A stretch of DNA of 64,000 nucleotides. Source: Halogranum gelatinilyticum (lineage in GTDB: Archaea; Halobacteriota; Halobacteria; Halobacteriales; Haloferacaceae). The notes beneath the pieces are model-generated. The model ran no database searches. It had not been told where the DNA came from and was given only the letters and a program-made list of their open reading frames with translations. The DNA is taken from positions 477,295-541,294 of the forward strand of contig NZ_FNHL01000001.1 in assembly GCF_900103715.1 (NCBI RefSeq), read 5' to 3'. Numbering within the stretch: position 1 is the first letter of the stretch; each line of letters opens with the position of its first letter. This document shows positions 1 through 64,000 of this stretch, one piece after another. Both the position numbers and the translations under genes were made by a program.

Positions 1-142
1 TGTGTACTCTTGTCACGGAGCTTTCAGACGTACACCCACAGCAGCGCGTGGGACGGGGGACGGACACCTCAAGACGACTATAGAGGGCTTCTGTGTGGAT
101 ATTTCCCGAAGAACCCCGCCGGACGACCGCGGCAAACGGGCG

Positions 143-150
143 GATTTTAG
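143..150 (+). promoter_or_regulatory. TATA-like box of gapA
   Basis: The AT-rich stretch GATTTTAG stands alone in GC-rich DNA, with its centre about 29 bases before the chosen gapA ATG at 176. That spacing predicts a leaderless or nearly leaderless transcript, the usual haloarchaeal arrangement. It also argues against the upstream in-frame extension to base 2 being translated. Confidence 0.5.
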
Positions 151-175
151 TAGTTCGAAGGCAAATCACTCGGAT

Positions 176-1222
176 ATGAGTGAAAAATCGTACCTCGACG
201 CAGGCGACGTCGCCGACGACGAAGTCGTCCGTGTCGGACTGAACGGCTTCGGCCGCATCGGCCGCAACGTCTTCCGTGCTGTGCTCGAGGACCCGCGCAT
301 CGAACTCGCGGGCATCAACGACGTGATGGACTTCGAGGACATGGAGTATCTCGCGAAGTACGACACCGTCATGGGCGAACTCGCGGGTGTCGAACTCGAA
401 GACGAACATCTGACTATCGGCGGCACGTCGGTCCCGCTGTTCAACGAGCAGAGTCCCGCCGAACTGCCGTGGGACGAACTCGACGTCGACGTCGCTCTGG
501 AGTGTACGGGTATCTTCCGGACGTTCGACGACGCGAGCGAGCATCTGAAGGGCGGCGCGGACAAGGTCGTCATCTCGGCCCCGCCGAAGGGTGACAAGCC
601 CGTCAAGCAGCTCGTCTACGGCGTCAACCACGACGAGTACGACGGCGAGGACGTCGTCTCCAACGCCTCCTGTACGACCAACAGCGTCACACCGGTCGCG
701 AAGGTGCTCGACGAGCAGTTCGGCATCAACTCCGGCCTGCTGACGACGGTTCACGCCTACACGGGCAGCCAGAACCTCATCGACGGCCCGAAGGGCAAGA
801 AGCGTCGTGGCCGCGCCGCCGCCGAGAACATCGTCCCGACGACGACCGGTGCCGCACAGGCCGCCACCGAGATTCTCCCGCAGCTCGACGGCAAGCTCGA
901 CGGGATGGCGATCCGTGTTCCTGTCCCGAACGGCTCCATCACGGAACTCGTCGTCGACCTCGAGGGCAACCCGAGTGCCGAAGAGATCAACGAGGCCTTC
1001 CGCGACGCCGCGGACAACGAACTCGCCGGCGTCCTCGGCTACACGGACGACGAGGTCGTCTCCTCGGACATCCTCGGCTGGCCGTTCTCGTCCACTGTGG
1101 ACCTCCAGTCGACGAACGTCGTCAACGACGGCGAGATGGCGAAGATCCTCACCTGGTACGACAACGAGTACGGCTTCTCGAACCGGATGCTCGACATGGC
1201 GTCGTTCGTCAAGTCCGAGTAA
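176..1222 (+). CDS. gapA: Glyceraldehyde-3-phosphate dehydrogenase, bacterial type I
   Basis: 348 aa. It oxidises glyceraldehyde 3-phosphate to 1,3-bisphosphoglycerate with a nicotinamide cofactor, in the cytosolic lower glycolytic / Entner-Doudoroff branch. The Rossmann motif GFGRIGR lies at residues 24-30, the active-site Cys166 is in ASCTTN and His193 is in TVHAYTG, all as in the classical NAD-type enzyme. The open frame runs back to base 2, but that part has no family similarity. The ATG at 176 gives the usual length and sits at leaderless distance from a TATA-like box. pgk, the next enzyme of the pathway, follows after 123 bases on the same strand. In Haloferax volcanii this paralogue is assigned the catabolic role (from memory). 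The archaeal-type enzyme gapB lies 2.5 kb away on the other strand. Confidence 0.96.
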   Translation: MSEKSYLDAGDVADDEVVRVGLNGFGRIGRNVFRAVLEDPRIELAGINDVMDFEDMEYLAKYDTVMGELAGVELEDEHLTIGGTSVPLFNEQSPAELPWDELDVDVALECTGIFRTFDDASEHLKGGADKVVISAPPKGDKPVKQLVYGVNHDEYDGEDVVSNASCTTNSVTPVAKVLDEQFGINSGLLTTVHAYTGSQNLIDGPKGKKRRGRAAAENIVPTTTGAAQAATEILPQLDGKLDGMAIRVPVPNGSITELVVDLEGNPSAEEINEAFRDAADNELAGVLGYTDDEVVSSDILGWPFSSTVDLQSTNVVNDGEMAKILTWYDNEYGFSNRMLDMASFVKSE

Positions 1223-1312
1223 TCCGCGCACCCGACTTTTCCGCTTTTCCACCCCCGAGCCGACGGTATCGCTCTCGAGACACCGTGAGATAGTCCTCGC
1301 CCGTTTCGGCCA

Positions 1313-1321
1313 CGACTAAGT
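1313..1321 (+). promoter_or_regulatory. TATA-like box of pgk
   Basis: The sequence GACTAAGTG lies about 28 bases before the pgk ATG. It suggests that pgk has its own leaderless promoter in addition to any read-through from gapA. Confidence 0.4.
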
Positions 1322-1345
1322 GCGTCGCTCTCGTCAAATCGCGTA

Positions 1346-2554
1346 ATGACGTTCAAGACGCTCGACGACCTCGACGCCGGACAGCGCGTCCTCGTCCGCC
1401 TCGACCTCAACTCCCCCGTCGAGGACGGCGAAGTGCAGGACAACCGCCGGTTCGACCGCCACGCGACGACGGTGCAGGAACTCGCCGACCGCGGCGACAG
1501 AGTCGTCCTGATGGCCCACCAGGGCCGTCCCGGCGGCGACGACTTCGTCTCGCTCGAACAGCACGCCGACATCCTCGCGGGCCACATCGGAATGGATGTC
1601 AAGTTCGTCGCCGACACCTACGGCGACGAGGCAATCGAGGCCATCCGCGGGCTGGAAGCAGGTGAAGTCCTCCTCCTCGAAAACACCCGGATGCTCGACG
1701 AGGAACTGCCCGAGGAAGACCCGGAGGTCAAAGCTGAGACCGAGTTCGTGCAGACTCTCTCGCAGGAGTTCGACGCCTACGTCAACGACGCCTACTCGGC
1801 AGCCCACCGCAAGCACGCCTCGCTCGTCGGCTTCCCGCTCGTCCTTCCCAGCTATGCGGGCCGCGTCATGGAGTCGGAGTACGAGGCCAACTCCTCCATC
1901 GCGACCCAGGAGTTCGAGGGCGACGTGACGATGGTCGTCGGCGGCACGAAGGCTACCGACGTCATCGGCGTGATGAACGCACTCGACGAGAAGGTCGACC
2001 AGTTCCTGCTCGGCGGCATTGCGGGCGAACTCTTCCTCCGCGCTGCGGGTCACGAGGTCGGCTACGACGTCGGCGGCATGGACCTCTTCGACGACCAGTG
2101 GGAGGCGAACGAGGACCTCATCCGGAGCATTCTCGACGAGAAGGGTGACCAGATCGTCCTCGCGACCGACCTCGCCTACGAGGACGACAACGACGAGCGC
2201 GCCGAGGTTCCGGTCGCCAACATCACCGAGAAGGATACCGGCTACCTCGACGTCGGCAGCGACACCGTCGCGACCTACACGCCCTACATCCACGACTCCG
2301 AGGCCGTCTTCGTCAAGGGCGCGCTGGGTCTGTTCGAGGACGAGCGGTTCGCCGTCGGCACCGTGGGCGTGCTCGAAGCCATCGCCGAGACCGACTGCTT
2401 CTCCGTCGTCGGCGGCGGCGACACCTCCCGCGCCATCGAGATGTACGGCATGAGCGAGGACGACTTCTCGCACGTCTCCATCGCGGGCGGGGCCTACATC
2501 CGCGCGATGACAGGTGAGTCGCTGCCAGCCGTCGAACTGCTGCAGTCGAACTGA
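1346..2554 (+). CDS. pgk: Phosphoglycerate kinase
   Basis: 402 aa, the normal full length. It interconverts 1,3-bisphosphoglycerate + ADP and 3-phosphoglycerate + ATP in the cytosol. The substrate-binding N-terminal strand (RLDLNSPV, residues 18-25) replaces the usual RxDFNVP as in other haloarchaea. GGTKATD near residue 197 and the nucleotide-loop GGGDTSRA near residue 356 are diagnostic. It is paired with gapA, the preceding enzyme, on the same strand. The large reverse-strand frame over the same bases has no recognisable domain and is a codon-bias shadow. Confidence 0.97.
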   Translation: MTFKTLDDLDAGQRVLVRLDLNSPVEDGEVQDNRRFDRHATTVQELADRGDRVVLMAHQGRPGGDDFVSLEQHADILAGHIGMDVKFVADTYGDEAIEAIRGLEAGEVLLLENTRMLDEELPEEDPEVKAETEFVQTLSQEFDAYVNDAYSAAHRKHASLVGFPLVLPSYAGRVMESEYEANSSIATQEFEGDVTMVVGGTKATDVIGVMNALDEKVDQFLLGGIAGELFLRAAGHEVGYDVGGMDLFDDQWEANEDLIRSILDEKGDQIVLATDLAYEDDNDERAEVPVANITEKDTGYLDVGSDTVATYTPYIHDSEAVFVKGALGLFEDERFAVGTVGVLEAIAETDCFSVVGGGDTSRAIEMYGMSEDDFSHVSIAGGAYIRAMTGESLPAVELLQSN

Positions 2555-2567
2555 GGATAGCGAGCAG

Positions 2568-2861
2568 TCAGTCGTCGGCTGCAGTCTCCTTTTCCACACC
2601 CGCGAAGAACCCGCGGGCTGCGACGTACGCGCCGAAGAAGAACGGAATCGTGAGGACGAACGCGACGAAGCCGCCGTCGCCGTAGGTGGCGGTCGGTAGC
2701 TGATTCAGCGCGACGAACGTCACGAAGGCCATCACCGAGAGACCGCAGGCGGCGACGAAAGCCGGTGACAACGGGTCGTCGACGCCCGACGTGTCTGTTT
2801 GCGCGTCGTTGTCGTCCGCCGAACCCTCCTCGGTGTCGTGAGCTGGCGGCTGCACGGTCAC
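2568..2861 (-). CDS. Small two-helix membrane protein, paralogue B of a tandem pair
   Basis: 97 aa, function unknown. An acidic N-terminal tail of about 30 residues is followed by two predicted transmembrane helices (about residues 34-52 and 65-85), then a short charged tail. The second helix ends in GAYVAARGFFAG, which closely resembles GTFVAANGLFRG at the end of the upstream neighbour, and AxxQL follows the first helix in both. The two are therefore probably an ancient tandem duplication. The start codon overlaps the stop of the upstream gene by four bases (ATGA), indicating translational coupling. It converges on pgk with a 13-base gap. Confidence 0.75.
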   Translation of the reverse strand: MTVQPPAHDTEEGSADDNDAQTDTSGVDDPLSPAFVAACGLSVMAFVTFVALNQLPTATYGDGGFVAFVLTIPFFFGAYVAARGFFAGVEKETAADD

Positions 2862-3088
2862 TCGCCCTCCACCGCGCCACGGATTCCCCGGAACAGCCCG
2901 TTGGCAGCGACGAACGTACCGAGCGCGAACGCCAGTGATGTCCCGAGCGCGCCGGGTAACTCACCGCCGAGTATCGTCCAGCCGCCCATCGGCCGGGAGA
3001 GAAGCAGCTGTTCGAGGGCCGCGTAACACGACCAGCCGACGAGGAGGAGGCCGCCAGCGACTTCCAGTTCGGAGCGGGGGGTTGGCAT
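2858..3088 (-). CDS. Small two-helix membrane protein, paralogue A of a tandem pair
   Basis: 76 aa, function unknown. It has two hydrophobic segments (about residues 9-30 and 45-66) and almost no soluble part. The ATG at 3088 (start MPTPRSELE) was chosen because the longer frame upstream is low-complexity acidic sequence typical of an antisense shadow over the phosphodiesterase gene. It is the first gene of a two-gene unit with the related 97-aa protein. The divergent phosphodiesterase starts 73 bases away, so the two promoters share a short intergenic region. Confidence 0.7.
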   Translation of the reverse strand: MPTPRSELEVAGGLLLVGWSCYAALEQLLLSRPMGGWTILGGELPGALGTSLAFALGTFVAANGLFRGIRGAVEGE

Positions 3089-3160
3089 ACTTCGGCGTGC
3101 AGGCGGCGACGACTCGAAGCTTCCGGTGCGTTGATTGGTTCGGGGGTCGACGGTCGAGCC

Positions 3161-3652
3161 ATGCTCGTCGGACTCTGCTCGGACACCCACGACAACCTCG
3201 ACCTCGTCAATGCGGCAGTCGACTATTTCACCGAACAGGACGTCGACGCCGTCGTCCACTGCGGCGACATCGTCGCGCCCTTCTCGGCGACGCCGTTCGA
3301 CGCCGACTTCGAGTTCTACGCTGCCCGCGGTAACAACGACGGCGAGTGGGCACTGGCGAACGTCGTCGACGACTTCGGGACCTACCTCGGCGAGTTCGGC
3401 GCGCTCGAACTCGACGGCGTCGACGTCGCGGTCTACCACGGGACGAGCGAGGGCATCGTCGACGCGCTCGTCGCCAGCGGCGACTACGACTACGTCGTCC
3501 GGGGCCACACCCACCAGCGCGTCCACGAGGAGCGCGACGGGACGGTCCACGTCAACCCCGGCGGGCTGCCGATTTCGGGCGCGGACGACGACTACTCGGT
3601 CGCGACGCTCGACACGGAGACGGGCGACATCGACTTCCAGAAGATCGGCTGA
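3161..3652 (+). CDS. Metallophosphoesterase, YfcE / MJ0936 type
   Basis: 163 aa, the usual size for this compact calcineurin-like phosphodiesterase family. Metal-binding motifs are in order: SDTHDN (residues 7-12), CGDI, the GNND motif near residue 60, the YHGT strand, and RGHTHQR towards the C-terminus. The family hydrolyses phosphodiester bonds of small substrates with Mn or Ni; the natural substrate here is unknown. The ATG at 3161 places the first strand (MLVGLCSD) at the very N-terminus, as in characterised members, so the upstream in-frame TTG at 3131 is not needed. Confidence 0.9.
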   Translation: MLVGLCSDTHDNLDLVNAAVDYFTEQDVDAVVHCGDIVAPFSATPFDADFEFYAARGNNDGEWALANVVDDFGTYLGEFGALELDGVDVAVYHGTSEGIVDALVASGDYDYVVRGHTHQRVHEERDGTVHVNPGGLPISGADDDYSVATLDTETGDIDFQKIG

Positions 3653-3685
3653 GTCGGTCGCCGAGTCGGCGACCGGAAGGACAGT

Positions 3686-4765
3686 TCAGTCGTCGGCGTT
3701 GACGTCCCGCGGCGTGATGCGCTTGCGGATGCCGCCGAAGACGCTCTCCAGCCCGACGCCGAGGTTGTCGTCGGTCCGTTCCATGCTCTCGCGCTGGTCG
3801 GCCGCGTCCATGACAGCTCGAATAGCGTCGACGTTCTCGGGGATGACGTCGGACTCCTGGTGAATCGACTGGAAGAGATACAGGTCGTCGCCCTCCATCG
3901 AAATCGACTCGCCCCAGATGCAGTTCTCCCAGAGGTCGCCGCGGGGACGGCCGGTGTCCATCGCGAACTCTTTCAGCTGTCCCGTGCCGTCGATACCGGC
4001 GACGCCGGGGACGAGGAAGAGCCGCGACTCGTCGGAGAGGAGCTCGCGGACCTCCTCGGTGGTCGGCTCGGATTCGAGCGTGACGTTGACGCTGTGGAGA
4101 TGCATCAGCGTCGCGGGCACTTTGACGCCGACGGTGTCGATGTCCAGATCCGGGAAGATGGTGTTGACGTCGGGACCGTGGTGGGAGGGGACGGTGACGG
4201 GGTCGGGGAGGATGTCGTTGATGGGGCCGCGGGTCGCGTCGGCCGGGTCGCCGCCGCGACGGATGAGGGTGACCCGGGCCTTTTCGACGCCGAAGGTCTC
4301 CTGAAGGGGAGCCATCAGCCGAGAGAGACCGGTCGTGTTGCAGGAGACGACGCGGACGAACCGCACGTCGTCGGGGCGGGCGTTGTCGTAGTTGGCGCGG
4401 GCGTTGAAGCTCGCGTCGACCACGTCGGCGTCCTCGCCGCCCTGAAAGAGCGCGCGGGTGTCGTAGCGGTCGTAGAGTTCGCGGTTCTTCTCGCCGATGC
4501 CGGAGGGGGTGCAGTCGACGACGACGTCCGACTGGAGGACGAGGTCGTCGACCTCGCCCGCGAGGTCGATTCCGGCCTGACGGAAGGCGTCGGATTTGTC
4601 GGGGATGGCCGCGTAGAGCGGATATCCCTTCCGTACCGCGGCCTCGGCCTCGTAGTTCGGTCGGGTCTTGGCGACCCCGACCAGCTTCATGTCGGGTTGT
4701 GCTCGAACTGCGTCCGCAACGCGTTTGCCGATGGTCCCGTACCCGTTTACGCCGACCTTGATCAT
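3686..4765 (-). CDS. gapB: Glyceraldehyde-3-phosphate dehydrogenase, archaeal type II
   Basis: 359 aa. This is the archaeal-type GAPDH, only distantly related to the bacterial form encoded 2.5 kb upstream. The Rossmann motif GYGTIGKR lies at residues 8-15, the catalytic Cys142 is in VSCNTTGL, and HHGPD lies near residue 218. In haloarchaea the type II enzyme is associated with gluconeogenesis (NADPH-linked 1,3-BPG reduction), while type I serves catabolism. That is established for Haloferax and inferred here. A TrmB-like half-site pair lies 61 bases upstream of the start, in keeping with sugar control. It converges on the phosphodiesterase gene. Confidence 0.95.
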
Positions 4766-4825
4766 TTCGTCCGTCTCTGGACCATCGAGATAGATAGTTA
4801 TTCCGGAGATAAGGGTCCAGAAATT

Positions 4826-4841
4826 AACTCCGAGGCGAGTA
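4826..4841 (-). promoter_or_regulatory. TrmB-like operator upstream of gapB
   Basis: On the gapB strand the sequence reads TACT, seven bases, GAGTT. This differs by one base from the Halobacterium TrmB consensus TACT-N7/8-GAGTA. It lies just upstream of the likely gapB TATA box (TTATCT, about 4810-4815), the position reported for activation by TrmB in the absence of glucose. Function is inferred from motif and position only. Confidence 0.45.
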
Positions 4842-4981
4842 ACGGACGTGGATTTTTACGAATCCGGGTAACGGTGCCGCAGCCGTCACATTCCGGTCGG
4901 CGGAGACCGAGCGGTGGGGGCGACGGACGAGGCGACGACCGAGGCGGAACACCCTAATCTCGCGCCCGCGACTCGCCGTGT

Positions 4982-5953
4982 ATGAGCGACCACTCCGAGG
5001 CGGCACTCCGCGACGCCGCCGAGACCGCCATCCGCCAGTGCATGAACCTCCAGGCCGACGAGAGCTGCGTCGTCGTCACCGACGACAAGCGTCGGCCCAT
5101 CGGCGAGGCACTGTACGAGGTGGCGAGCGAGATCACGGCCGACGCGGCCATCCTCTGCTACCCGCCGGGCAGCCAGCACGGCGAGGAGCCACCCGCACCC
5201 GTCGCCGCCGCGATGGCTGAGGCCGACGTCTTTCTCGCCCCGACGACGAAGAGCCTGAGCCACACCCGCGCTCGCGGCGCGGCCAACGACGCCGGTGCGC
5301 GCGGCGCGACCCTGCCCGGCATCACCGAGGAGGTGATGGTAGTTGGTCTCGACGCCGACTACAGTGCCATCGCCCAACACTGCGACGACGTGCTCGAGCA
5401 GGTCCACGAGGCCGAGGAGATCCGCGTCACCACACCGAAGGGTACGGACATCACCTTCACGCCGGGCGACCGCGAGTGGTTCGCCGACACCGGGATGGTC
5501 CACGACCCCGGCGAGTTCTCGAACCTCCCTGCCGGCGAGGTGTTCGTGAGTCCCGAAGACGTCAACGGCACCTACGTCGTCGACGGGACGATGATGCCCT
5601 ACGGGCTCCTCGACGAGGGACAGGAGCTCCGCTTCGAGGTCGAAGACGGCTACGTCACCGAAATTAGCGACGACGAAGTCCGGAAACAGGTCGAGACGGC
5701 CGCCGAAGACGTCGGACAGGACGCTTACAACCTCGCGGAACTCGGCATCGGCACGAACGTCGGCGTCGACGAACTCGTCGGCTCGGTCCTGCTCGACGAG
5801 AAGGCCGCGGGCACGGTCCACATCGCCATCGGCGACGACGCCGGTATCGGCGGCGACACGGACGCCCCGCTGCATCTCGACGGGATTCTGACGGACCCGA
5901 CGGTCTATGCTGACGGCGAGGTCGTAGACCTCCCGACTGTCGAGCGGCCGTAG
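4982..5953 (+). CDS. M29-like metal-dependent aminopeptidase (AmpS/PepT-like)
   Basis: 323 aa. C-terminal motifs fit the clan of M29 leucyl aminopeptidases: LGIGTN, then DEK, TVHIAIGDD with His280, GGD and LHLDG with His298 and Asp300. These residues carry the metal pair in the family. The N-terminal half matches the substrate domain with many acidic replacements. A related branch of the same fold holds ring-cleaving dioxygenases, so peptide substrates are probable but not proven. The gene is divergent from gapB, with 216 bases between the starts. Haloarchaea commonly keep this gene beside gapB (from memory). Confidence 0.8.
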   Translation: MSDHSEAALRDAAETAIRQCMNLQADESCVVVTDDKRRPIGEALYEVASEITADAAILCYPPGSQHGEEPPAPVAAAMAEADVFLAPTTKSLSHTRARGAANDAGARGATLPGITEEVMVVGLDADYSAIAQHCDDVLEQVHEAEEIRVTTPKGTDITFTPGDREWFADTGMVHDPGEFSNLPAGEVFVSPEDVNGTYVVDGTMMPYGLLDEGQELRFEVEDGYVTEISDDEVRKQVETAAEDVGQDAYNLAELGIGTNVGVDELVGSVLLDEKAAGTVHIAIGDDAGIGGDTDAPLHLDGILTDPTVYADGEVVDLPTVERP

Positions 5954-6051
5954 ACCGCGAGACGGAGAGGAAATCGAACTGCCGCGGCCCTGAATCCGGA
6001 CCGACAACGATGGCGATTTTTCCGACTGAGTGCGACCGTTGAGCCTCTGGT

Positions 6052-6190
6052 GTGGCGCGTGGCTTCGCGCGGCTTTCATGCCGCGAAACACTCGTGCGAG
6101 GGACGACTGAGCGACTGGAAGGAGCGAAGGAGTCGGTTGGGGAGGGTGTGGCTGTCGCGGATGGGTGGACTTTCGAGGAATCCGAATCCA
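6052..6190 (+). repeat. Dispersed intergenic repeat, copy 1
   Basis: From about 6052 the sequence shares a long block with 37451-37680. It begins TGGCGCGTGGCTTCGCG, includes CTTTCATGCCGCG and GCGAAGGAGTCGGTTGGGGAGGG, and ends with a CTTTCGAG..GAATC block. This copy lacks the 80-base hairpin found inside copy 2. It fills most of the 327-base gap between the aminopeptidase and the next gene. No conserved reading frame explains the match, so a non-coding repeat (REP or miniature element) is likely. Confidence 0.7.
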
Positions 6191-6280
6191 ACGAGAATCG
6201 CAACAAGACGAGAAGCACAACGAGCAACCCCGGTAGGTTCGGGCCCCAAAGTATTCACAGCACCCATTCAAGCTCCGAGT

Positions 6281-6892
6281 ATGACTCCCCGACAGCGGTC
6301 GGTCCTCCTCATCACCATCGGGGCCGTTCTCGCGCTGAGTGCCGTCGCCCTCCCCAACCAGCTCCCTGTCCAACCCCACACGTGGCTCGGGTTCGCGTCG
6401 GTCTACCTCGTCACTGGCCTCCTCATCGAAGCACTTCGAACCGTCCGAACCCCCAACTCAGCCGACTTCCGAACCACTATCGCCGTTGCCCTCGTCGCGG
6501 TCGCGTTCCCGGTCGTCCTGCAGGTGTGGCCACTACACACCAACCCACTGCGGTCGCTGTCTGACCTGCCGACTGTCGCCCGCTCGTTCCAACTCCTCGT
6601 CCCGTACGCGATGGCACTCTCGACACCGCTCGGGGCGGCGACGACGGGGCGGAGACGGGCAGGTGTCGCGGGAGCGATTCTGGTCCCCTTCGTCCTCGCA
6701 ACGCTCGTCGGCATCGCCGAGGGCGGGGACTTCGGACCGATTTTCGCCGTCGGGTATCACCTGTTCTTCCTCGTCGTCGCCCTCGTCGCCGGTCTCCCGC
6801 TGTTCCTCTACGGTCGGACCCTCCGCGACTCGGACTCGCTACCGAGACCGAGTCGGTCGGAGCCGATGCATACCGCTACCGAGGAGTCCTGA
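6281..6892 (+). CDS. Multi-pass membrane protein of unknown function
   Basis: 203 aa with about six hydrophobic segments spread along the whole length (roughly residues 9-25, 32-50, 65-83, 103-120, 128-146 and 155-175) and a short Ser/Arg-rich cytoplasmic tail. I do not recognise a family. The ATG at 6281 was chosen because the upstream extension crosses the dispersed repeat and is basic and low-complexity. A TATA-like stretch (AAAGTATTC) lies about 30 bases before this ATG. The gene uses the same codon bias as its neighbours. Confidence 0.65.
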   Translation: MTPRQRSVLLITIGAVLALSAVALPNQLPVQPHTWLGFASVYLVTGLLIEALRTVRTPNSADFRTTIAVALVAVAFPVVLQVWPLHTNPLRSLSDLPTVARSFQLLVPYAMALSTPLGAATTGRRRAGVAGAILVPFVLATLVGIAEGGDFGPIFAVGYHLFFLVVALVAGLPLFLYGRTLRDSDSLPRPSRSEPMHTATEES

Positions 6893-6979
6893 CCTCCCCT
6901 ACAAAGCCAGTATGCCACACCGAACCGCACCGACACGCAAAGAAGCGGCTTTTTACGGCCTGACCGGATATGCACGTCC

Positions 6980-7642
6980 ATGAGCCATCCAGGTCCCGAC
7001 GCCGGCGAGCGCGTCGCCCTCGCCTGTCCGTCGTGTTCTCCCTACGAGGAGACCGTCCACGAGGTGTTGAAACCCGGCGGTCACGTGACCGTCCGGTGTA
7101 CCGACTGCAGCCACGTCCACAAGGAGAAGGTCACCATCGAGAAGACCGTCGAGACGGAGGTCATCGTCTCCCAGGAGGGTGACTCCTTCCGGACGACCGT
7201 CGACGTCCCCCAAGAGGAGACCCTCGCCGCCGGTGAGGAGTTCATCGTCGACACGCCCGAGGCAATCATGCAGGTGCGCATCACGTCGCTCGAAGTCGGC
7301 GAAGAACGGCGTGCCGACGAGGCCGACATCGAAGACATCGACACCATCTGGACCCGCGTCGTCGACAACGTCTCTGTCAACGTCACGGTCAACCCCAAGG
7401 AGGGAACCAAGGACCACACGAAGAGTCTGAAGGTGCAGGTCCCCGGCGACTACGAGTTCGTCATCGGCGAGACCGAGGAGTTCGGCGACGAGAAGTTCTA
7501 CGTGAAGGCCATCCAGGTCCGCAAGGACGCTCCGAGCTACCGTCACGGCAAGCTCGACCACGAGGGCGACATGGTCTACGCGAAGGACGTCAAGCGTCTC
7601 TACGGCACCGACAAGTCCACCTCCGCCTGGTCCGCCTGGTAA
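6980..7642 (+). CDS. HVO_0476-family zinc finger protein
   Basis: 220 aa, conserved in haloarchaea and of unknown function. Two CxxC pairs (Cys16/Cys19 and Cys40/Cys43) form an N-terminal zinc ribbon. The rest is a beta-rich acidic domain with a VRITSLEV strand near residue 100. The sequence GCTTTTTAC about 27 bases before the ATG is a good TATA-like box, so the transcript is probably leaderless. The gene lies between a membrane protein and two methyltransferase genes on the same strand. The family name is from memory. Confidence 0.8.
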   Translation: MSHPGPDAGERVALACPSCSPYEETVHEVLKPGGHVTVRCTDCSHVHKEKVTIEKTVETEVIVSQEGDSFRTTVDVPQEETLAAGEEFIVDTPEAIMQVRITSLEVGEERRADEADIEDIDTIWTRVVDNVSVNVTVNPKEGTKDHTKSLKVQVPGDYEFVIGETEEFGDEKFYVKAIQVRKDAPSYRHGKLDHEGDMVYAKDVKRLYGTDKSTSAWSAW

Positions 7643-7728
7643 CGTCGCTCGGTCTCTCGTCTCCGTGCAGCGTCCGGCACGACCCGTGAACTGTGGCACT
7701 TTTCTCCCCGCAGGCCGACCGCTGAGCC

Positions 7729-8685
7729 ATGCCTACCCAAGAGCGCGGCGGTCTCCCACTCGACGGACTCGTGTTGCTCTGGGCCGCCCGACGCAGCGGT
7801 GTCCTCGACGCCCTGCTGGAGAGTGCCGGCACCCCCGAGGAGGTCGCCGAGACGGCGGGCGTCACCGAACACGCCGCCCGCGTGACCGTCGACGGTCTCG
7901 AAGCGATGGGCTTTCTGAAGCAGGTCGGTTCGGAGTACGAGATCACGAACCGCACGCTCGGCTTCCTCGCGAAGCGGGACGTCCGCTCCATCGGCCGCCT
8001 GTCGCACGCGCTGGACGTGTTCGACCTCTGGACCGCGCTGCCGGAGACGATGGCCTCGGGCGAGGAACCTCCGAAACCTGCCGACTGGACGCGCAACCGA
8101 CTCGGCGCGCAAGCCGCCACCGACGAGACAGTCGTCCGCGCTTGCGTGACCGCCGCCGTCCGCGAGGCTCCCGAGGCGACCCGCACCCTCGACGTCGCCG
8201 GTGGGTCGGGCGTCTACGCGCGTGAGTTCGTCGCCCGCGGCCACGAGGTGATGCTCGCCGACGACCCCGACGTCGTCGATGTCGTCTCGCCGCTACTCGA
8301 ACCGACCGCTGTCGACCTCGCGACGACGGAACTGCCGTCGCTGTCCGGTCTCGACGGTTCCTTCGGCCTCGCGGTCGGCGTCGACGCCCTTCGGCGGTTC
8401 GACCCCGGCGAGGCCGCCACTCTCGTCGCCAGCGCGGCCGACACGCTCGCACCGGGAGGAACGCTCGTCTTCGTCGACGTGTTCGCGCGCGAGGACGAGT
8501 CCGCGAACGCGGACGATGCCATCGCCGTCGCGGTCGACGCGCTCGCGACCGGTGAGGGCGCGCTCCACGCTGAGACAGCCGTCCGCGAGTGGTTCGAGGC
8601 GGCTGGGCTGGCCGACGTCGTCGTCCGCGACGTTCCCGGGGCGTCTCGGCAGGCGGTCGTCGGCCACAAACCGGGCGACGGCTGA
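7729..8685 (+). CDS. Class I SAM-dependent methyltransferase with winged-helix N-terminus
   Basis: 318 aa. Residues 1-75 resemble the dimerisation winged helix of O-methyltransferases of the caffeate/hydroxyindole type (LLESAGTPEEVAETAGV, then a GFL turn). The catalytic part begins at TLDVAGGSGVYAREF, the SAM-binding motif I, near residue 154. The acidic residue at the end of strand 2 is in MLADDPDVV. It probably transfers a methyl group to a small-molecule hydroxyl, but the substrate cannot be read from sequence. It lies on the same strand as pcm, 89 bases downstream. Confidence 0.8.
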   Translation: MPTQERGGLPLDGLVLLWAARRSGVLDALLESAGTPEEVAETAGVTEHAARVTVDGLEAMGFLKQVGSEYEITNRTLGFLAKRDVRSIGRLSHALDVFDLWTALPETMASGEEPPKPADWTRNRLGAQAATDETVVRACVTAAVREAPEATRTLDVAGGSGVYAREFVARGHEVMLADDPDVVDVVSPLLEPTAVDLATTELPSLSGLDGSFGLAVGVDALRRFDPGEAATLVASAADTLAPGGTLVFVDVFAREDESANADDAIAVAVDALATGEGALHAETAVREWFEAAGLADVVVRDVPGASRQAVVGHKPGDG

Positions 8686-8774
8686 CTCTCCCCTGACAGA
8701 CCGCCGCGCGGTACGGACACTCTCGGCGGCCGACAAGCGCACAGTTGATTAGTCGCCACCACCGAGACGAGAGC

Positions 8775-9533
8775 ATGGACCCCGCCGTGCTCCGCGACGA
8801 CATGGTCGACGGACTGGAGGATGCACTGTCCGGCGAACTCGTCGACGAAGCCGTCGCCATGGCGATGCGCACCGTCCCCCGCCACGACTTCGTCGCCGAC
8901 CGTGCCTACGAGAACCGCGCCAGCGAACGCGGTGGAACCCGCGTCCTCGCCCCCGAAACCGTCGCTCGGATGCTCTCGGCACTCGACGCCGACGAGGAAC
9001 AGGATACCCTCGTCGTCGGCGCGGGCGTCGGCTACACGTCTGCTGTCGTCGCCGACCTCGTCGGCGGCCGCCACGTCCACGCCGTCGACATCAACCGGAG
9101 CGCGGTCATCGACGCGCGTGAAAACCTACAGAAAGCGGGCTACGACGCCGTCCTCGTCGACTGCCGCGACGGCGCGCGCGGCCTCCCCGAGTACGCCCCC
9201 TTCGACCGCATCCTCGTCGAAGCCGCGTCGGTTCGGCCGCCGCAGACGCTCTTGGATCAACTGGCCGACGACGGCCGGCTCGTCATGCCGATGGGCGGTC
9301 CCGAACAGACGCTCGTCGCCGTGGAACCCGACCCTGCGACCGGCTACGACGTCGTCGGCGAGTTCGGTCCCGCGGCGTTCAACCCCCTGCTCGTCGACGG
9401 CGAGCAGGCTGGCGGTCTCTCGCGCAACCGGACGGAACGCGAGGACCGCGAGTTCGCCCAGCAGGGCTACTTCGCCCCCTCCGGCTGGGAGTACGAGTGG
9501 GTCGACTGGGACGAGCGGCTAGACGGTCGGTAG
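8775..9533 (+). CDS. pcm: Protein-L-isoaspartate O-methyltransferase
   Basis: 252 aa. It repairs isoaspartyl residues in damaged proteins by SAM-dependent carboxyl methylation. The N-terminal PRHDFV motif near residue 35, the SAM motif VVGAGVGYTSAVV, the VDINRS acidic loop, and LVMPMGGPEQTLV with its downstream strand are all characteristic of the Pcm family. The ATG at 8775 gives the expected N-terminus; the upstream ATG at 8745 adds ten poorly conserved residues. The preceding gene is a small-molecule methyltransferase on the same strand. Confidence 0.9.
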   Translation: MDPAVLRDDMVDGLEDALSGELVDEAVAMAMRTVPRHDFVADRAYENRASERGGTRVLAPETVARMLSALDADEEQDTLVVGAGVGYTSAVVADLVGGRHVHAVDINRSAVIDARENLQKAGYDAVLVDCRDGARGLPEYAPFDRILVEAASVRPPQTLLDQLADDGRLVMPMGGPEQTLVAVEPDPATGYDVVGEFGPAAFNPLLVDGEQAGGLSRNRTEREDREFAQQGYFAPSGWEYEWVDWDERLDGR

Positions 9534-9558
9534 TCGTCGACGACTCGGCGGCCGCTGC

Positions 9559-10029
9559 CTATTCTCTGACGACCAGTATCTTCGTGTTCCCCCGCTCGTC
9601 GGCGAACTCGCTCCCGGCGGGTGGCTTGATGTCGATGACGAGCGTGCCGTCCTCCTGATTCGCCCGGAGTTCGGGCGCGACCGTTACCGTGGCTTTGCCG
9701 CTCGCGTCCGTCTCGGCCGTCTCGACGCCGTCGATGTCGGCGGTGCCACCCTTGACGACGACCGTCGCGTCCGAGACGGGATCACCGTCGGCACCGACGA
9801 CGGTCAGCTCGATGCTCTGCTCGCCGGGTGTGACGACTTCGTCGGTAGGGCGGGCGTCGAGTTCCGTGACCGTGAGCCCGCTGAGCCCGCCGAGCATACT
9901 CATCATCACCGAGAGGCTGGCGACGCCGACGACGAGGGCGATGACGAGCCGGATCGGCAACCCCTCGATTGCGCGTTCGTCCCCGTGGAAGCTGTTCTCG
10001 CGACCGAAGCGGCCGAGACTGTCGAACAT
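9559..10029 (-). CDS. Membrane-anchored protein with carboxypeptidase-regulatory-like domain
   Basis: 156 aa. A cytoplasmic N-terminus of about 25 residues is followed by one transmembrane helix (about 27-48, LVIALVVGVASLSVMMSML). The rest is an extracellular beta-sandwich of about 100 residues with the GDPVSDATVVVKGG and DASGKATVTV strands typical of Ig-like / peptidase-regulatory folds. It is probably a haloarchaeal DUF7382-type protein (from memory). The ATG at 10029 was preferred over longer starts, whose extra residues are antisense to the ATPase gene. It is divergent from the HerA-like ATPase with 96 bases between starts. Confidence 0.75.
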   Translation of the reverse strand: MFDSLGRFGRENSFHGDERAIEGLPIRLVIALVVGVASLSVMMSMLGGLSGLTVTELDARPTDEVVTPGEQSIELTVVGADGDPVSDATVVVKGGTADIDGVETAETDASGKATVTVAPELRANQEDGTLVIDIKPPAGSEFADERGNTKILVVRE

Positions 10030-10125
10030 GAGCCGGAGTTGTCCCGCTCTCCGGTATAAACCCTCGTCCGCCCCCGCTCGGCGTGGGGCGAGGCCTTTTG
10101 TCGGATGACAGGGCCACCGTCGCCC

Positions 10126-11199
10126 ATGCACGTCCTCGGCCGCACTGACGACGCGACAGCGTCCGCCGATGCGACAGCCCTCGCCGACGACACCGACTCG
10201 CTCCCGACCGGCCGCCTCGGCAGCTACCGCGCCCGCGACGGCAGTTCGGGCGCGCAGGTCGGCGTCGACCTCGACCGCCCGCACGCGGGTCTCGTCGTCG
10301 GCAAACGCGGCTCGGGGAAGTCCTACACGCTCGGCGTCCTCGCCGAAGCCGCCGCCCGCGCCGACGGCGTCGCGCCGGTCGTCGTCGACCCCATGGGCGT
10401 CTTCTCCGGTCTCACCCGCGGCGACCCGGACGTCCCGGCGTCGGCCGTGAGCGAACCGAGGGTCCGCGCCGACGCGCTCTCACCGACCGCGTGGCCGACG
10501 CTGCTCGGACTCGACGCGACGAGCGCGGCGGGGTCGCTCGTCTGGGAGGCGGCGACCGAGACCGCGACGCTCGACGGCATGGCCGAGTACGTCGCCGACG
10601 CGTCTGCCGGGGAGACGGCGACGCGTGCGGCCGCCAACCATCTCCGACTCGCCGACTCGTGGGACGTGTTCGCCCCGGACGGCCTCCGTGCATCCGACCT
10701 CACCGGCGACGAGGCGACGGTGCTGGACCTTTCGGGACGGCGACCGGCCGCGATGAACGCCGTCTGTGCGGCCGTCGCGAGCGGGCTGTACGAGGCTCGC
10801 GTCGCCGACGACACCGACCGCCTGCCGTGGCTCCTCGTCGACGAAGCGCACGCCTTCTTCGACGGCGTCGCGGCCGACCCCCTCCGGACGCTTCTCACCC
10901 GTGGACGCGCACCCGGCGTGAGTCTCGTCGCCGCGACCCAACGCCCCGGCGCGTTGCCCGACGTCGCCGTCTCCCAGGCCGACCTGCTCGTCGCCCACCG
11001 GCTGACCGCCGAGACCGACATCCGGGCACTGGCATCCGCCCAACCGACCTACCTCGGCGAGTCGCTCGCGAGTCGCCTCCCGCGGGGGACCGGCGAGGCA
11101 CTCGTCGTTGACGACGCGACCGAGTCCGTCCACGCCGTCTCGGTCCGCGAGCGTGACACGCCCCACGGCGGGGCGAGTGCTCGGGTGAGCGACCTCTGA
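10126..11199 (+). CDS. HerA/VirD4-like P-loop ATPase
   Basis: 357 aa. The Walker A loop GKRGSGKS lies at residues 59-66, Walker B LLVDEAH at 236-242, and a sensor-like TQRPG near residue 272, in the order of the HerA/FtsK-type ATPase fold. Such proteins pump DNA or act with partner nucleases, but neither NurA nor Mre11/Rad50 is adjacent, so the role is open. The ATG at 10126 sits next to a short intergenic region shared with the divergent membrane-anchored protein. The protein lacks an obvious HAS-barrel. Confidence 0.8.
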   Translation: MHVLGRTDDATASADATALADDTDSLPTGRLGSYRARDGSSGAQVGVDLDRPHAGLVVGKRGSGKSYTLGVLAEAAARADGVAPVVVDPMGVFSGLTRGDPDVPASAVSEPRVRADALSPTAWPTLLGLDATSAAGSLVWEAATETATLDGMAEYVADASAGETATRAAANHLRLADSWDVFAPDGLRASDLTGDEATVLDLSGRRPAAMNAVCAAVASGLYEARVADDTDRLPWLLVDEAHAFFDGVAADPLRTLLTRGRAPGVSLVAATQRPGALPDVAVSQADLLVAHRLTAETDIRALASAQPTYLGESLASRLPRGTGEALVVDDATESVHAVSVRERDTPHGGASARVSDL

Positions 11200-11267
11200 C
11201 GCCGGATTCGAAAGGCCCCTAAACCGTGGCGACGAGCAGTCGAACGAATGAGCGAGGCGAGCCGTCG

Positions 11268-11612
11268 ATGAAGACCGAGCAGGTCGAGGCCGTCGCCCTC
11301 GTCGCACTCGGCGGATTCAGCGGTGCCGTCCTCCGGTACGGCGTCGGTCTCGCGCTGCCGGACGTCGCGGGGACCCTCGTCGCCAACGTCGTCGGCAGCT
11401 TCGTCCTCGGTCTCTTCGTCTCCGTCGCGGCGACCCGCCGGACGCGGCTCTTCCTCGGAACCGGCCTCCTCTCGTCGTTTACCACGTACAGCACGTTCGC
11501 CGTCGAGACGGCCCAGCTCGGCCCGCTCGCCGGGACGGCCAACGTCGGCGTCACCTACCTGCTCGGCTTCCTCGCGGCGGGGCTGGGCCTGGCGCTGGGA
11601 GGGCGACGGTGA
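11268..11612 (+). CDS. crcB1: Fluoride exporter subunit CrcB/Fluc (first of a pair)
   Basis: 114 aa with four hydrophobic helices. GGFSGAVLRYG, the pore asparagine in LVANVVGS, and the central Na-site/phenylalanine-box motif FTTYSTF are family hallmarks. Fluc channels export fluoride as antiparallel dimers. Here the second, related subunit follows with a four-base overlap (GTGA), which implies a heterodimer. A GTG start at 11226 would add 14 unconserved residues; the ATG at 11268 is preferred. Confidence 0.88.
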   Translation: MKTEQVEAVALVALGGFSGAVLRYGVGLALPDVAGTLVANVVGSFVLGLFVSVAATRRTRLFLGTGLLSSFTTYSTFAVETAQLGPLAGTANVGVTYLLGFLAAGLGLALGGRR

Positions 11613-11977
11613 CGGCTGAGGGGGTCCTGCCGGCACTGCTCGTCGGTCTCGGCGGGATGCTCGGAGCCGTCTCGCGGCATCTCGTCGGCCAACGGCTGGA
11701 GAGCAGTCGGGCGACGCTCGTCGTCAACGTCCTCGGCAGTGTCGCGCTCGGAGCGGTCGTCGCGGGACAGCTCTCTGGGGCGTTCAGCGAGACGGCGGGG
11801 CTGCTCTTCGGAACGGGGTTCTGTGGCGCGTTCACGACGTTCTCCTCGTTCGCCGTGGAGGTCGCAAGCCGTTCGGGAGAGGGCCGGACCGTCGCTGCGG
11901 GGCGGTACGCCGTGACGAACTTGGCGGGCGCGCTCCTCGGCGTCGGCGTCGGTGCCGGTCTCGTCAGTCTCCTGTGA
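11609..11977 (+). CDS. crcB2: Fluoride exporter subunit CrcB/Fluc (second of a pair)
   Basis: 122 aa with four helices. GGMLGAVSRHLVGQ, LVVNVLGS and FTTFSSFAVE correspond one-to-one with motifs in the upstream subunit, showing paralogy. It starts with GTG overlapping the previous stop, so translation is coupled and a fixed subunit ratio is likely. The pair acts in the cytoplasmic membrane. No fluoride riboswitch is apparent upstream. Confidence 0.87.
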   Translation: MTAEGVLPALLVGLGGMLGAVSRHLVGQRLESSRATLVVNVLGSVALGAVVAGQLSGAFSETAGLLFGTGFCGAFTTFSSFAVEVASRSGEGRTVAAGRYAVTNLAGALLGVGVGAGLVSLL

Positions 11978-12137
11978 GCGTCGCCTCGGCTGCTCGCTGT
12001 GCGTCTCGTCGGTCGCGGTGCCGTCGGTCGTGCTGTTGATCGGTGCTGTCGGTCGATTCTGTCGTTCGCTTCGCTCTCTCTACTCCTGATTCGCGCGAGA
12101 AAAGTACCATCTCAACGTACATTCTCTCTGAGATATG

Positions 12138-12146
12138 TTTAAGTAT
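12138..12146 (+). promoter_or_regulatory. TATA-like box of the pil operon
   Basis: TTTAAGTAT is the strongest AT-rich box in the 276-base gap before pilB. It lies about 110 bases before the ATG, predicting an untranslated leader of roughly 85-90 bases, unlike the leaderless genes around it. Confidence 0.5.
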
Positions 12147-12188
12147 TTGCGGACTGTCTAGAGAACCTGACGATTACTGGCAGAGCGG

Positions 12189-12202
12189 CCCGCTTAAGCG
12201 GG
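12189..12202 (+). promoter_or_regulatory. Perfect 14-bp palindrome in the pilB leader
   Basis: CCCGCTTAAGCGGG is perfectly self-complementary. It falls inside the predicted 5' untranslated leader of the pil operon, about 52 bases before the pilB ATG. It could be an operator or an RNA hairpin; which cannot be told from the sequence. Confidence 0.4.
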
Positions 12203-12253
12203 ATGCTGGGCACACACGTGCGACAGCAGTCGCTCGGCCGAATCACCCATCTC

Positions 12254-14173
12254 ATGAGTAATAATAACGACACGACACCGGACAGCGACGTGCTAACCTC
12301 TGACACTGACGAGACACTCCCCACCGAACGGTCCGAAGACGATCTGCCGACGTCGGGCATCGGTGGCCTGCCGACCGCCCGCGCCGACCAGCGTCTCCGC
12401 CGCCACGAGGCAGAGCCGCCCATCGACGAGGCCGACCCACCCGCGCTCGTCACCGACGAGGACTTTGTCCACCCGGAGACGACGGATATGCCGCCCGAAG
12501 ACATCCGGGCGGCCATCCTCCGCGAGGTGAAGGAGTACTTCGAACAGCTTGCCGCCCAATACGAGGCAGGCGACGCCAAGCACGGTGAGGAACGATGGTT
12601 CGACTTCGCCCGTGAGACCCTCGTCCCGACCGACGAGTTCATCGAGACTCGGTGGTTCAACTTCGACTACCTCGACCAGTACGAACAGGTCGACCGCTAC
12701 TGGGTGAACAAGCCCTTCGCGTACGTCACGGTCCTCTACGACCGCGAGGGCAAGTCGTTCCGCTACCACGTCACCGAGCCGGTGCTCAACCCCTTCGAGC
12801 AGTACGCCAAAGACGACCTCGTCCGCGTCGTCCGCAACAGCCTCATGTACGAAGAGATCGAGACCACGGACGACCGCGAGGCGTTGTTCGCGACGAAGGT
12901 CAGCGAGATCGTCGACGACCACGCCGCGACCGTCGACGTCGGCACGGTCCACAAGCTCATCTACTATCTGTTCAGAGACTTCCTCGACTTCGGCCACATC
13001 GACCCGTTGATGCGCGACCCCGACATCGAGGACATCTCCTGTGACGGCGCGGGCGTCCCCGTGTTCGTCTACCACTGCGAGTTCCGCGACCTCCGGACGA
13101 ACGTCGTCTTCGAGGGGCAGCCCCTGAACTCGCTGACGGTCAGACTCGCCCAGCGGGCGGGCAAACACATCTCCGTGTCGAACCCGCTCGTCGACGCCAG
13201 CCTGCCGGACGGCTCGCGTATCCAGCTGACGCTCGGGACCGACGTCAGTGCGCGCGGTTCGAACTTCACCATCCGCAAGTTCGCAGACATCCCGTACAGC
13301 CCGGTCGACATGATCAACTGGAACACCTTCGACGTCGACCAACTGGCCTACCTCTGGCTGGCCATCGAGAACAACCGCTCGCTCGTCATCGCGGGCGGGA
13401 CGGGGTCGGGCAAGACCACGGCGATGAACGCCGTGTCCTTCTTCATCCCGCCGGACTCGAAGGTCGTCTCCATCGAGGACACCCGCGAGATCACGCTGCC
13501 GCACGACAACTGGATTCAGGGGACGACGCGCCCATCCGCGACGGCCGACGGCCGCGGCGAGATCGGCACCTACGAACTCCTGCAGGCCTCGTTGCGCCAA
13601 CGCCCCGAGTACATCCTCGTCGGCGAGATCCGCACGGAGCCGAAGGTCGCGATGACCTTCTTCCAGGCCATCGGGACGGGCCACACCGCCTACTCGACGT
13701 TCCACGCCGATTCCGTGGAGTCGTTCCTGAGCCGCCTGGAGAACCCGCCGCTCGGCGTGCCTGCCCAGATGATCCAGGACCTCGACATCGTCTGCATCCA
13801 GAAGCAGGTCTTCCAGGGCGACCAACGGGTCCGCCGCAACGTCCGCATCGCCGAAGTCACCCGTGGCGACAGCCACGACTCCGTCGAGACCTACACCGTG
13901 TTCGACCGCGACCCCCGGACCGACGAGTTCGTCCAGAAGAACGAGTCGCTCGCGCTCCGGAACGTCGCCGAGCTTCGCGGCTGGAGCGACGAAGACCTCG
14001 CGAGCGAGCTGGCGAACCGCCGGACCGTCCTCGCGTATCTCGTCGACAACGAGATCACCGACTACCGGGGGGTCGCATCGACGATTCACATGTTCGCCCG
14101 CGACCCGGAGTACGTCCTCGGACTCATCGAGCGCGACGAACTCGACCCAACGTCGTTCCCGTCGGAGGCCTAA
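12254..14173 (+). CDS. pilB: Type IV pilus assembly ATPase PilB
   Basis: 639 aa. This secretion/assembly ATPase drives pilus polymerisation on the cytoplasmic side. An acidic, disordered N-terminus (1-95) is followed by an archaeal N-terminal domain, then the GSPII_E core. Walker A is GGTGSGKTT at residues 381-389, the Asp box is VSIEDTREI, Walker B is YILVGEIRTE, and the His box GTGHTAYSTFHAD follows. The ATG at 12254 (MSNNNDTTP) was chosen; the ATG at 12203 would start inside the palindrome. pilC begins right at the stop codon and the pilin gene follows, so the three form one operon. Confidence 0.93.
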   Translation: MSNNNDTTPDSDVLTSDTDETLPTERSEDDLPTSGIGGLPTARADQRLRRHEAEPPIDEADPPALVTDEDFVHPETTDMPPEDIRAAILREVKEYFEQLAAQYEAGDAKHGEERWFDFARETLVPTDEFIETRWFNFDYLDQYEQVDRYWVNKPFAYVTVLYDREGKSFRYHVTEPVLNPFEQYAKDDLVRVVRNSLMYEEIETTDDREALFATKVSEIVDDHAATVDVGTVHKLIYYLFRDFLDFGHIDPLMRDPDIEDISCDGAGVPVFVYHCEFRDLRTNVVFEGQPLNSLTVRLAQRAGKHISVSNPLVDASLPDGSRIQLTLGTDVSARGSNFTIRKFADIPYSPVDMINWNTFDVDQLAYLWLAIENNRSLVIAGGTGSGKTTAMNAVSFFIPPDSKVVSIEDTREITLPHDNWIQGTTRPSATADGRGEIGTYELLQASLRQRPEYILVGEIRTEPKVAMTFFQAIGTGHTAYSTFHADSVESFLSRLENPPLGVPAQMIQDLDIVCIQKQVFQGDQRVRRNVRIAEVTRGDSHDSVETYTVFDRDPRTDEFVQKNESLALRNVAELRGWSDEDLASELANRRTVLAYLVDNEITDYRGVASTIHMFARDPEYVLGLIERDELDPTSFPSEA

Positions 14174-16213
14174 ATGGCAGCGAGCAACGCGGGCATGAAC
14201 GAAGTTCCGCTGCCCGAGTACGAAGTCGGCCAGTACTTCCCGGTCCAGCCCGAGCTGGACGCGGAGAGCTGGCAGGCACTGAAGGACGAGTACGGACTGA
14301 TCCGTGCGTACTTCAAGACGCACGCCGACGACTACCACCAGCTCCAGCGGTCGCTCAATCAGGCCCGGATGGGCGTGACGTACGACCGGTATCTGGAGCG
14401 AGCGGTCCACTACAGCGGGGCCGCCACGCTCGTCGGCCTGCTCCTCGGCCTGTTGACCGCCTACCTCCTCGCGCAGGCGGGGATGCTCGACGGTCTCCGG
14501 GCACCGAACGCGGTCCCCGGCGGCCTCGCCGTGATGGCCAGCGGCTTCAAAGTCGCCATCGCCGCGGGACTCATCACCCTCATCTCAGCGGCGACGTTCG
14601 GCGGTGGAACGTGGGCGTATCTGTATCTCGCGCCCGGCCAGAAGGCCAGCACGCGACGCCGGAGTATCGACTTCACGCTCCCGCACGCCATCGTCTTCAT
14701 GTACGCCATGTCGTACGGCGGCATGAACTTCGTCGAAGTCATCTCGAAGCTGGCCGACTCCCGAGACGCCTACGGCGCGGTCGCCGAGGAGTTCGACATG
14801 GTCCACCGTGACGTCGAACTGTTCGGCAACGACCTCTACACGAGTCTGCGGAACGCCCGCAACCTGACGCCGAGTGATAACCTCGAACAGTTCATCGACG
14901 ACATGGTCAGCGTCCTCGACTCCGGCGGTGACATCACCGCCTTCCTCGAAGAACAGAGCGCGCGGTATCTCCGTCGCGCACAGGAGGAGCAGGAGGACTT
15001 CCTCGAGACCCTGTCGGTCATGAGCGAGGTCTTCATCGTCGGCTTCGTCGCCGCCCCGCTGTTCCTCATCGTCATCCTGATGATCATCAGCGTCCTCGGC
15101 GGCCAAGCCATCGGCCAGATGGCGGTACTCATCTACCTCGGACTGCCGCTGGGCGTCGCGGGCTTCATCGTCCTGCTGTCGACGATGTCGGAACCGTACA
15201 AACAGCCCGAGACCCACCTCGCAATCGACGAGGACGGCGACGTCGAAATCGACGGCTCGCAGCTCTCGGACGACCCGGAGTATCTCGCCTTCGCCGAGTC
15301 ACACCGCTGGGACGGTCTCCGCGACTACCTCGACAACCCGCTCGGAGCGGTCCGGGCGACGCCCGTGTTCACGCTCGTCGCCACTGTTCCCGCTGCGATG
15401 CTCTACGTCGCCGGCGTGGTACTCCTGGGCCTCGTGCCGACCTCGACCGACGCGCTCCTCGCGGATCCGATCACCGCGACGACGCTCCTCGTCGTCGTTC
15501 CGATGCTCCTCGTGACGGTGCCGCTCTCGGTGTTCCACGAACTGAAGCGCGGCCACGACAACGAGATCGTCCGTCGCTTCCCGGACACGCTGAACATCCT
15601 CTCCAGCGCCAACAACATGGGGATTCAGCTGACCGAGGCGTTCGACATCGTCGCCCGCTGGTCGACCGGCAAGTTCGCCGACGAGCTCCGGACCGTCCGC
15701 AACGACATCCGGTGGAACGGTGACACCCGCAAGGCGCTCCTGCGCTTTGCGAACCGCCTCGACGTCCCGCCACTGTCGCGAACGATCAAGCTCATCGCCG
15801 ACGGCGGCTCGTCGAGCAGTGACCTCTCGCGGCTCCTCAGCATCGCCGCCGAGGACACGCGCAACCAGTACACCATCTCGCGGGACCGAAAGCGCGCCAT
15901 GACGTCGTACATCGCCGTCGTCGTCATCGGCTTCCTGGTCTACCTGATGGTCATCGCGCTGCTCAACACGAGCTACCTCGGCCCGCTCTCGGAGATCAGT
16001 GGCACGGCTGCCACCGGCTCGATGACCGGGCTGCCGGGTGTCACCGCGATCCCCATCGACACGTACCGCATGTTGTTCTTCCACTCCGTGTTGGTCCAGG
16101 CCATCGGCTGCGGACTCATCACCGGAATGCTCTCGGACAACGACCTACTCGCCGGACTGAAATACGCCATCGCGATGGTGCTTGTCGCCACGCTGGTCTT
16201 CCAGTTCATCTAA
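14174..16213 (+). CDS. pilC: Type IV pilus membrane core protein PilC (TadC-like)
   Basis: 679 aa. Two T2SF modules are arranged in tandem, as in other archaeal PilC proteins. In the first half, predicted helices are at about 80-101 and 124-152, with a helical cytoplasmic module at 165-280 and helices at about 286-345. The second half repeats the pattern, ending in hydrophobic segments near 575-600 and 640-679. The protein anchors PilB and the growing pilus in the membrane. Its ATG follows the pilB stop without a gap, indicating coupled translation. Confidence 0.93.
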   Translation: MAASNAGMNEVPLPEYEVGQYFPVQPELDAESWQALKDEYGLIRAYFKTHADDYHQLQRSLNQARMGVTYDRYLERAVHYSGAATLVGLLLGLLTAYLLAQAGMLDGLRAPNAVPGGLAVMASGFKVAIAAGLITLISAATFGGGTWAYLYLAPGQKASTRRRSIDFTLPHAIVFMYAMSYGGMNFVEVISKLADSRDAYGAVAEEFDMVHRDVELFGNDLYTSLRNARNLTPSDNLEQFIDDMVSVLDSGGDITAFLEEQSARYLRRAQEEQEDFLETLSVMSEVFIVGFVAAPLFLIVILMIISVLGGQAIGQMAVLIYLGLPLGVAGFIVLLSTMSEPYKQPETHLAIDEDGDVEIDGSQLSDDPEYLAFAESHRWDGLRDYLDNPLGAVRATPVFTLVATVPAAMLYVAGVVLLGLVPTSTDALLADPITATTLLVVVPMLLVTVPLSVFHELKRGHDNEIVRRFPDTLNILSSANNMGIQLTEAFDIVARWSTGKFADELRTVRNDIRWNGDTRKALLRFANRLDVPPLSRTIKLIADGGSSSSDLSRLLSIAAEDTRNQYTISRDRKRAMTSYIAVVVIGFLVYLMVIALLNTSYLGPLSEISGTAATGSMTGLPGVTAIPIDTYRMLFFHSVLVQAIGCGLITGMLSDNDLLAGLKYAIAMVLVATLVFQFI

Positions 16214-16216
16214 GCC

Positions 16217-18013
16217 ATGCACAGCAGATTCACCAACTCCAGACGAACCGAACCGCACGTCGCATCGCGACGAACCACCGACCGGGCGGTCTCTCCCGTC
16301 ATCGGCGGCATCCTCATGTTCGGTCTCGTGATCGCCATGGTGTCGCTCATCCAGGTGACGGGTGTCCCGGTGTGGAACGCCCAAGAGGAGTTCCACCACA
16401 GCCAAGCGGTCCAGGCCGAGTTCCAGACGCTCGACCAGGCCGTCGAAGACGTGGCGGCGACGGGAAGCAGCCGGAGTGTCGTCCTCGACACCGGCATGGA
16501 CTACCCGACCCGCCCGTTCCTGTTCAACCCGCCGCCGGTCGTCGGACAGCTCCAAGTCGACTCTGCGGGAGACATCGGCATCACCAACGCAGCCGTCGTC
16601 CACAACACCAACTACTGGTCGAAGACGGCCACGGCGGACCCGACGTTCGCGACGAGTACGGTCCGATATACCCCAGGCTACAGACAGTACCAGGGTGCCC
16701 CCGAGACCTACTACGAACACGGCGTCCTCTACAACCGGTTCGCCGACGGGACGGTCCTCCCGGCCAGCGAGAGCAATCTCGTCGACGGCCGCGAGATCTC
16801 GCTCGTCGTCCTCGACGGCCAGCTCTCGACGGCGTCGTCGGCCCCGACCACGGTCGAACTCCACGGACTGAGCGGTCCGGCACAGACGACGACCATCACG
16901 AGCCGGGACTCCTCGGGCGTCGTCCTGACGCTCCCGACCGCCTTCGACGAGGCGACGTGGCTCGACCTCCTCGGTGATCAGGTCGACGGCTACGACCCGG
17001 CGAACCCGACGAGCTACGACCCCCTCGTCGACGAAGAGCCGCGAGCGTACATCGCCGACCTCGACGTCACCGGTGGTGTCCTCACGCTCACCATGGAGCC
17101 CGGCAGCTACGACCTCCGACTGGCGAAGGTCGGAGTCGGCAACGGATACACCGACGAGCCGCCGCTCTACGTCACCGCGGTCGACGGCGACGGCTCGGCT
17201 GTCGTCGCCGGGAACGCCGGAACGTTCGTTGCACAGGTCCGCGACCAGTTCAACAATCCGACGCCCGGTGTGTCGCTGACGTTCTCGGTGGACGGAACCG
17301 GTACCTTCGTCAAATCCGACGGCACCGTTATCCCGTCGTCGTCGGTCGACGTGACGACCGATGCGAACGGACTCGCACGCGTCTACTTCCGGCCCAACGG
17401 GGACGTACTCCTGACCGCGAAGGGCGATCTCGACGACAGTGGCTCGATCACTGCCCGCGAGAAGGCGATGTTCAACGTCGAGTTTGTCACCCCCGTCGGC
17501 GACGGCTACTCCGAGTACGAGGGTTCGCTGAACCCCGTCGGCTCGAAGACGGTCATCCTCCAGCAGGCCGAACGCCTGTCGACGAGCAACACGAACCACG
17601 GGACGTGCACGGCGAACACGTTCTGTGAGATCCGACTCAACTTCGAGAACCTCGACACGTTCGACCGCAACATCGAGCAGATTCGGGTGAACTTCTACAG
17701 TGCCAACTCGATCTCGAACAGCGAGGGTGACTTCCCGGACTACGCCGCGCTCGTCGCCGCCGACGGCACCGTCCTCTACTCGCCGCTGACGGTCGGTGGA
17801 AGCTTCGTCGCTGTCGACAGCCCCGGTGGAGCGAACCCCATCGTCCTCTCCGATAGTTCGACGACGGCGATCTACCTGAAGTTCTACTACGTCGACAACA
17901 CGAACAAGGCGTTCGAACTCGAGAAGGGGGACTTCTTCGCGCTCACAATCGTCTACGACAACAGCCGGACCGGGACCTACCTCGTCGGTATCGTCGACGA
18001 CGCACGGAAGTAG
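16217..18013 (+). CDS. Large type IV pilin-like protein with Ig-like (Big-1) domain
   Basis: 598 aa. A basic N-terminus with RRTTDR precedes the class III (PibD-processed) signal and H-domain at about residues 23-48 (AVSPVIGGILMF), the archaeal pilin signature. Ordinary haloarchaeal pilins are 120-200 aa; this one carries a long extracellular part. It includes an Ig-like invasin/Big-1 segment at about residues 315-410 (VRDQFNNPTPGVSLTFSVDG, DANGLARV) and a C-terminal beta-rich domain. It starts three bases after the pilC stop and is the last gene of the operon. It may be a tip adhesin or minor pilin of the PilB-PilC system encoded with it. Confidence 0.85.
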   Translation: MHSRFTNSRRTEPHVASRRTTDRAVSPVIGGILMFGLVIAMVSLIQVTGVPVWNAQEEFHHSQAVQAEFQTLDQAVEDVAATGSSRSVVLDTGMDYPTRPFLFNPPPVVGQLQVDSAGDIGITNAAVVHNTNYWSKTATADPTFATSTVRYTPGYRQYQGAPETYYEHGVLYNRFADGTVLPASESNLVDGREISLVVLDGQLSTASSAPTTVELHGLSGPAQTTTITSRDSSGVVLTLPTAFDEATWLDLLGDQVDGYDPANPTSYDPLVDEEPRAYIADLDVTGGVLTLTMEPGSYDLRLAKVGVGNGYTDEPPLYVTAVDGDGSAVVAGNAGTFVAQVRDQFNNPTPGVSLTFSVDGTGTFVKSDGTVIPSSSVDVTTDANGLARVYFRPNGDVLLTAKGDLDDSGSITAREKAMFNVEFVTPVGDGYSEYEGSLNPVGSKTVILQQAERLSTSNTNHGTCTANTFCEIRLNFENLDTFDRNIEQIRVNFYSANSISNSEGDFPDYAALVAADGTVLYSPLTVGGSFVAVDSPGGANPIVLSDSSTTAIYLKFYYVDNTNKAFELEKGDFFALTIVYDNSRTGTYLVGIVDDARK

Positions 18014-18050
18014 GCGAGGGCTTCGCTCTTCGTCCGTAGTGTGGGAACGT

Positions 18051-18121
18051 GCCCGAGGCGGGATTTGAACCACGGTCGCTCCTTGCAGTCGCTCTCTGGT
18101 TCAAATCTCTTCGTAGTCGCC
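18051..18121 (-). repeat. tRNA-Asp-derived inverted repeat, copy A
   Basis: Bases 18051-18071 match the 3' 21 bases of the nearby tRNA-Asp genes (T arm and acceptor, without the discriminator). The block continues away from the tRNA sequence and contains a perfect 11-bp inverted repeat, GATTTGAACCA (18062-18072) and TGGTTCAAATC (18097-18107). It closely resembles 19101-19168. It lacks the rest of a tRNA and cannot fold as one. An attachment-site remnant or small mobile hairpin is the likely explanation. Confidence 0.6.
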
Positions 18122-18123
18122 TT

Positions 18124-18178
18124 CCGAACACGACTCACTCGTCGCTGACGCTCCTCGTTCGTGTTGTGTTCGGAAAAA
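18124..18178 (-). terminator. Possible terminator after the tRNA-Asp pair
   Basis: Read on the minus strand, the tRNA is followed by TTTTT and a stem of CCGAACAC with GTGTTCGG around a 30-base loop. The T-run directly after the tRNA is enough for archaeal termination; the hairpin may be part of the neighbouring repeat. Confidence 0.4.
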
Positions 18179-18251
18179 CGCCCGAGGCGGGATTTGAACC
18201 CGCGTCACAACCGTGACAGGGTTGTATGATGGGCCACTACACCACCCGGGC
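18179..18251 (-). tRNA. tRNA-Asp (anticodon GUC), copy 1
   Basis: 73 nt. The acceptor GCCCGGG pairs with CUCGGGC (one G-U), and the discriminator is G. The anticodon stem CAACC/GGUUG encloses the loop CUGUCAC with anticodon GUC, and the T arm is GCGGGUUCAAAUCCCGC. CCA is not encoded. It lies 49 bases downstream of copy 2 with no TATA box between, so the two are probably cotranscribed. Confidence 0.96.
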
Positions 18252-18300
18252 AGACAAGCCGTGGAACAGGGAGTGGCTCCCGAACCACGAAGCAAGCAAA

Positions 18301-18373
18301 CGCCCGAGGCGGGATTTGAACCCGCGTCACAACCGTGACAGGGTTGTATGATGGGCCACTACACCACCCGGGC
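18301..18373 (-). tRNA. tRNA-Asp (anticodon GUC), copy 2
   Basis: 73 nt and identical to copies 1 and 3. An AT-rich box (TTATTTAATA on the minus strand, about 18398-18407) lies just upstream. The preceding GAGATGGCAAG resembles the sequence upstream of copy 3, so the promoter was duplicated with the gene. It is the first gene of a two-tRNA unit with copy 1. Confidence 0.96.
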
Positions 18374-18471
18374 TTGCTACACCCAGGTATTTGCCGATGT
18401 ATTAAATAAGACTTGCCATCTCTCGTTGGGATTGGTACGACGTGCCGACCCACATCAACCACGTCACGGGG

Positions 18472-18885
18472 TTACGGTATCCCACCGGTGAACTCGTACT
18501 CTTCTGCCCAGTTGATCGATGGATGGTCGATCTCCGCTTCGAAACGGAGTTCCATCTTCTGTCGTGTCGCCTCCTCGACTCGAATCCAGTAGAGCGTCTC
18601 AGTCTCCGGATACCGGACGACGAACGCGTCGATCTCTCCGTGGTAGGTGCGTTCGTGGTAGTCTCCGTCTTTCGTCGTCTGTGAGTGCGTGTTGAACCGA
18701 ATCGTCTCGTCTTTGTTCTGCCACGCTGTCTTACACTGCACCCGGTGGAGTTCGTCGTCATCGTCGACGACGAGGTCGTATTTGTCGTTGTCACCGAAGG
18801 GGACCGAGACACTGTAGCCGCTCGCAATCAACCGCGAGAGGATTTTCGCTTCGGTCTCGTCACCAGCGTCTTTCGTGTTCGCCAT
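18472..18885 (-). CDS. PD-(D/E)XK nuclease-like protein between tRNA-Asp genes
   Basis: 137 aa. An early conserved Glu (ETEAKI, residue 12), then GDNDKYDLVV with Asp37 and QCK at residues 50-52 form the D-Xn-(E/Q)XK active site. It resembles the group-I-intron-associated PD-(D/E)XK endonuclease family (PF11645-like; from memory). Family members are small homing or resolvase-like nucleases, some catalytic and some orphan. It stands alone between tRNA-Asp copies 3 and 2 with no methylase, antitoxin or integrase beside it. Its codon use is slightly less GC-biased than that of its neighbours. It may be a selfish gene or the remains of an integrated element. Confidence 0.75.
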   Translation of the reverse strand: MANTKDAGDETEAKILSRLIASGYSVSVPFGDNDKYDLVVDDDDELHRVQCKTAWQNKDETIRFNTHSQTTKDGDYHERTYHGEIDAFVVRYPETETLYWIRVEEATRQKMELRFEAEIDHPSINWAEEYEFTGGIP

Positions 18886-19100
18886 TGGAGGATGCTGGTA
18901 TTCGAATCAGCCGCGGGTTACCTAAACGTGACTCCAGAGGTAGTGTCAAGCCGGAACCAAACGGTACGTGAGCATAACTGTTTAGCCTCTACTCGACCTG
19001 CTCGGCGAGACAAGAGCCTCCAGCTCTTGTTGGCTTCCGTTCGGTCGCCTCACGGAAACGACGAGACGCCTCGCTGGAGAGTTGAAATCAGCGAAACGTT
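18886..19100 (-). mobile_element. Possible IS200/IS605 (IS1341-type) end remnant
   Basis: This gene-free stretch contains a perfect 8-bp hairpin, ACAAGAGC (19010-19017) and GCTCTTGT (19023-19030). On the minus strand it is followed by a start-like AACAGTTATGCTCACGTACCG at about 18980-18960, which opens a frame (MLTYRLVPA) that stops after nine codons. A hairpin just before a truncated MLTYR-type start is what a decayed TnpB-only element would leave. The call is tentative; no transposase remains. Confidence 0.3.
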
Positions 19101-19168
19101 CGAGGCGGAAGTTGAACCACGGTCACTCCTTGCAGTCGCTCCCTGATTCAAATCCCTCTGTAATCGCG
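19101..19168 (-). repeat. tRNA-Asp-derived inverted repeat, copy B
   Basis: About 58 of 67 positions match 18054-18121. The inverted repeat is degraded here (AGTTGAACCA against TGATTCAAAT). Like copy A it lies on the 3' side of a tRNA-Asp gene in the same orientation, 65 bases beyond copy 3, so tRNA and repeat were probably duplicated together or arose from the same integration process. Confidence 0.55.
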
Positions 19169-19232
19169 TCGACGCTCACGACTCACGAGCACACGCTACG
19201 CGGTGCTCGTCGGTTTAGTTCGCGTCAGAAAG

Positions 19233-19305
19233 CGCCCGAGGCGGGATTTGAACCCGCGTCACAACCGTGACAGGGTTGTATGATGGGCCACTACACCACC
19301 CGGGC
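19233..19305 (-). tRNA. tRNA-Asp (anticodon GUC), copy 3
   Basis: 73 nt and identical to copies 1 and 2, in the same orientation. It has its own promoter-like upstream region (CTTATC preceded by GAGATGGGAAG on the minus strand, about 19338-19353). It is separated from copy 2 by about 860 bases holding the nuclease gene and the repeat remnants. Confidence 0.96.
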
Positions 19306-19519
19306 TTGACGCATTCATTGCTACCGCCGAGGTCCAGATAAGGCTTCCCATCTCGTCGCCGTATGTGTTCGGGTACCGCGATTGTAGCGGGCACAACGCA
19401 TATATCACCGGAGGCCATGCGTCAAGGTAACACGCGCTCCGTCGGCCGCACCCTCCGCGGCCGCAGAGCGGCGCGTCGCGCGCGCTTAGCAAGGACTAAA
19501 TGGATGGCCCGATAACGCC

Positions 19520-19553
19520 GCTGTAGTATCTCGTGATAGCTTCTCCCTACAGC
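19520..19553 (+). promoter_or_regulatory. Hairpin in the rpoH leader
   Basis: GCTGTAG (19520-19526) pairs with CTACAGC (19547-19553), and an inner TATC/GATA can extend the structure. It ends 14 bases before the rpoH ATG, where it could modulate translation of the first gene of the RNA polymerase operon. Confidence 0.35.
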
Positions 19554-19567
19554 CAACCCCATCCAAC

Positions 19568-19801
19568 ATGGTAGACGTAAGCCAACACAACCTGGTTCCG
19601 GAGCATACTGTCCTCGACGATCCGGAGCGCGTCGAGGAGGTACTCGCAGAGTACAACGTGGAGAAAACAAGCCTGCCCAAGATCAAGCGCACGGACCCGG
19701 CACTCCGCGACACCGACGCGGAGACCGGCGACGTCGTCGAGATCGTGCGGGACTCCCGAACAACTGACAAAGCAGTCGTATACCGACTGGTGGTCGAGTA
19801 A
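19568..19801 (+). CDS. rpoH: DNA-directed RNA polymerase subunit H (Rpo5/RPB5)
   Basis: 77 aa, the usual archaeal size, matching only the C-terminal domain of eukaryotic RPB5. LVPEHTVL near residue 9, [10 protein letters not shown] near residue 37 and IVRDSRT..AVVYRLV are family signatures. The subunit forms the jaw of RNA polymerase. It is the first gene of the rpoH-B''-B'-A'-A''-nusA operon and overlaps rpoB'' by one base (TAATG). Confidence 0.96.
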
Positions 19802-21366
19802 TGGACCGACAAGCACGACGAACGATTTCACGCGAGTACTTCTCGCAAGAACGGCTCGCAGAGCACCACTTCCGCTCGTTCAACAACTTCATGGGACGAG
19901 GGATGCAGGAGGTCGTCGAAGAGAAAGAGCGCATCGAGACCGACATCGGCGACAAGGAGGGCGAAGAGCCCGTCTACGTCGAACTCGGTGACGTGCGCGT
20001 CGTCACCCCGCGCGTTCGCGAGGCCGACGGCTCCGAAGAACTTCTCTACCCGCAAGAAGCGCGCCTGCGCAACATCACCTACGCCGCCCCGGTCTTCATG
20101 GAGATGTCCATCATCCGCGGCGGCGAAGACGAGGAAGAGGTCGTCGTCGACTCCGCCGAGACCAAGGTCGGTCGGATGCCGATCATGGTCGGCTCGGACA
20201 AGTGTAACATCTCGGGCTTCTCCGACGAGGAACTCGTCGAGATCGGCGAGGACCCCGTCGACCCCGGCGGCTACTTCATCGTCAACGGCTCCGAGCGCGT
20301 CCTGATGACGTCGGAGGACCTGGCCCCGAACAAGATCCTCGCGGAGTACGACACGAAGTACGGCGACGAGATTCAGGTCGCAAAGACCTTCTCGCAGCGC
20401 CGTGGCTACCGCGCGCTCGTCCTCTGTGAGCGCAACCGCGAGGGCATCCTCGAAGTCTCGTTCCCGTCGGTCTCGGGCAGCGTCAACTTCGTGACCCTCG
20501 TCCGCGCGCTCGGACTCGAATCCGACGAGGAGATCGTCCACCGCGTCTCCGACGACCCGGAGATCGTGAAGTTCATGCTCGAGAACCTGGAGATGGCCGA
20601 AGTCCAGACCCAAGAAGAGGCCATCGAGACGCTCGGAAAGCGCGTCGCCAGCGGGCAGGGCAAGAACTACCAGCTGAAGCGCGCGAACTACGTCATCGAC
20701 CGCTACCTGCTCCCGCATCTCCACGAGGAGGGCATCGAGGAGGAAGAGGTCCGCAGCAACAAGGCGTTCTACCTCTGTCGGATGGCCGAGGCGTGTTTCG
20801 AGCTTGCGCTCGGCCGCCGCGACTCCGACGACAAGGACCACTACGCCAACAAGCGCCTCAAGGTCTCCGGCGACCTGATGAAGGACCTGTTCCGGACGGC
20901 ACTCAACAAGCTGGCACGCGACGTGAAGTACCAGCTCGAGCGCGCCAACATGCGGAACCGGAACCTCACCGTCAACACGGTGGTCCGCTCGGACGTGCTC
21001 ACCGAACGGCTGGAACACCCCATCGCGACGGGTAACTGGGTGGGCGGCCGCTCCGGCGTCTCCCAGCTGGTCGACCGGACCGACTACATGGGTGTGCTGT
21101 CGCACCTGCGTCGGCTCCGCTCGCCGCTGTCGCGGTCCCAGCCGCACTTCGAAGCGCGTGACCTGCACGCGACCCAGTGGGGTCGCATCTGTCCTTCCGA
21201 GACCCCGGAGGGACCGAACTGTGGGCTCGTGAAGAACTTCGCGCAGGCGATGGAGCTGTCACAGAACATCGAAGACGAACAGTCACTCAAACGCGAACTG
21301 GCGTCGATGGGGGTCGAGGGTATCCCCGGTCTCGAAGGCGTCGAAGCAACACCGGCAGACGACTAA
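19801..21366 (+). CDS. rpoB2: RNA polymerase subunit B'' (N-terminal half of Rpo2)
   Basis: 521 aa. It corresponds to the N-terminal part of RPB2/beta: clamp-proximal protrusion, lobe and fork. VGSDKCNI near residue 130, the [15 protein letters not shown]-type strand (here [14 protein letters not shown], about 157-170) and [15 protein letters not shown] (465-479) are conserved. The split after this point is typical of euryarchaea with a divided rpoB. The stop is one base from the rpoB' start. Confidence 0.97.
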
Positions 21367-21367
21367 C

Positions 21368-23194
21368 ATGGCTCAGGCACGAGAAGCGAAAGTCTACGTC
21401 AACGGGAGCCTGGTCGGGACCCACCCGGACCCGCACCAGCTCGCAGCACAGATTCGAGAGGCACGGCGTCGCGGCGACGTCAGCCAGATGGTCAACGTCT
21501 CGGTCAAAGACCGGACGCGCGAGGTCATCGTCAACGCCGACGCGGGCCGCGCCCGCCGTCCGCTCATCGTCGTCGAGAACGGCGAGCCGCTCCTCGGCGA
21601 CGAGGAGATCGAGGCCGTCGAGAACGGCGACCTCGAGTTCGACGACCTCGTCGAGCGCGGCTACGTCGAGTTCATCGACGCCGAGGAGGAAGAGGACATC
21701 TACGTCGCCGTCGACGAGGACGAGGTGTCTGAGGACCACACCCACCTCGAAATCGACCCGCAGCTCATCTTCGGCATCGGTGCCGGGATGATTCCGTATC
21801 CCGAGCACAACGCCTCGCCCCGCATTACGATGGGCGCAGGGATGATGAAGCAGTCACTCGGACTGCCCTCGGCGAACTACCGTATCCGTCCGGACACGCG
21901 TCAGCATCTGCTGCACTACCCGCAGCTCTCGATGGTCAAGACGCAGACGACGGAACAGATCGGCTTCGACGAGCGGCCCGCGGCACAGAACTTCGTCGTC
22001 GCGGTCATGTCCTACGAGGGGTTCAACATCGAGGACGCGCTCGTCATGAACAAGGGTTCAGTCGAGCGAGCGATGGCCCGCTCGCACTTCTTCCGCACCT
22101 ACGAGGGTGAGGAACGCCGGTACCCCGGCGGACAGGAGGATCGCTTCGAGATTCCGAGCCAGGACGTGCGTGGTGCGCGCGGTGAAGACGCCTACACGCA
22201 TCTCGACGAAGACGGTCTGGTCAATCCCGAGACCGTTGTCGACGAGAGTTCCGTCCTTCTCGGCAAGACGTCGCCGCCGCGATTCCTCGAAGAGCCGGAC
22301 GACATGGGCGGTCTCTCGCCGCAGAAGCGTCGCGAGACCTCGGTTACCATGCGTTCGGGTGAAGACGGTGTCGTCGACACCGTGACCCTGATGGAGGGCG
22401 AGGACGGCTCGAAGCTCTCGAAGGTCAGTGTCCGCGACGAGCGGATTCCGGAACTCGGCGACAAGTTCGCATCGCGACACGGCCAGAAGGGTGTCGTCGG
22501 TCACCTGGCACCTCAGGAGGACATGCCCTTCACCGAACAGGGCGTCGTCCCCGACCTGGTCATCAACCCGCACGCGCTACCGTCGCGGATGACGGTCGGC
22601 CACGTGCTGGAGATGCTCGGCGGCAAAGTCGGTGCCCTCGAAGGGCGCCGCGTCGACGGGACCGCCTTCCAGGGCGAGTCCGAAGACGAACTCCGTGGCG
22701 CGCTCGAAGAACACGGGTTCAACTCCGCCGGCAAGGAGGTCATGTACTCCGGCGTGACCGGCGAGAAGATCGAGGCCCAGATCTTCCTGGGTATCATCTT
22801 CTACCACAAGCTGTACCACATGGTGAGCAACAAGCTGCACGCCCGTTCGCGCGGGCCGGTGCAGGTGCTCACCCGACAGCCCACCGAGGGGCGTGCCCGC
22901 GAGGGTGGTCTCCGTGTGGGTGAGATGGAGCGTGAGGTGCTCATCGGTCACGGTGCGGCGATGGCCCTCAAGGAACGTCTACTCGACTCCTCGGACCGCG
23001 AAGAGGTCTACGTCAGCGGCGACACCGGAATGGTCGCCGTCGAGGACCGCGAGCAGCGCCGCATCTACGACCCCATCACCGGGGACGAGGACAACATCCA
23101 CAAGATCGAGGTCAGTTACGCGTTCAAACTGCTCCTCGACGAGATGAAGGCGCTCGGCATCCGACCGAAGATCGAACTGGAGGACGCGGTCTAG
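21368..23194 (+). CDS. rpoB1: RNA polymerase subunit B' (C-terminal half of Rpo2)
   Basis: 608 aa. It holds the hybrid-binding and wall domains: the [22 protein letters not shown]-type region at about residues 206-228, the catalytic-core helix [12 protein letters not shown] at 364-375, and the C-terminal anchor and clamp segment with RDCXXH-like turns replaced as in haloarchaea. The protein is complete with no intein. It is cotranscribed with rpoB'' and rpoA'; 12 bases separate it from the next start and include a good Shine-Dalgarno (GGAGGAC). Confidence 0.97.
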
Positions 23195-23206
23195 GAGGAC
23201 TCACGT

Positions 23207-26140
23207 ATGTCAATGCAGACACCCAAGGAAATCGGCGGCATTCAGTTCGGGTTGATGGACCCGGAGACGTACCGAGACATGTCCGCCACGAAGGTCATCA
23301 CGGCGGACACGTACGACGACGACGGCTACCCCATCGACATGGGGCTGATGGACCCGCGGCTGGGCGTCATCGACCCGGGGCTGGAGTGCCGCACCTGCGG
23401 CCAGCACTCGGGGTCGTGTAACGGCCACTTCGGCCACATCGAACTCGCCGCGCCCGTCATCCACGTCGGCTTCACGAAGCTCATCCGACGGCTGCTCCGC
23501 TCGACCTGCCGTGAGTGCGGAAAGCTCGCGCTCACCGAGGACGAGAAGGAGGAGTACCACGAGAAGCTCAAGCGGACGAAGGAGCTCGGTGAGGACTGGA
23601 GCGACGTCATGAAGGCGGGCGTCCGCCAGGCACGGAAGGCCAAGCGCTGTCCGTACTGTGGCAACCCCGCCCACGACATCAAACACGAGAAGCCGACGAC
23701 CTACTACGAGGTCCAGGACGTCCTCTCGGGCGACTACTCCGAGCTCATCGCGGAAGCGATGCAGCCCGACCCCGACGACGAGGACGACGAGGGGATGTCG
23801 CCGCAGGCACTCGCCGAGAAGACCGGCATCGACCTCGACCGTGTCAACCAGATCATGTCGGGCGAGTTCCGCCCGCGCAAGGAGGACCGCAAGGCCCTCG
23901 AGAAGGCACTGAAGATCGACCTGACGGTCGAGGACATGAACAAGCTGATGCCCTCGGACATCCGCGACTGGTTCGAGGACATCCCGGACGAGGACCTCGA
24001 ATCGCTCGGTATCGACGCGAGCCGCTCGCGTCCCGAGTGGATGATCCTCACTGTGCTCCCCGTCCCGCCGGTGACGGCCCGTCCCTCGATTACGCTCGAC
24101 AACGGCCAGCGTTCGGAGGACGACCTGACCCACAAGCTCGTCGACATCATCCGCATCAACCAGCGGTTCATGGAGAACCGCGAGGCTGGCGCGCCGCAGT
24201 TGATTATCGAGGACCTGTGGGAGCTGCTCCAGTACCACGTCACGACCTTCATCGACAACGAGATTTCGGGCACGCCGCCGGCGCGTCACCGCTCCGGCCG
24301 CCCGCTGAAGACGCTCTCCCAGCGTCTTAAGGGCAAGGAGGGACGCTTCCGTGGCTCCCTCTCGGGGAAGCGTGTCAACTTCTCGGCGCGTACCGTCATC
24401 TCGCCGGACCCGACCCTCAGCCTGAACGAGGTCGGTGTCCCCGAGCGCGTCGCGCGTGAGATGACCCAGACGATGAACGTCACCGAGCGTAACATCGAGG
24501 AGGCCCAGCAGTACGTCCGCAACGGACCCGAGGGCCACCCCGGTGCCAACTACGTCAAGCGGCCGGACGGCCGCCGCCTGAAGGTGACGGAGAAGAACTG
24601 CGAAGAACTGGCCGAAAAGGTCGAACTCGGCTGGGAGGTCAACCGCCATCTCGTCGACGGCGACATCGTCATCTTCAACCGACAGCCGTCGCTGCACCGG
24701 ATGTCCATCATGGCCCACGAAGTGGTCGTGATGCCGTACAAGACGTTCCGCCTGAACACTGTCGTCTGTCCGCCGTACAACGCTGACTTCGACGGCGACG
24801 AGATGAACATGCACGCGCTGCAGAACGAGGAGGCTCGCGCGGAAGCGCGCGTCCTCATGCGTGTGCAGGAACAGATCCTCTCCCCGCGCTTCGGTGAGAA
24901 CATCATCGGCGCGATTCAGGACCACATCAGTGGGACCTACCTGCTGACCCACGAGAACCCGCACTTCACGGAGACGCAGGCACTCGACCTGCTGCGTGCG
25001 ACGAGCGTCGACACGCTGCCCGAACCCGACGGCGAGGAGGACGGCGAGCCGTACTGGACGGGCCACTCCATCTTCTCGGAGCTGCTGCCCGACGACCTCT
25101 CCTTGGAGTTCAAGAGTTCGACCGGCGACGACGTCGTCATCGTCGACGGCCAGCTCATCGAGGGGACCATCGACGAGGACGCAGTCGGTGCCTTCGGTGG
25201 GGAGATCGTCGACACCATCACCAAGGTCTACTCGGAGACGCGTGCCCGCGTGTTCATCAACGAGATCGCCTCGTTGGCGATGCGTGCCATCATGCACTTC
25301 GGGTTCTCCATCGGGATCGACGACGAGTCCATCCCGCCGGAGGCCAACGAACAGGTCGACGAGGCCATCGACAACGCCTACGAGCGCATCCAGGAACTCA
25401 TCCAGACCTACGAGGCGGGCGAACTCGAGTCGCTGCCCGGCCGGACGGTCGACGAGACCCTGGAGATGAAGATCATGCAGACGCTCGGCAAGGCACGTGA
25501 CTCCGCCGGTGAGATCGCCGACGACCACTTCGGCGACGACAACCCGGCAGTCATCATGGCCCGCTCGGGTGCACGTGGGTCGATGCTGAACCTGACCCAG
25601 ATGGCCGGCTGTGTCGGCCAGCAGGCAGTCCGCGGCGAGCGGATCAACCGCGGGTACGAGGACCGTACCCTCAGCCACTACAAGAAGGACGACCTCTCCG
25701 CCGAGGCCCACGGCTTCGTGGAGAACTCCTACCGTGGCGGTCTCACCCCGCGTGAGTTCTTCTTCCACGCGATGGGTGGCCGCGAGGGGCTTGTCGACAC
25801 GGCAGTCCGTACCTCGAAGTCCGGATATCTGCAGCGTCGGCTCATCAACGCCCTCTCGGAACTCGAAGCGCAGTACGACGGCTCGGTGCGCGACACCTCG
25901 GGCAACATCGTCCAGTTCGAGTTCGGTGAGGACGGTACCAGCCCGGTGAAGGTCTCCTCCAGCGAGGACGGCGACGTCGACGTCGAGAGCATCGCCGACC
26001 GCATCATCGAGTCCGAGTTCGACAGCGAGGAACAGAAAGAGCGGTTCCTCGGTCGGCGCGCGCCGCCGACGAACCTCTCGGAACACGCGGGCCCGGGTCG
26101 GAACAAGGCTCTGGGCACGGAGGTGGAATCCGATGACTGA
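23207..26140 (+). CDS. rpoA1: RNA polymerase subunit A' (N-terminal part of Rpo1)
   Basis: 977 aa. It is the largest subunit, carrying the active site. The N-terminal zinc site CxxCxxxxxxCxGHFGH begins at residue 61, a second CPYCG site lies near residue 148, and the absolutely conserved NADFDGD that holds the catalytic Mg is at residues 525-531. An acidic insertion (DPDDEDDEG) near residue 190 is typical of haloarchaea. AGGAGG eight bases before the ATG supports the start. The end overlaps rpoA'' by eight bases. No intein is present. Confidence 0.98.
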
Positions 26141-27407
26141 GAGCAAAGAGAAGAGCGTCAACCAGCTCGTCGGCGAGTACGAACACGTCGACGAGGACAT
26201 CGCGCTCGTCATCGAGGACACTGAACTGCCGCGTCGCCTGAAGACCCGCGTCTACAAGACCATCGAGGGTCGCAACGGCGTCGTGAGCCCGGAACAAGCC
26301 AACGAGATCGCCGAAGCCGTCGAGAACCGCTATCTCGACACGCGCGTCGATCCGCTGGACCCCGTCGGCACCGTCTCCGCGCAGTCCATCGGGGAGCCGG
26401 GGACGCAGATGACGATGAACACGTTCCACTACGCGGGTGTCGCGGAGATCGACGTGACCCAGGGGCTGCCGCGCCTCATCGAACTCGTCGACGCCCGGAA
26501 GACGCCGGACACGCCGACGATGACCGTGCATCTCCAATCCGCCGAGCAGAACGAGGCGGACATCCCGTACGCGACGGACCGCGAATACGCCCACGAGGTC
26601 GTCTGGGACATCGAGGCGACGCACATCCTCGCGCTCGGTGACGTCTCGACGAACGTCGCGGACATGCTCGTCCGCATCGACCTCAACGACGACACGCTGG
26701 CCGAGCGGTGGCCGCGTTCGAACAACGTGACCGAGGTCGCCCAGGAGATCGCCGAGACCATCGAGGACGCCCTCGGCGTGAAGACCCGGCAGTCCGGCAC
26801 CGTCATCGAGTTCGGGCCGGACGAGCCGAGCTACCGCCAGCTGCTCCAGCTGGTCGAAGAGCTCCGCGAGATCACCTTCAAGGGTATCGAGGGCATCGAC
26901 CGCGTCGTCATCCGCAAGGAGAAGACCGACGACGGCGAGGGCGAGGAGTTCGTCCTCTACACCGAAGGGTCGGAGTTCGGCGACGTCCTCTCCATCGAGG
27001 GCGTCGACGCCACGCGGACGACGACGAACAACATCCACGAGGTCTACCGCCAGCTGGGCGTCGAGGCGGCCCGCGAGGCCATCATCGAGGAGACGATGGA
27101 CACGCTCGCCGAGCAGGGGCTCGACGACGTGAACATCCGCCACCTGATGCTCGTCTCGGACATCATGACCAACCGCGGGACCATCGAGTCCATCGGCCGC
27201 CACGGTATCTCCGGCTCGAAGGACTCTGTGCTCGCCCGTGCGGCGTTCGAGGTGACGGTCAACCACCTGCTCGACGCCGCCATCCACGGCGAGGCAGACG
27301 ACCTCGACGGCGTCATCGAGAACGTCATCGTCGGCAAGCCCGTCTCCATCGGGACCGGCGACGTCGACCTCAAGATGGGGTCGTTCACCGCACCCTCCGA
27401 CGATTAG
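26133..27407 (+). CDS. rpoA2: RNA polymerase subunit A'' (C-terminal part of Rpo1)
   Basis: 424 aa. It supplies the bridge-helix-proximal and cleft domains of the largest subunit. [27 protein letters not shown] (around residues 77-103) is the trigger-loop region, and [15 protein letters not shown] near residue 345 is the conserved C-terminal cleft motif. It starts inside the end of rpoA', so expression is tightly coupled, and nusA follows after three bases. Confidence 0.97.
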
Positions 27408-27410
27408 TCG

Positions 27411-27830
27411 ATGAAAGTCACGCTGTCGGACGAGGCGATGCGGTTCATGAGCCTCTTCGACGAGGTCGCCGAGGTCAGTCCGAAGGATTGTCTCGTCGAC
27501 GAGGACCGGCTCGTCCTCCTCGTCCCCGCGGGCGAGATGGGCAAGGCCATCGGCCCGGCCGGCAAGACAGTCAAGCGGTTCGAAGAACGGGTCGGCCGGA
27601 CGGTCGAACTCGTCGAGGACGCCGACACGGCGGAGGCGTTCGTCGCCAGCGCGCTCGCACCGGCGGCGATCCGTCACGTCACGGTCTCCGAACAGGACGA
27701 CCGCGTCGCCTACGTCGAGGTCGAAGAGGCCGACCGTGGCGTCGCCATCGGTTCGGGCGGGGCGAACATCGAGACCGCTCGCGAACTGGCCCAGCGGCAC
27801 TACGACATCGACGACATCCAGCTGACCTGA
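27411..27830 (+). CDS. nusA: Transcription factor NusA, archaeal type
   Basis: 139 aa. It consists of two KH domains, without the N-terminal and S1 domains of bacterial NusA, as usual in archaea. The GXXG loops are GKAIGPAGKTVKRF (about residues 44-57) and VAIGSGGANIETAREL (about 110-125). It is the last gene of the RNA polymerase operon, starting three bases after rpoA''. It probably binds nascent RNA at the polymerase exit. Confidence 0.93.
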   Translation: MKVTLSDEAMRFMSLFDEVAEVSPKDCLVDEDRLVLLVPAGEMGKAIGPAGKTVKRFEERVGRTVELVEDADTAEAFVASALAPAAIRHVTVSEQDDRVAYVEVEEADRGVAIGSGGANIETARELAQRHYDIDDIQLT

Positions 27831-27902
27831 GCGGCCACCGTCGCAGCCGCGTCCGCTGCGTTTCTGCCGAAAACCGTACTACGGAACGAGTGACTCGGAG
27901 CG

Positions 27903-27917
27903 GTAGGTACTGCCTAC
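27903..27917 (+). promoter_or_regulatory. GTAGG-type palindrome, site 1
   Basis: GTAGGTACTGCCTAC is a near-palindrome (6 of 7 half-site pairs). It matches GTAGGCGGTGCCTAC at 31753-31767, and the flanks CGG and T(T/G)CG are also shared. It lies between nusA and the 56-aa zinc-ribbon gene, upstream of the latter's promoter. Confidence 0.4.
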
Positions 27918-28025
27918 TTCGCGGGACGGGGGAAATGGGAGGGTGAGTCGCCGGTCGGCGGCCGTCGCCGACGGTGTGGTTTACCCGACTGATAACTAAA
28001 CCCGCAGGTTGCGTCGGTATCCGGT

Positions 28026-28196
28026 ATGTCTCCACCACCGTTCTCGATCCGCTGTCCTTGCTGCGCTGCCGACCTTCCGGCGGGTGAGGTGGTGACGGAC
28101 GGGGGTCGCCCCGAGATGGGCGACGCGCTCTACGGCGAGACAGTCGAGTGCTCCCACTGCGACGCCGCGTTCGAGGTGTTCTTCTACCCGGATTGA
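28026..28196 (+). CDS. Small zinc-ribbon protein
   Basis: 56 aa. Two CxxC knuckles (Cys10/Cys13 in CPCC and Cys42/Cys45 in CSHC) separated by 28 residues make a compact zinc ribbon, ending in a FEVFFYPD strand. I cannot name a function. It sits between nusA and rps12, a place where haloarchaea often carry a small gene. ATAACTAAAC about 35 bases before the ATG could be a TATA box. A strong hairpin follows directly after the stop codon. Confidence 0.7.
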   Translation: MSPPPFSIRCPCCAADLPAGEVVTDGGRPEMGDALYGETVECSHCDAAFEVFFYPD

Positions 28197-28216
28197 AACG
28201 GCCTGTGCTGGCCGTT
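28197..28216 (+). terminator. Hairpin terminator after the zinc-ribbon gene
   Basis: AACGGCC (28197-28203) and GGCCGTT (28210-28216) form a perfect 7-bp stem with a six-base loop, beginning at the stop codon. A pyrimidine-rich stretch follows. Confidence 0.45.
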
Positions 28217-28257
28217 CGTTCCCTCTCCTCCGCTGAGCGGCCGTAACTCGAATCGCT

Positions 28258-28311
28258 GAAACGGCCTCAGATTCCTTCTTTCACCCCGCTACTCGGTTCT
28301 GAGGCCGTTTC
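28258..28311 (+). promoter_or_regulatory. 14-bp perfect inverted repeat before rps12
   Basis: GAAACGGCCTCAGA (28258-28271) is the exact reverse complement of 28298-28311, with 26 bases between. It ends about 20 bases before the rps12 TATA box. It may terminate read-through from the polymerase operon or serve as a regulator-binding site for the ribosomal protein operon. Confidence 0.5.
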
Positions 28312-28330
28312 GTGCGCGACGAAAAGGGAG

Positions 28331-28339
28331 GCTTAAGTA
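28331..28339 (+). promoter_or_regulatory. TATA-like box of rps12
   Basis: GCTTAAGTA lies about 30 bases before the rps12 ATG, at leaderless or very short-leader spacing. It gives the rps12-rps7 pair a promoter independent of the RNA polymerase operon. Confidence 0.55.
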
Positions 28340-28364
28340 GCTCCGTCTGGAAATCAGATTCACT

Positions 28365-28793
28365 ATGGCGAACGGCAAGTACGCAGCCCGCAAACTCAAA
28401 CAGGACCGTCAGAGTCACCGATGGTCCGACTCGAAGTACGCACGCCGCGAGCGTGGTCTTCGCAAGAAGTCCGACCCCCTCGAGGGCGCGCCGCAGGCAC
28501 GCGGCATCGTCCTGGAGAAGGTCGGTATCGAGGCAAAGCAGCCCAACTCGGCGATCCGAAAGTGCGTCCGTGTCCAGCTTATCAAGAACGGTAAGCAGGT
28601 CACCGCTTTCTGTCCGGGTGACGGTGCGATCTCCTTCATCGACGAACACGACGAAGTCACCATCGCCGGGATCGGTGGCGCGAAGGGTCGCGCGATGGGT
28701 GACCTTTCCGGTGTCAACTACAAGGTCGAGAAGGTCAACGGTGTCTCGATGATCGAACTCGTGCGCGGTAACGCGGAGAAGCCTGTCCGATAA
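28365..28793 (+). CDS. rps12: 30S ribosomal protein S12
   Basis: 142 aa, the normal archaeal length. The decoding-site segments KQPNSAIRK (about residues 62-70) and the C-terminal [12 protein letters not shown] region are conserved. The protein sits at the A-site of the small subunit. Its stop overlaps the rps7 start by one base (TAATG). It has its own TATA box about 30 bases upstream. Confidence 0.97.
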
Positions 28794-29407
28794 TGTCCGA
28801 GAGCGAAGCCCCCGAGCCGGAATCCCCGGCCGACAGTGAGGAAGCAGCATCGAACGCGCAGCTCTTCGGCGTCTGGGACGTCTCCGAGATCGAGTACACC
28901 GACCCGAGTACGCAGCGCTACATCAACGTGACCCCCATCGCTCACACGATGGGCCGTCACGCCTCCAAGCAGTTCAAGAAGTCCGAGATCAGCATCGTCG
29001 AGCGGCTCACGAACCGTCTGATGCAGACTCAGGACAACACGGGCCAGAAGCAGAAGGCCCTGAAGATCGTCCGCGAGGCGTTCGACATCGTCCACGAGCG
29101 CACCGAGGAGAACCCGGTGCAGGTGCTCGTCACGGCCATCGAGAACGCCGCTCCGCGTGAGGAGACCGTCCGCCTGAAGTACGGTGGCATCTCCGTCCCG
29201 AAGGCGGTCGACGTCGCGCCGCAGCGCCGTGTCGACGAGGCCCTGAAGTACATCGCACAGGGAACGAAGTCCGGTTCCTACAAGTCGAAGACGAGTGCCG
29301 CCGAGGCACTCGCCCAGCAGCTCGTCGGTGCGTCGAACTACGACGTCCAGACGTACGCCATCTCGCAGAAAGAAGAGCGCGAGCGCGTCGCCGCCGCGGC
29401 CCGTTAA
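28793..29407 (+). CDS. rps7: 30S ribosomal protein S7
   Basis: 204 aa. An acidic, probably disordered N-terminal extension of about 25 residues is followed by the S7 core. [12 protein letters not shown]-like ([15 protein letters not shown]) near residue 48, [18 protein letters not shown] near residue 106 and [13 protein letters not shown] are diagnostic. It binds 16S rRNA in the head of the small subunit. It is coupled to rps12 by a one-base overlap. Confidence 0.97.
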
Positions 29408-29500
29408 GCGGTTCTTCTCTCTCTTTCGTTCTCCGTCCCGTGAGCAGCGGTGCTCGTCCGTCCAGCGATGTTTTCGGAAGCCGGTCGGCCAACCCGACAG

Positions 29501-29522
29501 TATTTTAGGATGGCCTAAAATA
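29501..29522 (+). promoter_or_regulatory. Perfect 22-bp palindrome over the sugar dehydrogenase promoter
   Basis: TATTTTAGG, four bases (ATGG), then CCTAAAATA is a perfect 9-bp inverted repeat. Its core TTAGG-N4-CCTAA resembles DtxR/IdeR/SirR-family metalloregulator operators. The left arm doubles as the TATA box (25-30 bases before the ATG at 29531), so a bound protein would block transcription. Confidence 0.65.
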
Positions 29523-29530
29523 GTGTAATC

Positions 29531-30919
29531 ATGCGAAACTGTTCGAGGCGGAAACTTCTCGGGGTGGTCGCGTCAGTCGGCGTCGCTGGCTGTCTCGGTG
29601 CTCCGACTCAGGAGGCTGCCGAATCGACACAGCAGCCGACCGAGTCAGCGACAGCGACAGTGACACCGGAACCGACGCCGACGTACGACCTCACCGTCGG
29701 CCACGACATCGAGGCGTGGGACGAGTACGACCCCGACTGGTCTGCGCCCGCGACGTCGCCGGAGGTCGCCGTCGACGTGGAGGTCGTCGTCGAGAACCTC
29801 GACGTCCCGTGGGACCTCGCGTTCGCCCCGACCGGCGACCTGTTCATCACGGAGCGGACCGGCCGGGTGGTCCGGTACGCCGCAGACGAGGTGACGGCCG
29901 TCGCGGAACTCGCCGACGCCGCCGAGTCGGAGTCGCTCCCGCCGGGGAGCGAGGAGAGTTCGTGGTGGCTCGCGGGTGGTGAGGGTGGGACGCTCGGAGT
30001 CGCCGTCCATCCGAACTACCCCGAACCGCCGCTGGTCTACGTCTACTACACCTACCGCGACGAGGCGGACGAGCGGTACAACAAGCTCGTCTCGGTCGAC
30101 GTCTCGGCGGACGACCCGTCGGCGACGGCGACGCCGCTCGTCGAAGAAATCCCGGCCGACAGCTACCACAACGGCGGACGGATCGACTTCGGCCCGGCGA
30201 ACTATCTGTGGGTGACCACCGGCGACGCCGGCGAAGCCGAGCGAGCGCAGGACCCCGGCTGGCTCGGCGGGAAGGTCCTCCGGCTCGAACCCGACGGCAG
30301 CGCCGCATCGGCCAACCCGGACCTCGGCGCGGACGCGGACCCGCGTGTCTACAGTTACGGCCACCGGAACCCGCAGGGTATCTCGTGGCTGCCGGACGGC
30401 ACACCAGTACTCTCAGAACACGGCGGCGGCCCCGACGAGATGAACGTGCTTCGGCCGGGCGCGAACTACGGCTGGCCGCAGGTGCCGACGGACGTCTGGT
30501 ACGACGAAGCGGCGAGCGACGAGGTGAACCCGGTCGCGAGCAGCCGGCTCGAACCGATCACGTGGGCACCGAGCGGGGCCGTCTTCTATACGGGCGACGC
30601 GTTCCCGGCGTTCAAAAACCGGTTTCTCGTGGGGGCACTGGCCGGCCAGCGGCTGAAGGTGTTCACGCTCTCCGACCCCGACGGGGAGCTGCCGCCGCTG
30701 GGCGAGACTGGTGTCCGACACGACGCCGACTGGCTCGACGACGCGTTCCTCACGACGAGTCACGACCGGCTCGTGGACGAACTCGGGCGGATCCGCCACG
30801 TCGAACAGGGACCGGACGGCGCGCTCTACGCCATCACATCGAACCGCGACGGGCGGGCGAAGGGGTCGTTCCCGACGGAGCGTGACGACGTGCTCGTCAG
30901 GCTCACGCCGGGCGAGTAG
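29531..30919 (+). CDS. PQQ-dependent sugar dehydrogenase-like Tat lipoprotein
   Basis: 462 aa. The N-terminus has twin arginines (SRRKLLG) and a lipobox GVAGC with Cys21, so the protein should be exported folded by Tat and lipid-anchored outside. A Thr/Glu-rich linker leads to a six-bladed glucose/sorbosone dehydrogenase propeller from about residue 78 (VVVENLDVPWDLAFAPTGDLFITERTGRV). YGHRNPQGISW and PDEMNVLRPGANYGWP are hallmark segments of the family. It may oxidise sugars with PQQ or another redox partner; cofactor use is unproven. It is expressed from a promoter covered by the 22-bp palindrome, so metal control is suspected. Confidence 0.85.
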   Translation: MRNCSRRKLLGVVASVGVAGCLGAPTQEAAESTQQPTESATATVTPEPTPTYDLTVGHDIEAWDEYDPDWSAPATSPEVAVDVEVVVENLDVPWDLAFAPTGDLFITERTGRVVRYAADEVTAVAELADAAESESLPPGSEESSWWLAGGEGGTLGVAVHPNYPEPPLVYVYYTYRDEADERYNKLVSVDVSADDPSATATPLVEEIPADSYHNGGRIDFGPANYLWVTTGDAGEAERAQDPGWLGGKVLRLEPDGSAASANPDLGADADPRVYSYGHRNPQGISWLPDGTPVLSEHGGGPDEMNVLRPGANYGWPQVPTDVWYDEAASDEVNPVASSRLEPITWAPSGAVFYTGDAFPAFKNRFLVGALAGQRLKVFTLSDPDGELPPLGETGVRHDADWLDDAFLTTSHDRLVDELGRIRHVEQGPDGALYAITSNRDGRAKGSFPTERDDVLVRLTPGE

Positions 30920-30930
30920 ATGTTCGACGG

Positions 30931-31698
30931 TCAGTCGGCGGCGGGACCACTTCCTCTCGGTGGGTCGGCGTACGCGCGGGTCACGTCGACGAGTGCCTTC
31001 CGGTAGTCGCTCTTCGTGGGGTCGTCGGCGAGCGACGTGAAGCGTCGTTTGAACGCCTCGACGTCGATGCCGGGGGCGTCGTCGGCTGCGAGTCCTGCGA
31101 AGTCGTAGAGCGGATGGTCCCGCCCGGCCAGCCCGTGGCGTTCGACGAGCGCGAGCGCGAAGGCGGCGTTGACGGCGGTCATCTCGGGGTCCGAGGCGGC
31201 AGTGAGACGTCTTCGTGAGGGGCCGTCGGCCTCGCCGCTCGGTTTGTCGGCGACGGCGGCGGCGAGCTGTGATTCGAGGAAGGTGAGGAGCTTCGTCGCC
31301 GAGGTCAGAGAGAGGGTGATGTCGTCGGCGTAGATGTCCTTCATGTGGTTGGCGATCTGGTAGCAGTGGATCAGCTTGCGCCGCTCGACGGACTTGCCGG
31401 GCAGTGCGAGAAACAGTGCTTCCTCTGTCGACTGCACGTGAGAGGGGTGGGACTCCTCGTAGCGAGCCATGTGGGCGAACTCGTGGAGTGCGAGTTCGCG
31501 GGCCATGACGCTCGTGGCGGCCTGTCGGGAGATGTTCAGTACGTGGTAGTCTTCGTAGTGGCCCGCCCACGTCCGCTCGTCGGGGTCGTCTCTGACGCGG
31601 ACGCGGACCGGCCACTCGAGGTCGTATTCGGTCTCGAAGAGGTCCGCCGCGCTGAGAAACGGGTCCGGGGTGGCGGCCCCCAGTACGCGCACATCCAT
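30931..31698 (-). CDS. Putative zinc metallopeptidase of a haloarchaeal DUF (DUF5781-like)
   Basis: 255 aa. The sequence ALHEFAHMARYEESHPSH near residue 68 carries the HExxH motif of zincin-type peptidases; possible third ligands (Glu or His) follow within 10-25 residues. No signal peptide or membrane helix is present, so it is probably cytosolic. The C-terminal half is helical and resembles no peptidase domain that I know. The ATG at 31698 was chosen as the first start giving the conserved-looking MDVRVLGA; longer starts run into the intergenic region. It converges on the sugar dehydrogenase gene. Confidence 0.7.
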   Translation of the reverse strand: MDVRVLGAATPDPFLSAADLFETEYDLEWPVRVRVRDDPDERTWAGHYEDYHVLNISRQAATSVMARELALHEFAHMARYEESHPSHVQSTEEALFLALPGKSVERRKLIHCYQIANHMKDIYADDITLSLTSATKLLTFLESQLAAAVADKPSGEADGPSRRRLTAASDPEMTAVNAAFALALVERHGLAGRDHPLYDFAGLAADDAPGIDVEAFKRRFTSLADDPTKSDYRKALVDVTRAYADPPRGSGPAAD

Positions 31699-31752
31699 GT
31701 GTTGTGTTACCAAGGTGCCCTGTAGTATGACTCTTGTGCCTCTGGAGAGGCG

Positions 31753-31767
31753 GTAGGCGGTGCCTAC
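31753..31767 (+). promoter_or_regulatory. GTAGG-type palindrome, site 2
   Basis: GTAGGCGGTGCCTAC matches site 1 at 27903 in 12 of 15 positions, plus shared flanks. It lies in the 233-base gap between the divergent metallopeptidase-like gene (55 bases from its start) and fusA. Confidence 0.4.
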
Positions 31768-31931
31768 TGCGGCGTCGGCGGCGGTGGCTCGACGAGGCCG
31801 ACGTCGGCGACAGCCCCACGAACTCGCACGTGGTACATTGGCACACATGGCGGTGAGGGCGGAGAATTCGGCGGTTTCCCCACCGGCAAAACACTACCCT
31901 TTTGACCCTGCTGCCGGAAGCAGTCAGTATA

Positions 31932-34115
31932 ATGGGCCGACGAAAGAAAATCGTTCAAGAATGTGAGAAGCTGATGGACAACCCGGAGCACATCCGGAAC
32001 ATCGCCATCGCCGCTCACGTCGACCACGGGAAGACGACCCTCTCGGACAACCTCCTCGCAGGTGCCGGCATGATCTCCGACGAGACCGCCGGCCAGCAGC
32101 TCGCGATGGACACGAAGGAAGACGAGCAGGAACGTGGGATCACCATCGACGCGGCTAACGTCTCGATGACCCACGAGTGGAACGACAAGAACCACCTCAT
32201 CAACCTCATCGACACACCGGGCCACGTCGACTTCGGTGGCGACGTGACCCGTGCGATGCGTGCCGTCGACGGCGCGCTCGTCGTCGTCGACGCCGTCGAG
32301 GGCGCGATGCCCCAGACGGAGACGGTGCTCCGGCAGGCACTCCGCGAGGGTGTCAAGCCCGCACTGTTCATCAACAAAGTCGACCGCCTCATCAACGAGC
32401 TTCAGGAAGGGCCCCAGGAGATGCAGGAGCGGCTCTTCGACGTCATCTCCGACGTCAACGAGCTCATCCGTGGCATGACCGAAGAGAAGGATTACGACTG
32501 GACGGTCTCCGTCGAGGACGGCACCGTCGCCTTCGGGTCCGCCCTCTACAAGTGGGGTGTCTCGATGCCGTCGATGCAGGAGACCGGCATCTCCTTCGGC
32601 GACATCATCGACATGGAGAGTAACGACCAGCGACAGGAACTCCACGAGGCGACGCCGCTCTCGGACGTCGTCCTGGACATGGTCGCCGAGCACTTCCCGA
32701 ACCCGCTCGAAGCCCAGCCCCGTCGTATCCCCGCCGTCTGGCGTGGTGACGCCGACTCCGACCTCGCAAAGCAGATGCGTGAGGTCGACGACGACGGCGA
32801 CGTCGTCTTCATGGTGACCGACATCTCGATGGACCCGCACGCCGGCGAAATCGCGACCGGTCGCCTGTTCTCGGGCACCATCAAGAAGGGCCAGGAGCTC
32901 TACGTCTCCGGCACAGCGAAGAAGAACCGCGTCCAGTCCGTTGGTATCTTCATGGGTGGCGAGCGCGAGGATCTCGACCGTGGGGTCCCCGCCGGCAACA
33001 TCGCGGCCGTCACCGGCCTGCGTGACGCCATCGCCGGTTCGACCGTCTCCTCCGTCGAGATGACGCCGTTCGAGTCCATCGAGCACATCTCGGAGCCGGT
33101 CATCACGAAGTCCGTCGAGGCAACCAACATGGACGACCTGCCGAAGCTCATCCAGACGCTCCAGCAGGTCGCCAAGGAAGACCCGACCATCCGCGTCGAG
33201 ATTAACGAGGACACGGGCGAGCACCTCATCAGCGGACAGGGCGAGCTTCACCTCGAAGTCATCACCCAGCGTATCCAGAAGAACCAGGGCATCCCGGTCC
33301 ACACCGGTGAGCCGATCGTCGTCTACCGCGAGACGCCGACGCAGGGTTCCCGCGAGGTCGAGGGTGTCTCCCCGAACCGCCACAACAAGTTCTACATCTC
33401 CGTCGAACCCCTCTCGCAGGAGATCATCGACGAGATCAAGCTGGGCAACATCGCCAACGACATGCCCGAACTGGAGCGCCGTGAAGCGCTGCAGGAAGCC
33501 GGCATGGACAAGGACGCCTCCCAGAACTTCGAGCACATCTTCGGCACGAACATCCTGCTCGACGACACGAAGGGTATCCAGCACCTGAACGAGACGATGG
33601 AACTCGTCATCGAGGGGATGGAAGAAGCACTCAACGACGGTCCGCTCGCCGCCGAGCCGGTCCAGGGTGCACTCCTCCGTCTCCACGACGCGAAGCTCCA
33701 CGAGGACACCATCCACCGTGGTCCCGCGCAGGTCATCCCCGCCGCTCGCGAGGCTGTCCACCGCGCACTCATCGACGCGAAGGTCAAGCTGCAGGAGCCG
33801 ATCCAGAACGTCCGCATCGACGTCGCCTCCGACTACATGGGCTCTGCCTCCGGCGAGATTCAGGGTCGCCGTGGCAGCGTCGACGACATGTACCAGGAAG
33901 GTGACCTCATGGTCATCGAGGGTATCGCACCCGTCGAAGAGATGATCGGGTTCTCGTCGGACATCCGCTCGGCGACGGAAGGCCGCGCCTCCTGGAACAC
34001 GGAGAACGCCGGCTTCCGCGTCATGTCCGACAGCCTCCAGACGGACAAGATCATGGAGATCCGAGAGCGCAAGGGCATGAAGCTCGAACTGTCGCCGGCC
34101 ATCGACTACATCTAA
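31932..34115 (+). CDS. fusA: Translation elongation factor aEF-2
   Basis: 727 aa. The ribosomal translocase GTPase. G1 AHVDHGKT is at residues 28-35, with G3 DTPGH and G4 NKVD following. In domain [14 protein letters not shown] contains His595, the expected diphthamide site. The ATG at 31932 ([15 protein letters not shown]) is the standard archaeal N-terminus; the frame extends ten codons upstream without conservation. A CCCTTTTGAC box precedes the start. The 818-residue antisense frame is a shadow. Confidence 0.97.
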
Positions 34116-34292
34116 GTCGAGACCCGCGCGACCAACGACTGCCCACGACTGCTCGCGTCTCTTCGCGACATCTCGCGATTCTTCGCGACTTCTTTCGTCT
34201 CTCCGCCTACCAGTCGCCACTGAACGGTCGCGGCCTGCGTTCGTTCCGACGTGGCCACAAGTTACAACCGCTTTTGTCGACTAACGCTATCT

Positions 34293-35609
34293 ATGGGCGA
34301 GGAGAAACTGGGCTTCGCCGGAGCGACAGCTATCGGGCTGGGCGGGATGATCGGTGGCGGCGTCTTCTCGGTGCTCGGGGTGGTCGCGACCATCGCCGGA
34401 GCGGCCTCGTGGGCGGCCTTTACCGCCGCCAGCCTCGTCTCGATGTGTGCGGCCTACTCCTATCTCAAACTGAACGACGTCGGCGACGTCCGCGGCGGGT
34501 CGGTGAGCCTCATCGAGGAGTTCGTCGGCAACTCCACGCTCGCGGGGATGGTCGGCTGGACCCTCCTCTTCGGCTACATCGGTGCCATCGCGATGTACGC
34601 CTTCGCCTTCGGGAGCTTCACCGAGAAACTCGTCGGGATGCAGACGCTCGCCGGGCTGCCGTTTCGACCCATCGCCTCGGTGCTCGGCGTCGCAATCTTC
34701 GTCGGCCTGAACGTTCTCGGGGCGCGGGCGACGGGGACGTCCGAGGAGATTCTCGTCGCGTTGAAGCTCGTCATCCTGTTCGGCATCAGCGCGTGGGGGC
34801 TGTGGTACGGCGCGGGCCAGGGGCAGCTGTCGTTCGGCTTCGACCGCATCGCGAGCACGAGCTTCGCGACCGCCGTCGCGGTCTCGTTCGTCTCCTTCCA
34901 GGGCTGGCAGCTGCTCATGTACGACCAAGAGAACATCGAGAACGCGAAGTCGACGCTGCCGAAAGCCGTGTTCGTCTCCATCGTCGGTGCCATCGTCATC
35001 GACAGCATGGTCGCCATCCTCGTGACGAGTCTGGTCGAGACGTCCGTCATCTCTCAGCGGCCGGAGGTCGCCGTCGCGGTGGCCGTCGAGCCGTTCCTCG
35101 GGCAGATCGGCTTCACCTTCGTCGCTATCGCGGCCATCTTCTCGACGGGGAGTGCGATCAACGGGACGCTGTTCAGCGCGGCCAACTTCGCGAAGGGGAT
35201 GCTCGCGGACGACCTGCTGCCCGACCAGTTCGGCGACAGCGACGCCGACGGCGCGCCGACGACGACGGTGCTCGTTCTCGGCGTCGCCGCGGCCGCCTTC
35301 ACCGCCTACGGCAGCCTCGAAGCCATCACCTCCTTCGGCTCGCTGGCGTTCCTCGCGGTCTTCGGGGCGATGAGCTATCTCGCCCTCCGCGAGCGTGAGA
35401 ACGACGAGATCTTCTCTCCCATCCCGGCACTCGGCGTCCTCGGGACGGTCGCGTTCTTCCCGCTCGTCCTCCTGCATCTGTGGACGTCCCAGCGAGAGGT
35501 CTTCTACGCCGTTGTCCTCATCACCGTCGCCGTCGTCGGCGTCGAGTTGCTGTACTTCGAGCGCGACCACATTGCCGACGGAGTCCGGACGGTCGAGAAC
35601 CGGCTGTGA
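34293..35609 (+). CDS. APC-superfamily amino acid permease
   Basis: 438 aa with about twelve hydrophobic helices. The first helix has the family's GLGGMIGGGVFSVLG unwound substrate-binding segment near residue 15, and the FVSFQGWQLLMYDQENI region near residue 205 corresponds to helix 6. It is likely to import an amino acid or amine; specificity cannot be read. It lies upstream of the ACT-hom operon on the same strand with 114 bases between, but the latter has its own TATA box. Confidence 0.85.
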   Translation: MGEEKLGFAGATAIGLGGMIGGGVFSVLGVVATIAGAASWAAFTAASLVSMCAAYSYLKLNDVGDVRGGSVSLIEEFVGNSTLAGMVGWTLLFGYIGAIAMYAFAFGSFTEKLVGMQTLAGLPFRPIASVLGVAIFVGLNVLGARATGTSEEILVALKLVILFGISAWGLWYGAGQGQLSFGFDRIASTSFATAVAVSFVSFQGWQLLMYDQENIENAKSTLPKAVFVSIVGAIVIDSMVAILVTSLVETSVISQRPEVAVAVAVEPFLGQIGFTFVAIAAIFSTGSAINGTLFSAANFAKGMLADDLLPDQFGDSDADGAPTTTVLVLGVAAAAFTAYGSLEAITSFGSLAFLAVFGAMSYLALRERENDEIFSPIPALGVLGTVAFFPLVLLHLWTSQREVFYAVVLITVAVVGVELLYFERDHIADGVRTVENRL

Positions 35610-35692
35610 GCCGGGCTGTGGCGTGCGAGCGGTTCCCCCGCGAGACGTGGTAACACGCGTAGATCGTCGGAGAGAATTGTAATCGACGAAGG

Positions 35693-35700
35693 CTTATAAC
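35693..35700 (+). promoter_or_regulatory. TATA box of the uORF-ACT-hom operon
   Basis: CTTATAAC preceded by a purine-rich BRE (CGAAGG). Its centre is 28 bases before the ATG at 35724, so the transcript should begin at or just before that ATG rather than near the ACT gene's ATG, which lies 100 bases further on. Confidence 0.6.
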
Positions 35701-35723
35701 GCGAGGCCCGAGTGTGTTCTACC

Positions 35724-35828
35724 ATGCAACGGGGCACGCACCACCCGAGCAGCATCGGCACGGAGCAACGGCGCTATCGCTCCCAGCCGACAACAGTTGC
35801 GGCGCGTGCCACGGGGGTGAGTCGATGA
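35724..35828 (+). CDS. Leaderless 34-codon upstream ORF of the ACT-hom operon
   Basis: 34 aa, starting MQRGTHHPSSIG and rich in Arg, Thr and Ser. It begins at the predicted transcription start and its stop overlaps the ATG of the ACT-domain gene by four bases (ATGA). It is therefore well placed to be translated by leaderless initiation and to feed ribosomes to the next gene. It could be a regulatory leader peptide for threonine/methionine synthesis or a real small protein. There is no homology evidence in hand. Confidence 0.5.
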   Translation: MQRGTHHPSSIGTEQRRYRSQPTTVAARATGVSR

Positions 35829-36406
35829 GCAGCGACGGCGAGGCCGAGTCCGTCGAGGCCGAGGAGGAGGTCGCCGAGACCGACGGCGGCGAACATCCAC
35901 AGGCGCACACGGTTCGACTGGAACTCGTCGACGAACCCGGCCAACTGCTCGCGGCACTCCAACCCATCTCGGAGAACGGGGGCAATCTGCTCTCGATATT
36001 CCACGAGCGCGGCAACCTCACGCCGCGGGGGCACATCCCCGTCGAGGTCGACCTCGAATGTCCGCCCGACCGCTTCGAGACCATCGTCGAGGCGCTGCGG
36101 GACAACGGCGTCAACGTCATCCAGGCGGGTGCCGAACGCTACGGCGAGGAACTCACGATTCTCCTGGTCGGCCACCTCATCGACACGGATCTCTCGGATA
36201 CGCTCCGGCGCGTTCAGGGCCACACGGACGCGACGGTGACGGATCTCTCGCTGTCGGCTCCCGAAGGGACCGACGACGTCTCCAGTGCCCGGCTGCGGCT
36301 CGCGACGCGGGCTGGCAAGACCGACGAAGTACTCGAGGCCATCCGCGAGGTCGCCGGTGAGAAGGAGTTGGACGTCGTCGAGCCGCTCACGGAGGTATCG
36401 GCATGA
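35825..36406 (+). CDS. ACT-domain protein, likely regulator of homoserine dehydrogenase
   Basis: 193 aa. After an acidic tail of about 28 residues, an ACT domain starts at TVRLELVDEPGQLLAALQPISENGGNL (residues 29-55), with ISIFHERG-like contacts. A second ACT-like half follows towards the C-terminus (SARLRLATRAGKTDEVLEAIREVA). Bacterial homoserine dehydrogenases usually carry their ACT domain fused at the C-terminus. Here it is a separate protein whose gene overlaps hom by four bases, so it probably senses threonine or a related amino acid and controls the enzyme in trans. Confidence 0.85.
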   Translation: MSSDGEAESVEAEEEVAETDGGEHPQAHTVRLELVDEPGQLLAALQPISENGGNLLSIFHERGNLTPRGHIPVEVDLECPPDRFETIVEALRDNGVNVIQAGAERYGEELTILLVGHLIDTDLSDTLRRVQGHTDATVTDLSLSAPEGTDDVSSARLRLATRAGKTDEVLEAIREVAGEKELDVVEPLTEVSA

Positions 36407-37350
36407 GTCTCCGTATCGCGGTTCTCGGAGCCGGCGCGGTCGGCCGCTCGGTCGTCGACCTCGCCGAGGAGTACGGCCATACCGTGACGGCGGTCGCCGA
36501 CTCCTCGACGGCCGCGGTCGATTCGACTGGCTTGGACCCCGACGTGGTTCTCGAACGGAAGGAACGCGAGGGTGTCGTCGGCGACCTCGCGCTCGACGAC
36601 GCGCTCGCCGCGGACTACGACGTGCTCGTCGAGGCGACGCCGACGACGCTCGGCGACGCCGAACCCGGCTTCTCGCACGTCCAACACGCACTGGAGCGGG
36701 ACCGCCACGTCGTGCTCGCGAACAAGGGTCCGGTCGCCGAACGATACGACGACCTGCGGGCACTCGAAGTCAAGAGCGAGGGAACGGTCCAGTTCGAGGC
36801 CGCCGTCGGCGGGGCCATCCCGGTCCTCTCGACCATCGCGGACTTCGGAGGCGAGCACATCACCGCCGCTCGCGGCGTGCTCAACGGCACGGCCAACTTC
36901 ATCCTCTCGCGGATGGCCGCCGAGGGGCTGGGCTACGAACACGTCCTCGCGGAGGCCCAGGACCTCGGCGTCGCGGAGGCCGACCCCTCCTTCGACGTGG
37001 AGGGGACGGACGCCGCGCTGAAGTTCGTCATCCTCGCGAACGTCCTCAACGACGGCGGCTACACGCTCGCCGACGCGGAGGTCGAGGGCATCAAGAACAT
37101 CCCCGGCAGCGCGCTCGACCTCGCCGCCGAGGACGGCCGGACGGTTCGGCTCATCGGCGAGGCGACGCCCGACGGCATCCGCGTCGGCCCGCGACTCGTC
37201 CCCCAGAACGGGACGCTCGCAGTGAGCGGGACGCGCAACATCGTCCAACTGGAGACGGAGTACGCCGGCAACCTCAACCTCAGCGGCCGCGGCGCGGGCG
37301 GCCCCGAGACGGCGACGGCGGTGCTCTCGGACGTCAGTCGGCTGGAGTGA
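36403..37350 (+). CDS. hom: Homoserine dehydrogenase
   Basis: 315 aa, lacking the C-terminal ACT domain of longer bacterial forms. It reduces aspartate-4-semialdehyde to homoserine, the branch point to threonine and methionine. The Rossmann motif VLGAGAVGRS lies at residues 5-14, ANKGPVA near residue 107, FEAAVGGAIPV near residue 132, LNGTANFILSRM near residue 160, and the catalytic EADPSFDVEGTDAALK near residue 190. Its ATG overlaps the stop of the ACT-domain gene. Confidence 0.95.
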   Translation: MSLRIAVLGAGAVGRSVVDLAEEYGHTVTAVADSSTAAVDSTGLDPDVVLERKEREGVVGDLALDDALAADYDVLVEATPTTLGDAEPGFSHVQHALERDRHVVLANKGPVAERYDDLRALEVKSEGTVQFEAAVGGAIPVLSTIADFGGEHITAARGVLNGTANFILSRMAAEGLGYEHVLAEAQDLGVAEADPSFDVEGTDAALKFVILANVLNDGGYTLADAEVEGIKNIPGSALDLAAEDGRTVRLIGEATPDGIRVGPRLVPQNGTLAVSGTRNIVQLETEYAGNLNLSGRGAGGPETATAVLSDVSRLE

Positions 37351-37450
37351 GCTAAGAGCGACGCGCGGCTTTTTTCGAGTGTCGAAAATCGGTGAGCGGC
37401 AGCGATGGTGGCTCGAACCACAGTGAACTGCGTCACCCGATTACCCACCG

Positions 37451-37680
37451 TGGCGCGTGGCTTCGCGGCTTTCATGCCGCGAGACACGCACGCGAGGGAC
37501 GAGTGAGCGAGCAGCGCGAGCGAAGGAGTCGGTTGGGGAGGGCGTGGCTGTGCCGCGGGGAGGGGCTGAAAGGGGACGCGTTGTCGACGAACCTCCGCGA
37601 CGTAAGCACCGCAGGCGAAGCCGAGGAGCACAGCGAGCGGCGGGAGTCGACAACGCGTGGGCTTTCGAGAAGGAATCTGC
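37451..37680 (+). repeat. Dispersed intergenic repeat, copy 2, with nested hairpin
   Basis: Bases 37451-37560 match 6052-6160 and bases 37659-37680 match the tail of copy 1. The 438-base gap between hom and the PrsW gene holds little else. The middle (37576-37658) is a separate palindromic insert absent from copy 1. Confidence 0.7.
37576..37658 (+). repeat. 83-base element bounded by perfect 13-bp inverted repeats
   Basis: ACGCGTTGTCGAC (37576-37588) and its exact reverse complement (37646-37658) enclose 57 GC-rich bases. The element interrupts the dispersed repeat when compared with copy 1 at 6.1 kb, so it looks like a miniature inverted-repeat insertion or a large hairpin. Confidence 0.55.
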
Positions 37681-37788
37681 GTCGGCTCCTCTTCAGCGAA
37701 ATCTGCGACTTTGGAAGTAGTCCGCGTTGCCGACAACGACGACCACGAAAAACGAGTGCCCTCGACTGTTCTCGACCTCTTCACCGAC

Positions 37789-38793
37789 TCACTCGAACTC
37801 GGTCACCTGCGACTTCGCGCGCTTCTCGACGTCGCCGCCGTCGTCGTGCGCCGCCTTGTAGGCGTGGGTGTACCGGCGGATCTTCCGGAGCAGCAGGAAG
37901 CCGAAGAAGCCGTCGTAGAGGACGATGAAGACGATGAACGCGACGATGCTCGGCAGGCCCGTGATCGCCGCAATCGCGGCCGAGGCCTCGCTGACGACGG
38001 AGTTGTAGGTGGCGTGGATGAAGCCCGCGATGATGAGCCCCTTGATGACGATGGGACCGGCGTTTTCGGGGTTGAACTTCGCGAGACCGAGATAGTAGCC
38101 CGCAAAGGCCGAGTAGATGACGTGGCCCGGTCCGGCCAGCGCGCGGACGAAGGCGATGCCGTTGCCCGCGCCGATGAGACTCAGCCCGAAGTCGACGTTG
38201 TCGCCGAGCTGCTGGGCGATGTAGAGGGAGTTCTCGATGGTCGCGAAGCCGAGACCGGCCATCGCGCCGTAGACCGCGCCGTCGACGACGGCGTTGAACT
38301 TGTCGCTGCGGTAGGCGTAGAGCCGGACGGCGAGGAGCTTCACGGTCTCCTCGACCGGCGCGACGACGACGAAGAAGAACAGCACCGACCCGATGACGGC
38401 GATCTCCCGGAAGAAGGGACCGAGCAGGCTGTTGAGGACGGCCGCGAAGTTGGCCGTCAACACGCCGAGGAGGAAGGTCGCGACGAGCAAGGAGAGCGGT
38501 TCGCCGGTCGTCGCGTCGCTGTAGTAGACGTAGGCGGCGAGGCCGAGTGCCGGAATCGCCGAGAGCAGTGTGAGCGCGCCGGTCTGGGGGTCCGTCAGCG
38601 CCGCCAGCCCGCCGATACCGACGAGGATGAGCAGCGCGAGGAGGACGACGACGAACCGCGCCGACCACGAGAGAAAGCGGTAGAGTGCGACGGCGAGCCC
38701 GTCGAGGGAGGTCCGCTCCTCCCACGTCGAGATGTCGTAGAGGTCAGCGCTCCCGTCCGCGGCGTCGTCGACCGGGTCACGTCTGTCTGGCAT
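37789..38793 (-). CDS. PrsW-family intramembrane metalloprotease-like protein
   Basis: 334 aa. After a charged N-terminus of about 45 residues there are roughly eight hydrophobic helices. The PrsW/CAAX-protease motifs are present: VEETVKLLAV (EExxK), GLGFATIENSLYI with the E-N pair, and two conserved His positions (GPGHVIYSAFAGY and GFIHATYNSV). It probably cleaves a membrane protein, but the target is unknown. The ATG at 38793 (MPDRRDPV) was chosen; ATG codons at 38817-38820 would add nine basic residues. Confidence 0.85.
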   Translation of the reverse strand: MPDRRDPVDDAADGSADLYDISTWEERTSLDGLAVALYRFLSWSARFVVVLLALLILVGIGGLAALTDPQTGALTLLSAIPALGLAAYVYYSDATTGEPLSLLVATFLLGVLTANFAAVLNSLLGPFFREIAVIGSVLFFFVVVAPVEETVKLLAVRLYAYRSDKFNAVVDGAVYGAMAGLGFATIENSLYIAQQLGDNVDFGLSLIGAGNGIAFVRALAGPGHVIYSAFAGYYLGLAKFNPENAGPIVIKGLIIAGFIHATYNSVVSEASAAIAAITGLPSIVAFIVFIVLYDGFFGFLLLRKIRRYTHAYKAAHDDGGDVEKRAKSQVTEFE

Positions 38794-38919
38794 GGGATTC
38801 CGTTCTCGGCGGAGCATCATAACTGCCAGTCACACCTCCGTGCTTACCGGTGGCACAGCGTTTATGTCGTCGTCGGGGTGACGAGGTAGGCTGAAAACCC
38901 CGGCAGTCCAAGGGGCTGT

Positions 38920-39294
38920 ATGCACTTCGACCAACGCACGCAGAAGGCGCTGCGAGAGGTCGGTCTCGGCCGCGAGGACCTTCGCAAGGCCTCGAAGCTC
39001 GTCACCGAGGCCGTCCAGCGCGACGCCGAACAGCTGGAGGCGTTCTTCGCCGACGGCGGGACCGTCTACTCGGACATGGAGATGGCGCACAGCTCGACCG
39101 ACGTACAGGAACACGAAGTCGAGTATCTCGACCTGTTCACGCACGGCTCGGACATCCGTGGCTACCTCCGTTTCGACTCCTGGGGCGTCCCCGTCGAGGA
39201 CGGCCGGATCCTGAACGACGAGACGGTCGAACTCCGACTCGGCCCGACCGTCGACGACCGCGTCCGGTTCGCCCGCAACGCCGACGCGCTATGA
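38920..39294 (+). CDS. Conserved haloarchaeal protein coupled to FAU-1
   Basis: 124 aa, soluble and acidic; helical in the first half and beta-rich in the second. I do not recognise a named family with confidence (perhaps DUF7532). The stop overlaps the ATG of the FAU-1 gene by four bases, so the two products are probably made together and may act on the same RNA substrates. The ATG at 38920 is the only good start. Confidence 0.75.
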   Translation: MHFDQRTQKALREVGLGREDLRKASKLVTEAVQRDAEQLEAFFADGGTVYSDMEMAHSSTDVQEHEVEYLDLFTHGSDIRGYLRFDSWGVPVEDGRILNDETVELRLGPTVDDRVRFARNADAL

Positions 39295-40697
39295 CGGTGC
39301 GTGCACGCGTCCGGGGTATCTACACCACCTCGCTCACCCATCTGCTGCTCGATGCGGGCCACGAGGTCGTCCAGGCCTCCCAGCCCATCCGCGAGCGGTT
39401 CGACGCCGACCTCCCGGACGCGGACCACGACGTCGAACTCGCCACCACGGCCGACCGCCAGGGCGTCGGCGTCGAGGGCGACCCCGACGCCGTGGAGACG
39501 GTCCTCGACCTGCTTCGCTCGCTCGCTATCGACACGTTCGCGTGGGCCGAGCCCGCACCGACCGGCGCGGTCTTCGACGGCGTCGTCCACGAGACGCTCG
39601 GCAGCGGCGCGGTCGTTGACCTCGGCGACGGCGGCGAGGGCTTTCTCCCCTTCCGCAACGCTGCGAACCACATCGGCGACGACGACGTGGTTCGGGTACA
39701 GGTCACGGAGTCGGCCCCGCCGTGGGACGACGACCGGCCCGTCCTCGACACCGAGCTGAAGGCCTACGGCGGACTCGCGACGCTCGTGCCCGGCCAAGAA
39801 GGAACCCGCGTCGACACTCGCGACGACGCCGCTGGCCGCGAACTGGCCGGGATGACCGACCTGCTGGGAGCAGAGATTCCAGAGGGCTGGGGCGTCCGCT
39901 GGTCGCACTCGGCGACCGAGGCGAGCATGGACGCGCTGAACGACGCGCTCGCCCGCGCCGCCACACGCGCCGACGCCATCGACGGTGTCCTCGGGGGCGA
40001 CATCGGCGACCCGGGACGGCTCGTCGCGCCGACGGAGACCACGTGGGTCTGGTTCGGCCGCGAGTCGCGCTTCGCGCTCGACGACCACCGACGGGAGGTG
40101 GAGACGACGATGCCCGGCCACCACCGTATCAAGGCCGCCCACGAGGCCGCCAGTGCCGGTGTCGACTTCGCCGAGGCACTCTGCGACCCGAAGGGGGAGT
40201 TCCCCTTCGACGTCGTCACGAAGCAGTTCGGGCCGATGGAAGGCGACACGGTCCGTATCGGCCACGGCAAGCCCGACGGGCGGCTCATCCTGCTCGGCCG
40301 CGGCGAGGTCGTCGACTACGACGCCGCCGAGGAGACGATCGCCGTCGAACGGCAGATGTCGCCCGGCGGCAACTACGACGCGCTCGACGTCCCGCGTGAG
40401 GCGGGCGACACCGCCCTGACGAAGTTCCGTGAGGGCCGCTGGTGGTATCCCACGGTCTACCGCGACAGCGAGGGCGAACGGAAGGGAACCTACGTCAACA
40501 TCTGTACGCCTGTCGAGTGCTTCCCGGACACACTGCGGTACGTCGACCTCCACGTCGACGTCATCAAACACGCCGACGGCACGGTCGAACGCGTCGACGA
40601 CGACGAACTCGACGACGCCGTCGAGGCGGGACAGGTTTCGGAGGAACTGGCGGAGAAGGCGCGGAACGTCGCGACGGCACTCGAACGGGCGTTGTAA
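39291..40697 (+). CDS. FAU-1 family RNA-binding protein / probable ribonuclease (RNase E/G-like)
   Basis: 468 aa. The N-terminal third holds an S1-like RNA-binding fold (GAVFDGVVHETLGSGAVVDLGDGGEGFLPF, around residues 95-124) as in RNase E/G. The C-terminal third is the DUF402 domain with LLGRGEVVDY, TKFREGRWWYPTVYRD and CFPDTLRYVDLHVDVIK. Pyrococcus FAU-1 binds AU-rich RNA and has RNase activity on rRNA precursors (from memory); the same role is inferred here. It is coupled to the 124-aa protein by an ATGA overlap. Confidence 0.87.
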   Translation: MTVRARVRGIYTTSLTHLLLDAGHEVVQASQPIRERFDADLPDADHDVELATTADRQGVGVEGDPDAVETVLDLLRSLAIDTFAWAEPAPTGAVFDGVVHETLGSGAVVDLGDGGEGFLPFRNAANHIGDDDVVRVQVTESAPPWDDDRPVLDTELKAYGGLATLVPGQEGTRVDTRDDAAGRELAGMTDLLGAEIPEGWGVRWSHSATEASMDALNDALARAATRADAIDGVLGGDIGDPGRLVAPTETTWVWFGRESRFALDDHRREVETTMPGHHRIKAAHEAASAGVDFAEALCDPKGEFPFDVVTKQFGPMEGDTVRIGHGKPDGRLILLGRGEVVDYDAAEETIAVERQMSPGGNYDALDVPREAGDTALTKFREGRWWYPTVYRDSEGERKGTYVNICTPVECFPDTLRYVDLHVDVIKHADGTVERVDDDELDDAVEAGQVSEELAEKARNVATALERAL

Positions 40698-40755
40698 CAC
40701 GGACGTTGTAACACGGGCAAGGCCGTTCCGACGACCGGACGCGCTGACGGCCGTT

Positions 40756-41280
40756 CTACTGGGCGGTCGTGCGCGACTCACAGCTGTTCGAGACGGCGAT
40801 ACCACCGCCGTCGGAAATGCGAATCTCGACTTCATCGAACGCGTTGTTTCCACAGGTCACGGCACCCCACGTGCGGGTCGGTTCGTCACTGTTGGGCTGG
40901 GTGACGAGGTAGAGCACCGTCGTGTTCCGCGGGGTCTCCCGGAGGGTGTCGCCGATGCCGGTCTGGGGGTCGAGGACGTAGCTCTGTGTCTCGACACCCG
41001 GCCCGGTCGCGGTGAAGCCCGTCGCGTTTCCGAGTGCCTCGGGCGGCACGGAACCGAGACCGCTCACGTTTCGGAACGTCCGGGTCGTGCCGTCGACGCC
41101 GGTGATGCGTAGCGTCTCGACGGTCGAGGGGACGACAGCGACAGTCACCTCGTAGGAGACGCTGTCGCTGTTGTCGATCGTGAGGCGGACGTCGGAGGTC
41201 GGGTTGTCGGTCGTCGGGGCGGCACAGCCAGCGAGGACGACGAGAAGGGCACAGGAGAACACGAGAAGCGAACGGTGCAT
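40756..41280 (-). CDS. Small lipoprotein of unknown function
   Basis: 174 aa. A hydrophobic signal ends in the lipobox LAGC with Cys19, so it is a Sec-type lipoprotein. The mature part is a Thr-rich beta domain with two further cysteines (about residues 142 and 166) that could form a disulphide outside the cell. No domain is recognised. It faces the FAU-1 gene tail to tail. Confidence 0.75.
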   Translation of the reverse strand: MHRSLLVFSCALLVVLAGCAAPTTDNPTSDVRLTIDNSDSVSYEVTVAVVPSTVETLRITGVDGTTRTFRNVSGLGSVPPEALGNATGFTATGPGVETQSYVLDPQTGIGDTLRETPRNTTVLYLVTQPNSDEPTRTWGAVTCGNNAFDEVEIRISDGGGIAVSNSCESRTTAQ

Positions 41281-41364
41281 TGTGGCACTGATAGTTCAGG
41301 TGACAAGAAAAGCCTGTGGGCAGGGCGGTCGGTTGGTGGGAGTAGGGCGGAGACCGTCGCCCGT

Positions 41365-41477
41365 GTTGTACCGCGAGGCGAGCAGCGTGAGCCTCGCGGG
41401 GCGGGTTTTTTGATCGAGCTTTTTTACTAGGGTCGAGGCCGCCGGAGGCGGCCGAGGCCCTACGCTGAAAAAAGGTC
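41365..41477. repeat. Double-hairpin intergenic element, copy 1
   Basis: GTTGTACCGCGAGGC..GCCTCGCGG (a 9-bp stem) is followed by TTTTTT, ATCGAG and TTTTTTAC. A second long stem (AGGGTCGAGGCCGCC / GGCGGCCGAGGCCCT) and GAAAAAAGGTCG complete it. The same order and framing motifs recur at 47250-47366. It begins right after the stop codon of the leftward NifU gene and has T-runs readable from either strand, fitting a bidirectional terminator. Confidence 0.65.
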
Positions 41478-41478
41478 G

Positions 41479-41805
41479 CTAGAAGTGCTCGGCAGACTCG
41501 TTGGAGTACTGCAGATCGCCGCCGCGGCCGCCCTCGACGGTGCTGCTGCCGGAGTCGCCCGTGCTGGGGACCTTGACGACGACGTTCTGGACCTCTTCGA
41601 AGTCGAGGATGATGTCGCGTTTGATGTTCTGGGCGGTGACGTTGCTGATGCCGCAGCCCGAGCAGGTGCCACCGAGTTCGACGACGACCTCGCCGGTCTC
41701 CGGATTCGCCTCGCGGACGACGCTCGTCCCACCGTGCATCTGGATGATGGGCATCTGCCCGACCATCCACTTCTCGATGCGTTCTTGAAGGCTCGTCTCG
41801 CTCAT
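41479..41805 (-). CDS. NifU C-terminal-domain protein (Fe-S scaffold)
   Basis: 108 aa. The C-terminal NifU domain stands alone, with the cluster-binding CSGCGIS (Cys48, Cys51) and the preceding MHGGTSVV strand. Such proteins carry and deliver Fe-S clusters. The last 30 residues are Ser/Gly-rich and probably disordered. The stop is followed within two bases by the double-hairpin element. Confidence 0.88.
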
Positions 41806-41959
41806 TGACTCCCCTTGGAACTGCAGCTATGGGTAAGTTGTGGTTTTCGAGGCCCCTCCCCGGCGAATCCCTCACGAACGACCGTTCTGATACCGCTCGC
41901 TCCCAACCACCCCTCACTCCTCGTCGGGTCGTCCGTCATTCGTCGCCCCTGGTCGTCCG

Positions 41960-43420
41960 TCACTCTTCGTCGGGTCGGTTCCGCGCCAGTCGCCACGCAG
42001 CCACGCCGAGTGCCGTCAGCCCGACGCCGACGCCGAAACCGGGCGCGTCGACGTCGCTCGTCCCGTCGGCTGTCGACGAGTTCGCGTCCGTCGTCGACGT
42101 GGAGTCTGCGGTCGGCGTCGGCGACGCGGTGATGACGTCGGGGTCGTCGGTCGTCGTCTCGTTGGTCAGTGCGGGTGCGTCGGCCTGGTCGCCCGCGTGG
42201 TCGGGGAAGACGTACAGTTCCGCACCCTGTCGACGCGGGACGCCCATGTCGCTGGCGACGAAAGTCTCGCCGGGTACCGCGACTTGGGCAGACCAGAAGC
42301 TCGCCGCGGCAGGGTCGCGCCACCACGTCAGCTCGACGGGGTTCGACGGGTCGGAGATGTCGTGGCGTTTGACGCCGCCGCGGTACCACGAGGAGTAGAG
42401 ACGGTCGCCGTGGAACTCGAAGTTGTGCGCCGTCGTCCACGTCCCGCCGTAGGTCGGTGCGTCGGACGCCGGTGGGTCGATGGTCGCGAGTTCGGCCGGT
42501 TCGGTCGGGTCGGCGATGTCGTAGAGGGTGATGCCGCTCGGGCCGCCGACCAGACCGTCCTCTTCCGTGTTCGCGGCCCACGACTCGCGGCCGACGCCGA
42601 GCAGCGTCCCGTCGTCGGAGACGGTGACGAAGTGGTCGTTGCCGGGCGGAGTGACGCCTTCGTGTCGGACTTCCCGTGACGTGAGGTCGGCCAGTTCGTC
42701 CGGCGGCCGACCGCCGAGGTGGCCGAGATAGCTCGGCTCGGTCGGGTCGCTCACGTCGAGAATCCACGTCCCGGCGTCCCACTCCGCGAGATACGCCCGG
42801 CCGTCCTGCACCCAGACGTCGTGGGTGCTCCGGAGCCACGAGTCGACGTCGCTCCAGGCGTCGTCGTACGCCGGCAGCGACCAGCGGCCGACTTCCTCCG
42901 GCTCGCCCGAGATGTCGACGACGACGACCGGGTTCTCCCCGCCGTCGTTGCCGGTCAGATAGGCGTAGTCGCCGTCGAGATAGCAGTTGTGGATGGGGTA
43001 GTCGGTCTCGTAGAAGGCGACGGTTTCGGGGTTCTCGGGGTCGCTGACGTCTTCGACGAGCATCCCGGCGAGCGCGCCGGGGATGGGGTTCGCCGGGCCG
43101 ACGACGACGAGCGTGTCGCCGGAGACTTTGACGTCGTAGATGCCGCGGAGGGGACCGGCCTCACGGTCGGCGAGGAGCTTCCGACGCTCGGCGACGACCT
43201 CGGGCTGGTCGGCGACGGAGACGTCGACGACGGCGTAGCCGTCGGTCGCGGCGACGAAGACGGTCGTGCCGTCGTCGCCGACGACGGCCTCTTTCGCGCC
43301 GTCGACGGCGACGCTGCCGTAAGGGCGGTAGGGACCGGGGTGGGCGGCGGCTCCGACGCTCCCGAGGACGGACGCGCCGAGCGCGCTCGCCCCGAGCCGG
43401 AGCACGTCGCGTCTGTGCAT
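41960..43420 (-). CDS. LVIVD-repeat beta-propeller surface protein, PGF-anchored
   Basis: 486 aa. A twin-arginine signal (HRRDVLRLG) leads to a propeller of LVIVD-type repeats with recurring [25 protein letters not shown] and HDISDPSNP turns between about residues 40 and 410. A Thr/Asp-rich stalk is followed by PGFG, a hydrophobic helix and NRPDEE, a PGF-CTERM-like sorting signal recognised by archaeosortase A. So it is probably exported by Tat and lipid-anchored on the cell surface. The ligand is unknown. The ATG at 43420 was preferred to one seven codons upstream. Confidence 0.85.
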
Positions 43421-43498
43421 ACCACGTGGTGGGGCTGGCAACGTGATAAGCGGCGTGGCTCGGTGGACGAATCGGCGGAGACGGCGGGCTGTGCGGCT

Positions 43499-44467
43499 CT
43501 ACAGCCGCGACCGGTCGCCCGTTCCACCGGTGAGGGCGCTCGCGACGGCACCCTTCAGGACGACCTCGTCGCCGAGGGTAGTGAGTTGGATCTGGGGGAC
43601 GTTGATGAAGACCATGTCGTCGATCTTCTCCTTGATCGGTTCGAGGATGAGCTCGGGGTTGTTGGTGGCGACCGCGCCGCCGACGAAGATGATGAGCGGT
43701 GCGTACGCCTGGACGATGTTGGCGACGCCCATCGTGTTCCAGTGGGTGACCTGGTCGATGACGTAGTCGGCGAAGTCGTCGTCGCCGGCGTGCTCGAAGA
43801 CGTCGACCGCGTCGAAGTCGGGGTCCTCGATGGGCATCGCGGTCTCGACGGTGTCCTCGTTGTAGATGTACTCGGCGTAGCGGGGGATGTTGTTGCCGGA
43901 GCAGTAGGCTTCCCAGTGGCCGTCGCGGCCACAGCCACAGCGCATCTCGCCGTTCGGGTCGACCGTCATGTGGCCGACCTCACCGGCGTTGCCGTCCCAG
44001 CCGGAGAGGACGTTACCGTCGACACAGACGCCCGCGCCGATCCCCGAGGAGATGGTGAGATAGACCATGTCGTCGGGGTTGCGGTCGTTGTAGAACCGCT
44101 CGCCGATGACGCCGGCAGCGGTGTCGTTGTGCAGGTAGATGCGGTCGGTGTTCAAGAGCTTCGAGAGCGGACCGGTCAGCGGGATGCGGTCGACGGTGTC
44201 TGGCAGGTTCGAGGGGTTCTCGACGACACCTTCGGCGAGGTCGAGCGGACCGATAGAGCCGATTCCGGCCGCGACGGCATCCTCGGGGTCGACGCCCGCG
44301 TCGGCGAAGGCCTCGCGGACCACGTCGAGCACCGCCTCCGTGACGGCGATACCGGTCGGACCACGCGGCGTCCTGCGTTTGCTGACACCGAGCGTCTCGG
44401 CGTTCTCGTCCGCCACAGCCGCCCGTACGTTCGTCGCCCCCAAATCGACGCCCACGTAGTAGGCCAT
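43499..44467 (-). CDS. ROK-family glucokinase
   Basis: 322 aa. The N-terminal phosphate motif VGVDLGATNVRAAV is at residues 5-18. The ROK zinc-binding signature CGCGRDGHWEAYCSG lies near residue 175 and the EVGHMTV element around residue 160. It phosphorylates glucose with ATP in the cytosol; sugar specificity is inferred from family similarity to haloarchaeal glucokinases. GTAGTTAAG about 28 bases before the ATG is a likely TATA box. Confidence 0.88.
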   Translation of the reverse strand: MAYYVGVDLGATNVRAAVADENAETLGVSKRRTPRGPTGIAVTEAVLDVVREAFADAGVDPEDAVAAGIGSIGPLDLAEGVVENPSNLPDTVDRIPLTGPLSKLLNTDRIYLHNDTAAGVIGERFYNDRNPDDMVYLTISSGIGAGVCVDGNVLSGWDGNAGEVGHMTVDPNGEMRCGCGRDGHWEAYCSGNNIPRYAEYIYNEDTVETAMPIEDPDFDAVDVFEHAGDDDFADYVIDQVTHWNTMGVANIVQAYAPLIIFVGGAVATNNPELILEPIKEKIDDMVFINVPQIQLTTLGDEVVLKGAVASALTGGTGDRSRL

Positions 44468-44530
44468 TGTCTATGTACGCACAGGGACGGCACTTAACTA
44501 CACGCGTTCTCAGGAGGTCGCCGAGGGGAG

Positions 44531-45214
44531 CTACTGACCGTTGCTGGTGTCGGTCGGCAGCTGTGGGATGAGCCACGCGAGGAAGGCGTCCTGACTGCGC
44601 GACTGCAGCCAAAGCTTCCCCGGTCCGGTGAACTCACAGACCAGCCCCTCGCCGCTGAACAGCGTCGACTTCAGCCCGCCGACGCGCTTGACGTCGAAGC
44701 TCGTCGACTCCTCGAAGGCGACGATGTGGCCCGTGTCGACCACGTACTGCTCGTCCGCTTCCAACTCTACCTCGTGGACCGCGCCGTAGCTCGCGAGGAA
44801 CGTCGGCCCGGTGCCGGTGAGCTTCAGGAGGAACAGCCCTTCGCCGCCGAAGAAGCTGCGGCCGCCGCCGAACTTGGTGTCGAGTTCGACCGTGTCGCCC
44901 GCGGCGAGAAACGACCCCGACTGGACGAGCAGCGTCTCGTCTGCGATGTCGTGGCGGACGATGTCGCCCGGCAGCGGTGGGGCAAGCGTGATGTGGCCGG
45001 GCTCGCTGGCGGTGTAGGTGTTTTGGAAGAAGCTCTCGCCGCCGAGGACGCTCCGTTTCAGCGATCCCAAGATGCCGCCGCGAGCACTCGTCTCGACGTC
45101 GAGACCGGGCGTGTGGCTCACCATCGACCCGGCTTCGGTCGTGAGCCGTTCGTCGGCGTTGAGGTGGACGGTCAGTAGTGCGAAGGAGGGCCGGTAGTCG
45201 ATTTCGTGCTCCAT
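44531..45214 (-). CDS. AIM24 / TIGR00266 family protein
   Basis: 227 aa. A conserved beta-prism-like protein with TEAGSMVSHTPGLDVET near the N-terminus, LAPPLPGDIV in the middle, and GEGLVCEFTGPGKLWLQSRS at the end, the hallmark of the family. Its role is poorly known (related to the mitochondrial Aim24 and tryptophan-RNA-attenuator-like folds). The ATG at 45214 gives the usual N-terminus MEHEIDYRPS. It is divergent from the small gene at 45350. Confidence 0.85.
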   Translation of the reverse strand: MEHEIDYRPSFALLTVHLNADERLTTEAGSMVSHTPGLDVETSARGGILGSLKRSVLGGESFFQNTYTASEPGHITLAPPLPGDIVRHDIADETLLVQSGSFLAAGDTVELDTKFGGGRSFFGGEGLFLLKLTGTGPTFLASYGAVHEVELEADEQYVVDTGHIVAFEESTSFDVKRVGGLKSTLFSGEGLVCEFTGPGKLWLQSRSQDAFLAWLIPQLPTDTSNGQ

Positions 45215-45349
45215 GGCCCCCGTGACGCACGCGGAGATGTTAACTGCTCGTACGGATCGGCCGTCTGACAGGGAGTCGTCACGGGCTGTCGGTCCCACAC
45301 CGCCGACACGACGAGAAGGGCTATGCAGCATCGTGTGCTATGTTGACAT

Positions 45350-45766
45350 ATGGGGGACCACACCGAGTCGAGCGAACTGACCCACGAGGAGCGCGAGGCG
45401 ATTCACGAGGTCGAGGTCGGCGTCGAGTGGCTGCTGCGCGCCTACGGCCATCTGCTCGCCTTCCACCACGCCGTCGGCCACGGGATGGACCATCTCGACG
45501 AGGCACAGGGGCGACTGTGGGCGGCCGGTCACGAGACGCTCGCCGACCGTATCCGCGACGACATCCTGCCGCGCGGCGTCACGGCCGACGACCGGTGGAC
45601 CTACAGCGTCGTCGAGGAGTTCCAGGCCTCTTTCCTGACGCCCGTCACGGACTTCGAGGACGAGGCACGCGCGGCTGTCACGGGTGGGAGACAGCACGTC
45701 GCCGAGCGGGCCCAGGAGCGCGCGTGGCGCAAGCGAGCCGAGAACGGCGAGCGGATAGAGGAGTGA
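45350..45766 (+). CDS. Conserved hypothetical acidic helical protein
   Basis: 138 aa, fully soluble, mostly alpha-helical and rich in His, Glu and Arg (HHAVGHGMDH near residue 39). I recognise no family. It converges on the UspA gene with only six bases between stop codons. The ATG follows a weak AT-rich box. Confidence 0.65.
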   Translation: MGDHTESSELTHEEREAIHEVEVGVEWLLRAYGHLLAFHHAVGHGMDHLDEAQGRLWAAGHETLADRIRDDILPRGVTADDRWTYSVVEEFQASFLTPVTDFEDEARAAVTGGRQHVAERAQERAWRKRAENGERIEE

Positions 45767-45772
45767 GTCGGG

Positions 45773-46231
45773 TTACTTGGTGTCTGCGCGGACGAAGGTC
45801 ACGGGGCACGGAGCCGAGAGCATGACCTCCTGGGCGACGCTGCCGAAGACGGCCTTGCCGGTCGGCGAGCGCTTGCGGCCGCCGACGAGGACGCGGTCGG
45901 CGTCGACTTCCTCCGCGAGGTCGACGATGGCCTTGCCGTGGTCGCCGACGACGCCGCGGACCTCGTAGTCGACGCCAGCCGCGTCGAACAGCTTCGTCAG
46001 CTCTCGGATGGTGGAGTGACGGGCGGCGACGTCGTTCGGCGAGACCTCTTCGGCCGTGGTGTCGAACTCCAGTTTGTCGAGGGCGTCCTCGTACTCGTCC
46101 TTCGTGAAGACGTGGCCGAGGACGACGGTCGAACCGGCGGGACCGGCGACGTCGATGGTCTCTTCTGCGAGTCGGTCGATGCGGTCTGCGTCGCTCGGGC
46201 CGATAGCGACGAGAATCGTGTCTAGTGACAT
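45773..46231 (-). CDS. Universal stress protein, UspA family
   Basis: 152 aa. A single Usp domain starts at TILVAIGPSD. The ATP-binding loop VGGRKRSPTGKAVFGSVAQEV near residue 118 has the G-x2-G-x9-G(S/T) form, so it probably binds ATP. The ATG at 46231 (MSLDTILVA) was preferred to the longer frame. It is divergent from the SDR gene, and a 7-bp inverted repeat lies between them. Confidence 0.88.
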   Translation of the reverse strand: MSLDTILVAIGPSDADRIDRLAEETIDVAGPAGSTVVLGHVFTKDEYEDALDKLEFDTTAEEVSPNDVAARHSTIRELTKLFDAAGVDYEVRGVVGDHGKAIVDLAEEVDADRVLVGGRKRSPTGKAVFGSVAQEVMLSAPCPVTFVRADTK

Positions 46232-46277
46232 ACGACACGATTGACGCTTCGGCCTCTTAACTGTGGCGGGAGATTTA

Positions 46278-46303
46278 CTCACAAGCGAATAAAGATTTGT
46301 GAG
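46278..46303. promoter_or_regulatory. Inverted repeat between divergent usp and SDR genes
   Basis: CTCACAA (46278-46284) and TTGTGAG (46297-46303) form a perfect 7-bp inverted repeat with a 12-base AT-rich spacer, 47 bases upstream of the usp start and 98 bases before the SDR start. It could be an operator shared by both genes. Confidence 0.35.
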
Positions 46304-46328
46304 GTAGCTGTGTTACCACTCGTCGTGA

Positions 46329-46343
46329 GTGTGTATATCACAC
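46329..46343 (+). promoter_or_regulatory. Palindromic TATA region before the SDR gene
   Basis: GTGTG-TATAT-CACAC is a palindrome centred on a TATA-like core, about 63 bases before the SDR ATG. A CCCCGAC/GTCGGGG hairpin (46357-46382) follows in the predicted leader. Confidence 0.35.
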
Positions 46344-46400
46344 CACTTGTACGTTTCCCCGACCCCGAGGGATTTGTCGGGGGCCGTCGATGGAAGAGAT

Positions 46401-47141
46401 ATGATAGAGCCAGATCTCTCGGGGCGGACCGTGCTCGTGACCGGTAGCGCGAAGGGCGTCGGCCGGGCACTCGCGCTCGCGACGGCCGAGGCCGGTGCGT
46501 CGGTTGCCATCCACTACCACACGAGTGCCGACGCGGCGAGGGAGGCCGCCGAGGAGGCCAGAGAGCGTGGCGCGCCCGAGGCGACGACGGTCCGGGGCAA
46601 CGTCACCGAACCGGACGCCGTCGACGCCATGTTCGACGCCGTCGAGAAGGACATCGGTCCCGTCGACGTGCTCGTCAACAACGTCGGGGCGTTCGCGCCC
46701 GACCACTGGGAGGAGATCGACTTCGAGACGTGGAACACCGTCATCCAGACGAACTTCAACGGCACCTATCTCTGCTCGAAGCGCGCGCTGCCCGCGATGC
46801 GCGAGCAGGGCTGGGGTCGCATCGTCAACGTCGGCTACGCAGGAAGCGAGAAGGCACTCGTCTACCCGAAGAACTTCCCCTACTTCGTCGCCAAGACGGG
46901 CGTCCTGATGTTCACACGGATGCTCGCGAAGGACACGCAGGACGACGGCATCACGGTCAACGCCGTCTCGCCCTACGTCGTCGAGAATTCCGACGAGTTC
47001 CCCGAGGACGCCCCCCGCGGCCGGTGGGCGAAGTTCGACGACCTCGAACAGGCGATGCTCTTCTTCCTCGACGAAGGAAGCGAGTACATCAGCGGCGAGA
47101 ACATCGAGGTCGACGGCGGCTGGCTCCCCGAGCGGTTGTAG
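46401..47141 (+). CDS. Short-chain dehydrogenase/reductase (3-oxoacyl reductase-like)
   Basis: 246 aa. The cofactor motif TGSAKGVG is at residues 14-21, followed by NNVGAFAPD. The catalytic Ser149, Tyr161 and Lys165 are in the usual S-x11-Y-x3-K spacing, and SGENIEVDGGW closes the fold. The SDR is FabG-like, but the substrate is unknown. The start at 46401 gives the standard SDR N-terminus; the longer GTG-initiated frame is rejected. Confidence 0.87.
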   Translation: MIEPDLSGRTVLVTGSAKGVGRALALATAEAGASVAIHYHTSADAAREAAEEARERGAPEATTVRGNVTEPDAVDAMFDAVEKDIGPVDVLVNNVGAFAPDHWEEIDFETWNTVIQTNFNGTYLCSKRALPAMREQGWGRIVNVGYAGSEKALVYPKNFPYFVAKTGVLMFTRMLAKDTQDDGITVNAVSPYVVENSDEFPEDAPRGRWAKFDDLEQAMLFFLDEGSEYISGENIEVDGGWLPERL

Positions 47142-47249
47142 GGGGTCGCGGTGGCTGTCGTCGGTGCGGTGGCGGTGTTGTCGCAGTGCTGTTGTTGTCG
47201 CGGTCGCTGTTGCGGTGGCGGTGCAGTCGCAGTGCTGTCACAGTAGGTC

Positions 47250-47366
47250 GTTGTACCGCGAGCGAGGGCTGAAAGCCCGAGGCTCGCGGCCTTTTTCATC
47301 GAGGTTTTTACCGGGGGTTGAGCGAGCGCCTCCGGCGCTCGCGAACCCCCCGGAGAAAAAGGTCGA
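47250..47366. repeat. Double-hairpin intergenic element, copy 2
   Basis: The order of parts is the same as at 41365: GTTGTACCGCGAGC..GCTCGCGG stem, T-run, ATCGAGG, TTTTTAC, a long second stem (CCGGGGGTT..AACCCCCCGG), then GAAAAAGGTCG. The stems differ in sequence but are compensated, so structure is conserved. It abuts the stop of the leftward DUF5611 gene and converges with the SDR gene. Confidence 0.65.
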
Positions 47367-47369
47367 GTT

Positions 47370-47753
47370 CTAGTAATCCGGAGCGTCGTCCTCGACGGTT
47401 CGCTTCATCGAGTCGCGGCGGGACTTGGCGTCGCGGCCCGTCGCTTCGAGCAGGAACTCGTTTTTCGCGCTGACGGCGTCGGCGGCGTGGTCGGCGAGGC
47501 CCTCGGCGATGACTTCCTCGGCGGGGCGTTCCTCGAAGTGGACGGCGAGTTGGTCCTTCTTGCCGCTGTATTTGGCCGCGCCGGCGACGATCTTCGTGAA
47601 GACGGGGTTCTTCGGCTCGCCGACGACGAACAGCTCGTGGCCGTTGTACTCTTCGGTGCCCGTGATGGGACCGAAGTAGTCCTCGATACTGCCTTCGAGG
47701 TCGGGCATTCGTTCGTCCAGCGTCTCACCGCGGCGCATCTTGTACTCCTTCAT
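47370..47753 (-). CDS. DUF5611-family protein
   Basis: 127 aa, conserved in haloarchaea and of unknown function. KMRRGETLDERMPDLEGSI at the N-terminus is followed by the core FGPITGTEEYNGHELFVV and a charged helical C-terminus. It is soluble. The double-hairpin element begins immediately after its stop codon. Confidence 0.78.
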   Translation of the reverse strand: MKEYKMRRGETLDERMPDLEGSIEDYFGPITGTEEYNGHELFVVGEPKNPVFTKIVAGAAKYSGKKDQLAVHFEERPAEEVIAEGLADHAADAVSAKNEFLLEATGRDAKSRRDSMKRTVEDDAPDY

Positions 47754-47878
47754 GGCAGGCCGTTCGGTAGGGGATGGTTTACCTGTTTCGTCGTCGCCGA
47801 CGCGTGTTGGCTGTTGTCAGCCGTCGCTACCGGCGTTTATAGGGATTTCACTCAAAAACCTTCTCACTCGACGGTCGG

Positions 47879-48934
47879 TCACCGCTCGCGTTCGGTGATG
47901 TAGCCGTGGTGGCACTCGGGGCAGATGTCGCCCGCCCGCATCGACGACTTGTCGGCCAGACGCGTCATCCCACACTCGGGACAGTAGTATTCGGTCGGGA
48001 CCTCGCTGGCCTCCTCGCGCGTCAGCGTCTCCGCGCTGGTGATGCCACCCGGGGACCCCGACCCCGAGCCGTTCGACGGCTCCGTGTCGGCGGCGTCGGC
48101 GGCGTTGCCGATGAACTCTGCGTCGTAGCCCTCTTCGACGGCCTCGGTGTCGTCGAGTTCAGGGGCGAGCTTGTTGCCGAAGTCGACGTCGACGTCCTCC
48201 TCGTCCTCGTCGCTCCCGCCGACCTCGGCGGCGAAGCCCTCGTCCTCGCCCTGCTGGTCCGGCCACGGCGTGTGTTCGGATTCCTGCTCGGTCGCTTCAG
48301 TGTCGGTCTCGTCTTCGGCTTCCGCGCCGCCTTCGACCTCTTCGAGCGTCGGCATCCGCTCCTCGTCGCCGCGGCCGACGTCGCTCGAGTCGGGCCACTC
48401 GCCGGGCTGTCGCTCCGCTGGCTCCTCCTCGGTGTCGTCGTCGAGGATGACGCCGTCGTCCTCCTCCGCGCTCTGCGGCGGCTCGAACTCCTCGGCTGCC
48501 TCCGGCTCGTCGTCGACGCGCGGATGCGTCGGCTCGTCGTCCGCCGCGTCGGCGGTGACAGCGTCGTCCACCGCACCGTCGCTCTCGGCGTCGATCACTT
48601 CGCCACCGTCGTCGGCTGCGGTGACGGCGTCGGTCGTGACGGAGCCGTCGGGCGTGTCGGCTGCGACCGACCCCTCTACTGGGTCGGCCGTGGCCGCTCC
48701 GCCGACCTCGTCGGCTGCGGTCTCCTCTGTCGTGTCGTCGGTCGCGTCCTCGCCCGCGATGGCCTCCGGAATGGAGGTCACCTCCTTGTTCTCGCTGACG
48801 ACCTGTGTCTCGCCGCAGCGTGCACACGTCTTGACCGTCCGGAACGTGACGACCATCTCCTCGCCGTTCTCCTCCCGCTCACGCTCGGTCTCGGGTTCAC
48901 CGAAATCGTGTCCGAGTAAGCACCTGAGTCCCAT
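47879..48934 (-). CDS. Zinc-ribbon protein with long acidic linker (DUF7093-like)
   Basis: 351 aa. The N-terminus GLRCLLGHDFGEP with Cys5 and TCARCGE (Cys37, Cys40) forms one zinc site. A region of about 230 residues is very acidic and low complexity. The C-terminus has CPEC and CPEC about 21 residues apart in another zinc ribbon. It is probably a haloarchaeal adaptor whose middle acts as a flexible tether; the partner is unknown. The ATG at 48934 was preferred to the longer frame, whose extra residues are antisense-like. Confidence 0.78.
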   Translation of the reverse strand: MGLRCLLGHDFGEPETEREREENGEEMVVTFRTVKTCARCGETQVVSENKEVTSIPEAIAGEDATDDTTEETAADEVGGAATADPVEGSVAADTPDGSVTTDAVTAADDGGEVIDAESDGAVDDAVTADAADDEPTHPRVDDEPEAAEEFEPPQSAEEDDGVILDDDTEEEPAERQPGEWPDSSDVGRGDEERMPTLEEVEGGAEAEDETDTEATEQESEHTPWPDQQGEDEGFAAEVGGSDEDEEDVDVDFGNKLAPELDDTEAVEEGYDAEFIGNAADAADTEPSNGSGSGSPGGITSAETLTREEASEVPTEYYCPECGMTRLADKSSMRAGDICPECHHGYITERER

Positions 48935-49062
48935 TGCACGCACATTCCGCCGTCCGAGACTAAAACCTACCCCCTCCGCGTCTGCCGGGCGTCTGACGCC
49001 GTCTCCGGGGAATCGGTGGGACCGCCGGTAAGCGTAAAACCGCCGCGCTCGTTGGTGAGGGT

Positions 49063-49362
49063 ATGAGAGCCAAGCGGGAGTATCGAGACCGCGACGACGT
49101 CGAGGTCGCGGTCCTCGATGCACTCGTCGACCGAGCGGACGAGGGCATGACCGTCTTCGAGCTCCGCGCGGCCGTCGACGCCGACATCGACACCATCGAG
49201 CAGGCGCTCGGTGACCTCAAGACAGACAGTCTCATCAGCGTCGAAGGGGCGAGCCAGCGCGTCCGCATCTATCCCGACGACCGGGTCGTCCCCGACCCCG
49301 AGGACCTCGTCGACGACGACGGGAGCTTCCTCGACGCCGTCCGCCAGCGGCTCGGTCTCTGA
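49063..49362 (+). CDS. Winged-helix-like small protein (DUF6432-like)
   Basis: 99 aa. The middle (ALVDRADEGMTVFELRAAVDADIDTIEQALGDLKTDSLISV) has the helix-turn-helix and wing spacing of a winged-helix domain, so DNA binding is likely. The family is haloarchaeal and uncharacterised. The divergent DUF7093-like gene starts 128 bases away, and the YgfZ-like gene follows downstream on the same strand. Confidence 0.75.
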   Translation: MRAKREYRDRDDVEVAVLDALVDRADEGMTVFELRAAVDADIDTIEQALGDLKTDSLISVEGASQRVRIYPDDRVVPDPEDLVDDDGSFLDAVRQRLGL

Positions 49363-49437
49363 CTCGACGGCTACTGGACCCGCCGCGGCGTCGTCGATGC
49401 CTGCAGGTTTTAGGTGTCGCTCGCGTACGGCCAGCCA

Positions 49438-50526
49438 ATGACTGCGATCGGCGACTTCCACGCGGACCACGGCGCGACGTTCGAGGAACGCGGCGGACGA
49501 GAGATCGTCCGCGACTACGGCCGCCCGGCAGTCGCGCACAAGGCTGTCCGCAACGGCGTCGGTACCATCGAGATGGGCTATGGCGTCGTCCTCGTCGAGG
49601 GCGACGACCGCGTCGAGTTCGTCGACAACGCGGTGACCAACCGCGTCCCCGACGAGGACGGCCGGGGCTGCTACGCGCTCCTCCTCGACCCGCAGGGCCG
49701 CACCGAGACGGATCTGTACGTCTACAACGCCGGTGAGCGACTCCTCCTCTTTACGCCCCCGGCACAGGCCGAACCGCTCGTCGACGACTGGCGCGAGAAG
49801 GTGTTCATCCAGGACGTCGAGATCCGCGACGCCACCGAGGACTTCGCGGTCTTCGGCGTCCACGGTCCCCAGTCGACCGAGAAGGTCGCGAGCGTCCTCA
49901 ACCACGCGGGGGCACCCGAGCCGCATCTCTCCTTCGTCCGCGGCTCCATCGCCGACGTCGGCGTCACCGTCGTCGCGAGCGACGCGCTCGTCGGCGAGGA
50001 GGGCTACGAGATCATCTGCGCAGCTGACGAGGCCGCAGACCTCTTCGACGCGCTCTTGACCTACGGCAACGCCTCGGCTCCCTTCGGCTACGCGACCTGG
50101 GAGTCGCTGACGCTCGAAGCCGGGACGCCGCTGTTCGAGACGGAGCTGTCGGGGCGGCTGCCGAACGTCCTCGGACTCCGGAACGCCCTCGACTTCGAGA
50201 AGGGCTGTTACGTCGGCCAGGAGGTCGTCTCCAAGGTCGAGAACCGCGGCCAGCCGAGCCAACGACTCGTCGGTCTCACGGCCGAGGAACTGCCCGCGGC
50301 CGGAGCGGCCGTCTTCTCCGGCGACGAACACGTCGGCGACGTGACGCGGGCGGTCGAGAGTCCGTCACTCGGCGAGCCAGCCGCGTTCGCGCTCGTCGAC
50401 TTCGGTCTCGACGCCGCAGCCGACCTGACGGTCCGGGTCGACGGCGACGAGCGTGCCGCCGACCGCGTCGAGCTGCCGTTCGTCGAGGGGAGCGACCGCT
50501 CGGACCGGCTACCAGCCTACCGCTGA
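49438..50526 (+). CDS. Folate-binding protein, YgfZ/GcvT family
   Basis: 362 aa. The GcvT fold is followed by the YgfZ signature KGCYVGQEVVSK (residues 255-266 include Lys255, Cys257, Gln261), the site needed in E. coli YgfZ for repair of certain Fe-S enzymes. Aminomethyltransferases of the glycine cleavage system lack this Cys. The ATG at 49438 is preferred; the frame extends eight codons upstream with no support. It stands alone without other glycine-cleavage genes nearby. Confidence 0.87.
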   Translation: MTAIGDFHADHGATFEERGGREIVRDYGRPAVAHKAVRNGVGTIEMGYGVVLVEGDDRVEFVDNAVTNRVPDEDGRGCYALLLDPQGRTETDLYVYNAGERLLLFTPPAQAEPLVDDWREKVFIQDVEIRDATEDFAVFGVHGPQSTEKVASVLNHAGAPEPHLSFVRGSIADVGVTVVASDALVGEEGYEIICAADEAADLFDALLTYGNASAPFGYATWESLTLEAGTPLFETELSGRLPNVLGLRNALDFEKGCYVGQEVVSKVENRGQPSQRLVGLTAEELPAAGAAVFSGDEHVGDVTRAVESPSLGEPAAFALVDFGLDAAADLTVRVDGDERAADRVELPFVEGSDRSDRLPAYR

Positions 50527-50628
50527 GAACTGCGTCGTGAAGGCGTCTCGCCGTCCGTCTCGGGCTGCCCGGCGTGCCCGACGGACGGCTGTCGTCCGCA
50601 CGCTGTCGGTTCAGTCGTCCGCGTAGGT

Positions 50629-51000
50629 TCAGTCGTCCGCGTAGTCGAGACAGATGTCGACGAGTTCGACGACATCGGTCATGGCGTCCATCTCGATGCC
50701 GAACCCGAAGCCAGTCGTCTCGCCGGTCGGGACGTGGAGGGCTGCACCGCCTTCGAACAGCCGGATCGTCGCACGGAGTTCGCCGAAGTCGTAGAGGAGG
50801 TTCTCCTGGTGCTCACTGGAGATGTGCTCCAGATACATGTCGTGGGCGATGTCGCTGAGTTTCTCCTGGGGATACCGTGTCGCGAAGTTCTCACTGATAT
50901 ACAGCACTTCGTACTCGTCGGCGTCGTACCGGCCGACACCCAACAGTGACTTGCCTGCGGTTGCCCGGAGCCGCTCGACCATCTCGTCGTAGTCGGTCAT
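50629..51000 (-). CDS. Conserved haloarchaeal protein of unknown function (DUF7522-like)
   Basis: 123 aa, soluble. The pattern GVGRYDADEYEVLYISE, then LRATIRLFEGGAALHVPTGE, recalls small haloarchaeal sensor-like proteins often seen near light- or taxis-related genes, but this is only a resemblance. A TATA box at about 51024-51032 (minus strand) is at leaderless distance, and the inverted repeat AGGCGT/ACGCCT (51005-51022) lies across the likely transcription start. Confidence 0.7.
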   Translation of the reverse strand: MTDYDEMVERLRATAGKSLLGVGRYDADEYEVLYISENFATRYPQEKLSDIAHDMYLEHISSEHQENLLYDFGELRATIRLFEGGAALHVPTGETTGFGFGIEMDAMTDVVELVDICLDYADD

Positions 51001-51004
51001 ATGG

Positions 51005-51022
51005 AGGCGTACGGGAACGCCT
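51005..51022 (-). promoter_or_regulatory. Inverted repeat over the start site of the 50629-51000 gene
   Basis: AGGCGT and ACGCCT are perfect 6-bp arms with a six-base spacer. On the minus strand the site reads GTAGGCGTTCCCGTACGCC, sharing GTAGGCG with the palindromes at 27903 and 31753. It sits between the TATA box and the ATG, a position expected for repression. Confidence 0.4.
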
Positions 51023-51029
51023 ACTATAT

Positions 51030-51680
51030 TTATGGTGGGACGGGGACACCGTCGAGCCGCGTCTGTTCTTCGTGGGCCGAGAGGACGTACTCGAAGTAGG
51101 GTGTCATCGTCGCCGTCGCCTGTTCCCAGTGGGTCGCCGTGTGCATATCGTGTAGTTCGACGCCGAGGGCGTAGCGGGTCGCTTCGGGACCGAAACCGGA
51201 CTCGCCGTCGCTCGGCTTGTCGGGATAGGAGGGCTGACAGAGTGCCGCACGGAGTTCGTAGGTCTGTGCGGCCATCATCGGCGTCCAGTAGTCACCGCCG
51301 ACCTTGTGCCGTCGCCAGGCTTCGGTGCTCTTGGAGGCGTAGCGGCGGTCGATGTCGAACGCCTCGGCCCGCTCGGCGAACGCCGACTCGACGGGACACC
51401 AGTCGGCCGTGTCCAGTGCCGCGGTTCTGAGGCTGCCGTCCTCGTCGGTGTACTCGGCCTCGATGGCGTCTTTGGCCCACAGTGCGTCGACGTAGGCGAC
51501 CGCTCCTCTCCGGGCGGTCTCGTCGTCGAGGTGAGCGAACTGCCTGCGGTCGACTTCGAAGAAGGCGTCGACTGCCCGCTCGTACTCACGGTTGTCGTGG
51601 GCACGGAACCCCGCACAGAGCTGCGTAGCCATGTACTCGGCCGCTTCGGTAAAGCGGCGACGACTCCACTCGCCGGTCAT
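51030..51680 (-). CDS. Conserved hypothetical, helical
   Basis: 216 aa. It is Ala/Glu/Asp-rich and predicted mostly helical, with no signal peptide or membrane segment. A basic stretch (SRRRFTEAAEYMATQL) starts the protein. No family recognised. The TATA box of the next gene overlaps its stop codon. CTAAGATTATC about 35 bases before the ATG could be its own promoter. Confidence 0.65.
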   Translation of the reverse strand: MTGEWSRRRFTEAAEYMATQLCAGFRAHDNREYERAVDAFFEVDRRQFAHLDDETARRGAVAYVDALWAKDAIEAEYTDEDGSLRTAALDTADWCPVESAFAERAEAFDIDRRYASKSTEAWRRHKVGGDYWTPMMAAQTYELRAALCQPSYPDKPSDGESGFGPEATRYALGVELHDMHTATHWEQATATMTPYFEYVLSAHEEQTRLDGVPVPP

Positions 51681-51765
51681 CGACTGTTGATGAGAGGGTG
51701 AGCAAGATAATCTTAGCGGTAGACGCGATGCAAATTGATTCCCAACCGACACGTCCGGGGGCGGG

Positions 51766-52851
51766 TCAGGAACGGGACAGCAACGCCCGGAGCTGCTCGC
51801 GCGAGAAGAACGACGACGGCCGGTCCATGTGGACGCCGATCTCTCCCGAGAGGGCACGCAGCCCGGCGCGCTGGACGGGTTCGGGCAGCGAGTACGCCCG
51901 CCGGATCAGGTGGCCGAGACGGATCTCCCGCGAGAGTTCCGAGCGCCACGCCCGCTCGTAGTCGGCGAGCGTCCGCGGGCGGTCGGGGTCGACGGCGTCG
52001 ACGGCGCGGTCGGCAGCGGTCATCCCGTACAGGATGCCGCCGCCGGTGAAGGGCTTGGTCTGTGCGGCGGCGTCGCCGAGGAGGAAGACCCGCCGGGTCG
52101 TCACCGACGCGGGCGGGCCGATGGGGATGGCACCCGAACAGAAGTGGTCGGTCTCGACGTCGTACGCTGCGGTCAGTTCGTCGAACAGTTCGTTGACCTC
52201 CTTGCCCGGCGGCGCGGCGAGACCGTACTCGACACCCGCGTCGCCACGGGGGATACGCCACGCGAAGAAGCGCGGAGCCGTGAGGTGGACGTCGACGTAG
52301 TCGCCGAAGTCCGACTCGTCGGTGAACGCGAGGACGCCGTGGAGCTTCTCGGCCGGTTCCGGCAGCCCGACCTCACGGCGGACCCGCGAGATGGGGCCGT
52401 CGCTCCCGGCGACCATCTTCGCTTCGAATTCTTGTGTCTCGCCGCCGACGCTCGCCGTCACGGTGACGCTGTGTGACTGCTCTTCGACACCGGTGACGGT
52501 GTGGCCTTCGCGGACGTCGGAACCCGCGTCGCGGGCCGCGTCGGCGAGGGTTCGGTCCAACTCGACGCGGTCGATGACGTTCGAGATCTCCTCGGACCTG
52601 TAGAAGCGGTGGGCGTCGCTCTCGGGCCCGCCGACGTGGAAGTTCGCCCCGTAGACGCGGTTCTGGAGGAGGCGGTTCTTCGCATCGTCGGGGACGAAGT
52701 CCCAGATGTCGGTGCTGACGTGGCCGGAGCAGGCCAGTGGCGTCCCAACCTCGCCCTTCTCCAAGGCGAGGACGTCGTATCCGGCCTCGGCGGCGCGGCG
52801 GGCGAAGCGTGCGCCAGCGGGACCAACGCCGACCACGACGAAGTCGTACAT
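51766..52851 (-). CDS. Geranylgeranyl reductase family FAD protein
   Basis: 361 aa. The N-terminal FAD site VVGVGPAGARFARRAAEAGYDVLALEK covers residues 6-32. GDAAAQTKPFTGGGILYG near residue 278 is the second flavin motif of the family. These enzymes saturate isoprenoid side chains of archaeal lipids or quinones. The enzyme is expected on the inner membrane face. The ATG at 52851 fits the FAD fold; the longer start is unneeded. A GTATTTGCC box precedes the ATG. Confidence 0.87.
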   Translation of the reverse strand: MYDFVVVGVGPAGARFARRAAEAGYDVLALEKGEVGTPLACSGHVSTDIWDFVPDDAKNRLLQNRVYGANFHVGGPESDAHRFYRSEEISNVIDRVELDRTLADAARDAGSDVREGHTVTGVEEQSHSVTVTASVGGETQEFEAKMVAGSDGPISRVRREVGLPEPAEKLHGVLAFTDESDFGDYVDVHLTAPRFFAWRIPRGDAGVEYGLAAPPGKEVNELFDELTAAYDVETDHFCSGAIPIGPPASVTTRRVFLLGDAAAQTKPFTGGGILYGMTAADRAVDAVDPDRPRTLADYERAWRSELSREIRLGHLIRRAYSLPEPVQRAGLRALSGEIGVHMDRPSSFFSREQLRALLSRS

Positions 52852-53057
52852 ACCGACCTCTGGTGGCCGCCGAGGCAAATACCTTCCCGGTTCGCCCGAA
52901 CGGACGGTCCGAGGGTTCAAACGCGAGGACGGGACCACCGAGGGTATGGCCTGACGCTGACCGCGACGTGCCCCGCGGGAGTACGGCACTCCATGTCGCG
53001 GCGACCTTCCGTGCCGTCTGTTCGCTCTGTTCGCCCGTTTCGACGCTCACTCGGCTC

Positions 53058-54053
53058 TCACTCGACGGCAGCCAACGCTCTGACCGTCGACGTCTCGAAC
53101 GACTCCGGCCAGTCGACGGCGAGCCGTCGCCACGAGTCGCCCGAATCGGCCGAGTGGAACAGCCCTCGGTTGTTGGCGGCGTAGCACTCACCACCGTCGC
53201 CGGCGACGAGCACCGCGCGAGTCACGCCTTCACCCATCGGCAGCCCACGGCCGTCGAGCCGTTCCCAGCCTTCCCCCTCGCGCTTCCGGTAGACGTAGGT
53301 GTCCGCTCGCGAGGCGGTGTGTGCCGAGTAGGCACCCGACGCCGACGAGACGAGCACGGTTTCGGGGTTGACGAGGGCGACGCTCCAGCAGTAGCGGTGG
53401 CGCAACCCCTCTTGTGGATAGTCCCACGTCTCGCCGCCGTCCGTCGTCTCCGCGTAGCCGTCGCCAGCGGCCGTCCACGCCCGCCCCGGAGCATCGGGAT
53501 GCGTCGCCATGCTGTGTGTGTCGATGCGCGCGGCGTCGACGCGGTCCTCCCACGTCTCGCCCCGGTCGTGGGTCTGGACGAGCGCGCCGGCCTCGATGGC
53601 GACGTAGAGATGTGCCGGGTCGGCGGGGTCGACCTCCAGCCAGCGGACGTGGTGCGTCTCCGGCCGTGGCGGGAACGCCCAGTTCTTCGAGGAGGAGAGG
53701 TCGGTCAGCCCCGATTTTTCGGTCCACGTTTCCCCGCCGTCCGTGGAGCGGTAGACCGCGCTCGGTTCCGTGCCGGCCCACAGTTCGTCAGGGTCGTCAG
53801 GGTTCACGGCGAGGGCAGTGACCGCATCGCTGTCGACGACACGCTCGCCGACACCGTCCCACGTCTCGCCGCCGTCGACACTGCGGAGAATCCCCGAGCC
53901 GAACGTCCCACAGAGCAGTCGTTCGGGGCGGTCGGGATGGACAGCGAGACACTCCAGTTCGTGTTCGGCGAGGCGTGTCGTTGTCTGCCAGTCCTCGGGA
54001 CCGCCGCTGGCGACGAGGAGGGTATCACGCATTGCCACGTAGAGTGTTACCAT
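53058..54053 (-). CDS. BNR/sialidase-like beta-propeller protein
   Basis: 331 aa. It contains multiple BNR-type repeats with Asp-box turns, including SVDGGETWDGV, STDGGETWTEK, THDRGETWEDR, TTDGGETWDYP and SADSGDSWRRL, spaced about 50 residues apart. No signal peptide is present, so it may be cytosolic, unusual for such propellers. Similar proteins are called photosystem-stability-like or glycosyl-hydrolase-like, but no catalytic residues can be assigned. It faces away from uvrA, which ends 47 bases further on the same strand. Confidence 0.82.
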   Translation of the reverse strand: MVTLYVAMRDTLLVASGGPEDWQTTTRLAEHELECLAVHPDRPERLLCGTFGSGILRSVDGGETWDGVGERVVDSDAVTALAVNPDDPDELWAGTEPSAVYRSTDGGETWTEKSGLTDLSSSKNWAFPPRPETHHVRWLEVDPADPAHLYVAIEAGALVQTHDRGETWEDRVDAARIDTHSMATHPDAPGRAWTAAGDGYAETTDGGETWDYPQEGLRHRYCWSVALVNPETVLVSSASGAYSAHTASRADTYVYRKREGEGWERLDGRGLPMGEGVTRAVLVAGDGGECYAANNRGLFHSADSGDSWRRLAVDWPESFETSTVRALAAVE

Positions 54054-54100
54054 GGCTAACGATAAGGCGAGACTGCGTGAAAAGCCACCGGCGAGGCGGT

Positions 54101-57064
54101 TCAGTCGTCGTCGCTGATCGGCTTGGCGGGTTTCCGACGGTCCGAGCGCGGCCCCTCCTTGTCGATGTCGGGGAGCATATCGCGCAGATAGCGGCCGGTG
54201 TGGCTCTCGTCGGTGCGGGCGACCTCCTCGGGTGTGCCCATCGCGACGACTTCGCCGCCGTTCTCGCCGCCCTCGGGACCGAGGTCGACGACGTTGTCCG
54301 CGTTCTTCACGAGGTCGAGTTCGTGCTCGACGACGACGATGGTGTTGCCGTTGTCCGTCAGCCGCTGGAGGACGTCGATGAGCTTGCGCTCGTCCTCCTT
54401 GTGGAGGCCGGTCGTCGGCTCGTCGAGGAGATAGAGCGTCTCGCCGGTCTGTCGCTTTCCGAGTTCCTCGGAGAGCTTGATGCGCTGAGCCTCACCACCC
54501 GATAGGGTGGTCGACGGCTGGCCGAGCGACATATAGCCGAGACCGACGTCCTTCAGCAGTTTGAGGCGACGGCGGATCTGGGAGTTGGCCTCGAAGAACT
54601 CGTAGGCCTCGTCGACTTCCATATCCAGCACGTCGGCGATGGTCGCGCCCTTGTAGGTGACGTCGAGCGTCTCGTCGTTGTAGCGCGCGCCGCCACACTC
54701 CTCACACGGGACGTAGACGTCCGAGAGGAAGTTCATCTCGATCTTCACAGTCCCTTGCCCGCCACACTCCTCACAGCGGCCGCCCTTGACGTTGAACGAG
54801 AAGCGGCCCTTCTCGTAGCCGCGTTGTTTGGCGAGCTTCGTCTCGGCGAACATCTCGCGGATGTGGTCGAAGACGCCGGTGTAGGTCGCCGGGTTCGACC
54901 GGGGCGTCCGGCCGATGGGCGACTGGTCGATGAGCCGGACCGTCTCGATTCCCTCCAGCCCCTCGATGGCGTCGTGCTCGCCGGGGTCGACGCTCGTGTT
55001 GTTGTTCATCTTCCGGGCGAGGCCCTTGTAGAGGATGTCGTGCATCAGCGTCGACTTCCCCGAGCCGGAGACGCCGGTGATGGCCGTGAACTGGCCGATG
55101 GGGATGGGCACGTCGAGGTCCTTCAGATTGTGCTGGCGTGCGCCCTCGATGACGAGTTCACTGTCCGACTCGCGGCGCTCCTCGGGGACGGGAATTTTCC
55201 TGCGACCCGAGAGATAGTCGCCGGTGATGGAGTTCTCCGCGGCACAGATATCGTCGAAGTCACCCTGCGCGACGATCTCGCCGCCGCGCTTGCCCGGCCC
55301 CGGTCCCATGTCGATGACGTTGTCCGCCCGACGCATCGTCTCCTCGTCGTGTTCGACGACGATGAGCGTGTTGCCGAGGTCGCGCAGCCCTTCCAGCGTG
55401 TTGAGCAGGCGGTCGTTGTCCCGCTGGTGGAGGCCAATCGACGGTTCGTCGAGGACGTAGAGGACGCCGACGAGCCCCGAGCCGACCTGCGTGGCGAGCC
55501 GGATTCGCTGGCTCTCGCCGCCCGAGAGCGTCGAGGCCTCGCGGTCGAGCGTCAGGTATTCGAGACCGACCTCGGTCATGAAGCCGAGGCGGGCGCGAAT
55601 CTCCTTCAGAATCTCCTCGGTGATGGTCCGCTCACGTTCAGTGAGGTCCGCTTCCATCGACTCGAAGTGTTCGAGCGCGTCACCGATGCTGAGGCGGTTG
55701 ACCTCGGTGATGGCCGTGCCGTCGACGAGCACCGACCGCGACTGCGGCTTGAGGCGCGTGCCGTCACAGGCCGGACAGGTCGTTACGGCCATGTAGTCCT
55801 CGATGTGCTCGCGGGTGCCCTTCGACTCCGTCTCGACGTAGCGGCGTTCGAGGTTCGGGATGACGCCCTCGAAGCGCTTCTCCTTGCGGCGGGTGCCGTT
55901 CTTCGTCTGTCGCTGGAAGACGACCTGTCGGTCCGTGCCGTAGAGGAACTGTCGCTGGACGTCGTCGTCGATGTCTTCCCACGCGGTGTCGACGCTGACA
56001 CCGAAGTGCTCGGCGACGGAGTCGATGCGGGTCCGGTAGTACGACCGCTTGTAGCTCCACGGTTCGAAGACGTGCTTCAGCGGCTGGGAGGGGTCCGTGA
56101 CGACGAGGTCCTCGTCGACCTCCTTCGCCTCGCCGATGCCCTCACACTCGGGACAGGCACCGTGCGGCGAGTTGAACGAGAACGAGCGCGTCTCGATCTC
56201 GGAGAAGTCGATACCACAGTGGGTGCAGGCGAGTTCCTCGGAGAACTCGACGACGAGTCTGTCCTCGCCGTCTGCGCCCGCGAGGTCACCCGTCGCGCGG
56301 GCGGTCGAGCCACCGAGTGCATCGGCGGCCTCTTCGCTCGCGTCGGGGACGATGACCTTCAGAATCCCGCCGGCGCGGTCGAGTGCTGTCTCCACGCTGT
56401 CAGTGATGCGCGAGCGGGCCTCCTCGTCGACGCTGATGCGGTCGACGATGACGTCGATAGTGTGGTCGTAGTTCTCGTCGAGTTCGGGCCGATCGAGAGT
56501 GAGGTCGTACTGCTCGCCGTCGACCTCGACGCGCGAGTAGCCGTCGGAGACGAGGTCGTCGAAGAGGTCCTCGAACGCACCCTTCTGGTCGCGGACGACG
56601 GGTGCGGCGAGCTTCGCCTTCGTCCCCTCGGGGAGCTTGAAGACGCGCCGCACCATCTGCTGGGCACTCTGCTCGCCGACCTCGCGACCGCACTCCGGAC
56701 AGTGCGGCGTGCCGACGCGGGCGTAGAGCAGTCGGAGATAGTCGTGGAGTTCCGTGACCGTCCCGACCGTCGAGCGGGGGTTGTTGGCGGCGTTCTTCTG
56801 GTCGATGGAGATGGCGGGCGACAGTCCCTCCACCGACTCGACCTGTGGCTTGTCCATCTGGCCGAGGAAGTTGCGGGCGTAGGCACTCAGTGACTCGATG
56901 TAGCGGCGCTGTCCCTCGGCGTAGATGGTCTCGAACGCGAGCGACGACTTACCCGACCCCGACAGGCCGGTCACGACCGTGAACTGCTCGCGCGGGATGG
57001 AGACGTCGAGGTCCTTGAGGTTGTGTTCCTCCGCACCTCGAACCTCGATAAAGTCCTTGCTCAT
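54101..57064 (-). CDS. uvrA: Excinuclease ABC subunit A
   Basis: 987 aa. This DNA-damage recognition ATPase of nucleotide excision repair is a bacterial-type system found in haloarchaea. The first Walker A GLSGSGKSS is near residue 35 and the second GVSGSGKST near residue 670. Both zinc sites (CTHC..CPEC and CEEC..CEEC) are present, together with two LSGGE signatures. The protein is full length. uvrB and uvrC are not in the window. A possible TATA is not obvious; the start at 57064 (MSKDFIEVRG) is standard. Confidence 0.97.
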   Translation of the reverse strand: MSKDFIEVRGAEEHNLKDLDVSIPREQFTVVTGLSGSGKSSLAFETIYAEGQRRYIESLSAYARNFLGQMDKPQVESVEGLSPAISIDQKNAANNPRSTVGTVTELHDYLRLLYARVGTPHCPECGREVGEQSAQQMVRRVFKLPEGTKAKLAAPVVRDQKGAFEDLFDDLVSDGYSRVEVDGEQYDLTLDRPELDENYDHTIDVIVDRISVDEEARSRITDSVETALDRAGGILKVIVPDASEEAADALGGSTARATGDLAGADGEDRLVVEFSEELACTHCGIDFSEIETRSFSFNSPHGACPECEGIGEAKEVDEDLVVTDPSQPLKHVFEPWSYKRSYYRTRIDSVAEHFGVSVDTAWEDIDDDVQRQFLYGTDRQVVFQRQTKNGTRRKEKRFEGVIPNLERRYVETESKGTREHIEDYMAVTTCPACDGTRLKPQSRSVLVDGTAITEVNRLSIGDALEHFESMEADLTERERTITEEILKEIRARLGFMTEVGLEYLTLDREASTLSGGESQRIRLATQVGSGLVGVLYVLDEPSIGLHQRDNDRLLNTLEGLRDLGNTLIVVEHDEETMRRADNVIDMGPGPGKRGGEIVAQGDFDDICAAENSITGDYLSGRRKIPVPEERRESDSELVIEGARQHNLKDLDVPIPIGQFTAITGVSGSGKSTLMHDILYKGLARKMNNNTSVDPGEHDAIEGLEGIETVRLIDQSPIGRTPRSNPATYTGVFDHIREMFAETKLAKQRGYEKGRFSFNVKGGRCEECGGQGTVKIEMNFLSDVYVPCEECGGARYNDETLDVTYKGATIADVLDMEVDEAYEFFEANSQIRRRLKLLKDVGLGYMSLGQPSTTLSGGEAQRIKLSEELGKRQTGETLYLLDEPTTGLHKEDERKLIDVLQRLTDNGNTIVVVEHELDLVKNADNVVDLGPEGGENGGEVVAMGTPEEVARTDESHTGRYLRDMLPDIDKEGPRSDRRKPAKPISDDD

Positions 57065-57195
57065 CTGGAAGTCAGGTAAGGAGAGGAACCCTGAATACCC
57101 GTCGGTTCGCGAAGGTGGTGACTCGCCGAGCGTTGGGTACAGCGATAGAAGCGAGGACGGAGAAGCGCGTCGAACTCCTAAGAGAGACGGCGGCC

Positions 57196-57549
57196 TCAGC
57201 TGAGCTTCTGTCGCGAGATGTTGACGCCGGTCGGCGTCACGATGAGCTGGTCGTCGCCCTTCTGGACGATGTCGCCGTCGACCTCGCGGGCGACCTGCTG
57301 GAGTTCGTCGATGATGTGTTCGACCGTGCGGTCCTGCGTCCGCAGCCGCGTGATGTCCGCGATGACGAAGTCACCGTCGTAGACGGCGTCCTTGATGGCG
57401 ACGACGTCCTGCTGTCCGCTGATCTCGGCGATATGAACCGTCATCCCCGCCTCACCCCGAGCGGTGTCGAAGTCGTCGAGGTCCAGTTCGACGTAGTCCT
57501 CGGTAGAGTGTGTCGCGCCCCCACCGATGAGCCTGTTCATAATTCCCAT
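57196..57549 (-). CDS. sepF: Cell division protein SepF
   Basis: 117 aa. The N-terminal amphipathic segment MGIMNRLIGGG is the membrane-binding helix, followed by a linker and the SepF domain (DDFDTARGEAGMTVHIAEISGQQDVVAIKDAVYDGDFVIADI). In haloarchaea SepF tethers FtsZ to the membrane and is essential in Haloferax (from memory). The start at 57549 is chosen because it creates this helix. GACGTAAGAAC upstream is a possible promoter. It lies between uvrA and the protease gene. Confidence 0.9.
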   Translation of the reverse strand: MGIMNRLIGGGATHSTEDYVELDLDDFDTARGEAGMTVHIAEISGQQDVVAIKDAVYDGDFVIADITRLRTQDRTVEHIIDELQQVAREVDGDIVQKGDDQLIVTPTGVNISRQKLS

Positions 57550-57764
57550 GAGATGTACAATCGTCGTCGGGCCATTAGTTCTTACGTCAGACGGTAGGCT
57601 GACAGCGACCGTCGCCGCCGACGCACGGAACGTATCGGTACGATGATGGCATCGTTCGTGTCTGTTTACGAACTCGCGACAGGCGGCCGATGTCACTCGA
57701 AAACGACAGAACAGAGCTAGCAGCTGGTAATTCTGGAAAAAACGACTTTTTACAACGAGATACG

Positions 57765-57777
57765 GTAAACTAAAAAA
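57765..57777 (+). promoter_or_regulatory. AT-rich promoter box of the halolysin-like protease gene
   Basis: GTAAACTAAAAAA is the most AT-rich part of the 258-base gap between sepF and the protease gene. Its centre is 37 bases before the ATG at 57808, giving a short leader. A second AT tract (CTTTTTTAC) lies 20 bases upstream. Confidence 0.4.
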
Positions 57778-57807
57778 GACCGTCTCGATACACCAGAGTG
57801 TAGGGCT

Positions 57808-60153
57808 ATGACACACCACCAGCTTTCGAGGAGATCTCTCCTCTCCGGGCTTTCACTGGGCACCGTCGGGCTGCTCGCGTCGGGGTCGGCCGCCGCGCGC
57901 AGGACCGGCCGGTTCATCGTCGGCACGCGGTCGGCCGCCGCCGAGCGAGCCGCCAAATCACGGGCAAACGCCGTCCACCGCGAACTGGACTTCGCCGAAC
58001 ACGGCCGGGCAGTCGTCGTCGAGTTGCCCGAGCAGGCCGTCGAGGCCATCTCGCAGCGCGCTGACGTCGACTACGTCGAGCGCGACGGCGTCGCACAGGC
58101 CGTCGACACGGTCCCGTGGGGCGTCGACCGCATCGACGCCGACGCCGCACAGGCAGCGGGCAACTCGGGCGCGGGCGCACACGTCGTTATCCTCGACACG
58201 GGCATCGACGCGGACCATCCGGACCTCGTCGGCAACTTCGGCGAGGGCTACAACTTCGTCGCCAACTCGGCCGACTGGAACGACGACAACGGCCACGGGA
58301 CACACTGCGCTGGCACGGCCAGCGCGCCGGACAACGGCGAGGGCGTCGTCGGCGTCAGCACCGACGCGGCGCTCCACGCCGCGAAGGTCCTCGACTCGGG
58401 CGGCTGGGGCTACTACTCCGACATGGCTGCCGCGCTGGAGTGGGTCGCCAACAAGGCTCAGAGCGAGTGGGGCAGTGCCGTCGCCAGCATGAGTCTCGGC
58501 GGCAGTTCCTCCTCGTCGACGCTCGCCAACGCCTGTCAGTACGCTTACGACCGGGACGTCCTCGTCGTCGCCGCCGCGGGCAACGACGGCGCGAGCGAGG
58601 CGCTCTATCCGGCCCAGTACGACTCGGTCGTCGCCGTCAGTGCGACGAACTCCGCGGACGATCTCGCGTACTTTTCGAACACCGGGCCGTCTATCGAACT
58701 CGCGGCACCGGGGGTCTCCATCACCTCGACCACCTACGACGGCGGCTACGGCGCGAAGTCGGGCACGTCGATGGCAGCACCACACGTCTCCGGCGCGGCC
58801 GCCCAACTGCTCGCTGCGGGCTACTCCAACACCGACGCCCGCCAGCGACTCCGCGACACCGCCGAAGATATCGGTCTCTCCAGCGAGGCGCAGGGCTACG
58901 GGCTCGTCGACGTCGAGGCCGCGCTCGCAGATTCGGGTGGCAGCGACCCCGACCCGTCCGTCGCCGTCTCGACCGGCAGCGCGACGGACGTGACCGAGAC
59001 GACCGCAGTTCTCAACGGGACGCTCTCGGACCTCGGTGGGGCGTCTTCGGCCGACGTCCAGTTCGAGTACGGGCCGATCGGCGGAAGTCTCACGAACACG
59101 ACGGCCATCCAGACCCTGTCCTCGGTCGGGTCGTTCAGTGCCTCCGTCTCCGGTCTCGACGCCGGCACGAGCTACGAGTTCCGGGCGGTCGCCGACGCCA
59201 GCGACGGCGACAGCGACACGGGGAGTCTCGCCTCGTTCAGCACGACGAGTGCCGACACGACTGTCGTCGTCGCCACCGACGGCGCGACGAACGTCGGCAC
59301 GTCGTCGGCGACGTTCAACGGAACGCTCTCGGACCTCGGTGGCGCGGCCTCCGCGGACGTGCAGTTCGAGTACGGACCCGCGGGCGGCGACCTGTCGAAC
59401 ACGACGGCTGTCCAGACGCTCGACGCGACCGGCTCCGTCAGCGAGTCCGTCTCGGGTCTCGACTCGGGCACGGACTACGAGTTCCGCGCCGTCGCAACCG
59501 CGAGTGACGGCGACACCGACGCAGGCACCACAGACGCCTTCACCACGCAGACGGCGGACACCTCCGTCGTCGTCGCGACGGATGGAGAATCGTCGGTCGG
59601 CACGTCGTCGGCGACGCTGAACGGGACGCTCTCGGACCTCGGTGGCGCGGCCTCCGCCGATGTCCAGTTCGAGTACGGCCCGCTCGGTGGCAGTCTCTCG
59701 AACACGACGGCCGTCCAGACCCTGTCGTCGACCGGCTCGTTCAGTGCCTCCGTTTCGGGTCTCGACTCGGGCAGTGACTACGAGTTCCGGGCGGTCGCCA
59801 CCGCGAGTGACGGCGACACCGACGCGGGGTCCCGAGACGCCTTCACCACCGACGCCGACAGCGGCGGCGACACCGCACCGAGCGTCGACCGGTTTAGCGT
59901 CTCCGACAAGAGCAACCCGAAGTGGGCGCGCAAGCGCGTCTCGTGGTCCGTCTCCGACGCCGACGGCGACCTCGCGCAGGTCGAAGTCGCACTGGTCGAC
60001 GGCAGCGGTCGCGCCGTCGCCAGCGAGACGACGAGCGTGAGCGGGTCGTCGGCCTCGGGCCGCAGCGACGTCCGCACGAAGGGCTCGGGCAGTTACAGCG
60101 TCACGCTCACCGTGACCGACGCCGCGGGCAACAGCACGTCGCAGACGCAGTAA
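57808..60153 (+). CDS. Halolysin-like subtilase with three tandem Fn3-like repeats
   Basis: 781 aa. A Tat signal (SRRSLLSGL) and an inhibitor-like prodomain precede the S8 catalytic domain. Asp130 (VILDTGID), His163 (NGHGTHCAG) and Ser321 (SGTSMAAPH) form the triad. After residue 383 three beta-sandwich repeats of about 101 aa follow, starting near residues 384, 484 and 585, each with (V)xVxTxSA.FNGTLSDLGG and SFSASVSGLDxGxxYEFRAVA. A PKD-like domain from about 690 ends the protein. It is presumably a secreted protease. Repeats 2 and 3 are nearly identical at DNA level, hinting at recent expansion. Confidence 0.92.
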   Translation: MTHHQLSRRSLLSGLSLGTVGLLASGSAAARRTGRFIVGTRSAAAERAAKSRANAVHRELDFAEHGRAVVVELPEQAVEAISQRADVDYVERDGVAQAVDTVPWGVDRIDADAAQAAGNSGAGAHVVILDTGIDADHPDLVGNFGEGYNFVANSADWNDDNGHGTHCAGTASAPDNGEGVVGVSTDAALHAAKVLDSGGWGYYSDMAAALEWVANKAQSEWGSAVASMSLGGSSSSSTLANACQYAYDRDVLVVAAAGNDGASEALYPAQYDSVVAVSATNSADDLAYFSNTGPSIELAAPGVSITSTTYDGGYGAKSGTSMAAPHVSGAAAQLLAAGYSNTDARQRLRDTAEDIGLSSEAQGYGLVDVEAALADSGGSDPDPSVAVSTGSATDVTETTAVLNGTLSDLGGASSADVQFEYGPIGGSLTNTTAIQTLSSVGSFSASVSGLDAGTSYEFRAVADASDGDSDTGSLASFSTTSADTTVVVATDGATNVGTSSATFNGTLSDLGGAASADVQFEYGPAGGDLSNTTAVQTLDATGSVSESVSGLDSGTDYEFRAVATASDGDTDAGTTDAFTTQTADTSVVVATDGESSVGTSSATLNGTLSDLGGAASADVQFEYGPLGGSLSNTTAVQTLSSTGSFSASVSGLDSGSDYEFRAVATASDGDTDAGSRDAFTTDADSGGDTAPSVDRFSVSDKSNPKWARKRVSWSVSDADGDLAQVEVALVDGSGRAVASETTSVSGSSASGRSDVRTKGSGSYSVTLTVTDAAGNSTSQTQ

Positions 60154-60214
60154 GCGCCAATCGAGGACAGTCGAGAGTCCGGGCTTTTTCTCCTCGGTAC
60201 GCCTGGCTCCGAGC

Positions 60215-60964
60215 ATGACCTTCAGCATCTGCGTTCGCGAGGAGTACACCGTCAGCGGCGACGGTGAGGACGGCGTCGAGGGCGTCGAGGGCGTCGACAG
60301 CGACGACGACAGCGAGAACGAACACGTCCGCTTCGGCGTCGCCGTCACCACCCGTCTGCCCGGTGTGGGAGCGATCTGTCCCTACGCCAGCGAACACGGA
60401 GCCATCGCCACCCAGAGCTTCACCAACCCTGAGTTGGGCCGGAAGGGGCTGGAGTATCTCGCTGACGGACTCGCCGTCGACGACGCGCTGCGGGGGCTCC
60501 TGAACGCCGACGACGAGCGCGAGAAACGGCAGGTCCACGGCGTCTCTCGGGACGCGATTTTCGCCTTCTCCGGCGACGAATGTCACGACTGGTACGGCCA
60601 CCACGAGGGCGACGCTGTCACTGTCGCGGGCAACCTCCTCGCGGGTGAGGCCGTCGTCGACGCGACCGTCCGATCCTACGAGAAGAGCGACCGCGACGAA
60701 CCGCTGGCGAAGCGGCTCATCGACGCGCTGGCGGCGGGCGACGCAGAGGGTGGCGACGCCCGCGAGGACCTCCCGGTCCAGAGTGCCGCGCTCGTCGTCG
60801 CCTCGACCGAAGAGCAGGAGTTCGAGCCGTACTACAACGACCTGCGGGTCGACGCGACGGAGACACCGATGCGGGACCTGCGGGAGACGTTCCACGAGGC
60901 CGAGCGCGGCTACGAGTTGGCACTGGAGAAGTACGGCGTGGCGGACGATATGGACGAAGAATAG
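60215..60964 (+). CDS. DUF1028 family protein
   Basis: 249 aa. MTFSICVREEYTV at the N-terminus and GVAVTTRLPGVGAICPYASEHGAIATQSFTNPELGRKGLEYL are the DUF1028 core; similar proteins have the Ntn-hydrolase-like fold (from memory). An acidic insert of about 20 residues (residues 15-37) is haloarchaeal. There is no signal. It follows the protease gene with 61 bases between and could be cotranscribed. Confidence 0.82.
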   Translation: MTFSICVREEYTVSGDGEDGVEGVEGVDSDDDSENEHVRFGVAVTTRLPGVGAICPYASEHGAIATQSFTNPELGRKGLEYLADGLAVDDALRGLLNADDEREKRQVHGVSRDAIFAFSGDECHDWYGHHEGDAVTVAGNLLAGEAVVDATVRSYEKSDRDEPLAKRLIDALAAGDAEGGDAREDLPVQSAALVVASTEEQEFEPYYNDLRVDATETPMRDLRETFHEAERGYELALEKYGVADDMDEE

Positions 60965-60970
60965 AAGAAC

Positions 60971-61450
60971 TCAGACGCTGAACTCGTAGAGTTCGTCGCC
61001 GACGTGGTGGACCGACTCGACGACCTTTCCGGAGTCGCCGACCATGTCGCTGCCCTCGACCAGCGCGCGGCCGATGGCGAGTACTTTACCGTGGGTCTCC
61101 TCCTGGATGGCGACGAGGTCGTCGGGTTCGATGTCGGCGTCGGCCTCGACGATGCCCGGCCGCATCACGTCCGCGCCGTTGGAGACGAAGGAGATGGCAC
61201 CGGCGTCGACGGTGACGACGCCCTTCGACGGCGGATGTTCGTTGGCACCGCGGACGGTGAGGAACGGTTCGTCGTCGACGTAGAGCACGAGTGGTTCGCC
61301 GTCGACGAGGACGACGTCGAACTCCGAGTCGGCGAGTTCGACCAGTTCGTAGCTGTCGCCGTCGAGGTCGACACCGAGGTTCGCCGACATCGCGTCCTCG
61401 ATGGCCGCGACGTCGTCGCTGCGCAGGTGGTGGCGGGATTTGACCTTCAT
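60971..61450 (-). CDS. PUA-domain RNA-binding protein
   Basis: 159 aa. MKVKSRHHLRSDDVAAIEDAM begins the N-terminal domain typical of archaeal MCT-1/Tma20-like proteins. The PUA domain lies at about residues 78-155 (VVTVDAGAISFVSNGADVMRPGIVEAD, then QEETHGKVLAIGRALV). Such proteins bind RNA, probably in translation or ribosome maturation. The ATG at 61450 ends the long reverse-strand frame that runs on to 63967, whose extra residues are shadow sequence. It is convergent with the DUF1028 gene (6 bases). Confidence 0.87.
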   Translation of the reverse strand: MKVKSRHHLRSDDVAAIEDAMSANLGVDLDGDSYELVELADSEFDVVLVDGEPLVLYVDDEPFLTVRGANEHPPSKGVVTVDAGAISFVSNGADVMRPGIVEADADIEPDDLVAIQEETHGKVLAIGRALVEGSDMVGDSGKVVESVHHVGDELYEFSV

Positions 61451-61490
61451 ACTCCCCAGATACGTCGCGCTGTGGATAAATCGCCCGTTC

Positions 61491-61545
61491 CGTCTCGGGG
61501 GCGTCTCGGGAGCATCTCGGGGTCGTCTCGGGGTCGTCTCGGGTG
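61491..61545 (+). repeat. Five tandem 11-bp repeats between divergent genes
   Basis: The unit CGTCTCGGGGN occurs five times in exact 11-base phase (61491-61545). The unit length is close to one DNA turn. It sits in the 186-base space between the divergent PUA gene and the zinc-protein gene, 92 bases before the latter's ATG. Its function is unknown; it may be a regulator-binding array or simple slippage repeat. Confidence 0.6.
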
Positions 61546-61636
61546 CCATCGCCCTTGTCCTCCTCGCCGCAGTGGCCGTCGTACGGCCGTTTGACGGGTG
61601 ATAAACGCTAAGTGACCGGCGGACTTCCTCATCTCT

Positions 61637-61945
61637 ATGTGGCGCTCCCGGACGAACCGGGGCCGGAAGACGGTCGTCTGCATCGCCTGCGGCTCCTCGC
61701 TCCCCCGCTCCGAGGCCCGCGAGTACGACAAAGAGGGCAACCGGTGGGAACGACACGGCAAGGAGTTCGAACATCTCTGTAAGGCGTGTTACCGCGACCT
61801 CTGCCACCAGCCCCGAGCCGGTCTCGAAAGCCTGCTCGCAGACATCGAAGAACACGGTCTCTCTCAGGAGGAGTTCCTCCGTCGCTATCTCGGCGAGGTC
61901 GCAGAACGCTTCGACCAGCCCGAACAGGACGACCACGACCGGTAA
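61637..61945 (+). CDS. Small zinc protein with two CxxC pairs
   Basis: 102 aa. The N-terminal half has CIACG and CKACYRDLC with about 30 residues between, a treble-clef or ribbon-like zinc site. The C-terminal half is helical (LLADIEEHGLSQEEFLRRYL). It is haloarchaeal and uncharacterised. Its promoter region contains the 11-bp tandem repeats. Confidence 0.72.
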   Translation: MWRSRTNRGRKTVVCIACGSSLPRSEAREYDKEGNRWERHGKEFEHLCKACYRDLCHQPRAGLESLLADIEEHGLSQEEFLRRYLGEVAERFDQPEQDDHDR

Positions 61946-61984
61946 CAACGCTGACCTTTTCTCGGTGGCCGGACCACACCAGCT

Positions 61985-62845
61985 ATGCAGTTCGCCCCTC
62001 CGACGCTCGTGATTCCCACGCTCCCGCCCACACAGCTCGTCCCGTTTCTCGGCGTCGGCACGTTCGTCGCCCTCGCGTTCGTCCTCATCGGCGGCTACAT
62101 CGCCACCAGAGGACTCGGTTCCGTTCGGGTCGCTCTCCGACTCCTCCGCACGCCGACGGTTCCCGTCCGCGAGTTGATGGAGGGGACCGACCGACAGATG
62201 ACGCTCTCGGGAACGGCGCGGCCGACGGGGGAAGACGAGCCACTCGCCGGTCCCTTTTCCGGCCGCCCCGCGTTCGTCGTCGGCTACGAGGTGAAAGAGG
62301 AGCGTTCCAGCTACAACGCCTCGACGAAGACCAGCCAGCGGACGTGGGAGACGGTCGATTCGGGCTGGGCTGGCGTCCCCTTCGTCCTCGAAGACGAGAC
62401 GGGGCGCGTCCGCGTCGACCCGGCGACGGCCACTTTCGAGGTCAGTCTCGACGAGTCGACCCGCGTCGCCGGCGGCCGAAGCCCCCCGGACCGCATCCGG
62501 ACGTTCATCGAGGTCAACGAGCGCGTCGACGACGAGAGCCACGGCTTCGACGTCGGTCCCCTTCGCTTCCCGACGGGTCGCGACCGCAAGTACGTCGAAT
62601 ACCGCATCGAAGCCGGTGACGCGGTGTCGGTCCTCGGCACGCCCCGTCGCGCTCGCGGCGACGTCGGCGAGGTGAACGCCGTCGTCGACGGTGGCGACCC
62701 GTTCGTCGTCGTCGACGGCAGTCCGCGGTCGGCCACGTGGCGGCTCGCGCTCGGTTCGCTCGTGCCGCTCCTCGTCGGGGGCGTCTTCGCCGCCATCGGG
62801 CTGGTCTGGCTCGTCGGCGGTTTTCTGCCGTTTCTGCTGCCCTGA
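61985..62845 (+). CDS. GIDE-domain membrane protein
   Basis: 286 aa. An N-terminal helix (about residues 18-42) and two C-terminal helices (about 248-285) frame a soluble domain of about 200 residues. This has the GIDE pattern: EGTDRQMTLSGTARP, PFSGRPAFVVGYEVKEER, then WETVDSGWAGVPFVLEDETGRVRVDP and a YVEYRIEAGDAVSVLGTPRR strand. In eukaryotes GIDE/MUL1 proteins are membrane-bound ubiquitin/SUMO ligases with a C-terminal RING, which is absent here. Its role in archaea is unknown. Confidence 0.8.
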   Translation: MQFAPPTLVIPTLPPTQLVPFLGVGTFVALAFVLIGGYIATRGLGSVRVALRLLRTPTVPVRELMEGTDRQMTLSGTARPTGEDEPLAGPFSGRPAFVVGYEVKEERSSYNASTKTSQRTWETVDSGWAGVPFVLEDETGRVRVDPATATFEVSLDESTRVAGGRSPPDRIRTFIEVNERVDDESHGFDVGPLRFPTGRDRKYVEYRIEAGDAVSVLGTPRRARGDVGEVNAVVDGGDPFVVVDGSPRSATWRLALGSLVPLLVGGVFAAIGLVWLVGGFLPFLLP

Positions 62846-62890
62846 CCGGACCCCGACACGCCTAACTACCTCTCTGTTGTTGTCGAAACT

Positions 62891-64000
62891 ATGTCGAACG
62901 AAGAGACGGACGAAGACGACCAGGCCTACGCCGGGACGGCGGAGGGGCAGGGTCCCGTCAAGATCACAGAAGAGATCGACCGCCACTTGGCGAACAAACG
63001 CGAGGAGCTGTTCGAGGAGTTCGAGATCCGCGACAAGTTCCCGTCGGCCGTCCTCCAAGAGGCCGAAGAGCGCACCGAGGGCGTCCACCAGGAGATTCAG
63101 GACGAACTGGACCACCGCCAGGACCTTCGGGACCTGACGACGTGGACGACCGACCCCGTCGACGCCCAGGACTTCGACGACGCCATCAGCATCGCCGAAG
63201 AGGAGGAACATTACCGGCTGTGGGTCCACATCGCCGACGTGACCCACTACGTCCACCCCGGCTCGGAGATGTGGGCCGAGGCGGTCCAGCGCGGCAACAC
63301 GGTCTATCTCCCCGGCTACACTATCCATATGCTGCCGCCCGCGCTCGCCGAGACGGTCTGTTCTCTCGTCCCCAACGAGGACCGACTGGCGCACACGGTG
63401 GAGATGGCGATCAAGAAGGACACCCTCTCGTTCGAGAACATCGAGATCTACAAGTCCGTCATCCACTCGAACGAACGGCTCACCTACACGCAGTGTGAGA
63501 ACCGGCTCGACGACCCCGACGCCCCGCTGCACGAGGAGAACAGCCTCGTCTACGACCTCGCCGACCAGCTCCACGAACAGCGCAAGGAGGACGGCTCGCT
63601 CGTGCTCAACCCGAGCCGCGACCGCGCACACACCATCATCGAGGAGTGTATGCTGAAGGCGAACAAGGCCGTCACGCACGAGCTGATGTGGAACCGCGGC
63701 GTCGAGGCGATGTACCGCGTCCACCCCCAGCCGACGCCCGACCAGTGGGACAAAGCCCTCAAAGAGATCGCCGAACTCGACGGCATCAACATGTCCGGGG
63801 CGGCGTGGGACGACCCCCGGAAGGCGGTCAACCAAGCCCTCGAAAGCGCGAGCGGCAAGAACCTCAACAAGGTCCAGCGGTCGGTGCTGCGGGTGATGCC
63901 CCGAGCGAAGTACATGAACGACCCCTTCGGCGGCCACTACGCGCTCAACTTCGACATCTACGGCCACTTCACCTCGCCCATCCGGCGGCTGTCGGACCTC
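62891..64000 (+). CDS. RNB-domain exoribonuclease (RNase R/II-like), truncated by the window end
   Basis: 370 codons to the window edge with no stop. The RNB domain starts after a haloarchaeal N-terminus: TTDPVDAQDFDDAISIAEEEE near residue 85 carries the metal-binding Asp residues of the hydrolytic site. Then HIADVTHYVHPGSEMWAEAVQRGNTVYLPGYTIHMLPPALA follows, a typical RNB stretch, and FTSPIRRLSDL closes the visible part. It degrades RNA 3' to 5' in the cytosol. The OB/S1 tail, if any, is outside the window. Confidence 0.9.
   Translation, partial: MSNEETDEDDQAYAGTAEGQGPVKITEEIDRHLANKREELFEEFEIRDKFPSAVLQEAEERTEGVHQEIQDELDHRQDLRDLTTWTTDPVDAQDFDDAISIAEEEEHYRLWVHIADVTHYVHPGSEMWAEAVQRGNTVYLPGYTIHMLPPALAETVCSLVPNEDRLAHTVEMAIKKDTLSFENIEIYKSVIHSNERLTYTQCENRLDDPDAPLHEENSLVYDLADQLHEQRKEDGSLVLNPSRDRAHTIIEECMLKANKAVTHELMWNRGVEAMYRVHPQPTPDQWDKALKEIAELDGINMSGAAWDDPRKAVNQALESASGKNLNKVQRSVLRVMPRAKYMNDPFGGHYALNFDIYGHFTSPIRRLSDL

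Follow-up and report, generated by a model that had tools for sequence, protein, structure and literature searches.

The DNA stretch analysed here, referred to as the window, comprises 64,000 nucleotides of the haloarchaeon Halogranum gelatinilyticum (contig NZ_FNHL01000001.1, forward strand; G000:C1:477295-541294, where G000 denotes the study genome). It harbors three tRNA-Asp(GTC) genes, all on the minus strand, at 18178-18252, 18301-18373 and 19232-19305. They were called by ARAGORN and their mature parts are identical (repeat family D1), in agreement with a preliminary description of the sequence that had proposed three identical genes in the same orientation. Read along the tRNA strand, the locus consists of tRNA-Asp copy A (19232..19305, also matched by Rfam RF00005), a decayed tail/hairpin unit (about 19097..19231), a gene for a nuclease of 137 amino acids (18472..18885), copy B (18301..18373), copy C (18178..18252) and an intact tail/hairpin unit (18051..18177). 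All of these features share the minus strand, so that copy A lies upstream of the nuclease and copy B downstream of it. The anticodon stem-loop of each copy matches CATACAACCCTGTCACGGTTGTGA exactly (19259..19282 in copy A, 18327..18350 in copy B and 18205..18228 in copy C, all minus) and contains the pair A28-U42, the 28:42 numbering having been assigned by the author from the cloverleaf. In copy A this pair is the putative immunity mark of the nuclease, as judged from its association with nuclease subtype Asp-I. The nuclease gene is the only open reading frame with a family match between copies A and B, where it had been placed before. No integrase gene is found at the tRNA-flanked locus 18051-19305, in which one reading frame has a family match and the remaining ones were judged by inspection; this supports the earlier suggestion of a system that acts without an integrase. 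Rfam detects no intron at the nuclease locus, and the nuclease reading frame is freestanding. A tRNA-Asp gene adjoining rpoH recurs across haloarchaeal families.

The 137-aa protein matches the Pfam family PF11645 (PDDEXK_5) with 148 bits (cut-off 26.1; E 2e-43). Its sequence also matches I-Ssp6803I (2ost; E 3e-7), and the predicted fold (pLDDT 87.5) superimposes on this enzyme with a Foldseek TM score of 0.79 (E 4e-9), the four chains of 2ost being the top Foldseek matches. In an alignment with 25 relatives (A1), E12, D37 and Q50 are invariant and K52, which forms the Q50-x-K52 motif, is nearly so. Between pairs of species the dN/dS of the nuclease ranges from 0.05 to 0.21, which indicates that it is kept functional. 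The window nuclease is the only PF11645 gene of the genome, and its closest relative is found in H. amylolyticum. NCBIfam contains no family that matches it, PADLOC recognizes it only with a generic 'homing endonuclease' model, and no match was found in plasmids, either as DNA or as protein. The gene is thus best described as a freestanding PD-(D/E)XK homing-endonuclease-like gene of subtype Asp-I, on the basis of family, structural match, fold and alignment.

The intact tail/hairpin unit behind copy C is composed of hairpin 1 (arms 18122-18134 and 18163-18175), an antisense T-arm, a loop and a copy of the tRNA tail. The tRNA-Asp 3' tail is copied perfectly at 18051-18071, and a perfect 11-bp inverted repeat is formed by GATTTGAACCA at 18062-18072 and TGGTTCAAATC at 18097-18107. 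The unit behind copy A is a decayed relative, with 87% identity over 67 nt (repeat family D2) and three mismatches in its tail copy. The tail-related blocks previously noticed on the 3' side of these two genes, inverted repeat included, are therefore real. Such units are common in the genome. In the 300 nt downstream of 23 of its 50 tRNA genes, the gene's own 20-nt tail recurs with no more than 2 mismatches. Three of these matches are the next tandem tRNA copy. Tails compared with the downstream regions of other tRNAs gave 8 matches in 2432 comparisons and shuffled sequence gave none in 2500, so that the tail copies are not due to chance. Units of about 70-190 bp lie behind about 20 of the 50 tRNA genes. 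They combine a hairpin and an antisense T-arm with a GC-rich loop, in which the core CAGGGAGCGA...GAGCGACCGTG is recurrent, and with the gene's own 3' tail, copied exactly; they are sometimes arranged in tandem, two or three in a row. Some units are common to this genome and to H. rubrum, with a conserved hairpin 1, and others occur in only one of the two species. The core pattern is present in 91 of 145 haloarchaeal genomes and gives no match in the reversed control.

It had been proposed that the nuclease may be the driver behind repeated integration or duplication at tRNA 3' ends, with the hairpin and tail blocks as its products. The nuclease and the blocks do both lie at tRNA 3' ends and are interleaved in the window, but this explanation is highly improbable. 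Units stand behind about 20 tRNA genes of a genome with a single nuclease, they are found in 50 of 87 haloarchaeal genomes without the nuclease (57%) and in 41 of 58 with it, and many nuclease loci have no unit. Since the spread of the units is independent of the nuclease, the nuclease is not their driver. The triplication of tRNA-Asp does not call for it either, as tandem tRNA-Asp genes are also found without the nuclease, and the evidence presented below favours the anticodon stem-loop over the tRNA 3' end as the nuclease target. Two separate phenomena are thus found at this locus, the nuclease system and the tail/hairpin units, the latter being a class-wide element family unrelated to the nuclease.

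The tail units may be tiny integrative elements or their scars. Integrative elements that encode tyrosine recombinases use tRNA genes, with conserved and partly palindromic targets (PMC8371274). The 3' tail duplication of such elements resembles the units, and a direct repeat of the tail at the far end is found in the units and not at the nuclease. In contrast to those elements, which have an integrase, the window locus has none, and the nuclease locus is independent of tail duplication. In Haloferax gibbonsii LR2-5, partial tRNAs adjoining full copies have been counted, and those at integrative elements were treated as termini (PMC7921747); they are probably of the same kind as the tail-duplication units, although the hairpin/antisense architecture and the class-wide family do not appear in the portions of that account considered here. 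No earlier description of the units was found in the openly accessible literature. In four loci with units (L041, L065, L069 and L073), hairpin 1 often resembles CTGC-GAACGACAGTGA-GCAG, which might form a small loop and tandem G.A pairs on folding. A hairpin pattern searched in viral contigs was left unused, because its 25 matches, with 16 fixed bases, are about the number expected by chance according to the author's estimate. As a separate observation, H. rubrum (G145, C13:160615-164451) packs at least 11 tRNA matches into 4 kb; the cluster may be a provirus or a tRNA array of viral origin.

The link between the nuclease and tRNA genes is not particular to the window. All of the 30 loci first fetched lie near a tRNA gene, 29 of them with the tRNA on the upstream side and one with a tRNA interrupted by the nuclease. 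The core set consists of 121 distinct nucleases, gathered from these 30 loci, 80 from GTDB genomes and 33 more. An intact tRNA gene on the same strand is located 40-761 bp upstream (median 223) of 114 of them, and its identity is restricted to Asp(GTC) in 83 cases, Pro(TGG) in 14, Asn(GTT) in 11 and Lys(TTT) in 6. For a random gene, the chance of such adjacency is about 0.5%, as estimated by the author from 50 tRNAs, a genome of 3.8 Mb and a window of 800 bp. The possibility that homologues never lie near tRNA genes, which would have spoken against the initial idea, can thus be discarded: the link between nuclease and tRNA genes holds throughout the class and outside it. In Ktedonobacteria, four core nucleases abut the 3' ends of tRNA-Met, tRNA-Arg or tRNA-Lys genes in a tail-to-tail arrangement. 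One further nuclease (L251) adjoins a truncated tRNA-Pro 3' tail (ATTCGGGCGGTCCCAC) about 75 bp upstream, where the tRNA-Pro gene is broken by rearrangement, and another (L267), one of the seven without an intact upstream tRNA, sits at a contig edge. No paper tying haloarchaeal PF11645 proteins to tRNA genes was found in a search of the openly accessible literature.

A different arrangement is displayed by locus L163 (G021:C14, 1433-1959), where tRNA-Lys(TTT) has, at the canonical position, an intron of 451 nt that encodes a PF11645 nuclease. Joining of the exons yields a complete tRNA, and a bulge-helix-bulge-like fold can be drawn at the intron, which is of the archaeal tRNA type. This is the only intron-encoded nuclease of the core set, and the openly accessible literature yielded no earlier case of an archaeal tRNA intron with a homing endonuclease. 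Relatives are also present in viruses. In the haloviruses HSTV-4 (L388, 1887-2423) and HJTV-3 (L389, 687-1223), a PF11645 relative lies 2 bp behind a viral tRNA-Asn, whose anticodon stem-loop, read in HSTV-4 only, is recoded with respect to the host-type tRNA-Asn; several IMG/VR contigs contain a PF11645 relative inside tRNA clusters. Fourteen distant, low-score PF11645 proteins mostly have no tRNA link. Divergent haloarchaeal proteins (L294-L304), which form a second, different PF11645 branch, also lie mostly away from tRNAs, with the exceptions of L297 (tRNA-Gln) and L303 (tRNA-Lys).

The protein tree (n=122) separates the groups Asp-I, Asp-II, Asp-III, Pro, Asn and Lys, with the intron-embedded nuclease of L163 in the Lys group, and three changes of the tRNA label suffice to explain it. 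Asp-I and Asp-II each occur in several host families, so that host relationships alone do not account for the subtype. The distribution is patchy, as any PF11645 match is found in 58 of the 145 haloarchaeal genomes. In three genomes of genus g22 (G025, G106 and G142), tRNA-Asp and one and the same response-regulator gene flank the nuclease, which is absent from the orthologous site in three others (G034, G091 and G004). Outside this genus, the nuclease splits tRNA-Asp copies A and B, whose spacing in relatives without it is only about 30-40 bp. Two features of a freestanding homing endonuclease, adjacency to the presumed target gene and nuclease-free alleles of the same site, are thus observed, and the proposed selfish nature of the nuclease is supported.

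The anticodon stem of tRNA-Asp carries a compensated polymorphism at pair 28:42, which is either A-U or G-C. Among the hosts of the 83 distinct Asp-linked nucleases, those with type I have A-U in 48 cases, the standard G-C in none and other variants in three, and those with types II and III have G-C in 30 cases and A-U in two (Fisher 1e-17, a value not corrected for phylogeny, with sister species non-independent). The three non-A-U hosts of type I are two with G28-C42 plus G29-C41 and one with U27-A43 plus C28-G42. Of the two A-U exceptions, one is a type-II locus (L243) in which the fifth codon of the nuclease is an in-frame stop. The other (L246) comes from a MAG and is the sole mixed-allele locus among 54 multi-copy tRNA-Asp loci, pair 28:42 being homogeneous in the remaining 53. 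In the six genera that contain both subtypes, the allele fits the subtype throughout, except for the broken nuclease of L243; N. jeotgali (L238), for instance, has type II and G-C. Both 28:42 alleles occur together in only one genome of the 145 (G095; L353 on contig C10), about 600 bp apart, and no nuclease was detected in that genome. The idea that the A-U allele is the scar of a lost nuclease was rejected, as 20 nuclease-free A-U loci contain no nuclease remnants.

Passive linkage would be another way to account for this association. The nuclease and tRNA-Asp would move as a block, and pair 28:42 would hitchhike without any role in immunity. The distance between nuclease and tRNA is always within about 0.8 kb and each subtype is a clade, so that shared descent could give such an association. 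A control within the same tRNA genes makes this explanation unlikely. A second polymorphism, which involves position 7 and the 3' strand of the acceptor, is distributed evenly across the subtypes (32:18 vs 21:11, p=1.0), in contrast to the almost perfect sorting of 28:42, and the acceptor part of the position-7 polymorphism is nearer to the nuclease gene than 28:42. Under simple hitchhiking both polymorphisms are expected to associate with the subtype, which makes this control decisive. The exceptions also weigh against passive linkage: the three non-A-U hosts of type I carry two other stem variants, neither of them the standard G-C, and the one clean combination of A-U with type II has a broken nuclease, which is also the only misfit in the six genera with both subtypes. 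A link between the allele and cutting by the nuclease is strongly suggested by these sequence comparisons.

A further alternative is that the nuclease is a domesticated host factor, which would use targeted breaks and gene conversion to maintain or homogenise the copies of tRNA-Asp. The strong purifying selection on the nuclease and the homogeneity of 28:42 in nearly all multi-copy loci would agree with such a role. It is nevertheless scarcely credible in view of the patchy presence of the gene, its loss or gain within a genus and its relatives in viruses, and the tRNA-Asp copies of nuclease-free hosts are likewise homogeneous.

For tRNA-Asn and tRNA-Lys, the candidate protection would take a different form. 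Short introns occupy the canonical site of the tRNA-Lys genes that adjoin a nuclease and of most of the tRNA-Asn genes that do so. Of the genomes of genus g2, 6 of 8 with the nuclease have the tRNA-Asn intron, as against 0 of 7 without it (p=0.006, not corrected for phylogeny). One of the two intronless carriers (G015) has a stop in its nuclease, and in the other (G008, L280) the nuclease is intact, which speaks against the proposed protection. Nine other genomes have tRNA-Asn introns without an Asn-linked nuclease, and the tRNA-Lys gene of the H. gelatinilyticum genome has an intron with no adjoining nuclease. Because introns also occur without the nuclease, the support from introns is weaker than that from tRNA-Asp. 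For tRNA-Pro, no clear association of alleles with the nuclease is seen, the anticodon-loop allele being present in 2 of 6 Pro-nuclease genomes and in 8 of 139 others. The tRNA-Pro(TGG) genes adjoining Pro-type nucleases have two anticodon-loop forms (CTTGGGT and TTTGGGA) and very variable stems, with variants seen at L146, L147, L162, L249, L252, L255, L263-L266 and L273-L275; the stem-loop CAGCG-TTTGGGA-CGCTG recurs across genera.

These introns also bear on the idea of an RNA-level toxin, in which the protein would act on the tRNA rather than on its gene, cleaving the anticodon arm, and a resistant tRNA from the linked gene would be the antidote. Few tRNAs are targeted and the covarying part is the anticodon stem, as such a toxin would lead one to expect, but introns that are spliced out of tRNA-Asn and tRNA-Lys cannot protect the mature tRNA, and the tRNA-Asn intron tracks the nuclease in g2. 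As the family and fold are, moreover, those of a DNA homing endonuclease, a toxin of this kind is very unlikely.

The explanation favoured here, to which a probability of about 0.7 is given on comparative sequence grounds, is that the nuclease is a freestanding homing endonuclease of the I-Ssp6803I/PF11645 type that nests at tRNA genes and carries linked immunity. It would nest directly downstream of its target tRNA gene and, in alleles that lack the nuclease, cut the DNA of the anticodon stem-loop. Such a break, once repaired from a donor with the nuclease, would leave the recipient with both the nuclease and the resistant tRNA allele. Insertion downstream of the tRNA leaves the anticodon target uninterrupted, and therefore immunity would depend wholly on the linked allele. 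In tRNA-Asp, pair 28:42 would decide sensitivity, and the resident copy would be safe by virtue of a compensated swap, A-U with type I and G-C with types II and III; in tRNA-Asn and tRNA-Lys, immunity would often be conferred by an intron beside the anticodon. The DNA of the anticodon arm is near-palindromic, and a compensated change of an RNA pair would represent a symmetric change in both half-sites.

The closest known system is I-Ssp6803I (PDB 2OST), the PD-(D/E)XK homing endonuclease from the tRNA-fMet group I intron in Synechocystis. The haloarchaeal nuclease shares with it the Pfam family, the fold, the small size and the tie to a tRNA gene. The two differ in that I-Ssp6803I resides in a group I intron, whereas the haloarchaeal nuclease is freestanding and downstream of the tRNA, one Lys member in a BHB-like intron aside. 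Their tRNAs are also different, tRNA-fMet in one case and Asp, Pro, Asn and Lys in the other, and so is the presumed immunity, which relies on interruption of the site for I-Ssp6803I and would rely on a linked base-pair swap or an archaeal intron in haloarchaea. Freestanding homing endonucleases and collaborative homing are known from phages, as illustrated by SegA and MobE of T4 and by the psbA intron of cyanophage S-PM2 with F-CphI. There too, the nuclease lies beside its presumed target, and a linked intron or sequence divergence serves as self-protection. Unlike these phage systems, the haloarchaeal one would target a cellular tRNA gene in archaeal chromosomes, and its protective mark would be an archaeal tRNA intron or an anticodon-stem allele. 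Collaborative homing is not applicable to tRNA-Asp; for tRNA-Asn in g2 the intron tracks the nuclease, but nuclease-free introns exist elsewhere.

The protection of tRNA genes from integrating elements by introns was proposed by Randau and Soll in 2008, as cited in PMC4090602. The present findings touch on the old questions of why tRNA genes have introns and why anticodon stems vary. The subtype of the nuclease predicts a single tRNA base pair, with a control built into the same gene, and a single enzyme with two 75-bp substrates would suffice to test the idea of protection. If it is true, the repertoire of small nucleases would be enlarged by a set that recognises tRNA genes, and a homing endonuclease would spare its essential host gene, with base-pair compensation in the RNA acting as camouflage of the DNA site. 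We lean, by a small margin of confidence, towards the broader view that a class-wide guild of tRNA-specific homing endonucleases inhabits haloarchaeal chromosomes and viruses, with immunity by stem pair swap or intron. Such selfish nucleases would then shape the anticodon-stem sequences of archaea and their gain of tRNA introns.
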